Assembly (NCBI GenBank): GCA_028712095.1
Contig: JAQTQU010000011.1
Span: 1-33,851, forward strand
Length of the DNA: 33,851 nucleotides
DNA from: Candidatus Peribacteraceae bacterium
GTDB taxonomy: Bacteria > Patescibacteriota > Gracilibacteria > Peribacterales > Peribacteraceae
Direction: 5' to 3'
Shown: piece by piece, positions 1-33,851 of the stretch
Layout of the letters: each line of letters opens with the position of its first letter
How positions within the stretch are numbered: position 1 is the first letter of the stretch
The notes under the pieces: generated by a model
Told to the model about the DNA's origin: nothing
Seen by the model: only the letters and a program-made list of their open reading frames with translations
Database searches by the model: none
Program-made: the position numbers and the translations under genes

Positions 1-195
1 TGCACCTCCTGTGGTGCGGTCTTCTCTATCCCTTCCACGGTGAAGGAGGTGACGGTCGAAATCTGCAGGATGTGCCATCCGGTCTACACGGGCAAGAAGC
101 AGGGCGAGGCCCGCGGCGGACGCATCGAACGCTTCCGCAAGCGTATGGCGGCAGGGAAGGAAACGGTCAGCAAGGGCAAAGGGAAGAAAAAGTAA
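1..195 (+). CDS. rpmE: 50S ribosomal protein L31, C-terminal part (5' end outside window)
   Basis: Frame 1 reads CTSCGAVFSIPSTVKEVTVEICRMCHPVYTGKKQGEARGGRIERFRKRMAAGKETVSKGKGKKK*; the CxxC...CxxCHPxYTGK signature is typical of L31. Confidence 0.9.
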   Translation, partial: CTSCGAVFSIPSTVKEVTVEICRMCHPVYTGKKQGEARGGRIERFRKRMAAGKETVSKGKGKKK

Positions 196-242
196 GCGCC
201 GGAGCGCTGGCACTCGCATGCAGCGACTGCTATACTTTCGTC

Positions 243-977
243 ATGGATGCACGGCAGGGAAAGCTCCTCGTGGCGATCATTGACCAGTTCATCGAAACGG
301 CGCTTCCGGTGGGGAGCAAACGGCTGCTCGAGGCTGGGGAGTTCTGCTGCTCGTCGGCGACGCTCAGGAGCGAGATGGCGCGGCTGGAGGATGAGGGTTT
401 TCTGCTGCAGCCGCACGTCTCGGCCGGTCGCATTCCCACGGCCCAGGGCTACCGCATGTACGTGCGCGACTACCTCGAGCCCTCGCGTCATGAAACCGCC
501 GTGCGCAAGCGCTTCGAGACGCTCAAGGAGCAGTACTTCAGGCGTAAGGATCAGGAGCGTGTCTACGAAGCCGTTTCACTGCTCTCACACATGGTGCCGA
601 ACGTCGTGTTCGCGAAGGTTCCCCACAAGGCGCAGGTGTACTACATGGGACTCAGCAACGTGCTCAGGCAGCCGGAATTTCAGGGCGATCCGCGCCTTGT
701 GAGCGGGGTGGCCGAGGTGCTCGAAGAGCATCTGAGTGCCGTGCTCGGACGCATCGATGTGGATGCGGAAATCCGCTACTACATCGGTGACGAACACCTG
801 CTTCCCCAGATTCCGAGTTGCAGCCTGATCGTGACGGAGTACGCCCTCCGCCCTTCGACTCCGCTCAGGGCAGGCGGCGAGAATGGCGTGATAGGCATCC
901 TCGGTCCCATGCGCATGGATTACTCGTACAACACCGTCGCTCTGGAGCTTGCGGCCGATCTTCTCCGTTCACACTAA
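243..977 (+). CDS. hrcA: Heat-inducible transcription repressor HrcA
   Basis: MDARQGKLLVAIIDQFIETALPVGSKRLLE... (HrcA winged-helix N-terminus) and C-terminal GVIGILGPMRMDYSYNTVALE; TATACT box 6 nt before ATG. Confidence 0.85.
   Translation: MDARQGKLLVAIIDQFIETALPVGSKRLLEAGEFCCSSATLRSEMARLEDEGFLLQPHVSAGRIPTAQGYRMYVRDYLEPSRHETAVRKRFETLKEQYFRRKDQERVYEAVSLLSHMVPNVVFAKVPHKAQVYYMGLSNVLRQPEFQGDPRLVSGVAEVLEEHLSAVLGRIDVDAEIRYYIGDEHLLPQIPSCSLIVTEYALRPSTPLRAGGENGVIGILGPMRMDYSYNTVALELAADLLRSH
850..877. repeat. Dispersed CCCTTCGACTCCGCTCAGGGCAGGC repeat inside hrcA, in frame
   Basis: Matches the CCTTCGAC..GCTCAGG family seen elsewhere in the window; encodes the extra residues RPSTPLRAGG just before the conserved GxIGILGPxRMDY motif. 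Confidence 0.6.
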
Positions 978-985
978 ACATTTTC

Positions 986-3736
986 ATGTCGACTGTCCTC
1001 CTCAAGATCCGGCCGGCTCTCGAAAATGAACGGGGGCCGTTGTACGTGGAGTCCATGATTGCCTCCTTGCATTCTTTTAAAGGTCGTTCTGCGCGCGTGG
1101 GACTGGAAATCGGCGTGGGCCTGGACCGCAAGATCGCACTCTTCGTCCGTGCGGACGAAGAGACGGTCGGGCTCATTGAAAGCCAGCTGTACGCGCAGTT
1201 CCCCGACATCGATATCGAGGAGCTGCAGGAGGATCCTTTTACCGCTTCGGGGGATGAGAGCGCGGTTTCGGCGGATCTCACACTCCATGCGCCCGAGATT
1301 TTCCCCATCAAGCGTCATCCCCAGTTCGACGACATGCTCGCGCGGGTGAACATCGACCCGATCGCGGGCATCACGTCTTCCCTTGCGCGCTATCCCTTTG
1401 CCGGGATGCGCGGGCACATCCAGATCGTGCTGTATCCGCTCGGCGGAAGCTTCCGCACACGGGCACTCTGTTTCCTGCCGCTGTTGCAGAAGGGTTTGCC
1501 ATCGCTTTCCCGCCGCTATGCGAATTTCTACACACGCATCGTTCTGGCCCGCGGGTGGCGCAGGCTTGCGTACTGGCCGCTTTCGATGCTGCTCGGGGGA
1601 TTCAGGGCTTCGCCGCTTCTGCGCAAAGTCCGGGCGTCCACGATCGATCTTGTGGAGCGGTCGCAGGAGGACGAGGAACGCGAGGGCGAGCGCATTGCCG
1701 GCCGCACGCATGACCGCGAAGACACGGTCTCGGGTGCCGTCGACAAGGTCAATCGTCTGCTCTTTACCTGCTCTATCCGCGTGAGCGTGATCGCACCGAA
1801 GAACAAATCCGCCGAGGCCGGACGCAAGGTGCGTGAGATTGTCGGGAGCTTCCGGCAGTTCTCGCTGCCGCACAGCAACGCATTCAGTTCGCTGCCCGAG
1901 CGCGTTTCTTCCGCAATTCCCTTCGGCTTTGCCGCCCGCCCGTTCGTCCTTTCCGTGGAGGAGGTGGCGACGATGTGGCACATGCCGACCCTGCTCGTGC
2001 AGACGCCCACGATCGACTGGGTGCTTTCGAAGAAGCTGGAACCGCCGGTGAATCTGCCGCTGCCCCTCCTTGAGGAAAAGGGAGCCTCTCACCCTTCGAC
2101 CAGTCTCCGCCAAGGCTACGCCCGGCAGGCAGGCTCAGGGTCAACTGCCGAGAAGTTGACGATCCTCGGCGAGGCCGTGTACCACGGTCAGCGCACCAAG
2201 TTCGGCATTCGGCCGGATGACCGCCGCCGGCATCTGTACACACTGGGAAAGACCGGCATGGGCAAATCCACACTTCTCGAAAACATGATTTACTCCGATA
2301 TCCAGGCGGGCAGGGGAGTGGCCTATCTTGATCCCCACGGCGATACCGCCGAGATCATTCCGTCATTCGTCCCCAAGCACCGGAGCAACGATGTCATCTT
2401 CTTCGATCCGGCCGACCGGGATTTTCCGCTTGCCTTCAACGTGCTCGACTGTCCCGATCCGAATCAGCGTCCGCTGGTGGCATCCGGACTCATGGGCGTC
2501 TTCACCAAGCTCTGGCCGGGGATGTTCAGCGGACGCATGGAGCACATCCTCCGCAATACGCTGCTCGCGCTGCTGGAGTATCAGGGATCCTCGATGCTCG
2601 GCATCATGCGGATGTTCGCCGATGACGTGTACCGCAGAAAGGTCGTCGCGAAGGTGACGGATCCCATGGTGAAGAGCTTCTGGGAGCAGGAGTACGCGAC
2701 GTGGAACGAGAAGTACCGCACCGAGGCGACGGCGGCGATTCAGAACAAGGTCGGCCAGCTGCTCTCGACCCCGCTCATCCGCAACATCGTCGGGCAGGTG
2801 AAGAACGGGCTCGACCTGCGGCATGCCATGGATACCGGCAAGATCATCATCGTGAACCTGAGCAAGGGACGGCTTGGGGAAGATACTTCCGCCTTCCTCG
2901 GCTCGATGCTCGTCACCAAGTTCCAGATCGACGCCATGAGTCGTGCGGATATCCCCGAATCCGAGCGCAGGGATTTCTATCTCTACGTGGACGAATTCCA
3001 GAATTTCGCCACCGAGTCCTTCGCCTCTATCCTCTCCGAGGCACGCAAGTACCGCCTGAACCTGACCATGGCCAACCAGTACGTGGCGCAGCTGCTCATC
3101 GGCGAGGGCAAGACGACGCTCAAGGACGCGGTCTTCGGCAACGTCGGTTCGATTGTCTGCTTTCAGGTGGGGTCGGATGATGCGGAGGATCTGAGTCTGC
3201 AGTTTGAGGAACTGGCCATGCCCAAGGATATCCTGAGTCTGCCCAAGTACCACGCCTACGTCCGGCTCATGATTGACGGCATGCCCTCAAAGCCTTTCTC
3301 CGTCACTACGCTCCCGCGGCCGACAGGCGATCATGATCCGCGGCGGATCGAAATGCTGCGCAAGCTCTCACGCGAGCGCTATACCGAAAAACGTGCCATC
3401 GTCGAAGAGAAGATCACCAAGTGGGCGGCCAGCTCGTTCGAAGCCGCTTCCAACGCCAAGGCGGACGAGAAGGCCAAAGAGAAAGAAGAGGAGGAGGTGA
3501 AGAAGGCGAAGAAGAAAGGCATGAGTCTGAAGGACTACCGTGCATGGCGTGACCGCGAAATGTGGACCAATGAATTCAATTCACTTCGCAAGAAGCAGAT
3601 TCTTGGCGAGGTTTTCACGCCCGACGAGGAGAAGCTGCACAAGGATCTCGAGAAGAAGCTGGAGATGAGCGGGGGAGTGCCCGTCTTGAGCAAGGCCCTG
3701 CAGGAACTCAAGGAGCGCAAGCAGAAACCTGTCTGA
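986..3736 (+). CDS. VirD4/TraG/HerA-like type IV secretion/conjugation-type AAA ATPase
   Basis: Walker A TLGKTGMGKSTLLENMI, AYLDPHGD, FYLYVDEFQNFATESFASILSEARKY (Walker B), hexameric pump-like organisation; ATG at 986 is a better start than 818. Confidence 0.8.
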   Translation: MSTVLLKIRPALENERGPLYVESMIASLHSFKGRSARVGLEIGVGLDRKIALFVRADEETVGLIESQLYAQFPDIDIEELQEDPFTASGDESAVSADLTLHAPEIFPIKRHPQFDDMLARVNIDPIAGITSSLARYPFAGMRGHIQIVLYPLGGSFRTRALCFLPLLQKGLPSLSRRYANFYTRIVLARGWRRLAYWPLSMLLGGFRASPLLRKVRASTIDLVERSQEDEEREGERIAGRTHDREDTVSGAVDKVNRLLFTCSIRVSVIAPKNKSAEAGRKVREIVGSFRQFSLPHSNAFSSLPERVSSAIPFGFAARPFVLSVEEVATMWHMPTLLVQTPTIDWVLSKKLEPPVNLPLPLLEEKGASHPSTSLRQGYARQAGSGSTAEKLTILGEAVYHGQRTKFGIRPDDRRRHLYTLGKTGMGKSTLLENMIYSDIQAGRGVAYLDPHGDTAEIIPSFVPKHRSNDVIFFDPADRDFPLAFNVLDCPDPNQRPLVASGLMGVFTKLWPGMFSGRMEHILRNTLLALLEYQGSSMLGIMRMFADDVYRRKVVAKVTDPMVKSFWEQEYATWNEKYRTEATAAIQNKVGQLLSTPLIRNIVGQVKNGLDLRHAMDTGKIIIVNLSKGRLGEDTSAFLGSMLVTKFQIDAMSRADIPESERRDFYLYVDEFQNFATESFASILSEARKYRLNLTMANQYVAQLLIGEGKTTLKDAVFGNVGSIVCFQVGSDDAEDLSLQFEELAMPKDILSLPKYHAYVRLMIDGMPSKPFSVTTLPRPTGDHDPRRIEMLRKLSRERYTEKRAIVEEKITKWAASSFEAASNAKADEKAKEKEEEEVKKAKKKGMSLKDYRAWRDREMWTNEFNSLRKKQILGEVFTPDEEKLHKDLEKKLEMSGGVPVLSKALQELKERKQKPV
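2089..2152. repeat. Dispersed palindromic repeat inserted in frame in the ATPase gene
   Basis: CACCCTTCGACCAGTCTCCGCCAAGGCTACGCCCGGCAGGCAGGCTCAGGGTC; encodes HPSTSLRQGYARQAGSGS just before the ATPase core. Confidence 0.65.
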
Positions 3737-3755
3737 TGAAGTCGTTGCCTGCTGC

Positions 3756-3787
3756 AAAAAAAGACCGGAACTTTGTCCGGCCTTTTT
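3756..3787 (+). terminator. Rho-independent-type terminator after the VirD4-like gene
   Basis: aaaaaaagaCCGGAactttgTCCGGcctttttg: GC stem followed by T-run. Confidence 0.75.
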
Positions 3788-4390
3788 GTGTGGGTGTCTT
3801 CCCCTTCGGCCATCGGGAGCAAAGTGTTGCGCCGCGGGCCAAAAAAGGGGAGAAAGGCGAAGGAAGGAAACCTTCATCCTTCTGCCGTGCTGTGGTCCTT
3901 GTTTCTCCCTCGGGCTCCGAAGCGGAGCGCGAAGGAGCCTCGTGACCGGCCGAGGTCCCCGGACCAGGATCTTTAGACCTCGCATCCTCCTTCGCCGAGG
4001 CTACGGAGGACTTGATTGCGGAGGGATCCATGGGGAGTAGAGGGGGGTGCCCAGCCCATTCTTCCTTCGGCGAGAGAACATTATGTTTCTCACTGCGATG
4101 ACTTGCGTCACCGAATGAATGGGCTGGGACATTGCACAGCAGAGAGGATGGTAGTCACCCCTCGACTCTCGGGGTCTTCGATCCCTCGCGTTCGCTCAGG
4201 ATCTCGACGGTGCCTCTGTCCGGGACGAGTCCGCGGGAGAAGCAGTCTGGTCACCATGAGTGCATGAGGACGGCCCAATTCCCATCGATTCCTAGTTGAG
4301 GAAGGGGTGAATGGGTGGGGCGTGCCAGCACTCCTGGAGTGACCACCATTCTCTCTGCTTATTCTTCTGTGGTGTGAAAGATCTTGTAGC

Positions 4391-4428
4391 TTTCACCCTG
4401 AGCGAACGAAGTGAGTCGAAGGGTGAAG
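4391..4428. repeat. Palindromic CCCTGAGCGAA..GTCGAAGGG element
   Basis: TTTCACCCTGAGCGAACGAAGTGAGTCGAAGGGTGAAG; TTCACCCT / AGGGTGAA arms. Confidence 0.7.
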
Positions 4429-4758
4429 GGGCGGTGCTTCCGCGTCCCCGCCAGTTTCGGCTGACGGGGAGCGGACGCTGTGTGTATGGATGTGTGAGAA
4501 GGGACGAGGCCGCAGGCCACGTCGCACATGTGCGACAGTGGCAGGCCTTGATTTGCCGTCGAAGCAAATCCGAGCATTGTATCGCGCAATGTTCCGATCG
4601 CAAACTCTTCCTCTGGTCTGAGCAGACAATTCATTGCATCGATCACATTTATTGATCATGCTCGGATGTTACAATTTGCGCTTCGCAAAGCCATTTAATA
4701 CATTCGGAAGACATGTTAAATACGCTTCACTTTCCTCGGGACAACTTTACAGGACATT

Positions 4759-6144
4759 TCAGGCGGTTTCCGGGGACCGGAGCTCAATATGATGATCGGC
4801 AAACCGCTTGAGCATCTCCTGTGTGATCTGCGTCATGACGACGCGGCGACGGCCGATCGGTGCCGGAAAGCAAAGGCGGAACTCGATCTCTCCGGCGGGC
4901 GTGACCTCGACATAGGCGCGTGGTGCGGGGGAGATCTGGGTGAAGTAGTACCCGCGCATGCGACGGTCCATCTGCCGCTGCGCCTGCAGGGCGAAATCAC
5001 CCGTCTCTTTCTGCAGGATGTCTTCGAGGATATTTTTTGCCTGTTCATACTGACCGGTATTGCTGAGGCGGATAGGCATTTCAACGTTCTCAAAGTCGGA
5101 TGTGGAGTGAAAATTCACCAAGGGGTCAGTCAGCATCTTCTGATTTGGAATGCGCACGAGTTTGCCCACGTGCCCCATAAGCTCCGCGTTCATCGTTCGT
5201 GACACGATGAGTGTGGTGTAGAGCATGCCAATGTCGATCACATCCCCCACAGTGTCACCGATGGCCACGCGCTGCCCGATGGAAATGGCATTCCGCAGCC
5301 CGAACCATCCTACCATTCCCTTGATGGGATCCTGCATGACAATGATGAGTGCGGCACCGACGAGGGCAAAGATAGTGACGATATCAGGAAACTCCGAGAA
5401 TACACGCTGGATAAACCAGAATGCGAGTGTGACGTAGACGATGAAGGAGAAGATTTTCGTCAAAGTGTACCGTACGCGCCGGTGACGGATATGGTGTAGG
5501 AGCAGGTTCCGCACCAGCCGTTCGGCCCAGAACACACCGAAGAATATCGCCAGGTATGTGAGAATATTGAAGAGCACGCCAAGATCCCGCACCTGTTGTT
5601 CCGATTGCAATTCATTCAGACGCTCCTGCTGCGTGTTCTGCATGGCCTGCAGCGCTGCGAGCTGCTCCCCCAGTACCGCTTTTCTTGCCAGCAGTTCGGG
5701 GTAGCTCTTCGTCTGCATGATCAGACCGGGGGGCGGAGAGCCGGTGCCGGTTTTTTCCCGCTGCACGTAATACGCCTCCTCTTTTTCGAGCAGCGCCAGG
5801 TCCGCCTTGGTGGCGTCGATGCGCTGGCTCAAGAGCGAGACGATGGAGCGTTGCTGATCCAACACACGGACGAGATCCGTCGTTTCAGGAGTACTGCCCG
5901 CCGTCTGAATCGTCTTGGTCAGCCCCTGCTCGATCTCTTTACGGATGGCCGCCCGTTCAGTATCGATACCCTGCTGGATTTCTGTCTGGGCCTGCGTTGT
6001 TTTTGCTTTGAGCAGGCTGTCGAAGCGCCACTGCAAACGCGGTACGTCTTTCTGCACATCATTTTGCTGGGCAGCAGCTGGCAGGGCGGCCAGCAGGCAG
6101 AAGAGGAAGACAAACGGCCGCAGGCGGAAACCGGATCGGGACAT
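4759..6144 (-). CDS. MscS-family mechanosensitive channel protein with N-terminal signal and coiled-coil region
   Basis: MSRSGFRLRPFVFLFCLLAALPAAAQQ signal peptide; IVTIFALVGAALIIVMQDPIKGMVGWFGLRNAISIGQRVAIGDTVGDVIDIGMLYTTL resembles the MscS pore and beta domain; start moved from 6354 to ATG at 6144. Confidence 0.8.
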   Translation of the reverse strand: MSRSGFRLRPFVFLFCLLAALPAAAQQNDVQKDVPRLQWRFDSLLKAKTTQAQTEIQQGIDTERAAIRKEIEQGLTKTIQTAGSTPETTDLVRVLDQQRSIVSLLSQRIDATKADLALLEKEEAYYVQREKTGTGSPPPGLIMQTKSYPELLARKAVLGEQLAALQAMQNTQQERLNELQSEQQVRDLGVLFNILTYLAIFFGVFWAERLVRNLLLHHIRHRRVRYTLTKIFSFIVYVTLAFWFIQRVFSEFPDIVTIFALVGAALIIVMQDPIKGMVGWFGLRNAISIGQRVAIGDTVGDVIDIGMLYTTLIVSRTMNAELMGHVGKLVRIPNQKMLTDPLVNFHSTSDFENVEMPIRLSNTGQYEQAKNILEDILQKETGDFALQAQRQMDRRMRGYYFTQISPAPRAYVEVTPAGEIEFRLCFPAPIGRRRVVMTQITQEMLKRFADHHIELRSPETA

Positions 6145-6208
6145 GCGGGAGCACTGTAGCACAGCAGAGACGTTCAAGAGAGGAACGCACTCTTTTTCCT
6201 GCAACCGG

Positions 6209-7531
6209 CTATGACCGTGACATCGCCACCTGCTTTCCGGTTTGTGCCGCAACCGGCAGATCATCGGCCCAGTTGTGCGGATCCATGCCCGGGCAGGCGA
6301 AGCTCCTGCAGAATTCCGCGATCTCGCCGGCGGTACGGTCCAGAACGGCTTCATCCTGCGCGTGCGTCAGCACCTCATTGATCCAGTCGCCGATCTTGCG
6401 CATTTCGGCCTCCTTCATGCCGCGCGAGGTGACGGACGGGGTGCCGATGCGCACGCCCGAGGGATTCATGGGTGTCTGGGTATCGAAAGGCACGAGGTTG
6501 CAGTTCGCCACGATGCCGGCGCGATCGAGTGCGCGCGAAGCGTCGCGTCCCAGGATTCCCTTGCTCGTGAAGGTCTCGAAGAGAATCAGGTGATTGTCGG
6601 TCCCGCCGCTGATCAGCCGGAAGTTGTGCTTGAGCAGCTGGTCGGCAAGTGCTTTGGCGTTCTTGACGATCTGTGCGGCATACTCCTTAAAGGCCGGCTG
6701 ACTTGCTTCCTTGAACGCCACCGCGATTGCGGCCGTCGTCTGGTTATGGGGCCCGCCCTGCAGACCCGGCATGATGGCCTTGTCGACGGCCTGTGCGTAC
6801 TGTGCCTTGCACAACATCATTGCGCCGCGCGGTCCGCGCAAGGATTTGTGTGAAGTGGTAATACCGGTGTCGGCCATCGGGAAGGGACTGGGATGGGCTC
6901 CGCCGAGGATCAGCCCCGTGATGTGCGAGATATCGGCGTGAAAGATCGCGCCCACGTCATCACAAATTTCCCTGAACCTGTTCCACTCGATGATGCGGGG
7001 GTAGGCCGTGAAGCCGGCGACGATAAGCTTGGGTTTCACCTCCTTCGCCTGCTTCCAGATCTGATCGTAGTTGAGCCGCTCGGTCCTGGGATCGAGCTCG
7101 TAGGGAGCGGAGTGGTACAGCCTGCCCGAAAAGTTCACCTTCCACCCGTGCGTCAGGTGACCGCCCTGCGGAAGGGCAAGACCCATGATCGTGTCGCCCG
7201 GCTGCAGGACAGCCGTATACACGGCCATGTTCGCGGGGCTTCCCGAGTACGGCTGTACGTTGGCGTGATCCACCCCGAATGCGGCTTTTGCCCGCTCGAT
7301 TGCGAGCGTCTCGATCTGGTCCGTGATCTGCTGTCCCTCGTAGTACCGTTTGCCGGGATACCCTTCGGAGTAGATATTGGTGAGCACGCTCCCCGATGCC
7401 TCGAGTACCGCAGAAGATGCGTAGTTCTCGGACGGGATGAGGCGGATCTTCGACCACTGGCGCCGCTCTTCGGCGATGATGAGGTCGCGCATCTTCGGAT
7501 CTGTCTTCTTGAGTGCGGGGAGGTACGTCAT
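6209..7531 (-). CDS. glyA: Serine hydroxymethyltransferase
   Basis: LIPSENYASSAVLEASGSVLTNIYSEGYPGKRYYEGQQ..., ITTSHKSLRGPRGAMMLCK (PLP lysine region). Confidence 0.95.
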   Translation of the reverse strand: MTYLPALKKTDPKMRDLIIAEERRQWSKIRLIPSENYASSAVLEASGSVLTNIYSEGYPGKRYYEGQQITDQIETLAIERAKAAFGVDHANVQPYSGSPANMAVYTAVLQPGDTIMGLALPQGGHLTHGWKVNFSGRLYHSAPYELDPRTERLNYDQIWKQAKEVKPKLIVAGFTAYPRIIEWNRFREICDDVGAIFHADISHITGLILGGAHPSPFPMADTGITTSHKSLRGPRGAMMLCKAQYAQAVDKAIMPGLQGGPHNQTTAAIAVAFKEASQPAFKEYAAQIVKNAKALADQLLKHNFRLISGGTDNHLILFETFTSKGILGRDASRALDRAGIVANCNLVPFDTQTPMNPSGVRIGTPSVTSRGMKEAEMRKIGDWINEVLTHAQDEAVLDRTAGEIAEFCRSFACPGMDPHNWADDLPVAAQTGKQVAMSRS

Positions 7532-7612
7532 CGGTGGAGAGGGGAAGGAGTGAGGGCATCTTCAGCGTACCACGCGCCTGCTCCGAGAAAAGACCGATGA
7601 ACACAAAGGTTG

Positions 7613-8194
7613 TTATTTCCGTTGCGACGCAAACCCCCGTCCTGTGATCATTCCGTCGAGAACAACGTCATGCTCCTCCATCGGCACCTCACTGACGAGC
7701 TGACAGTCGAAGGCGACGCCGTAGTAGAGCGATTGGCCGTTCTCTTTGCGGTGCGCGTTCATCCACCGGTCGTACCCTCCGTTCCCACGACCGAGACGCC
7801 CGCCTGTCCGGTCGAAGGCGCGGCCGGGGATGAGCGCGATGACGGGAGCGTGCACATCCAGTGCCTCCGCGTCGCCCGGAGGCTCGGGAATGCCGAATGT
7901 GCTTGTTTGCAGTTGTGCAAGATCGCGCGTGCGGCGCATGACGAGCATGTGTCCGTCGAAGGCGGGCAGGAAGAGCGGTTGGTCCCGCGTGATGATTGCC
8001 GAGAGGAGCGGGCGGATATCGGGTTCCGTCTGGAGCGGGAAGAACGCGCACACCGCCCTGTCCTGCGGCAGAACGCCGAACAACTGTCGCACGATGGAGC
8101 GGCTCTCGGCTGCCCGCGCCTGTTCATTCATGTGCCGGATGCGTTCGAGGATGGCCTGACGCAGTTCCTGTTTCTGTTCGGAGAGATGGGGCAT
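7613..8194 (-). CDS. 5-formyltetrahydrofolate cyclo-ligase family protein
   Basis: ALIPGRAFDRTGGRLGRGNGGYDRWMN signature; lies just upstream of glyA on the same strand (one-carbon/folate context). Confidence 0.85.
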   Translation of the reverse strand: MPHLSEQKQELRQAILERIRHMNEQARAAESRSIVRQLFGVLPQDRAVCAFFPLQTEPDIRPLLSAIITRDQPLFLPAFDGHMLVMRRTRDLAQLQTSTFGIPEPPGDAEALDVHAPVIALIPGRAFDRTGGRLGRGNGGYDRWMNAHRKENGQSLYYGVAFDCQLVSEVPMEEHDVVLDGMITGRGFASQRK

Positions 8195-8289
8195 GGGAAA
8201 GGAAATAGAGGAAGCAGAGGATGCAAAGGAAATAAAGGATGACATCCTGAAGGATACCTTTCAATGTTGCGCAATTCCCCTCTTTCTTT

Positions 8290-9750
8290 TCAGAATATCT
8301 CTGCGGCGGCATCGGCCAGGTTGACGACGTTCTCCTTCGCATCCGGTTTGTTCTGATCTTTCTCGAGCACGCATTCGAGCCTGAGTGACCGTCTGAAGAT
8401 TTTGTGCATCACCTGTTCGATCGTCCGGCTGGCTTCGGTTGCCGCGACTTTGTCACGATGAAACGCCGAAGTGAACCCCACGGTCACCGTTGCGCCTTCC
8501 ACGCGCTGCAGTTCACCGTTCTTGAGCGACATGCGCACAGAGGCCGGCACCGTCCCCTCCAGAATCTGCTCCCACGCAGCGGTGATGTTCTCGCGCGTTG
8601 CCTCCGGCGCTTCGATTTCGGCTGTCGAGAGGGGAGATTCCTCTTTCTCCTGCCTGCCTGCCGCAGCGGATGACGGGAGTTCCTCTTTCGCCTTCTTCTC
8701 CACCTTCTCCGTCGCTGTGACCGGCAGGATATCGGATCGGCCTTTTGCCGCCGGGGCGCAGAGGGTGAGCAGAGCAGATTCGACCACGAGTCCGGGTACG
8801 GGCGACAGGCGCATATTCCGGATCGCTTCGAGCAGGATGTCGAGTGCCCGGATGGAATCTTCGATCGGTTTTTTCTGCTCGATACTGCGGTGCAGCTCGG
8901 CACGCACGAGCGCCAGCAGGGAGCGCAGGAAGATGTCGAGCGGCGTGCCGGCCTCCTCCAGCTCGCGCACGGCGCTGAGGAGTGCGGGGGCGTCGTTGTG
9001 CCGGATTGCGACGGCCACAGCTTCGATGTACTCCTGACCGGTGGAACCGATGCGCTGTTCCACATCCTGCACCGTGATTTTGGCAAGCGAGCGCATCTGG
9101 TCCAAGAGCGATATTGCGTCTCTGAGGCCTCCTTCGACGTGCCGGGCAACGAGCCGCAGCGCCTCGCGGTCGACCACGATGTGTTCCTGATCGGCGATGT
9201 ACTGGAGCCGCCGCGTAATGTCCTCCTCCTCAATGGGCCGGAAGGGAAAGCACTGGCAGCGGCTCTGGATGGTGGCGGGGATTTTGTTGAGTTCCGTCGT
9301 GGCGAGGATGAAGTGCGCGTACGCGGGCGGTTCCTCCAGAGTTTTCAGCAGTGCGTTGAAGGCATCTTTGGTGATCATGTGCGCCTCGTCGATGATGTAC
9401 ACCTTGGCTGCGGCCACCACGGGGGAGAACTGGATTTTCTCGATCAGATCGCGCACGTCATCAATGCCGCGATTGCTGGCTGCGTCAATTTCGAGCAGAT
9501 CCACGATGGATCCCTCTTCGATTCCTTTAATGATCTGTCGCCTGAGTGTCTCATCCGTGATGCCGTGCGTCATGATGTGCTTGGCGAGGATGCGCGCGAC
9601 GGATGTCTTGCCCGTACCGCGGCTGCCGGCGAAGAGATAGGCATGCGAAAGTTTGTTCTGCTCCACCGCCTGTTCGAGGGTGGTGACGATGGCATCCTGT
9701 CCTACGACATCCGCGAAGCTTAAGGGCCGGTAGGTACGGTAGAGAGCCAT
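8290..9750 (-). CDS. dnaX: DNA polymerase III subunit gamma/tau
   Basis: MALYRTYRPLSFADVVGQDAIVTTLEQAVEQNKLSHAYLFAGSRGTGKTSVARILAKHI; IDEAHMITKDAFNALLKTLEEPP. Confidence 0.95.
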   Translation of the reverse strand: MALYRTYRPLSFADVVGQDAIVTTLEQAVEQNKLSHAYLFAGSRGTGKTSVARILAKHIMTHGITDETLRRQIIKGIEEGSIVDLLEIDAASNRGIDDVRDLIEKIQFSPVVAAAKVYIIDEAHMITKDAFNALLKTLEEPPAYAHFILATTELNKIPATIQSRCQCFPFRPIEEEDITRRLQYIADQEHIVVDREALRLVARHVEGGLRDAISLLDQMRSLAKITVQDVEQRIGSTGQEYIEAVAVAIRHNDAPALLSAVRELEEAGTPLDIFLRSLLALVRAELHRSIEQKKPIEDSIRALDILLEAIRNMRLSPVPGLVVESALLTLCAPAAKGRSDILPVTATEKVEKKAKEELPSSAAAGRQEKEESPLSTAEIEAPEATRENITAAWEQILEGTVPASVRMSLKNGELQRVEGATVTVGFTSAFHRDKVAATEASRTIEQVMHKIFRRSLRLECVLEKDQNKPDAKENVVNLADAAAEIF

Positions 9751-9751
9751 G

Positions 9752-9780
9752 TTTAGGGTTAGGATTAGGGTTAGGGCGTA
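9752..9780. repeat. Short degenerate TTAGGG-like array
   Basis: tttagggttaggattagggttagggcgta directly upstream of dnaX. Confidence 0.7.
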
Positions 9781-9910
9781 GGGGACTTAGGACAGAGAAC
9801 GCAGGACTAAGGATGAAGGAGAAAGGAGAGTATCATAGCATACGCTCCTCTACTTTTTTTGTTTCCCTTCCTTCCTCTCGTTCCTCTGCATCTTCTGCAT
9901 CCTCTTCCTC

Positions 9911-11722
9911 CTAATTGAACGATGGCGGATCGCCCGTCAACGTGAACATCAGACCCTGTTCTTTGAGTTTCTTCGCGCCGCGCTTCAGCACCCAGTTCAC
10001 ATTTTTAACGAGACTCTCCTGCTGTTCGTACGGCACGTCCGTGGGGATGAGCGTGGTCCAGTAGCGGAAGGCGTGGTTGTTCTTGCGGGTTTCCAGTACC
10101 GAGAGGAAGTGCTGATGAGTGTTCGGGGGCATGTGAATGATGGTGGGAGCCCACTCCCCCTCGTCGTACCGGCGCACGGCGGGGTCATGCTGCTTGTCCG
10201 TCACGACGCCCAGCTTCACGTTATCGAGCCCCTTCTTCCTGTGCTTGCCCTCCCTGGCGAGCGTCTGCGTTTCTGAGGTTGCCTGCTGTTCGAGTTTTTT
10301 CTCGCGATCGTCCGTGAGGTACCCGTGCTCACGGCACCAGATGCGGTTGTAGGTGCAGGCAGCGATCGCCCCCAGCGTATCAGGATCGTTCATGGCGGAG
10401 AGGTAGAGGGGTTTCAGAGGGGTGGGAATCTGATCGTATGCCATCCGCATCTGCTCCAGCGTTTCGCGGGCATTCTTCATCGGTTGCTGATCTTTTTGCT
10501 CTTTCGTGCGGAATTCCTTCAGGTAGCGTTCCATGGAGTCGAGTTCGAAGCGGTCGCGTTCCACTCCCTTGCCCTGTTCGCAGAGTGTGCGAGCCTGCCC
10601 GAGCAACTCTTCTGCTTCTTGCCATTCCTTGGTGTCGAGTGCGTGGCGGATGCCCAGCTTGATATTCTCCATCTCGCGCGGGGACGGTGCCTCGGCGAGG
10701 TTCAGACGCTGTTTCGCCTGTTCGACGTAGCTCTTGCGCTGGTTGAGTGTGAGGGTCAGGAATTTGGCCGGCGTGACGCGATTGAAACCCTGCGGAGTGT
10801 TCTTTCCCATTTTGCTTTCAACGAGATCGTAGGCCACGCGCGTCCGGATACAATTTGCTACGTACGCTCGCAGATCCACTTCGATGTACTTCTCCAGTTC
10901 CTTTGGCGGTTTCACGAGGACGCGTTCCTCCAGCCAGCGCATGGCTTTCGCTTCGTTCACGGCTTTGGCGTAGATCGCTTTCCCGATTTCATTCTTGGCT
11001 TTTGCAGTGAGTTCTTCTTTTCCTTTCTTCATTTCCTTCGAATCTTTTTTGTCGAATGTTTTGAGAAGGGCAAGTGCATTGTCCAGACGCCAGCGGCGCT
11101 CGGGATACTTCAACTTGCCGCTCATGAAGGCCGGGTCGTGCACCGCCGTGAGCATTGAGTGCGCTTTGATTTCGGCATCGGTGATACCCAATTCCTTTTC
11201 GCGCTTCCGCATCTCTTTGTAGTCTTGTGCGATTGTTTTCCAATTCCGCTCATAGGCGCGCAGCGTGTGCGCATCGGTGTCGGTTTCTTTGCCTGTAATG
11301 AATTCTTTTTTCTCCTTCCATGTTCCCTCTTTCATCCGCGCGCGCCATTCCGCCGCTTTTTCCGGAAGTATCCATTTGTTGCGTTCGGCCCGGTCGATGA
11401 TGGCGCCGGCGATCCTGGTCTGACGGATGAATTCCTGCGCGTAGTGTCCGCCTATATCCCGCACGATTTGTGTTTTCTCTTCCTCCGTTTCACCGTTGAG
11501 GAGTTGCTCTTCCATGGCGTTCATCCATTCCTCCACGTCCTGCTGCGTCATGGCGGAGCTGGCGTCGTTCACGCAGGTTTCCAGCTGGTCGCGGCAGTGG
11601 GAACGGATGCTGTCGCGGATGCGGACGGCTCGCTCGCGTTCCGCTTCGCTTTCCCAACCCGTTTCCTCCTGTGTGTCGGGGGTCGCCAAGCTGCCGATGC
11701 CCTGTATCGCCGAGAGCGCCAT
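9911..11722 (-). CDS. Hypothetical protein, large, charged and predominantly helical
   Basis: Long ORF; internal ATG at 11722 (MALSAIQGIGSLATPDTQEE...) preferred because the longer form (to 11995) overlaps dcd. Confidence 0.7.
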   Translation of the reverse strand: MALSAIQGIGSLATPDTQEETGWESEAERERAVRIRDSIRSHCRDQLETCVNDASSAMTQQDVEEWMNAMEEQLLNGETEEEKTQIVRDIGGHYAQEFIRQTRIAGAIIDRAERNKWILPEKAAEWRARMKEGTWKEKKEFITGKETDTDAHTLRAYERNWKTIAQDYKEMRKREKELGITDAEIKAHSMLTAVHDPAFMSGKLKYPERRWRLDNALALLKTFDKKDSKEMKKGKEELTAKAKNEIGKAIYAKAVNEAKAMRWLEERVLVKPPKELEKYIEVDLRAYVANCIRTRVAYDLVESKMGKNTPQGFNRVTPAKFLTLTLNQRKSYVEQAKQRLNLAEAPSPREMENIKLGIRHALDTKEWQEAEELLGQARTLCEQGKGVERDRFELDSMERYLKEFRTKEQKDQQPMKNARETLEQMRMAYDQIPTPLKPLYLSAMNDPDTLGAIAACTYNRIWCREHGYLTDDREKKLEQQATSETQTLAREGKHRKKGLDNVKLGVVTDKQHDPAVRRYDEGEWAPTIIHMPPNTHQHFLSVLETRKNNHAFRYWTTLIPTDVPYEQQESLVKNVNWVLKRGAKKLKEQGLMFTLTGDPPSFN

Positions 11723-11806
11723 GCAGTTCCATTCTACCGTTGATGCGATGTTCCGCGGAGAAAAACGGTCGTTTTCTGCAAGGATTATGTGGTAGTCTGG
11801 GCGTCC

Positions 11807-12394
11807 ATGATCTTGTCCGATCGCGACATCAAAGAAGTCATCGCATCCGGCCGCGTGCGGGTCACGTCTCCCAAGCGAGAGGTGACTGAACATATCCATG
11901 CAAGCTCCATGGATCTGCACCTCGGGTCCGTCTTCAAGATCTACGAGCACAGCAGGTTTGCCGTGCTGGATCCCAAAAAGCCAGAGAGTTTTCACGGCAA
12001 TACGCGGACGATCGAAGTGCAGGAAGGGGAGTCATTCATCGTCCAGCCGGGCGAATTCATCCTCGGCGTGACCGAAGAGACGCTCACGGTGCCGGATGAC
12101 CTCGTGGTGCGGGTGGAGGGGCGCAGTTCCCTCGGCCGTCTCGGTATCATCATCCACTCCACGGCGGGGTTTGTGGATCCCGGCTTCTCGGGCACGATCA
12201 CGCTCGAAATCAGTAACTTGAACCGGCTCCCGGTCGCGCTCTACCCGGGCATGCGCGTGTGCCAGCTGGCGTTCGAAACAATGACGAGCCCAGCCGAACA
12301 GCCATATAACGTGAAGCCGTTCAGTAAGTATCAGGGGCAGTCGTTGCCCGAAGAGAGCCGTCTGGCGATGGATCCGGAATTTGCTTCGCAGTGA
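11807..12394 (+). CDS. dcd: dCTP deaminase
   Basis: MILSDRDIKEVIASGRV..., VEGRSSLGRLGIIIHSTAGFVDPGFSGTITLEISN. Confidence 0.93.
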   Translation: MILSDRDIKEVIASGRVRVTSPKREVTEHIHASSMDLHLGSVFKIYEHSRFAVLDPKKPESFHGNTRTIEVQEGESFIVQPGEFILGVTEETLTVPDDLVVRVEGRSSLGRLGIIIHSTAGFVDPGFSGTITLEISNLNRLPVALYPGMRVCQLAFETMTSPAEQPYNVKPFSKYQGQSLPEESRLAMDPEFASQ

Positions 12395-12434
12395 AACTAA
12401 CAGGGCAGTTCGACTCGCTTCGCTCGCTCACTGT

Positions 12435-12512
12435 CATTCGATTCGGCGAAGAGAATGGCCCGAGGCCGAAGGCCGAGGACCATGAGTGAGGCGCGAAGCA
12501 CCGAATCGAATG
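12435..12512. repeat. 12-bp perfect inverted repeat immediately 3' of tRNA-Val
   Basis: CATTCGATTCGG (12435-12446) / CCGAATCGAATG (12501-12512). Confidence 0.7.
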
Positions 12513-12586
12513 GTGGGCGGTATAGGAGTTGAACCTACGACCTTCCGGATGTGAACCGGACGCTCTAACCACTGAGCTAACCGCCC
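12511..12586 (-). tRNA. tRNA-Val (anticodon CAC), CCA encoded
   Basis: Reverse complement GGGCGGTTAGCTCAGTGGTTAGAGCGTCCGGTTCACATCCGGAAGGTCGTAGGTTCAACTCCTATACCGCCCACCA folds as a cloverleaf; anticodon loop TTCACAT. Confidence 0.93.
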
Positions 12587-12822
12587 GAGAATGCGAGAGA
12601 ACGGAAGAAGACTATCATTCACCCGACTTTACAGGAAGCCTTGGTCGTAAACTCGGGGAGGAATGCGGAATAGCGTTCCGGTGTTGCGTTCCTGCTTCGC
12701 CGGGTTCCGCAAGAGATCGCCGCAGGTGTATCCAAGAGATGCCTTGGTAGTAGACCTAGGGAACTTCATTTTCGTCTCTTTCTAGGTAACGTGTAGTCGA
12801 AAAGTTCGTTTTACATATCAGT

Positions 12823-14589
12823 ATGCCGAAGATCCGCCACCGTGACGTGCTCGCGTTCGTGACGCGCTACGCCCGCATCCATGCGTGGGCTCTCGTGCTG
12901 GTGGTGTCGCTCTCGGTCGTTTCGACGGGTTTTTTCCTGCTCCAGCCGTTCTTCTACCGTGAAGCGATCGATGCCATCGCCTCCGCTGCTCAGCCTGATC
13001 CTGCGGTATTCCGCTTCGCGCTCTGGCAATTCGTGATCGGGGTGGGTGTGGCCATGGCGGCATTCGGCATTGAGCAGGTCGGGGGGCTCCTGCTCGGCAA
13101 GGTCGAAACGAAAGTGATGCGTCGCGCCCATGCCGATGTGTTCGCGATCGTGCAACGGCACGCGATGGGATTTCATGCGAGTCAGTTCGCCGGTTCCACG
13201 TCGCGCAAGATCACGCGAGGCACCGATGCCATCGAAGGGATTCTCGACAAGATATTTCTCAATTTCCTTCCCACGATCATTCTCATGATCGGCTTTATGG
13301 TGGTGCTCTCGCTCCTTGCACTACCAATCGCACTGGCGATGTTTCTGGGCATGATCGTCTATGCAGCGTTTTCTGTCGGGATGAATTTGTCGCTCACACG
13401 TATGTATAACTGGGTGGATTCGCAGGATACGCGTGTGACGGGCAACCTCGTGGATGCGATTTCGTCCAATGCCCTCGTGAAGTCTTTTGCCGCGGAGCCG
13501 CGGGAGGACCAGCGTCACGGTTCATTGCTGCAGGAGTGGGAGCGACGCCAGTGGCTGGCGTGGGTGGCTTCGACGGGCGTCACACTCGTGCAGTACATCT
13601 TGCTCCTTCTCATTGAGCTGGTCGTTTTCGTGCTGGCGGTGTGGCTGTGGTACAGAGGTGAATTCACTCCCGGAGGATTCATCATCCTCATCTTCTACAT
13701 GGGGCAGCTGTGGGGACGACTGTGGGATTTCGGGCGGAATGTGCGCGAGTACATCCGGTCCGTTTCGCGCGGGGAGGAGATGGTGGAGGTCGCTCTGAAG
13801 CCGCTGGGCGTCCGCGATGCACCGCATGCGCGCCCGCTCGTTGTCCGGACGGGAGCAGTGCGGTTCGAGAACGTCCTTTTCCAGTACGAGCAGGCGAGCC
13901 AACCTGTGTTTGAACAGTTCTCTGTCGCTATTCGTCCCGGGGAGCGCATCGCGCTCGTCGGCCATTCCGGCGGCGGCAAGAGCACCTTCGTGAAGTTGCT
14001 TATGCGCCTGTACGACGTACAGGAGGGACGCATTCTCATTGACGATCAGCACATCACCGATGTCACGCAGGAGAGTCTGCGGAATGCCGTCGCGCTCGTT
14101 CCGCAGGATCCCGTACTCTTCCATCGTTCCATTGCCGAGAACATCGCGTACGGCAGTCCCGGTGCTTCGCGGGAGCAGATTGAGCGTGCCGCCCGTCTTG
14201 CGCACGCACATGAATTTATCTCTGTCCTCCCTAAGGGATACGAGACACTGGTGGGGGAGCGCGGCGTGAAGCTCTCGGGCGGGGAACGTCAGCGCGTGGC
14301 CATTGCCCGTGCGCTTCTGGCCGACAAGCCGATTCTCGTGCTTGACGAGGCGACGAGCAGCCTCGATTCACTCTCTGAACAGTACATTCAGGAGGCGCTT
14401 GCCCGGCTCATGAAGGGCCGCACGAGCATCGTCATCGCGCACCGTCTCTCGACGATCAAACAGGCGGATCGCATTCTGGTCATCGACCGCGGCCAGATCT
14501 TGGAGGAGGGAACACATGCTGCACTTCTCGCGAAAGAGGGCGGAATCTACCGGCACCTCTTTGAATTGCAGGCCGGGGGATTCATCTGA
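12823..14589 (+). CDS. ABC transporter, fused permease/ATPase (MsbA/multidrug exporter type)
   Basis: N-terminal TM domain; GHSGGGKSTFVKLLMRLYD (Walker A), LSGGERQRVAIARALLADKPILVLDEATSSLD. Confidence 0.92.
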   Translation: MPKIRHRDVLAFVTRYARIHAWALVLVVSLSVVSTGFFLLQPFFYREAIDAIASAAQPDPAVFRFALWQFVIGVGVAMAAFGIEQVGGLLLGKVETKVMRRAHADVFAIVQRHAMGFHASQFAGSTSRKITRGTDAIEGILDKIFLNFLPTIILMIGFMVVLSLLALPIALAMFLGMIVYAAFSVGMNLSLTRMYNWVDSQDTRVTGNLVDAISSNALVKSFAAEPREDQRHGSLLQEWERRQWLAWVASTGVTLVQYILLLLIELVVFVLAVWLWYRGEFTPGGFIILIFYMGQLWGRLWDFGRNVREYIRSVSRGEEMVEVALKPLGVRDAPHARPLVVRTGAVRFENVLFQYEQASQPVFEQFSVAIRPGERIALVGHSGGGKSTFVKLLMRLYDVQEGRILIDDQHITDVTQESLRNAVALVPQDPVLFHRSIAENIAYGSPGASREQIERAARLAHAHEFISVLPKGYETLVGERGVKLSGGERQRVAIARALLADKPILVLDEATSSLDSLSEQYIQEALARLMKGRTSIVIAHRLSTIKQADRILVIDRGQILEEGTHAALLAKEGGIYRHLFELQAGGFI

Positions 14590-14599
14590 GCGCGGAAGG

Positions 14600-14672
14600 C
14601 AAACCTTCAGCCTTCGCCCAGCCTTCGCTTCGGCTACGGCCGGCAGGCAAGGCTACGGCCGACAAGCCGGTT
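14600..14672. repeat. Dispersed CCTTCGC..GGCTACGGCCGGCAGGCAAGGCTACGGC repeat
   Basis: Shares AGGCTACG(G/C)CCGGCAGGCA with the insertion at 2089-2152. Confidence 0.6.
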
Positions 14673-14811
14673 TTCCTTCCACGAACCATCCTTTCCCTCA
14701 AAGGTGTCGCTCCAGCGCCTGGGCCCGGCGGAGCCACCCAGCGCTTCGTGACAACAATTGAGTATCCGAACCGGGTACGCGTTGATACACTCCTTCTGTC
14801 TCTCAGACGGT

Positions 14812-15774
14812 ATGAATCTCTTTGCGCCCCTCACCCTCCTCGCCGACGCGCTCACGTACCGCATTTTCGCGATGATCCCCGAAACGCACAGCGCCGACGC
14901 CGTGCATTTCTTCATCGAAGACACGCTCAAGATTTTTCTGCTGCTCCTCGTCATCATTTACGCGGTCTCGGTCATCCGTACGTTCATTCCTCCGGAAAGA
15001 ATCCGTTCTCTGCTTTCACGTCGTCATCGTGTCACCGGTCATGTGCTCGCCGGATGCATCGGGGTCGTGACGCCCTTCTGCACCTGCAGCGCCATTCCGT
15101 TGTTTCTTGGATTCATTGAGGCCGGCGTTCCGCTGGGAGTGACATTTACTTTTCTCATCGCGTCCCCCATGGTGAATGAGGTGGCCCTGGCTCTTTTGCT
15201 TGCCACGTTCGGTTTCAGAGTGGCGCTGCTGTATGTGCTGAGCGGCCTGATCATTGCCGTTGTTTCGGGCATGGTCATCGGTGCTCTGCATCTCGAGCAT
15301 CTGGTGGATCGCGGGAAAGAGGATCAAGGATGCGGGTGCGGGAAATCACACCCCGATACGTGGCCGAAACGACTGGCGTTTGCCGCCCGGTACACACGCA
15401 TGATTTTGAAGCGCGTATGGTGGATCGTACTGCTCGGCATCGGTGTCGGCGCATGGATGCACGGCTACGTTCCCGAAGATTTCCTTGCGCGCTTTGCGGG
15501 AGCGGACCGCTGGTACGCCGTGCCGTTTGCCGTGCTGTTGGGTATTCCTCTCTACGCGAATGCGGCGGGCATTCTGCCTCTGGTTTCGGTTCTCACGGAA
15601 AAAGGCGTTGCTCTGGGCACGACGCTCGCGTTCATGATGTCGGTGACGGGGCTTTCGCTTCCGGAATTCCTCATTCTGCGCCGGGTGATGCGGACCAAGC
15701 TCATTGTACTATTCGTGCTCACCGTTGGCCTGGGTATTCTGTTCACAGGATTTCTCTTCAATTCGGTGCTCTAG
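14812..15774 (+). CDS. Permease of the DUF318/YraQ (ArsP-like) type
   Basis: Multi-TM; GVVTPFCTCSAIPLFLGFIEAGVPLGVTFTFLIASPMVNEVAL; GIPLYANAAGILPL. Confidence 0.8.
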   Translation: MNLFAPLTLLADALTYRIFAMIPETHSADAVHFFIEDTLKIFLLLLVIIYAVSVIRTFIPPERIRSLLSRRHRVTGHVLAGCIGVVTPFCTCSAIPLFLGFIEAGVPLGVTFTFLIASPMVNEVALALLLATFGFRVALLYVLSGLIIAVVSGMVIGALHLEHLVDRGKEDQGCGCGKSHPDTWPKRLAFAARYTRMILKRVWWIVLLGIGVGAWMHGYVPEDFLARFAGADRWYAVPFAVLLGIPLYANAAGILPLVSVLTEKGVALGTTLAFMMSVTGLSLPEFLILRRVMRTKLIVLFVLTVGLGILFTGFLFNSVL

Positions 15775-15815
15775 TCCATGGACTTGGCGGTTTTTCCCGC
15801 TAGCCTGTGGGGGCT

Positions 15816-16211
15816 ATGGATTCTGCAGATTTTTCATCTTCCGGTCGTTCCAAAGGATTGTTGAAGCCGGTGATCGGCGGTATTGCCGTGATCGTGTTTC
15901 TCGCTGCCGTGTTTTTCATCGCCCGATCCAGCGGCAGTGCGCTCCCGGGCGGCATGGTGCTCTACTACGGTGACGGGTGTCCGCACTGCGCAAACGTGGA
16001 AGCCTTCGTTCAAGGGAACGATGTCGAATCCAAAGTTTCCTTTTCGCGAAAAGAGGTGTACCTGAACAAGAGCAATGCCCGTGAACTTGCCCGCGTCGCC
16101 AAGCACTGCGGTCTGCCCACCGATTCCATTGCCGTTCCGCTCTTCTGGACGGCAACGCAGTGCCTGACCGGTGACAAAGATATCATTGCGTTTTTCCAGC
16201 AGCAATTATGA
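15816..16211 (+). CDS. Membrane-anchored thioredoxin-like protein
   Basis: N-terminal TM helix, then MVLYYGDGCPHCANVEAFV (CPHC) and VPLFW (cis-Pro-like). Confidence 0.7.
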   Translation: MDSADFSSSGRSKGLLKPVIGGIAVIVFLAAVFFIARSSGSALPGGMVLYYGDGCPHCANVEAFVQGNDVESKVSFSRKEVYLNKSNARELARVAKHCGLPTDSIAVPLFWTATQCLTGDKDIIAFFQQQL

Positions 16212-16717
16212 CCAGATGCCTTCGGCTCCTCCCGTTTGCCGGGTTCCTCTTCTTCGTCGCCGGAAAAGCGTCGGCGGTCTGCCCTGTCTGTACCATTGCG
16301 GTGGGAGTCGGTTTGGGCATCTCGGAGCGGTTGGGGATTGACGATTCCGTTGCCGGACTCTGGATCGGCGGGCTCACTGTTTCGCTCTCTCTGTGGACGC
16401 ATGAGTGGTTTGAGAAGAAGCACATCCGGTTCTTTGCCCGCGACTTCCTTACCGCACTCGGCTATTTCATTCTTGTGGTATTGCCGCTCCCGTACTTCTT
16501 TTCGGACATCATCGGGCATCCCGATCATGTGCTCTGGGGGGTCGACAAGCTCCTGCTTGGCATCGTGATCGGGAGTATTGCATTCTTTCTCGGTGCGGAC
16601 TGGTACCGGCGGATCAAAACGAGGCGCGGGCATGCGCACTTCCCGTTTGAGAAAGTGGTGATGCCGGTGTTCCCGTTGATTCTGCTCAGTCTCTTCTTCT
16701 ACTACGTTACCCTCTGA
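16208..16717 (+). CDS. Integral membrane protein with N-terminal VCPVC motif
   Basis: Overlaps the preceding stop by 4 nt (ATGA); hydrophobic helices; SAVCPVCTIAVGVGLGISERLGIDDSVAGLWIGGL. Confidence 0.7.
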   Translation: MTRCLRLLPFAGFLFFVAGKASAVCPVCTIAVGVGLGISERLGIDDSVAGLWIGGLTVSLSLWTHEWFEKKHIRFFARDFLTALGYFILVVLPLPYFFSDIIGHPDHVLWGVDKLLLGIVIGSIAFFLGADWYRRIKTRRGHAHFPFEKVVMPVFPLILLSLFFYYVTL

Positions 16718-16721
16718 CATC

Positions 16722-17255
16722 ATGGCAGATCCGACACCCGAACAACTCAAGGCCTTCATCGACAAAGTGGACACAATGAAGAAGCAGGAGAAGATGGATC
16801 TCTCTTCCGATCAGGATTTGTCGATCGCCATCATGAATCTGATTTCGATTGAGGAACATTTCTTCTTCACCGGAGCCAAGCTCGAAAAACCGGAGTACTA
16901 CGACATGATCAAGGACGTGCGTGAGATGCGGAAGGCACTCCTCAAAAAGATCATCAAGGAGTACGAAGGGGAAGTGTGGTGCATCTCGAAGCACCTGCTT
17001 GCGGCGTCGATGCGCCTCATGGAGGTGGGGACGAAGCAGCTCGGCATGGGCAAGAAGGACGAGGCCTACGATCTCTTCACGAAGGCCTACAACCTCTACT
17101 CGCTCTTCTGGGGGCTCAACATGAAGCTGCTGAATGTTGGCGACATCAAGAAGATTGATGACGGGGCGCTCAGTAAGCAGGATACGGAGAAGAAGGGATT
17201 TATGGGGGCGCTGGGAACATTGGTGAAGAAGGTGATTGATTGCTGTATCGAGTAG
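16722..17255 (+). CDS. Hypothetical helical protein
   Basis: 177-aa ORF following at 4 nt; no family recognised. Confidence 0.7.
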   Translation: MADPTPEQLKAFIDKVDTMKKQEKMDLSSDQDLSIAIMNLISIEEHFFFTGAKLEKPEYYDMIKDVREMRKALLKKIIKEYEGEVWCISKHLLAASMRLMEVGTKQLGMGKKDEAYDLFTKAYNLYSLFWGLNMKLLNVGDIKKIDDGALSKQDTEKKGFMGALGTLVKKVIDCCIE

Positions 17256-17408
17256 GATTTTCCACCTTTGTCGCGACAAAGGTGGAGCCAAAACGCTGGC
17301 GCGTCAACGCCCGCTCCACTTTCCCCTTCACCCCCCGTGACGCGCCCCCGCTCCGTATGTTGTGTAATGTTTGTTTATGTTATGTTTGTGTATGTTGTTC
17401 TTCTTTCT

Positions 17409-17945
17409 ATGATCTTTTCTCCACTCCCCGGAACGCCCACGGTCACGCAGGGTTTCGGCCAGAACCCCGATGTCTACCAGCAGTACGGCTATCTCGGTCA
17501 CAATGGCTTCGATTTCGGTGTGCCGGAGGGAACCAAAGTCTTCGCGCCGCATGATGGCGTAGTTACGGTGAAGGATGACGGGGCAAGCGGGTACGGCAAG
17601 TACGTGATTATCGATGCGCCCACGCGCCGCAGCGTCCTCGCGCACTGCTCGCAGATCCTCGCAAAGAATGGGCAGTCGATCGCGCAGGGTGATCCGGTTG
17701 CCTTGAGCGGAAATACCGGCAGTTCCACGGGTCCGCATCTGCATTGGACATTCAAGATCATGAAGAACGGCGCGGTACAGAACAGAGACAACGGCTACGA
17801 CGGTGCGATGGATTGCTCCGAAGTGACACGCCTCTGGCAGCAGCAGAACGTGCATGCCAATGCGCAGTACACCGATGCGGCCAAGCCGTACCTCTCGATG
17901 ACCTTCGCGGACAATCAGGTCATTAAGAATACGACGGGAGGTTGA
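17409..17945 (+). CDS. M23-family peptidase (LytM-like)
   Basis: HNGFDFGVPEGTKVFAPHDGVVTVKDDGASGYGKYVIID...LAHCSQIL...GNTGSSTGPHLHWTFK; ATG at 17409 preferred. Confidence 0.85.
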   Translation: MIFSPLPGTPTVTQGFGQNPDVYQQYGYLGHNGFDFGVPEGTKVFAPHDGVVTVKDDGASGYGKYVIIDAPTRRSVLAHCSQILAKNGQSIAQGDPVALSGNTGSSTGPHLHWTFKIMKNGAVQNRDNGYDGAMDCSEVTRLWQQQNVHANAQYTDAAKPYLSMTFADNQVIKNTTGG

Positions 17946-17969
17946 AGAGGTTTGGAAAAGGTGAGAGAA

Positions 17970-18004
17970 GCCTGATAGGTTTGTTCGTCAGTAACCTCTC
18001 AGGC
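17970..18004. terminator. Hairpin between convergent genes (possible bidirectional terminator)
   Basis: GCCTGATAGGTT (17970-17981) / AACCTCTCAGGC (17993-18004), one mismatch in 12 bp. Confidence 0.5.
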
Positions 18005-18034
18005 GTCCCTAACCTCTACAACTTATCCAACCTC

Positions 18035-18790
18035 TCATTTCGCCACGAACGCTGTAGCACCCAGCCAGGCGAGGTCGAACACAGCGCGCATGGTTCGTGC
18101 AAGTGTTGCGCTCTCGATGAGCAATCCGAGTAGCTCTTCTTTCTTAAGCGATACGATGCCGACCACGTTTTCGAAGATGAGCACTTCGTTTTCGAACGGG
18201 AACTGCTCTTTGTTCACCAGAAGGATTTCGATGAGATTCGGATCGAATGTTTTGGGAAGAAAAGGGTCAATGACGTGCACACTCTCGACGGTATTGGGCG
18301 AGAGGTACCGGGTCTTGATACCTTTCCTGAGTCGCGTGTGCGTGTACTCCTTAAAGAAATCGGGGAAGAAGTTCGTGACGGTTTTGAGATTTGTGTAGCC
18401 GAGAATTTCTTTCTTGGCGATCAGAGATTCCGTAAACACGCGTTCCACGCCCTCGCGTCCTTCGTAAAACCGGATCTTCGGCTTGAAGCCGAGGCTGCCG
18501 GTGAGTGACTTGAGTTGGGGGAGGAGACTCTTGGCAATTTTCACTCGTTCCAGTTCGAGCTCTTCCAATTTCTCCGGTGGTTCCGGCGCGAAGCACTTCA
18601 TTCCGCTTTTGTCGTACTGACTCAAGAGGCGTCGCTTGAGGAGTTTCTCAAGCGTGTGGTAGCAGCTTACGCGGTTGATGCCTGCTTTTCGGGCGATGAC
18701 GGAGACCGCTCCGCCGTTCACTTCGAGGCAGGCGAGGTAGACTTTGGCTTCTTCATCGGTAAGGCCGAGTTTCAGGAGATCGGTTAGCAT
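18035..18790 (-). CDS. TrmB-like transcriptional regulator
   Basis: LLKLGLTDEEAKVYLACLEVNGGAVSVIARKAGINRVSCYHTLEKLLKRRLL wHTH, followed by a PLD-like effector region. Confidence 0.8.
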   Translation of the reverse strand: MLTDLLKLGLTDEEAKVYLACLEVNGGAVSVIARKAGINRVSCYHTLEKLLKRRLLSQYDKSGMKCFAPEPPEKLEELELERVKIAKSLLPQLKSLTGSLGFKPKIRFYEGREGVERVFTESLIAKKEILGYTNLKTVTNFFPDFFKEYTHTRLRKGIKTRYLSPNTVESVHVIDPFLPKTFDPNLIEILLVNKEQFPFENEVLIFENVVGIVSLKKEELLGLLIESATLARTMRAVFDLAWLGATAFVAK

Positions 18791-18823
18791 AACTGGTAGT
18801 AATGAACAGGCAACAATGAACAG

Positions 18824-19198
18824 TTAACTATCCACTTTTTTTAAACGGAGGGATTTGATGAAGCCGCCCAGTTGCTTCACAAGGAGTTCGGCTGCTTTTT
18901 CGACGTCCAATCGAATTTCTTCGGTTACTAAAGCATCGTCGTACGCAGCGTCGAATCCCGCGACGCACTCATTCAGTGAGCAAATGGACATCTCAAGAAA
19001 ACGGGCAAAGTCAGCATCCGATCGTTTGGCTGAACCCTCTGCGATGTTGGGGAGCACAGAGAGGCATGAGCGGTGAATTTGATCGACCAATCGGTAACGT
19101 TCCGTCGTGGGAAACGTTTTCAATGTGCTAGTTACATCCTTTCGAAATTTTCGTGAGTCTTTGTATACTTGGAAGTCGCGGAATCGAAACGTTTTCAT
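18824..19198 (-). CDS. Four-helix bundle protein (S23/IVP-like)
   Basis: FRDFQVYKDSRKFRKDVTSTLKTFPTTERYRLVDQIHRSCLSVLPNIAEGSAKRSDADFARFLEMSICSLNE signature. Confidence 0.85.
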   Translation of the reverse strand: MKTFRFRDFQVYKDSRKFRKDVTSTLKTFPTTERYRLVDQIHRSCLSVLPNIAEGSAKRSDADFARFLEMSICSLNECVAGFDAAYDDALVTEEIRLDVEKAAELLVKQLGGFIKSLRLKKVDS

Positions 19199-19245
19199 AA
19201 CGTTAATGGTCAATTGTTAATAGTCACAGGTTAACATACCACTGT

Positions 19246-19329
19246 TGTAGAATATTTTCTACACTATTTGTGTATCATTTTATGGCTTTCTAAAGCGCAA
19301 AAATTGAAGTTATCCAACAGACTGTTGGA
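19246..19329. promoter_or_regulatory. Two palindromes (candidate operators) between the S23-like gene and array copy 1
   Basis: TGTAGAA-TATT-TTCTACA (19246-19263) and TCCAACAG-A-CTGTTGGA (19313-19329), both perfect. Confidence 0.45.
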
Positions 19330-19393
19330 CAATAATGACTATACGTTTCAGACTGAAGATGCTGGGGCCGGATTGTATGCCCAGTATTTTTCT

Positions 19394-21070
19394 ATGCCTG
19401 CCTGCAAGCACTGCTCATCGGCGTTCGCGGTGACGAAGGATGATCTGGCGATGCTCGATTCCTTAAGCCCGGTGATCGGAGGGCAGAAGCTCCCGATTCC
19501 TTCACCCACACTCTGCCCTGACTGCAGATTGCAACGCAGGCAAACGCACGTCAACCACGTCAACCTCTATGAGCGGAAGTGTGACCTCACGGGAGCGCAA
19601 ATCATTTCGAACATCCATCCCGCTTCGCCCTACAAAGTCTACGCACAGGAGGATTGGTACAGCGACAAGTGGGACCCGCATGACTATCAGAGGGAGTTTG
19701 ATTTCTCACGGCCGTTTTTCGGGCAGTGGAAAGAACTCTTTGATGTCGTACCCCGGCCCAATCTGATGACGGGCTACGAGTTCGATGAAAACTGCGACTA
19801 TACGAACTATGCCGGCAAGAATAAGGATTGCTATCTGATTTTTGATTCTGACCAAAACAGGGATTGCTATTACAGCTATAGCTGTAACCAGTGCGTGAAC
19901 TGCGTCGGGTGCTTCCGCGCGCGGAAATCGGAGCTCTGCTACGAGTGCATCGATTGTGTGAAATGTTACGGCTCGTCGTACCTGCAGGATTGCGACAATT
20001 GTTCGGAATCGATGTTCCTCAAGAACTGCACGGGCTGCAAAAAATGCCTGATGTGCAGCAACCTGAAAAACAAGGAGTACTACGTTTCGAACAATAAGGT
20101 CACCAAGGAGGAATTTGAGAAGTTTCGTGCCATGCTCGGAACCCATTCGGTCGTGGAATCCGCGCGCGAGCGTTTTGAGAAACTCAAGCTGGAGTTTCCG
20201 CAAAAGTTCATGCACGGCGTGCAGAATGAAAACGTCGTGGGTGACTATCTGGTGCATTGCAAGAACGCGTACCACTGCTTCGACAGTGAAGATCTCTGGG
20301 ATTGCCGCTATGTCTACCAGGGGTTCATGCCGCTGAAAGACTGCATGGACATTCACGAGTGCGGCGAAGCCGAAAGGCTCTACGAATGTTCGGTCGCGGG
20401 GTACGAGTTGCACAGCTGTTTGTTCTGCAATCACACGCTCGCGAGCATGAGTGACATGATCTACTGCCAATTGTGTCACCATTCAAGACACTGTTTTGGT
20501 TGTGTGGGTCTGCGGCGCAAGAAGTACTGCATCCTCAATAAGCAATACACGAAAGAGGAGTACGAGGCACTCGTCCCGAAGATCATTGAACACATGCGGA
20601 AGACCGGAGAATGGGGCGAATTCTTTCCAACCGAGACGTCGTGTTTTGCCTACAACGAGACTCTGGCTCAGGATTACTTTCCGCTCACGAAAAAAGAGGT
20701 TCTGGCGCGCGGCTGGCGGTGGTTCGATGACGTAGAAAGGAAGGACCAGTACCTCGGCCCCAAGGTCGAACTGCCGGATAGCATCGACGATGTCACCGAT
20801 GACATCTGCAAGAAAATACTGACCTGCGCCGAGAGCGGCAGGCAGTATAAGATTATTCCGCAGGAACTCAAATTTCACAGACAGTTGCACGTGCCGCTGC
20901 CCCGGACCAGTTTTTTCACGCGGTACCGCAAGCAGCTTCAGATGCGTAATAAGCGCATCCTCTACGAACGCACGTGTGGCGCATGCGGCGTTCCGATTCA
21001 AACCAGCTACGCACCGGATCGCCCCGAGAAGGTGTACTGCGAATCTTGTTATCTTGCTTCTGTGTATTGA
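19394..21070 (+). CDS. Cysteine-rich multi-zinc-ribbon protein, array copy 1
   Basis: MPACKHCSSAF...LCPDCRLQRR...CYYSYSCNQCVNCVGC...CILNKQYTKEEYEALVPKII...YCESCYLASVY*; ATG at 19394 aligns with the other copies. Confidence 0.85.
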   Translation: MPACKHCSSAFAVTKDDLAMLDSLSPVIGGQKLPIPSPTLCPDCRLQRRQTHVNHVNLYERKCDLTGAQIISNIHPASPYKVYAQEDWYSDKWDPHDYQREFDFSRPFFGQWKELFDVVPRPNLMTGYEFDENCDYTNYAGKNKDCYLIFDSDQNRDCYYSYSCNQCVNCVGCFRARKSELCYECIDCVKCYGSSYLQDCDNCSESMFLKNCTGCKKCLMCSNLKNKEYYVSNNKVTKEEFEKFRAMLGTHSVVESARERFEKLKLEFPQKFMHGVQNENVVGDYLVHCKNAYHCFDSEDLWDCRYVYQGFMPLKDCMDIHECGEAERLYECSVAGYELHSCLFCNHTLASMSDMIYCQLCHHSRHCFGCVGLRRKKYCILNKQYTKEEYEALVPKIIEHMRKTGEWGEFFPTETSCFAYNETLAQDYFPLTKKEVLARGWRWFDDVERKDQYLGPKVELPDSIDDVTDDICKKILTCAESGRQYKIIPQELKFHRQLHVPLPRTSFFTRYRKQLQMRNKRILYERTCGACGVPIQTSYAPDRPEKVYCESCYLASVY

Positions 21071-21105
21071 GATGCAAAATCCCTTCTTCTCTATTGGCGC
21101 AACAA

Positions 21106-21182
21106 GATTCGCCCTGACCCTTCGGCAAGCTCAGGGTCACTCTGAGCAGAGTCGAAGATTGAGCGCAGCGCAGCGGAGTCGA
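21106..21182. repeat. Dispersed palindromic repeat cluster downstream of copy 1
   Basis: CGCCCTGACCCTTCGGCAAGCTCAGGGTCACTCTGAGCAGAGTCGAAG...GGAGTCGAA. Confidence 0.7.
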
Positions 21183-21218
21183 ATGGGTGAAGAGTGTTAC
21201 CTTTCCGCTGTCTACTAG
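21183..21218 (+). other. Mini-ORF/tail duplicate 1: MGEECYLSAVY*
   Basis: ATGGGTGAAGAGTGTTACCTTTCCGCTGTCTACTAG; resembles the ESCYLASVY* terminus of copy 1. Confidence 0.7.
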
Positions 21219-21469
21219 CGCATGCCAACGGATTTCTTCAGCTTCGGGATCTGGCTCACCTCGATGTCATCGAGACGATGGTCGAGTCCTTCAATTTGGG
21301 AGGAGAGATCGACGTACACGCGTTCCACTTTGTTTTCCATGCGATCCATGCGGACCGTCAGATCATTCCTTACAATGTCGATACGTTGCGTGAGTCTCTT
21401 TTCCATCCCACGCATGTGGTCCAAAAGAACCGCAGCGGTTACGCCGGTGCGGGGAGATCTCTTTGCCAT
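21215..21469 (-). CDS. Small coiled-coil protein A
   Basis: MAKRSPRTGVTAAVLLDHMRGMEKRLTQRIDIVRNDLTVRMDRMENKVERVYVDLSSQIEGLDHRLDDIEVSQIPKLKKSVGMR; paralogue at 30022. Confidence 0.75.
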   Translation of the reverse strand: MAKRSPRTGVTAAVLLDHMRGMEKRLTQRIDIVRNDLTVRMDRMENKVERVYVDLSSQIEGLDHRLDDIEVSQIPKLKKSVGMR

Positions 21470-21600
21470 TTATGCTGAGAGTATTCGAAGCATGGGCGGT
21501 CATCGTAGCAGTGATTTTTATCCGGCGGCAATGCTTGAAAAAATATCTGAGTGGACAAGTTGTTTTTCCTCTTCATGGAGCCACATTCCCCGTTCCATGC

Positions 21601-23265
21601 ATGGGTAGAACGTGTGCCCACTGCGGCATGACATTCGCTCTTCTTCCAAAGGAGCAGGAACTTTACCGAACGTTGGATGTACCGGCTCCCGTGGAGTGCC
21701 CCGCCTGCCGCCGCCAGCGGCGTCTCATGTTCCGTAACTTTTTTCACCTCTACCACCGCACCTGCGATCTGACGGGCAAGAAGATCATCTCGATGTACGA
21801 CAAGGACTCCGAGTCCCCCGTCTATGAGCTCCATGAGTGGTGGGGTGACAAGTGGGATGGATTGACCTATGGGATAGATATGGATTTCTCCAGTCCATTC
21901 TTTGCACAGGTGGCCAAGCTCCATCGGACCGTCCCGCGAATGTCCGTGATGAATACGAATTGCGAGAATTGCGATTACTGCAATATGTCATTCGGGAGCA
22001 ACGATTGTTATCTTGTCTTCGGCAATGTCGGGAACGAAGACTGCTCCTACGGCCATATCGTCTGGCACTCGAAAGACTGTTATGACTGCCTCTACACCTA
22101 TCGGTCGGAATTCTGTTACGAGTGTATCGATTGCGTGCAGTGTCACTCACTCTCCTTCTCACGAGACTGCGACAATTGTTCTGCCTCCATGTTCCTTGTG
22201 CACTGCACGGGCTGCCACGATTGCTTCGGGTGCGTGGGCCTTCATGACAAGCAGTATCACATCTTCAACGTTCCTCATACGAAAGAGGAGTATCGGCAGA
22301 AACTCTCTTCACTCAATACCGGCAACGTGCAAACGATTGCAATGGCAAAGGAACGAGTAAAAGCGCTCATCGGAAAGGAGATCGTGAAGTACTACCACGG
22401 TTTCAATTGCGAAAACGTCATCGGCGATTATCTCTACAATTGCAAAAATATCGTCGAAGGCTATGACCTAAAGAACTGCGAGGACTGCCTCTACGGCGCG
22501 ACGCTCGAGAGTTTCAAAGACAGCGCTGACTGTAATTTCTCCGGACTGATCGCAGGGGCGCAGGCAGAACTCTGTTATCAATGTCTTACCATCGGAAGCA
22601 GTGTGCGGCTCCTTGGATGCCACTGCTGCCAGCAAAACAATGCTGATTTGTTCTACTGCGATAATTGCTATTCCTGCAAGGATTGCTTCGGTTGCGTGGG
22701 ACTCAAACAGAAACGCTACTGCATCCTCAATAAGCAGTACACGAAGGAGGAATATGAGTCGCTTCTCCCCAAATTCGTCTCACACATGAAAAGCATTGGC
22801 GAATGGGGACAATTCTTCCCCCGAGATCTCTCTCCTTTCGGTTACAACGAAACGATGGCACAGGAGTACTTCCCGATGGCAAAGGAGCAGGTACTCAAGA
22901 AAGGGTGGAAGTGGAAGGAGGAGCCGGAGGACGAGGAGAGGAGTTACCTCGGGCCGCCCGTTGCCATTCCCGAAGACATCAAAGACGCCGATGATCCCAT
23001 CTGCTCCGCAATCCTCCGCTGCGAAGTGACGGGCAAACTCTTCAAGATCATTCCCCAGGAATTCCAGTTCTACCGTACTATGAAACTCCCTCTGCCGCGG
23101 AAATGTTTCGTGCAGAGACTGAGAGAGCGCTTCGCACTACGAAATCCCCGCACTCTCTGGAATCGCACATGCCAAAAGTGCAAGAAAGCGATCGAGACGA
23201 CGTATGCGCCCGAGCGGCCCGAAATCGTCTATTGTGAAAATTGCTATCTGAAAGAAGTTTACTGA
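21601..23265 (+). CDS. Cysteine-rich multi-zinc-ribbon protein, array copy 2
   Basis: MGRTCAHCGMTFALL...CPACRRQRR...CDLTGKKIISMY...ETTYAPERPEIVYCENCYLKEVY*. Confidence 0.88.
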   Translation: MGRTCAHCGMTFALLPKEQELYRTLDVPAPVECPACRRQRRLMFRNFFHLYHRTCDLTGKKIISMYDKDSESPVYELHEWWGDKWDGLTYGIDMDFSSPFFAQVAKLHRTVPRMSVMNTNCENCDYCNMSFGSNDCYLVFGNVGNEDCSYGHIVWHSKDCYDCLYTYRSEFCYECIDCVQCHSLSFSRDCDNCSASMFLVHCTGCHDCFGCVGLHDKQYHIFNVPHTKEEYRQKLSSLNTGNVQTIAMAKERVKALIGKEIVKYYHGFNCENVIGDYLYNCKNIVEGYDLKNCEDCLYGATLESFKDSADCNFSGLIAGAQAELCYQCLTIGSSVRLLGCHCCQQNNADLFYCDNCYSCKDCFGCVGLKQKRYCILNKQYTKEEYESLLPKFVSHMKSIGEWGQFFPRDLSPFGYNETMAQEYFPMAKEQVLKKGWKWKEEPEDEERSYLGPPVAIPEDIKDADDPICSAILRCEVTGKLFKIIPQEFQFYRTMKLPLPRKCFVQRLRERFALRNPRTLWNRTCQKCKKAIETTYAPERPEIVYCENCYLKEVY

Positions 23266-23274
23266 GCAATTTTC

Positions 23275-23333
23275 ACCCTGCCTGCCCGTCCGTAGCCCGA
23301 AGGGCGAAGGCGGGAGCGAGGGAAGCGAGTCGA
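23275..23333. repeat. Dispersed repeat downstream of copy 2
   Basis: CACCCTGCCTGCCCGTCCGTAGCCCGAAGGGCGAAGGCGGGAGCGAGGGAAGCGAGTCGA. Confidence 0.65.
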
Positions 23334-23369
23334 ATGGGCGAGGAATGTTATTTGAAGGAAGTGTATTAG
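23334..23369 (+). other. Mini-ORF/tail duplicate 2: MGEECYLKEVY*
   Basis: ATGGGCGAGGAATGTTATTTGAAGGAAGTGTATTAG. Confidence 0.7.
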
Positions 23370-23443
23370 CGAGTATGTAGTATTCAGTATGCGGTATGAG
23401 GGGTTTGCTGAATACTGCATACTGATTCCTGTATACTTCGCAG

Positions 23444-25138
23444 GTGCAGAAGACCTGCGCCGAATGCGGCACGTCCTTCGAGATTGCTGATGCTGATCAG
23501 GTGCTCTTAGATCACGTTGCCCCTGCGTTTGGCGGCAAGCGTGAAACCATACCCCCCGCCACGCTCTGTCCCACTTGTCGCGAGATTCGTCGCTATGCTT
23601 GGCGTAATGAGTGGAGCCTGCACCGACGCATGTGCAGTCGCACAGGCAAGGAAATGATTTCCATGTATCGGCCGGATGCCCCGTTTCCCGTTTACGACAA
23701 CGCGATCTGGTGGAGCGACGATTGGGATGCGAAGGAATACGGAAAAGTCATAGATTTCTCACGTCCATTTCTTGCACAGTTTCTTGCACTTGTTCGCGCG
23801 GTTCCGAAGATGGCGCGTATTCAGCAGGGCGAAAATATCAATGCGCAGTATACGAATTGCGCATCGTACAACAAGAATTGTTATCTTCTGTTCTCTTCGA
23901 ATAATAATGAGGACTGCCAGTATGGAACACACATTCACTACTGCAAGAGTTGCATTGATGGCTACCATGTGCACCGCTGTGAACTGTGTGCGCACTGCGT
24001 CAACTGCACAGATTGCTATGCTCTTATCGATGGTCGTGATTGTGTCAACTGCGCATCGAGTTGGTTCCTTAAGAGTTGCAGCGGATGTCACGATTGTATC
24101 GGATGCGTCAACCTGTACCAGAAACAGCATTGCGTCTTCAATGAGCAATTAACGAAGGAAGCTTATGAGAACAGGAAGCAAACATTGCTCCGCGGCGAGT
24201 ATTCAGCTTTTGAAGATCTCCGTAAGCGCTGGAAGACGTTCATCATTGGGTTTCCACGCCGTTCCTACGAAGGTGTGCAGAACCAGAATGTCACGGGGAA
24301 CTACGTATCCCGGAGCAAGAATGCGTTTCAGTGCTATGACTGCGAAGACCTTGAAGACTGCAGTCGCTGTTGTCGGTGTTTGAATCTCAAAGACTGCAGT
24401 GATATCAGCAACTATGGCGGCATCGGAACGAATGAGCTGTGCTACGAATGTGAAGGCATCGGTCACGGTGTCGTGCGTGTTTGCTTCTCCAAATTGATCT
24501 GGGGAGGTTGCAGTGACATTTTCTACGGCTACGAATGTTTCGCCAGTCATCATCTCTTTGGCTGTGCAGGGCTCAAGCACGCACAGTATTGCATTCTGAA
24601 CAAGCAGTATTCGGAAGAAGAGTACAACCACTTAGTGCCGAAGATCATTGAGCGGATGCGGAGGGACGGAGAGTGGGGGGAATTCTTTCCTGCGCAGGAA
24701 TCGCCGATCGGGTACAACGAGAGTATTGCCCAAGACCTCTATCCGCTCTCGAAAGAGAAAATCTTGAAGCGTGGATTCCGTTTCAGCGAGCGAAGCGATG
24801 ATGTATCGGCAGCCAAAAACGCACTCCCCGCGCATCAGCTTCCGGATGGTATCGATGCCGCTTCGGATGATTTTCTCCGCTCTCTAATTATCTGTGCGAT
24901 CAGTGATCGTCAATTCCTTCTCACAAAGAGGGAACTTGAGATGTACCGTATGCTGCGCCTTCCACTTCCGCGGCTGCATCCCGACGAGCGTCACCGACTG
25001 CGTATGTCATACCTTAATCCGCACCGACTCTGGAATCGTCCGTGTGCCAAGTGTAAGAAGTCCATCGAGACCACGTACGCGCCTGAGCGGCCGGAAATCG
25101 TCTATTGCGAAGAGTGTTATTTGAAGGAGGTATATTGA
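23444..25138 (+). CDS. Cysteine-rich multi-zinc-ribbon protein, array copy 3 (GTG start)
   Basis: VQKTCAECGTSFEIADADQVLLDHVAPAFGGKRETIPPATLCPTCREIRR...ETTYAPERPEIVYCEECYLKEVY*; TATACT 6 nt before GTG. Confidence 0.88.
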   Translation: MQKTCAECGTSFEIADADQVLLDHVAPAFGGKRETIPPATLCPTCREIRRYAWRNEWSLHRRMCSRTGKEMISMYRPDAPFPVYDNAIWWSDDWDAKEYGKVIDFSRPFLAQFLALVRAVPKMARIQQGENINAQYTNCASYNKNCYLLFSSNNNEDCQYGTHIHYCKSCIDGYHVHRCELCAHCVNCTDCYALIDGRDCVNCASSWFLKSCSGCHDCIGCVNLYQKQHCVFNEQLTKEAYENRKQTLLRGEYSAFEDLRKRWKTFIIGFPRRSYEGVQNQNVTGNYVSRSKNAFQCYDCEDLEDCSRCCRCLNLKDCSDISNYGGIGTNELCYECEGIGHGVVRVCFSKLIWGGCSDIFYGYECFASHHLFGCAGLKHAQYCILNKQYSEEEYNHLVPKIIERMRRDGEWGEFFPAQESPIGYNESIAQDLYPLSKEKILKRGFRFSERSDDVSAAKNALPAHQLPDGIDAASDDFLRSLIICAISDRQFLLTKRELEMYRMLRLPLPRLHPDERHRLRMSYLNPHRLWNRPCAKCKKSIETTYAPERPEIVYCEECYLKEVY

Positions 25139-25194
25139 TCGGCTGTTGGCTTGCAGCTTGTAGTTTTTGGCTGTTCGCTGCGTGCTCGTGTTGC

Positions 25195-25241
25195 TTGATC
25201 TTCACTTGGAGAAGACCTATAATGGTACTGTATTTAGTACC
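25195..25241 (+). promoter_or_regulatory. Sigma70-like promoter with palindromic operator for the toxin-antitoxin pair
   Basis: TTGATC (25195-25200), 17 bp, TATAAT (25218-25223), then GGTACT-GTATTT-AGTACC (25224-25241). Confidence 0.7.
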
Positions 25242-25256
25242 TTATTTCTTCCGATT

Positions 25257-25502
25257 ATGAATACCATCACGCTCCAGGATCTCAAGTCCCGCGGCTCCAA
25301 GGCCATCCCAGACGGGAAGGTCGTCTACCTCATCGTCAACTCCAAAGTGAAGGCCGCCATCGTGCCGCCCGATCAAATGGAGGCGCTCGTCGAGGCATTC
25401 GAAGAGCTGGAGGATATTCAAGCCATCGAAGCAGCGAAAAATGAGCCTCTGTACACATGGGAACAGGTTTTTCCGGAAGATAAGAAGAAGAAAAAGCGAT
25501 GA
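25257..25502 (+). CDS. Antitoxin-like protein
   Basis: MNTITLQDLKSRGSKAIPDGKVVYLIVNSKVKAAIVPPDQMEALVEAFEELEDIQAIEAAK; stop overlaps toxin start (ATGA). Confidence 0.7.
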   Translation: MNTITLQDLKSRGSKAIPDGKVVYLIVNSKVKAAIVPPDQMEALVEAFEELEDIQAIEAAKNEPLYTWEQVFPEDKKKKKR

Positions 25503-25765
25503 CATACGTTCTCCTTTTCCGACGGGCGGCGAGGAAGGTCATGGGGCGGCTCCCTCCGATGTACCGTCAGGCCATCAAAGACGTATTGCGATCTTTGCCG
25601 CAGAACCCGTTTCCCGCCGGGTGCCTGCAGTTGCGCACCGCCGAGGGACGGTACTATCGCGTCCGCGTCGGTTCGTACCGCATCGTCTACGAAGTGACAC
25701 ACGAAATCCGCATCATCACGATTATCCGCGTGGGGCACCGGAGGGAGGTCTATAGAAATCTTTAA
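25499..25765 (+). CDS. RelE/ParE-family toxin
   Basis: MTYVLLFRRAARKVMGRLPPMYRQAIKDVLRSLPQNPFPAGCLQLRTAEGRYYRVRVGSYRIVYEVTHEIRIITIIRVGHRREVYRNL. Confidence 0.88.
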   Translation: MTYVLLFRRAARKVMGRLPPMYRQAIKDVLRSLPQNPFPAGCLQLRTAEGRYYRVRVGSYRIVYEVTHEIRIITIIRVGHRREVYRNL

Positions 25766-25793
25766 GCGAAGAGAGAAGTGCTACACTCTGCCC

Positions 25794-27460
25794 ATGTCAG
25801 GCACCTGCGCCGAATGCGGAACACCCTTCGAGATCACAGCAGACGATCAGAAGTTTTTGGATGATTTCGCCGTTCCCGCGCCCAAATCGTGCCCCGAATG
25901 CCGGCTCACGCGGCGCATGATCGAGCGAAACGCCCGCCGACTCTACTGGCGCACGTCCGACGCCACAGGCAAACGTATTCTCTCCCAGTACCATGCCGAC
26001 CACCCGTTTCCGGTTTACACGCCGGAGGAATGGTGGAGCGACCGCTGGGACGGACTCACGTTCGGCCGTGCCATCGATTTCGCGCGTCCGTTCTTTCAGC
26101 AGTTTCTGGAACTCAAGAACGTCGTGCCGCACCAGGCGCGTTTTCTGATTCAGGACACGATCGAAAACAGCGATTACGTGAACTGCGCCGGTTTCCTCAA
26201 GAATTGCTATCTGTCTTTTGAAGTGGATTACAACGAGGACTGTTACTACAGCAATCGCGTCTACCACTGCAAGAATATGGTCGATTGCAGTAACTGTTAC
26301 GAGAGCGAAATTTGCTACGAGAGTCTCGACTGTACCGGCTGCCACAGCGTCTTCTATTCGCAAGATTGTCAGAATTGTTCCGGAAGCTCTTTCCTGAAGA
26401 ACTGCATCGGCTGCCGTGACTGCATTGGTTGCATCAACCAGCGGCAGAAGCAACATATGATCCTGAACGAACAATATTCCAAAGAGGAATTCACGAAGCA
26501 CAGGGCGGCGCTGCATCTGGATACAACGGATGGCATCAGATCCTTTCTTAAGAAGGCAGAAGAGTTTTTCTCGGGTCAGCCCCGGCGCTACGCGCAGACG
26601 GAGCGAAACGAACACTGCACAGGGGATCATCTCTACGATTCCAAGAATGCGTTCTCGTGCATGGACTGCAAGGACTTGGAGGACTGCCGGTACTGCGCCA
26701 AGGTGGCGAGGGCGTGAAATCCTGCATGGACTACAACTCCTGGGGCGACAAAGCGGAGCGTCTGTACCAATGTTCGGCGTGCGGGAACAACGCCTTTAAC
26801 CTGAAATTCTGCACGACGTGTGCCACGAATAATGCCGATCTCACGTACTGCGACAGTTGCGTCGGATGCCACGATTGTTTCGGATGCGTGGGTTTGAAGA
26901 AGCGGCAGTATTGCATCCTCAATAAGCAGTACACGGAAGAGGAATTTGGGAAATTGCGCGCCCAGCTCATTGCGCACATGCAGAAATCCGGTGAGTGGGG
27001 CGAGTACTTTCCCAAAGAGGTCTGCCCCTTCGCATTCAATGAGACGATTGCGATGGAATACTTCCCAATCGGAAAAGAGGAGGCGATTCGTCGTGGCTAC
27101 AAATGGCGCGATGAGGTGGATGAGCCGCTCGACGTTGAGAAGGTGATTCCTGCTGCCGCGCTTCCCGATACGATTGCAGAGATTCCCGATGATGTGCTCA
27201 ATTGGGCAATTACTTCACAGAAGACCAAGCGTCCTTTTCGTATCACCAAACAGGAGTTGGAGTTCTACAGAACACACTCTCTGCCTCTGCCGCACCTGCA
27301 TCCCGAAGAGCGGCATGAAGACCGCTTAAAGAGGCGCCCGCCGCGCCGTCTCTGGGAGCGGACCTGCGCCAAGTGCGGGAAAGAAGTGGAGTCCACGTTC
27401 CAACCTTCGAGGCCGGAGATCGTGTACTGTGAATCGTGTTATCTGAAAGAAGTGTACTGA
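25794..27460 (+). pseudogene. Cysteine-rich multi-zinc-ribbon protein, array copy 4, split by a frameshift
   Basis: Frame of 25794..26717 covers the N-terminal half and ends ...DLEDCRYCAKVARA*; the frame of 26657..27460 continues the family from about GGEGVKSCMDYNSWG to YCESCYLKEVY*. A one-nt loss around 26699-26717 would explain it. Confidence 0.75.
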
Positions 27461-27593
27461 GGCTGAAACGCTTGCTCTGTGCAAGGGATTATGTACCTTG
27501 CAAACAATCTCGCCCGGTGAGGTCCAAAAGATTCTGCCGGGATATTTGCATTTCCAGGGCCCGTTCTTCGGTTGTACCATTAGTCTTGATTCC

Positions 27594-28253
27594 ATGAAGG
27601 CCAAGCCCTATAATAACCGTGCTAAACCCACAGCCCTCTCGCTGGCAACGGCGGGACGGCTGTCTTCAAAAAGAAGCAAGAAAGCCATCGTATTCATCGA
27701 CGGAAGCAACTGGTATCACAAGCTTCGCTTGCTGCTCAATGCCAATGTTCCATCCAAGAAAGGTGCGATCAAACCTCCTATTCATTTCGATCTGAGAGGA
27801 TTCGTTGAGCAGTTGGTTAGTCCGGATGTTCTTCTGGAAATTCGCTACCACATTGGGAAAGTGCGGCGCATTCAGGGCGACGAGAAGAGCGAGCAGCTCT
27901 ATACCAAGCAACAGAGACTCATTGGTTTTCTTCAGACACAGAGTGTCACCATTGGCTTTGGTCATCTCATTCCCTATCCGGATGGCATCTTCCATGAGAA
28001 GGGCGTGGATGTGCTGCTCGCGGTCGAGATGATCCGGTTCGCGCGGGAAGGCAACTATGACCGCGCGTACCTCATCAGTTCCGATACGGATCTCGTGCCG
28101 GCCGCGGAAGAATGTCGGAGACTCAAGAAAGAAGTGGTGTACGTCGGGAGCTCGGTGCACGGGCAATCCTTCGGACTCACGAAGGCGTGCCAGAGGACCA
28201 TCCTTCTCCAGCCCAAAGATGTTGCGTCTTTCGTTCCACCAAAGCCCATTTGA
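27594..28253 (+). CDS. NYN-domain (LabA/DUF88-like PIN-fold) putative RNase
   Basis: KKAIVFIDGSNWYHKLR..., GVDVLLAVEMIRFAREGNYDRAYLISSDTDLVPAAEECRRLKKEVVYVGSS: conserved Asp motifs FIDGSN, KGVDV, SSDTDL. Confidence 0.85.
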   Translation: MKAKPYNNRAKPTALSLATAGRLSSKRSKKAIVFIDGSNWYHKLRLLLNANVPSKKGAIKPPIHFDLRGFVEQLVSPDVLLEIRYHIGKVRRIQGDEKSEQLYTKQQRLIGFLQTQSVTIGFGHLIPYPDGIFHEKGVDVLLAVEMIRFAREGNYDRAYLISSDTDLVPAAEECRRLKKEVVYVGSSVHGQSFGLTKACQRTILLQPKDVASFVPPKPI

Positions 28254-28255
28254 CC

Positions 28256-29962
28256 ATGTCTGGTTCGACTCCGCTCACCACAGGCAAGACCTGCCCCGTC
28301 ACCGGCCGCACGTTCACGGTTTCGCCTGCCGAGATGGAACTTCGAAAGAAGCTCGGTGTCGAAGGAGAGCCTCTGATCCATCCCATTGCGCGCTGGCAGG
28401 TTCTCGGTGCCTTCTGGCAGCACTGGGCGCTCCACAAGAGGAAGTGCGACAAGACCGGAAAACAAATCATTTCCGTCTTCTCCGAGGACTGTCCTTACCC
28501 CGTATGGCACAAAGACGAGTGGATCAGGCATGCCGATCCTCCCTCTGCTGAACCTGATCTTTCAAAACCGCTCTTCCCGCAGATATGGGAGTTTTTTCAG
28601 CGTTGCCCCATTGCACACAATTTGGGGGCGGGAAACGAAAATTGCGAATACACGGATGACTGGTGGTACTCCCGAAACTGTTACCTCAGTCACTCCGGCG
28701 TCGAGGATGAGGATCTACACTACTGTTTCCGTGTTTTGCGCGTGAAAGATTCCCAGTTTGCGGTCTTTTCGTTCGATTCACAGCGATGCCTCGATATCAC
28801 ATTCTCCCATTTCTGTTCCCGGACAATCTTTGCCCTGCACAGTAGGCAGTGCAGTGATAGTGCTTTTCTCTATGACTGCCGCAACTGTCAGCATTGCATG
28901 TTCTGCTCGAATCTTCGCAATAAATCGTATTGTTTTGCCAATCAGCAGCTTACTAAAGATGCGTACGAGAAGCGCGCAGTGGCTTGGGACTTCCGGTCTC
29001 GTGCTGTCTATGAGCAAGCTAAGCAGGAATTAAAAAAAATGCTTCAGAAGAACGCTTGGCATCGTGCCCTCTTGATTGACCTTTCGGAGGATACGACGGG
29101 CAACTACCTTGATGAGTGTAGGAAATGTATCAATTGCTTCTTCACGACAACGAATGTTGAGGATTGCATCAACTGCTTTCGTGGTGGTGTGAATTCCAAA
29201 GATTGCTTGGATTGCGTGAATTTCTACGAAGACGATCTGGTGTATTACAGCTCATCGGCTCTGGACAAATGTTACGATGTTCGTTTTGGCTATGGCCTTA
29301 TCCAATGCAAGTATACGGAATACTGTGCGCAGTGTTTTCAGTGCCAGCACTGTTTCGGGTGTTGCGGACTGGTGGGAAAGAAGTATCACATTTTCAACAA
29401 GCCATACGAGCCGGCCGAGTATGAGCAGAAGAAGGCAGAGGTCGTCGCAGCCATGAAGAAGACAGGGGAGTATGGGCAGTTCTTCCCTGCGCACTTTGCA
29501 GCAAATCCCTATGAAGAGAGCCTTGCCGGTTTTCACTGGCCGCTCACGACGGAGCAGGGCAAGAAGATGGGGTTTCGAATGCGCGAAAGAGAGGAAGAGC
29601 GTGAAGCGGAGGCTGTTGACTCCTCGCAGGTTCCCGATCGCTGCGATCAGGCTGACCCGCCCGTTCCGACCGACGGTCAGGCGGGTGAATCCATAACGAA
29701 GTCACCGTTCTGGGATGCGGCTGCCAAGCGGCCGTTCCAGATTCTCAAGGAGGACATCGCCTTTGCGCAGGATCTTAAAATCCCACTCCCGTACACCTAC
29801 TACATGCGGCGGCTGCAGGAGAATTTCCGCCTCATTCCCTTTGATGGCGAACTGCGGACAACGATTTGCGGCAAGTGCCAGAAGCAGGCACAGACAAGTT
29901 GGCCGAAGGAATACGATGGCAGGATTTTGTGCGAATCCTGCTACCTTAAAGAAGTATACTGA
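28256..29962 (+). CDS. Divergent cysteine-rich multi-zinc-ribbon protein, array copy 5
   Basis: MSGSTPLTTGKTCPVTGRTFTVSP...CDKTGKQIISVFSEDCPYPVW...CFGCCGLVGKKYHIFNKP...ILCESCYLKEVY*; start 2 nt after NYN stop. Confidence 0.85.
   Translation: MSGSTPLTTGKTCPVTGRTFTVSPAEMELRKKLGVEGEPLIHPIARWQVLGAFWQHWALHKRKCDKTGKQIISVFSEDCPYPVWHKDEWIRHADPPSAEPDLSKPLFPQIWEFFQRCPIAHNLGAGNENCEYTDDWWYSRNCYLSHSGVEDEDLHYCFRVLRVKDSQFAVFSFDSQRCLDITFSHFCSRTIFALHSRQCSDSAFLYDCRNCQHCMFCSNLRNKSYCFANQQLTKDAYEKRAVAWDFRSRAVYEQAKQELKKMLQKNAWHRALLIDLSEDTTGNYLDECRKCINCFFTTTNVEDCINCFRGGVNSKDCLDCVNFYEDDLVYYSSSALDKCYDVRFGYGLIQCKYTEYCAQCFQCQHCFGCCGLVGKKYHIFNKPYEPAEYEQKKAEVVAAMKKTGEYGQFFPAHFAANPYEESLAGFHWPLTTEQGKKMGFRMREREEEREAEAVDSSQVPDRCDQADPPVPTDGQAGESITKSPFWDAAAKRPFQILKEDIAFAQDLKIPLPYTYYMRRLQENFRLIPFDGELRTTICGKCQKQAQTSWPKEYDGRILCESCYLKEVY
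29652..29690. repeat. Short palindromic repeat inserted in frame in copy 5
   Basis: ACCCGCC (29655-29661) / GGCGGGT (29680-29686); encodes the low-conservation segment DPPVPTDGQAGE. Confidence 0.55.
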
Positions 29963-29969
29963 AACAGGA

Positions 29970-29997
29970 TTCGCCCTGAGCGAAGTCGAATGGGCGA
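29970..29997. repeat. Palindromic TTCGCCCTGAGCGAAGTCGAATGGGCGA element
   Basis: TCGCCC/GGGCGA arms; same family as 4391-4428. Confidence 0.7.
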
Positions 29998-30025
29998 GGA
30001 GTGCTATTTGAAAGAAGTTTACTAG
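29990..30025 (+). other. Mini-ORF/tail duplicate 3: MGEECYLKEVY*
   Basis: ATGGGCGAGGAGTGCTATTTGAAAGAAGTTTACTAG. Confidence 0.7.
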
Positions 30026-30396
30026 CGTATGCCCACTATCCTCTTCAGTTTTGGCACCTGCACCACTTCGAGATCATCCAGCCGCTTATCGATATTTCCC
30101 ACGCTCACCTTGATCCATGCGATGTCGTTCTCCATGCGGTCCATCCGTGAGGTTAGGCGGCTATCCACTTTTGTCAGGTCTGCGCGGATGCCGCCGATTT
30201 CCCGCATCAGGCGCTGTTCCATGCCGCGCATGTGGTCTAAGAAGACAGCAGGGGTGATGCCACGGTCGTCCGTGGACGACGTGGCGCGGCCGGTACGGGT
30301 AGATTTCCTGACTATGGGCGGCAAGCGTAGCAGAGGGGTGGAGGCCGGTGATAGCCCCGCAGAAATATTTTGGGTAGACAAGACACTTTTCCGCAT
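30022..30396 (-). CDS. Small coiled-coil protein B, paralogue of 21215..21469 (start uncertain; conserved part begins near 30324)
   Basis: ...RKSTRTGRATSSTDDRGITPAVFLDHMRGMEQRLMREIGGIRADLTKVDSRLTSRMDRMENDIAWIKVSVGNIDKRLDDLEVVQVPKLKRIVGIR*. Confidence 0.65.
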   Translation of the reverse strand: MRKSVLSTQNISAGLSPASTPLLRLPPIVRKSTRTGRATSSTDDRGITPAVFLDHMRGMEQRLMREIGGIRADLTKVDSRLTSRMDRMENDIAWIKVSVGNIDKRLDDLEVVQVPKLKRIVGIR

Positions 30397-30423
30397 CGCG
30401 GAGCCATATTTTCCGTTCCATGT

Positions 30424-32133
30424 ATGAGCGGAACAAGCACACATCCTGACACCGGCCCGCGTATCTGCAGAAACCCCTGGTGCAAGCAACCTTTCGAGGT
30501 CACGCAAAGTGATCTCGCCCTCTTAGACGAGCTTTCTCCCGCATACGGAGGCAGGAAGTATCCGATTCCTCCTCCTCTGCTCTGCCCCGATTGCAGGCAG
30601 CAGCGTCGGCTCGCATGGCGCAACGAGCGTCAGCTCTACCGGGATACCTGCGACCGGTGCGGCACGTCCATCGTGTCCATGTACGCTCCGGATTCTCCGT
30701 ACTTCGTCTACTGCTATGACTGCTGGTGGGGCGACAAATGGGATGCGATGCAGTATGGGATGGATATTGATTTCACGCGGCCGTTCCTCGCGCAACTCCA
30801 GGACCTGCGCCTGCGCGTGCCGCGGCTCTACCTCTTCAACCTGCATAGCGAGAATTGCATCTACACAAGCCATTCTGCGAACAACAAGAACTGCTACATG
30901 GGCGTGGCGCTCGGCAAGTGCGAGGATTGCTACTACGGTCACTGGGTGCTGGAGAGCAAGAACGTGGTGGATTCGATGTACAGCGAATACTGCGAGCGAT
31001 GTTACGAATGTTCGTACTGTTTGCACTGCTTCGGGACGTCGTTCTCCCAATCCTGTCAGAACTGCCGCGACTGCCTCTTCTGCTACGAGTGCAAGGGATG
31101 CGAGCGGTGCATCGGCTGTGTGGGGCTTCGACAGAAAGAGCTCCATATCTTCAATCAGCCCGTTTCGGCGCAGGAGTATGCGCGCGTGAAAGAAGAGCTC
31201 CTCACTTCACCACAGACGTTCGCCGCTTTCACTGAGAAGTGGCGTGCGTTCAAGCGCACATTCCCGCACCGTTTTGCGCTTCAGATCAACTGCACCAACG
31301 TGTCCGGCGATGATTTGTATAACTGCAAGAACGTGAAGCAGTGCTTCAACGGCCGTGACGTGGAGGACAGCGCGTACATTTATGATTCGGGCAAAAACAA
31401 GGACTCGATGGACACCTATGAGCATGGCTGGCTGGTGCAGAGCCAGCTCAACTACGAATTGCACGGGGGGATGGCGGGCTATCGTCTCCTCTTCTGCCAC
31501 ATCTGTGCGGAGGGAAGGGATCTGCTCTATAGCGACTGCTGTCATAACAACTCCGCGGATCTCTTCGGCTGTGTTAGTCTCAAACACCAGCGTTACTGCA
31601 TTCTGAACAAGCAGTACACGAAGGAGGAGTACGAGCAGTTGGTCCCGAGGATCATCGAAGGGATGCAGAAGGACAGAACATGGGGTGAGTTCCTCCCTGC
31701 CGCACTCTCGCCGTTCGCTTACAACGAATCCGTCGCGCAGGAATATTTCCCTCTCACAAAAGATGAAATCATCAAGCGCAAATGGCGATGGAAGGCGCTG
31801 GAGGAGAAAGCATTCTCTCTCAAAATGTCCGTCATTCCTCCGGACATCCGGGGCGTGACGGACGATATCCTGCGCCAGACCCTTGCCTGCGCGACATGCG
31901 GAAAACAGTTCAAAATCATCCCTCAGGAATTGCGCTTCTATCGGGAGATGCTTCTGCCGGTTCCCTTATCCTGCCACGATTGCCGACATCATCGCCGCAT
32001 GGCGCTTCGCAATCCACGCCATCTCTGGTCCCGCCAGTGCGCGAAGTGCGGGAAGGGGATCGAAACTACCTATGCTCCCGACCGGCCGGAGCAGATCTAT
32101 TGCGAGGAGTGCTACCTGAAGGAGGTGTACTGA
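30424..32133 (+). CDS. Cysteine-rich multi-zinc-ribbon protein, array copy 6 (most complete set of zinc ligands)
   Basis: CRNPWCKQPFEV...CPDCRQQRRLAWRNERQLYRDTCDRCGTSIVSMYAPDSPYFVYCYDCWW ... CATCGKQFKIIPQEL...CHDCRHHRRMALRNPRHLWSRQCAKCGKGIETTYAPDRPEQIYCEECYLKEVY*. Confidence 0.9.
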   Translation: MSGTSTHPDTGPRICRNPWCKQPFEVTQSDLALLDELSPAYGGRKYPIPPPLLCPDCRQQRRLAWRNERQLYRDTCDRCGTSIVSMYAPDSPYFVYCYDCWWGDKWDAMQYGMDIDFTRPFLAQLQDLRLRVPRLYLFNLHSENCIYTSHSANNKNCYMGVALGKCEDCYYGHWVLESKNVVDSMYSEYCERCYECSYCLHCFGTSFSQSCQNCRDCLFCYECKGCERCIGCVGLRQKELHIFNQPVSAQEYARVKEELLTSPQTFAAFTEKWRAFKRTFPHRFALQINCTNVSGDDLYNCKNVKQCFNGRDVEDSAYIYDSGKNKDSMDTYEHGWLVQSQLNYELHGGMAGYRLLFCHICAEGRDLLYSDCCHNNSADLFGCVSLKHQRYCILNKQYTKEEYEQLVPRIIEGMQKDRTWGEFLPAALSPFAYNESVAQEYFPLTKDEIIKRKWRWKALEEKAFSLKMSVIPPDIRGVTDDILRQTLACATCGKQFKIIPQELRFYREMLLPVPLSCHDCRHHRRMALRNPRHLWSRQCAKCGKGIETTYAPDRPEQIYCEECYLKEVY

Positions 32134-32142
32134 CAAATATAT

Positions 32143-32176
32143 TTAACATTCCTTCTCCATCGTCTATACTCTCCTT
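32143..32176 (+). promoter_or_regulatory. Promoter for a leaderless TrmB-like transcript
   Basis: TTAACA (32143-32148), 16 bp, TATACT (32165-32170), 6 nt, ATG (32177). Confidence 0.55.
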
Positions 32177-32977
32177 ATGCGTCAGAAGATCGAGCACACT
32201 CTTCGGCTGGCTGGTCTGCGTGAGGAGGAGGTCAAAATGTACCTCCACCTGCTTATGCTCAAGCGTGCCTCGATGGCCGAGCTGATTGCAGAAACGGGCC
32301 TCAATGTAATGACAGCCTACCGTACGATGAAACGCCTGCAGGAGCGCGGTCTTGTGCAGTCGTTTGATATCAACCAGAAGCAGTCGGTCTATGCACCCCT
32401 CTCGCTCGGGGCTCTGATCCAGACTCTGGGGGCCGAAGAGAGATCGATTCGTCGGCTGCAGCTTGCACTCAAAGATCTCGATCGATTTCTCCCTTTCATT
32501 GGCACAGGAGAACAGACAGGCGATCGGTCAGAAGAGCAGGAGCCCATAATGATCCGCCAGGGGCTCGATGCGTTCCGCGAAGAGTATTTAAGGCTTCCCG
32601 ATCTATGCAACGATGAATTTCTCTGTATGGGTTCCATGCAGAATTATTGGGATGTTGCCGGAATGTCCGACGAAGCGCCTGAGGAGCTGGCATTTCGTCA
32701 CAATCGCTTTAAGCGCGGCATGTTCTGTCGCGTCTTCAACACGCATTCGCCCGAAGCAGAGACCTTTGCAAAACGTGATTCCAAAGAACTGCGCACTACG
32801 CGCCTTGTTGATTGCATTCCCGTTGCCAAAGATTATCTCGGATACGCCAAAGATCATGTGAGGCATTTCATCTGCGACAAGGATCACCCGCGTGTGATCA
32901 TCATCCGTCATCCGGAACTCGTTGCGCTCTACCGTGATCAGTTCGAGCGCATGTGGCAAGCAGGGGTCGGAGCCTGA
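32177..32977 (+). CDS. TrmB-like transcriptional regulator
   Basis: LRLAGLREEEVKMYLHLLMLKRASMAELIAETGLNVMTAYRTMKRLQERGLVQSF wHTH plus a C-terminal effector region. Confidence 0.8.
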   Translation: MRQKIEHTLRLAGLREEEVKMYLHLLMLKRASMAELIAETGLNVMTAYRTMKRLQERGLVQSFDINQKQSVYAPLSLGALIQTLGAEERSIRRLQLALKDLDRFLPFIGTGEQTGDRSEEQEPIMIRQGLDAFREEYLRLPDLCNDEFLCMGSMQNYWDVAGMSDEAPEELAFRHNRFKRGMFCRVFNTHSPEAETFAKRDSKELRTTRLVDCIPVAKDYLGYAKDHVRHFICDKDHPRVIIIRHPELVALYRDQFERMWQAGVGA

Positions 32978-33036
32978 TCTTCACAGGCAACTGTGAAGAT
33001 TGGTTGCAGAAAAATACTTCGTAGCTCGTTTTCTGC
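32977..33036 (+). terminator. Two consecutive hairpins after the TrmB-like gene (terminator or leader structure)
   Basis: ATCTTCACAG-GCAA-CTGTGAAGAT (32977-33000, perfect, GNRA loop) and GCAGAAAA...TTTTCTGC (33006-33036). Confidence 0.5.
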
Positions 33037-33092
33037 ATGTTCTTCGATTCAGTTACCACGCTGCCCCCGGAATCCGTAGACTGGGGGATGTC

Positions 33093-33851
33093 ATGGCATT
33101 CCGTTGCAGACAGTGTTCGGCGGTATTCGAGGTCACCCCCGCTGATCTCGCGTTCCTCGACAAGCTCTCTCCTGTGTTCCATGGCAAGAAGTACGCCCTT
33201 CCGCCTCCCGCGCTCTGCCCCGGCTGCCGGCAGCAGCGTCGGCTCCTGTGGCGCAACGAGCGCGCTCTGTACCGGAGGACGTGTGATCTCTGCAAAAAGT
33301 CGATCATTTCCATGTACTCTTCGGGTTCCGCGTTCCCCGTCTACTGCACGGAGTGCTGGTGGTCGGACCAGTGGCATCCCAGTGATTTCGGTCGCGACGT
33401 CGATTTCGACCGGCCGTTCCTCACGCAAATCAAGGAATTGCAGAACAGCGTTCCGCGTCTGGCACTCAATGTCATCAATAACGAGAATTCCGACTTCATC
33501 AATCACTCCGGCTCCAACAAGAACTGCTACCTGATCTTTGCCGCGGAGTTCAATGAAGATTGTCTGTATGGCTACCAGGTGATCAAGTCCACCGGCTGTA
33601 CCGACACCTGCGACTGCACCGAGTCGGAGTACTGCTATGAGGTGATTGATGTGGATAAGTGCCACTCGCTGCTCTTCTCGCAAAACTGCACGAACTGTTC
33701 CTCATCCGCTTTCCTGTTTGACTGTAAAGGATGCACAGATTGTCTGCTCTCGACAAATCTGCGTAACAAGCACTACGTCGTCCGTAACAAGCAGTATTCC
33801 AAAGAGGAGTATCTCCGCTTAAAACAGGAGGTGACGGATACGATTGCGAAA
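33093..33851 (+). CDS. Cysteine-rich multi-zinc-ribbon protein, array copy 7 (truncated by window end; absent from the ORF track)
   Basis: MAFRCRQCSAVFEVTPADLAFLDKLSPVFHGKKYALPPPALCPGCRQQRRLLWRNERALYRRTCDLCKKSIISMYSSGSAFPVYCTECWWSDQW...NKNCYLIFAAEFNEDCLYGY...NKHYVVRNKQYSKEEY; open through 33851. Confidence 0.88.
   Translation, partial: MAFRCRQCSAVFEVTPADLAFLDKLSPVFHGKKYALPPPALCPGCRQQRRLLWRNERALYRRTCDLCKKSIISMYSSGSAFPVYCTECWWSDQWHPSDFGRDVDFDRPFLTQIKELQNSVPRLALNVINNENSDFINHSGSNKNCYLIFAAEFNEDCLYGYQVIKSTGCTDTCDCTESEYCYEVIDVDKCHSLLFSQNCTNCSSSAFLFDCKGCTDCLLSTNLRNKHYVVRNKQYSKEEYLRLKQEVTDTIAK

Follow-up and report, generated by a model that had tools for sequence, protein, structure and literature searches.

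Short open reading frames behind Cys-rich genes of a Candidatus Peribacteraceae bacterium as probable displaced gene ends adjoining a palindromic repeat

The mini-ORFs and their surroundings

The window analyzed here is a 33,851 nt stretch of a Candidatus Peribacteraceae genome (contig JAQTQU010000011.1; genome G000), in which copies 1, 2 and 5 of a Cys-rich treble-clef family gene are each followed by a mini-ORF (21183-21218, 23334-23369 and 29990-30025) and copies 3, 4 and 6 have clean ends (Table 1). The translations, MGEECYL(SA/KE)VY plus stop, are those given by the first-pass annotation, and its view that they duplicate the tail of the preceding gene holds as well, since the nine-residue matches to the preceding gene ends go beyond chance (32 versus 9 in the reversed control of an end-anchored scan). 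In each case the ATG is part of a palindromic repeat and the duplicated part starts 5 nt later, at (Y)GARGAR. Allowing up to three mismatches, GTCGAATGGGYGARGARTGYTAY matched only the three mini-ORF places in the 1.25-Mb genome, with 0 matches in the control; the same tail was thus not found away from the family, yet the repeat itself adjoins the displaced ends of other genes. The match to PF23477 at the C-terminal end of copy 1 is weak and lies under the curated cut-off.

Table 1. Features around the three mini-ORFs of the window.
Feature	Position	Strand	Basis or remark
Cys-rich treble-clef family gene, copy 1 (CESCYLASVY-stop)	19268..21070	+	ORF
Working (putative replacement) 3' end of copy 1, CGAATCTTGTTATCTTGCTTCTGTGTATTGA	21039..21070	+	common to G001 and G004:C7; unlike uninterrupted G004 end
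Inverted copy AACAAGATTCG of copy 1 working end, directly 5' of repeat	21101..21111	+	11 consecutive pairs; DNA fold z -2.7
Palindromic repeat, compound copy, CCCTGACC...GTCGAATGGG, copy 1	21112..21187	.	sequence
Putative displaced original 3' end, copy 1 position (EECYLSAVY-stop); mini-ORF without repeat-derived start	21188..21218	+	uninterrupted in G004, same flank
Coiled-coil gene, stop overlaps displaced end 1 (CTAG); native neighbour of original end	21215..21469	-	
Family gene, copy 2 (CENCYLKEVY-stop)	21463..23265	+	ORF
Inverted copy GCAATTTTCA of copy 2 working end	23266..23275	+	10 consecutive pairs; DNA fold z -3.0
Palindromic repeat of copy 2, second repeat nested inside	23276..23338	.	
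Putative displaced original 3' end of copy 2 (EECYLKEVY-stop)	23339..23369	+	sequence and end-anchored scan
Family gene, copy 5 (CESCYLKEVY-stop)	28112..29962	+	ORF; insert-free orthologues in G001, G003, G004
Working (putative replacement) 3' end of copy 5	29931..29962	+	
Inverted copy AACAGGATTCG of copy 5 working end	29963..29973	+	9 consecutive pairs; DNA fold z -2.5
Palindromic repeat CCCTGAGCGAAGTCGAATGGG, copy 5	29974..29994	.	
Putative displaced original 3' end of copy 5 (EECYLKEVY-stop)	29995..30025	+	uninterrupted arrangement in G067
Second coiled-coil gene, stop overlaps displaced end 5 (CTAG)	30022..30507	-	

Working and displaced ends at these copies are separated by 33-118 nt with no gene within. 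The word block here denotes a unit of three parts: a replacement end for the gene, including a stop of its own; a brief spacer, which often ends in an inverted copy of that end; and the genome-resident palindromic repeat. In the units of the window the inverted copy is a near-perfect one (9-11 nt) of the last codons of the working gene, ending the spacer next to the repeat. Inverted copies match their own unit over a mean run of 9.5, as against 3.6 for other units; by eye the inverted copy is absent at metG, guaA, rpL28, yerC, sod and secA. The block hairpins are stable by DNA fold z scores. No plus-strand terminator-like site (GC-rich hairpin and T run) was present at the three inserts, and there was one minus-strand match, at 29984-29970.

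Related genomes carry the uninterrupted forms. At the copy 1 position G004 has an uninterrupted original end, CEECYLASVY-stop, ...TACTAGCGCATGC, and in G067 an uninterrupted EECYLKEVY-stop precedes CGCATACC and then a coiled-coil gene on the minus strand, as behind copy 5. The family forms tandem arrays, and stacked tails occur in G001.

The palindromic repeat

The repeat GAGYRRAGTCGAANGG (up to one mismatch) is present in 27 copies in G000 and is found in many relatives. Roughly ten of these copies lie next to a displaced gene end, which may be a 3' end or a 5' end; lone repeats are inserted in frame in hrcA, the polIII epsilon gene and a DHOD subunit gene, where relatives have empty sites, and in G001 repeats are also inserted inside dead ends. 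The insertion point is often before YG. Y1 transposase (Y1_Tnp) domains were present in 12 of the 16 relatives tested, G000 included, and do not track the repeat: G003 has repeats without a hit and G021 has hits without an exact repeat. Searches for viral and plasmid homologues gave neither an exact nor a blastn match, and a literature search returned no match to the repeat sequence.

The same arrangement at other genes

The displaced-end structure is general and not confined to the Cys-rich treble-clef family, being present also at typA, uvrA, metG, guaA, atpG, secA, sod, rpL28, a PPIase gene and others. Its layout is an intact gene end, a stop (or start), a short spacer, the palindromic repeat and a second copy of the end, the two copies differing chiefly at the third codon position. 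The end-anchored scan cited above is independent of the repeat and counted gene-end duplications over 594 kb; the genome sample read consisted of 40 stretches plus the window. An earlier unanchored scan was discarded for excess noise. The secA site was hit in six of the 26 genomes read, and single sites recur at sod (G000 and G001) and at typA (G000 and G007). Such repeated use of one site could instead indicate a site-specific insertion enzyme.

The outer copy is the original end, beside its native flank, as relatives lacking the repeat show. The outer end of uvrA is identical to G001 and G002, that of atpG is one base off G001, and the flanks after the typA, metG and rpL28 outer ends are common to relatives; in nine of ten genes the outer copy is nearer to the uninterrupted orthologues (sign test P = 0.011). 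Working and outer ends differ at 4/26 nt in uvrA and 10/30 nt in atpG, every change being synonymous, and overall 55 of the 85 differences between ends fall at the third codon position (P about 3e-9). These comparisons show the outer copy to be native, with native gene bodies and the inner working end as the newcomer. Four other accounts of the two ends were rejected: divergence of an initially exact duplicate, as it is the working copy that has changed and not the unconstrained outer one; target-site duplication, as the spacers after the stops are unlike each other and the two ends differ synonymously; adenine-directed (DGR-like) mutagenesis, as the differences are not limited to A; and replacement of the whole gene by a foreign allele, as the typA, uvrA, atpG and secA bodies are native-like.

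The secA working end is 88-89% alike in G000, G001 and G016 versus 46-54% for the preceding 60 codons; this end type spans two genera, between which the bodies immediately before it share just 46%, and resembles Parcubacterial secA ends. Several Parcubacterial records from a 10-hit genome scan have the same secA end type with no displaced copy evident, and in Parcubacterial records other palindromes occupy the same secA site. The atpG block is identical at 108 of 109 positions between G000 and G004, compared with 266/300 (89%) in the gene bodies and 38/51 upstream. Alignments of this kind show that blocks have crossed both species and genus boundaries, in tracts of ~60-180 bp. A foreign donor fits poorly for the PPIase gene and for a Campbellbacteria secA because there the inner and outer ends are near-identical (30/31 for PPIase; by eye about 57 nt to the stop for secA), the spacers being unlike in both. 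Spacers resemble the native flanks of relatives clearly for PPIase only and weakly for typA.

Displaced ends decay. That of rpL28 is frameshifted, nested insertions cut those of secA in G004 and of family copies in G001, and that of secA in G016 reads past the stop. Between G000 and G001 the displaced ends of copy 1 differ at 6/30 nt, and the adjoining spacer at about 8/47 (by eye).

Discussion

We consider it probable that the mini-ORFs are the original 3' ends of their host genes, each stranded by a small block that lies some ten codons ahead of the old stop, that the block first arose by repeat insertion and one-sided repair, and, as part of the same explanation, that displaced ends are fossils in decay. 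The first origin of each block is inferred to comprise two steps. The palindromic repeat would enter a gene close to one of its ends, frequently before YG, and so sever 7-20 codons; the cut end would then be rebuilt from the homologous gene of another cell, through homologous recombination or break repair on one side only, the donor end and a little of its flank being copied and joined illegitimately to the repeat. The illegitimate joint, in place of a clean removal of the repeat, is proposed to result from too little homology beyond the repeat, and the inverted copy may be a trace of snap-back by the copied strand. Finished blocks would in a third step spread through ordinary short-tract recombination.

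The two proposals of the first-pass annotation, scars of lost paralogues or short peptides under selection, fared differently. The term scar is apt, and the tandem arrays and the stacked tails of G001 would suit an outer end left by a neighbouring member that was deleted through unequal crossing-over; this origin is nonetheless very unlikely, as the same structure is found at single-copy typA, uvrA, atpG, secA and metG, where for the first four the outer copy is the gene's own end, and as the uninterrupted relatives G004 (same flank, copy 1 position) and G067 (copy 5 arrangement) argue against it. Contradicted at single-copy genes, it may yet hold in isolated instances, for example G001 L190:12492. 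Translated peptides under selection would account for open frames with a stop, for differences mainly at third positions and for the EECYL..VY and stop retained in the displaced ends of copy 1 in both G000 and G001. The third-position bias noted in the annotation is real but reflects coding history, since both ends were once real gene ends before they met; the start codon belongs to the repeat, and the divergence of the displaced ends resembles that of the spacer. Displaced ends at other genes decay, and selection on a peptide is therefore unsupported and highly improbable. Hardly credible is an intervening sequence, excised from the RNA or bypassed by the ribosome, with both ends then in use: exact removal would restore the native gene in 5' and 3' cases and the hairpins are stable, but the block itself supplies a full end or start, the displaced ends decay and an Rfam search had no match up to E 0.1.

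The whole block might also be a non-autonomous mobile cassette inserted in trans by a site-specific enzyme, a mini counterpart of gene-end prophages, which we regard as doubtful. Insertion points are reused at secA, typA, sod and the family genes, often before YG, the block shared by G000 and G004 was transferred intact, and Y1 transposase domains are at hand in most of the relatives tested. Against this, each gene has its own specific end and one element could not carry the ends of a dozen genes; repeats insert without any gene end too, different palindromes occupy the secA site in Parcubacterial records, the repeat is not matched to Y1 transposases, and shared sites are equally explained by shared ancestry or by spread through recombination. 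It is unlikely that CPR bacteria carry tiny gene-end cassettes, each pairing a palindrome with a recoded end from a single conserved gene, and that such cassettes cross from species to species and even from class to class, displace the ends of still-working genes and reuse sites as an integrase-less miniature of prophage gene-end integration.

Repeat insertion followed by one-sided repair, the reading we prefer, has parts with known parallels. The E. coli prophages e14 in icd and Rac in ttcA integrate inside a gene end, supply a replacement end and keep the displaced original (PMC6379469). As there, a foreign end keeps the gene alive and both 3' and 5' ends are known; as with e14, whose original lies beyond the insert as a duplicated stretch of 163 bp (icd'), secA, atpG, uvrA, typA and the family genes have a replacement end with the original beyond the insert. 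Unlike these prophages, the insert is tens to about 180 bp long, lacks an integrase, includes a palindromic repeat and is found at many genes of a genome. Rickettsia palindromic elements and other intragenic MITEs or REPs are dispersed short palindromes within genes (PMC10969869, PMC3116915, PMC3733652). The in-frame copies in hrcA, polIII epsilon and the DHOD subunit, and only those, are like the Rickettsia elements, which are in frame and tolerated, whereas at gene-end blocks the repeat is coupled to an apparently foreign replacement end; the many dispersed copies of a short palindrome recall the REP/REPIN elements, which RAYT (Y1-type) transposases mobilise. In homology-facilitated illegitimate recombination incoming DNA joins homologously at one end and illegitimately at the other (PMC3240628). 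At the sequence level the native gene body runs seamlessly up to the block on one side, and the joint on the far side is at the repeat; unlike those laboratory events, the putative illegitimate joint recurs at a palindromic repeat and at gene ends. Natural transformation removes mobile elements when incoming homologous DNA counteracts insertions (PMC4795794); in the one-sided repair that we favour, the repeat and the old end would stay instead. Displaced gene ends behind palindromic repeats were not found described in the literature as searchable.

Foreign tracts of ~60-180 bp would replace gene ends piecemeal in streamlined, uncultured bacteria, far below the usual detection of transfer. The repeat and the fossil end would form a built-in marker that dates and orients each event, and therefore small-scale recombination, repeat insertion and repair should be directly countable in CPR genomes. 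For annotation, the copies beside displaced ends in G000 each bring a spurious mini-ORF, a false start or a pseudo-end.

Duplicated gene ends around a palindromic repeat

The first-pass annotation had placed a mini-ORF behind copies 1, 2 and 5 of the cysteine-rich family, and direct reading of the window confirmed the positions and translations of all three. The joined mini-ORF pattern has no further site, at up to three mismatches, in the 1.25 Mb (67 contigs) of the genome holding the window, G000. GTCGAATGGGYGA alone has four sites there, the fourth being typA, and the repeat core GAGYRRAGTCGAANGG has 27 copies (one mismatch allowed). About 10 of the 27 have a gene end on one side and a duplicate of that end on the other; duplicated around the repeat in this way are the N-ends of typA (MSIRNIAI), uvrA (MDAIVVKGA), metG, a GMP-synthase-like gene, a glycosyltransferase and a TrpR-like gene, and the C-ends of ribosomal protein L28, a PPIase and the family genes. 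The names typA, uvrA, metG, secA, L28, atpG, sod, PPIase and TrpR-like have Pfam or NCBIfam backing, guaA was named from a GATase match and reading, and the remaining gene names come from reading alone.

A scan independent of the repeat, anchored on stops and starts over 594 kb, returned 32 gene-end duplications at the chosen threshold versus nine in the reversed sequence used as control. Newly found were, among others, sod, atpG, secA and a glycosyltransferase-like N-end of 20 residues; some duplications flank palindromes other than the main repeat, and a few are ordinary tandem repeats. The HMG-CoA-synthase-like insert of stretch L035 carries a recoded SAI (AGTGCCATC for TCCGCCATC) at a site that is empty in the related genome G002, and here the displaced end is translated as part of the protein.

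Coordinates of the features and side observations
Feature	Location	Observation
Mini-ORF, copy 1	window 21183-21218	MGEECYLSAVY
Mini-ORF, copy 2	window 23334-23369	MGEECYLKEVY
Mini-ORF, copy 5	window 29990-30025	MGEECYLKEVY
Family array	window 19268-33851	tandem Cys-rich treble-clef proteins, 560-650 residues
hrcA; TraG/VirD4-like ATPase gene	window 845-880 and 2085-2145 (jointly)	repeat family in frame inside hrcA, and inside the ATPase gene; hrcA insert missing from relatives
Coiled-coil genes	window 21215-21469 and 30022-30507	related, minus strand; stops overlap displaced ends by CTAG
Inverted repeat	window 23372-23437	AGTATGTAGTATTCAGTATGC..., ahead of copy 3
Tracts preceding family genes	G015	GTATCGAGTATTCAGTATC, similar to window 23372-23437
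HMG-CoA-synthase-like N-end	L035 1437-1550, reverse	54-nt in-frame insert holding repeat
Tandem array	L118 ~19348-19550	40-nt repeats
secA duplicate	L294 (QIJB01000102.1, Campbellbacteria) ~2032	~57 nt identical around different palindrome; spacers unlike
Y1 transposase domain	G000:C39:10468-10809	within 983-codon open frame; similar long frame in G006

Origin and transfer of the blocks

Orthologues were read in four genomes of the same genus, part of the searches of relatives using concatenated protein and DNA queries. The outer end, beyond the repeat, is native, the inner, working end is foreign and the gene body is native. The outer end was nearer the uninterrupted orthologues in nine of ten genes (sign P 0.011). 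In G002, typA reads upstream plus ATGAGTATCCGGAACATTGCCATCATCGCG; in G000 the same upstream and ATGAGTATCCGTAACATTGCCATCA are followed by repeat, spacer, ATGTCCATTCGGAACATAGCAATCA and body. The outer end of uvrA does not differ from G001 and G002, that of atpG is one base off G001, and that of metG runs on into the flank of G003. Inner and outer ends differ at 20 first, 10 second and 55 third codon positions, with 48 changed codons synonymous and 15 not; in the working end of atpG eight of ten codons are altered, all synonymously.

As typA, uvrA, atpG and secA have native-looking bodies, foreign sequence is essentially confined to the duplicated end, spacer and repeat. Similarity of the secA body tracks genome relationships, G000 and G002 sharing 82% over the 60 codons before CPCG and 56% past it, whereas among G000, G001 and G016 the end past CPCG is 88-89% similar and the preceding 60 codons merely 46-54%. 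One scan of the whole collection with GA(K/R)K.DGTPIKYKHCHG gave 10 records, from Wolfebacteria, Zambryskibacteria, Falkowbacteria, Campbellbacteria and other Patescibacteria, the remainder being Peribacteria/Peregrinibacteria with ends matching G016 and G001. Outside the latter groups, reading by eye showed that JAKAHN010000014, QIJB01000102 and JAJYXK010000007 likewise carry the secA end twice, the second time beyond a different palindrome; the Campbellbacteria duplication (L294) is possibly a very recent event. The atpG block is common to G000 and G004 at 108/109 nt, against differences of 6/30 in the outer ends, 13/51 upstream and 34/300 in the body. Blocks have thus been transferred between species.

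A palindrome and displaced end occupy the same secA site in 6 of the 26 secA ends read, sod is affected in G000 and in G001, and typA in G000 and in G007. Each of these recurrences may reflect separate insertions or an older, shared insertion passed on by recombination. Outer ends decay: that of L28 is frameshifted, that of secA has a further insertion in G004 and reads past its stop in G016, and the copy-1 outer ends of G000 and G001 differ at 6/30 nt, two changes altering residues.

Mechanism and known systems

The spacer carries an inverted copy of the end whose mean pairing length is 9.5 nt with the end of its own unit versus 3.6 nt with the ends of other units (16 units), and the three window inserts fold as single-stranded DNA with z of -2.5 to -3.0. 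Fold-back synthesis is our reading of the inverted copy and fold, though a hairpin may instead have been kept by selection. In the inferred mechanism, the repeat would insert just within a gene, and a homologous gene would then serve one-sided repair, its product being joined to the repeat. Patescibacteria are reported to be competent and to have recombination genes (PMC12455944), and palindromes are double-strand-break hotspots via hairpins, SbcCD having been studied in E. coli (PMC4245961).

The prophages e14 in icd and Rac in ttcA follow the same logic (PMC6379469), but the blocks are a hundredfold smaller and have no integrase. Rickettsia palindromic elements share intragenic insertion with the repeat, but bring no replacement end (PMC10969869). 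No prior description of such gene-end blocks was found in a search confined to open-access papers.

Family genes in relatives

Tandem arrays of the family were found across the order, with up to 16 matches per genome for a 180-residue query whose first 13 residues were erroneous; the matches used do not cover these residues or touch them only at the margin. The copy-1 end is uninterrupted in G004 (CEECYLASVY-stop, TACTAGCGCATGC) and the copy-1 block is common to G000 and G001. In G001 two displaced ends are stacked as a pair, and nested repeats cut displaced ends there. CES or CEN, not the commoner CEE, occurs in 20 of 22 tails with a nearby repeat versus 15 of 67 others (89 distinct tails; Fisher P 1.2e-8). 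The coiled-coil genes also lie behind family genes of G004 and G067 whose ends are uninterrupted.

Follow-up and report, generated by a model that had tools for sequence, protein, structure and literature searches.

The window analyzed here, by which we mean the whole 33,851-nucleotide stretch of Candidatus Peribacteraceae DNA, carries seven members of one family of cysteine-rich proteins in tandem, together with two genes for TrmB-type HTH regulators. The architecture of each copy is almost certainly A-B-B'-A', in which A and A' are double treble-clef modules and B and B' are homologous halves of the center. Because the two end modules run in the same direction, the chain is bracketed and is not a true palindrome. 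The genes, and the parts of copy 6, are as follows.

18035..18790, minus strand: TrmB-type HTH regulator bounding the array on its left side (PF01978, 35.7 bits; cut-off, 25.6)
19394..21070, plus strand: copy 1, same A-B-B'-A' family, with degenerate inner fingers and a predicted fold like that of copy 6
21601..23265, plus strand: copy 2, same A-B-B'-A' family as copy 6
23444..25138, plus strand: copy 3, same A-B-B'-A' family as copy 6
25794..27460, plus strand: copy 4, same family as copy 6, broken in two where a run of G near 26712 carries a frameshift
28256..29962, plus strand: copy 5, same family, the most divergent member (29% identity to copy 6)
30424..32133, plus strand: copy 6, complete gene, 569 aa, 42 cysteines (7.4%)
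30457..30615, plus strand: N-terminal finger 1 of copy 6 (zf_Tbcl-like), residues 12-64, ligands C15, C20, C54 and C57
30634..30735, plus strand: N-terminal finger 2 (zf_Tbcl_2-like, CxxC-x17-CxxC), residues 71-104, ligands C76, C79, C97 and C100
30826..31257, plus strand: B1, residues 135-278, cysteines at multiples of 3 and rungs of ~12 residues, ending in the helix cap GCxGCxxLRxKxYxIxN
31279..31671, plus strand: B2, residues 286-416, homologue of B1, ending in FGCxGLxxKxYCILNKQYTKEEY
31879..32013, plus strand: C-terminal finger 1 (zf_Tbcl), residues 486-530, ligands C489, C492, C517 and C520
32023..32130, plus strand: C-terminal finger 2 (zf_Tbcl_2, CxxC-x17-CxxC), residues 534-569, ligands C539, C542, C560 and C563, with the tail CYLKEVY
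32177..32977, plus strand: TrmB-type HTH regulator immediately 3' of copy 6 (PF01978, 37.9 bits)
33093..33851, plus strand: copy 7, same family, cut by the end of the window, with N-terminal finger 2 intact

Copy 6 is under purifying selection, since its orthologues, which are 84-85% identical to it over the aligned length, give dN/dS values of ~0.09-0.12. The frameshift in copy 4 is either the mark of a pseudogene or an assembly error.

Homology and fold of the terminal modules

An earlier note on this DNA had matched a stretch at the N terminus of copy 6 (within 30466-30729) to one at the C terminus (within 31888-32133) and had concluded that copies of a single double-ribbon module enclose the protein on both sides. 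Both stretches lie where they were reported and align without gaps, with 23 of 49 positions identical; over the whole module, 30 of the 69 paired positions are identical. The Smith-Waterman score of the N-terminal against the C-terminal end is 157, compared to 35.4 ± 7.9 (maximum, 74) for 2000 shuffles in which all cysteines were held fixed.

Profiles for the two ends (residues 12-104 and 486-569) were drawn from a family set of 254 complete members, 201 of them representatives, gathered from 123 sequences. Their profile-profile alignment, the check that the earlier note had named, gave a score of 149.9 (probability, 99.8%; E value, 2.9e-30), far above that of 100 column-permuted controls with the cysteine columns fixed (14.6 ± 3.7; maximum, 24.2). 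Profiles built from the 116 members without any intact inner finger still scored 121.2, with controls reaching at most 31.2. The match is thus independent of both copy 6 and cysteine composition, and we regard the homology of residues 12-104 and 486-569 of copy 6 as confirmed. Spurious matches are common among cysteine-rich sequences, so that convergence or composition might have been suspected, but every fixed-cysteine control fails by a wide margin and the other cysteine-rich parts of the same protein reach no more than 18.2 in the profile comparison; chance is ruled out by these controls, and convergence has a negligible claim. Recent copying between the ends of one protein is likewise ruled out, the N-C identity being 0.321 within a protein and 0.315 between proteins.

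The pattern of cysteines and arginines said to be shared by the two ends is real in copy 6 and nearly unique to it, most paralogs being degenerate. A regular-expression search for the exact pattern found it twice in only 1 of the 254 family proteins and was for that reason uninformative. Six arginine or asparagine positions are conserved at both ends, i.e., R58/R521, R62/R525, R66/R529, N67/N530, R69/R532 and R74/R537.

The predicted folds of the two ends also agree. The AlphaFold2 model of copy 6, made from an alignment of 97 family members, has a mean pLDDT of 88.9 and a pTM of 0.90, and that of copy 1, with its degenerate inner fingers, has values of 87.2 and 0.89 and shows its two ends built from the same elements. 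Compared as secondary structure in register, in place of a superposition, the DSSP states of the copy 6 ends agree at 94% of positions when placed as in the profile alignment and at no more than 0.81 at any shift. With this agreement standing in for superposition, neither of the two refuting outcomes that the earlier note had named was seen. All four fingers of copy 6 have, in the model, their first cysteine pair on a strand turn and their second where a helix begins. This is the layout of a treble clef, with which Pfam concurs, so that the term “zinc ribbon” used previously for these fingers is wrong, and all four are predicted to be treble clefs.

The isolated C-terminal module of copy 6 passes the gathering cut-offs of PF13451 (zf_Tbcl; 25.6 bits, cut-off 24) and PF23477 (zf_Tbcl_2; 31.9 bits, cut-off 27). 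In copies 2 and 4, the N-terminal module also matches PF13451 above its cut-off (26.0 and 27.6 bits); for its counterpart from copy 6, taken in isolation, in which the finger has CxxxxC, no PF13451 match was reported, and its PF23477 score of 17.3 bits lies under the cut-off, so that we assign it to zf_Tbcl_2 because of its homology to the C-terminal module. Copy 6 scores 18.8 bits with TIGR04272, the CxxC-x17-CxxC domain model, short of the cut-off of 36, although the CxxC-x17-CxxC spacing itself is present in the sequence of both ends. The cysteines of C-terminal finger 2 are invariant in alignment A1 of the family. Judging from these ligands, we infer that members of the family would bind zinc.

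Small proteins with zf_Tbcl (PF13451) and zf_Tbcl_2 (PF23477) or TIGR04272 have the same finger order and ligand layout as the modules described here. They are, however, ~70-105 aa long and consist of one module without a cysteine-rich core or a second module, and in the present family, unlike in them, the inner finger often lacks zinc ligands. LIM domains, as in CRP, also place two zinc fingers in series, and the second finger of the copy 6 C-terminal module resembles a LIM second finger, but the match is limited to that one finger and falls below the Pfam cut-off (PF00412, 21.7 bits; gathering cut-off, 22.9), with an E value of 0.001 to LIM proteins in the PDB. For the full-length family proteins tested, no Pfam or NCBIfam model reaches its cut-off, finger matches being sub-threshold, and no paper on an A-B-B'-A' family was found in the mostly non-subscription literature searched. 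The fingers themselves are known; neither the bracketed arrangement A-B-B'-A' nor the family as such was met with in these sources.

The central halves and the history of the parts

The center repeats the theme of the ends. B1 and B2 align with an hhalign score of 206 and an E value of 6.8e-37 (residues 135-275 against 288-428), so by sequence comparison the two cysteine-rich halves are homologous and the middle is a duplication too. Core cysteines are spaced at 3, 6, 9 or 12 residues, with 2096 pairs at 3 and 1935 at 12, compared to 39-90 at spacings of 4, 5, 7 and 8. The copy 6 model places short strands every 6 residues, at a moderate pLDDT of ~63-84 over most rungs, and ends B1 and B2 in helices of their own (residues 249-278 and 400-416). 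The core is likely a 12-residue beta-helix, with which the cysteine spacing and the strand period agree. Core residues 156-224 resemble the Tenebrio antifreeze protein 1ezg, the one solved relative that sequence comparison gave, in having 12-residue repeats with cysteines at multiples of 3; the sequence match is weak and not significant (E value, 0.81), and Foldseek returned no match of 1ezg to the models. Foldseek likewise found no whole-fold relative, either in the PDB, searched with the models of copies 6 and 1, or among viral models, searched with one of the two.

The phage family phrog_15341 matches ~90 residues of the core, with E values of 1.1e-10 for copy 1 (window 19820-20090) and 3.8e-5 for copy 6, and the terminal modules are not seen in it. 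A tblastn search for the core in phage records gave no match; on the phage side there were a single short C-terminal match, to a record of a faecal phage, and a short edge of one viral contig. On these results we set aside a phage origin of the family as unlikely.

Both kinds of part also occur by themselves. Small two-finger proteins consisting of the A module alone are found in relatives and in the same genome as the window (G000:C3:1-205, a protein cut by a contig edge), and the profile of this stand-alone module matches the N-terminal and C-terminal ends with scores of 83 and 88 (controls, at most 29). B-B' proteins of ~300 aa without terminal fingers occur in two genomes (L164, L165 and L166). 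The domain grammar, with its forms A, B-B' and A-B-B'-A', is clear from these internal duplications and can consequently be tested piece by piece.

In an unrooted tree of the modules, the N-terminal modules form one clade (SH-aLRT, 100) and the stand-alone modules another, and a single clade of C-terminal modules is compatible with the data (p-AU, 0.93). From these clades, the N and C modules separated once, before the radiation of the family. The two are closer to each other than to the stand-alone form, a likeness suggesting that one of them arose as a copy of the other.

Two further kinds of relative were noted. One is a truncated copy (L168, G000:C67) in which the N-terminal module and part of B1 are joined to the C-terminal LKEVY tail. 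The other comprises RGG or Gly-Arg-rich proteins of relatives (L139-L142, L144 and L148) that carry two CxxC-x17-CxxC fingers, a combination hinting that fingers of this type bind RNA.

Zinc-site loss, distribution and TrmB neighbors

The earlier description of copy 6 as pseudo-symmetric is borne out as far as the homologous end modules are concerned; it does not extend to the zinc sites of the family, since all 16 ligands are present in only 19 of the 201 representatives, copy 6 among them. At each end, the four cysteines of the outermost finger are kept in ~95% of the representatives (individual ligands, 92-97% for N-terminal finger 1 and 95-97% for C-terminal finger 2). Of the inner fingers, N-terminal finger 2 keeps C79, C97 and C100 in 28%, and C-terminal finger 1 keeps C492, C517 and C520 in 24-44%, with the complete quartet in about a quarter. 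C79, C97 and C100 are always lost together among the 201 representatives, the first cysteine of that finger often remaining alone.

On a FastTree tree of the core alone, we counted at least 21 changes of state for N-terminal finger 2 and at least 32 for C-terminal finger 1; the counts are approximate, and gains are not told apart from losses on this tree. We take loss to be the likelier, the regain of four ligands being improbable, and the loss of inner-finger cysteines has been repeated and mostly all-or-none. In copy 1, from which both inner sites are gone, the same elements are predicted there with pLDDT values of ~90 or more. With the inner zinc sites lost, the predicted fold and the six symmetric Arg/Asn positions remain. 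Repeated all-or-none loss with the predicted fold kept amounts to a natural experiment, with replicates, on zinc-finger folds that do without metal, and, if the loss is truly parallel, to a natural series on how zinc fingers survive without zinc.

The genome of the window has ~14 places with family sequence, seven of them in the window. A match to the query was found in 27 of 39 relatives, some to the terminal module only, with up to 37 matches in one, and family copies range from 0 to ~37 per genome. Patescibacteria have very small genomes, and up to ~37 genes for one family are maintained despite this. Across the phylum, 23 of 287 genomes gave a strong match, mostly in the class of the window, with five outside it. 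The best 80 loci come from Peribacteria, Peregrinibacteria and a few other Patescibacteria; none of the 80 is clearly from outside Patescibacteria, some being labeled only 'bacterium'. The A-B-B'-A' family thus seems confined to Patescibacteria in the data searched.

Genes for TrmB-type HTH proteins are the commonest neighbors of the family, with 60 genes in 46 loci, some of which overlap. In five genomes, which are not independent because three belong to one genus, 14 of the 26 TrmB genes are no more than 5 kb away from a family copy, compared to 1.1 expected; family arrays there contain about half of the TrmB regulators of the genome. Some arrays have no TrmB gene. This linkage is the first lead on when the family genes are used. 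PADLOC gave no match for the family, and we set aside a defense system as its role on that result.

Functional readings

Cytosolic location is suggested by the reduced state expected of the CxxC fingers and by a hydropathy scan of copy 6, in which we found no hydrophobic, signal-like or membrane segment (highest 19-residue hydropathy, 0.85); the protein would stay in the cytosol. There the B-B' center would form an elongated, beta-helix-like rod, and the two arginine-rich ends would make the protein bivalent, able to bridge two sites, whether these lie on nucleic acid or an acidic partner. The N-terminal and C-terminal modules of copy 6 carry charges of +2.3 and +6.7 and the core one of -12; at either end, the 24-residue stretch that surrounds the helix of the first finger has ~+5. 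The inner fingers may dispense with zinc because packing against the core stabilizes them, while the exposed outer fingers would need it. Differing paralogs would display differing core surfaces, and the TrmB regulators, as ligand sensors, would switch among the paralogs.

Taken whole, the A-B-B'-A' architecture together with a cytosolic bivalent scaffold whose paralogs are switched by TrmB proteins is a reading that we advance tentatively, at slightly less than even odds. The part in which the arginine-rich ends bind nucleic acid or an acidic partner is possible rather than probable, though the likeliest of the functional readings; the conserved arginines may be structural. Treble clefs serve protein-protein contacts as well, and may do so here in view of the weak resemblance of one finger to LIM second fingers. 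The still more specific picture of a Patescibacteria-specific, TrmB-linked family that bridges nucleic acid or ribosomes and has lost its inner zinc in parallel is rather unlikely to hold in full.

About level with the bivalent scaffold, and no more than a fair contender itself, is the view that the modules are simply end caps, i.e., zinc-stabilized plugs that close off the open ends of the beta-helical core and keep it from aggregating edge to edge; the core surface would then carry the function, and the arginines would be structural. The modules do flank the core, the pTM of 0.90 suggests a rigid whole, and the predicted fold of the inner fingers persists without zinc, as that of packed caps should. 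Against such plugs, B1 and B2 already finish in their own helices; moreover, B-B' proteins without treble clefs exist, and the modules are found alone too.

The bivalent scaffold is ahead of a metal buffer, in which the cysteine-dense core would bind zinc or copper as metallothionein does and the fingers would be ordinary structural zinc sites. The 7.4% cysteine content favors such a role, as does the every-third-residue spacing, by which cysteines would stack in the 12-residue rung model, but the core cysteine positions vary among members (20-95%), and the recurrent neighbors are the TrmB-type HTH genes, with no metal regulator or transporter prominent among the commonest neighbor groups; we consider it improbable.

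Peribacteria have been described as rich in exported or extracellular cysteine-rich proteins (PMC4736985), and those of Candidatus Peribacter share with the present family their lineage, high cysteine content and occurrence in gene clusters (PMC4736985). Secreted or surface-attached proteins with disulfide-laddered beta-helices are nonetheless very unlikely here: N-terminal finger 1 has its first ligand already at residue 15, CxxC treble clefs require reduced cysteines, and the family proteins, at ~569 aa and with no export signal seen, differ from the Candidatus Peribacter proteins, which have a mean length of 1,655 aa and, in most cases, signal peptides and a prediction of export (PMC4736985). 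A slight point in favor of export is the weak likeness of the core to the beetle antifreeze beta-helix. That protein is secreted and disulfide-bonded and has no zinc fingers.

The intergenic DNA of the array has features of its own. Remnants of the 3' end of family genes lie at window positions 21177-21220, 23328-23371 and 29984-30027, ~40-150 nt past the stops of copies 1, 2 and 5; they encode SRMGEECYLKEVY or a close variant followed by a stop, and each of the three is preceded by the REP-like sequence AGTCGAATGGG. They resemble footprints left by recombination among the array genes. Two of them are adjoined by a pair of related small minus-strand ORFs between array genes (21215-21469 and 30022-30507), whose products (VLLDHMRGMEKRL...) are likely coiled-coil.
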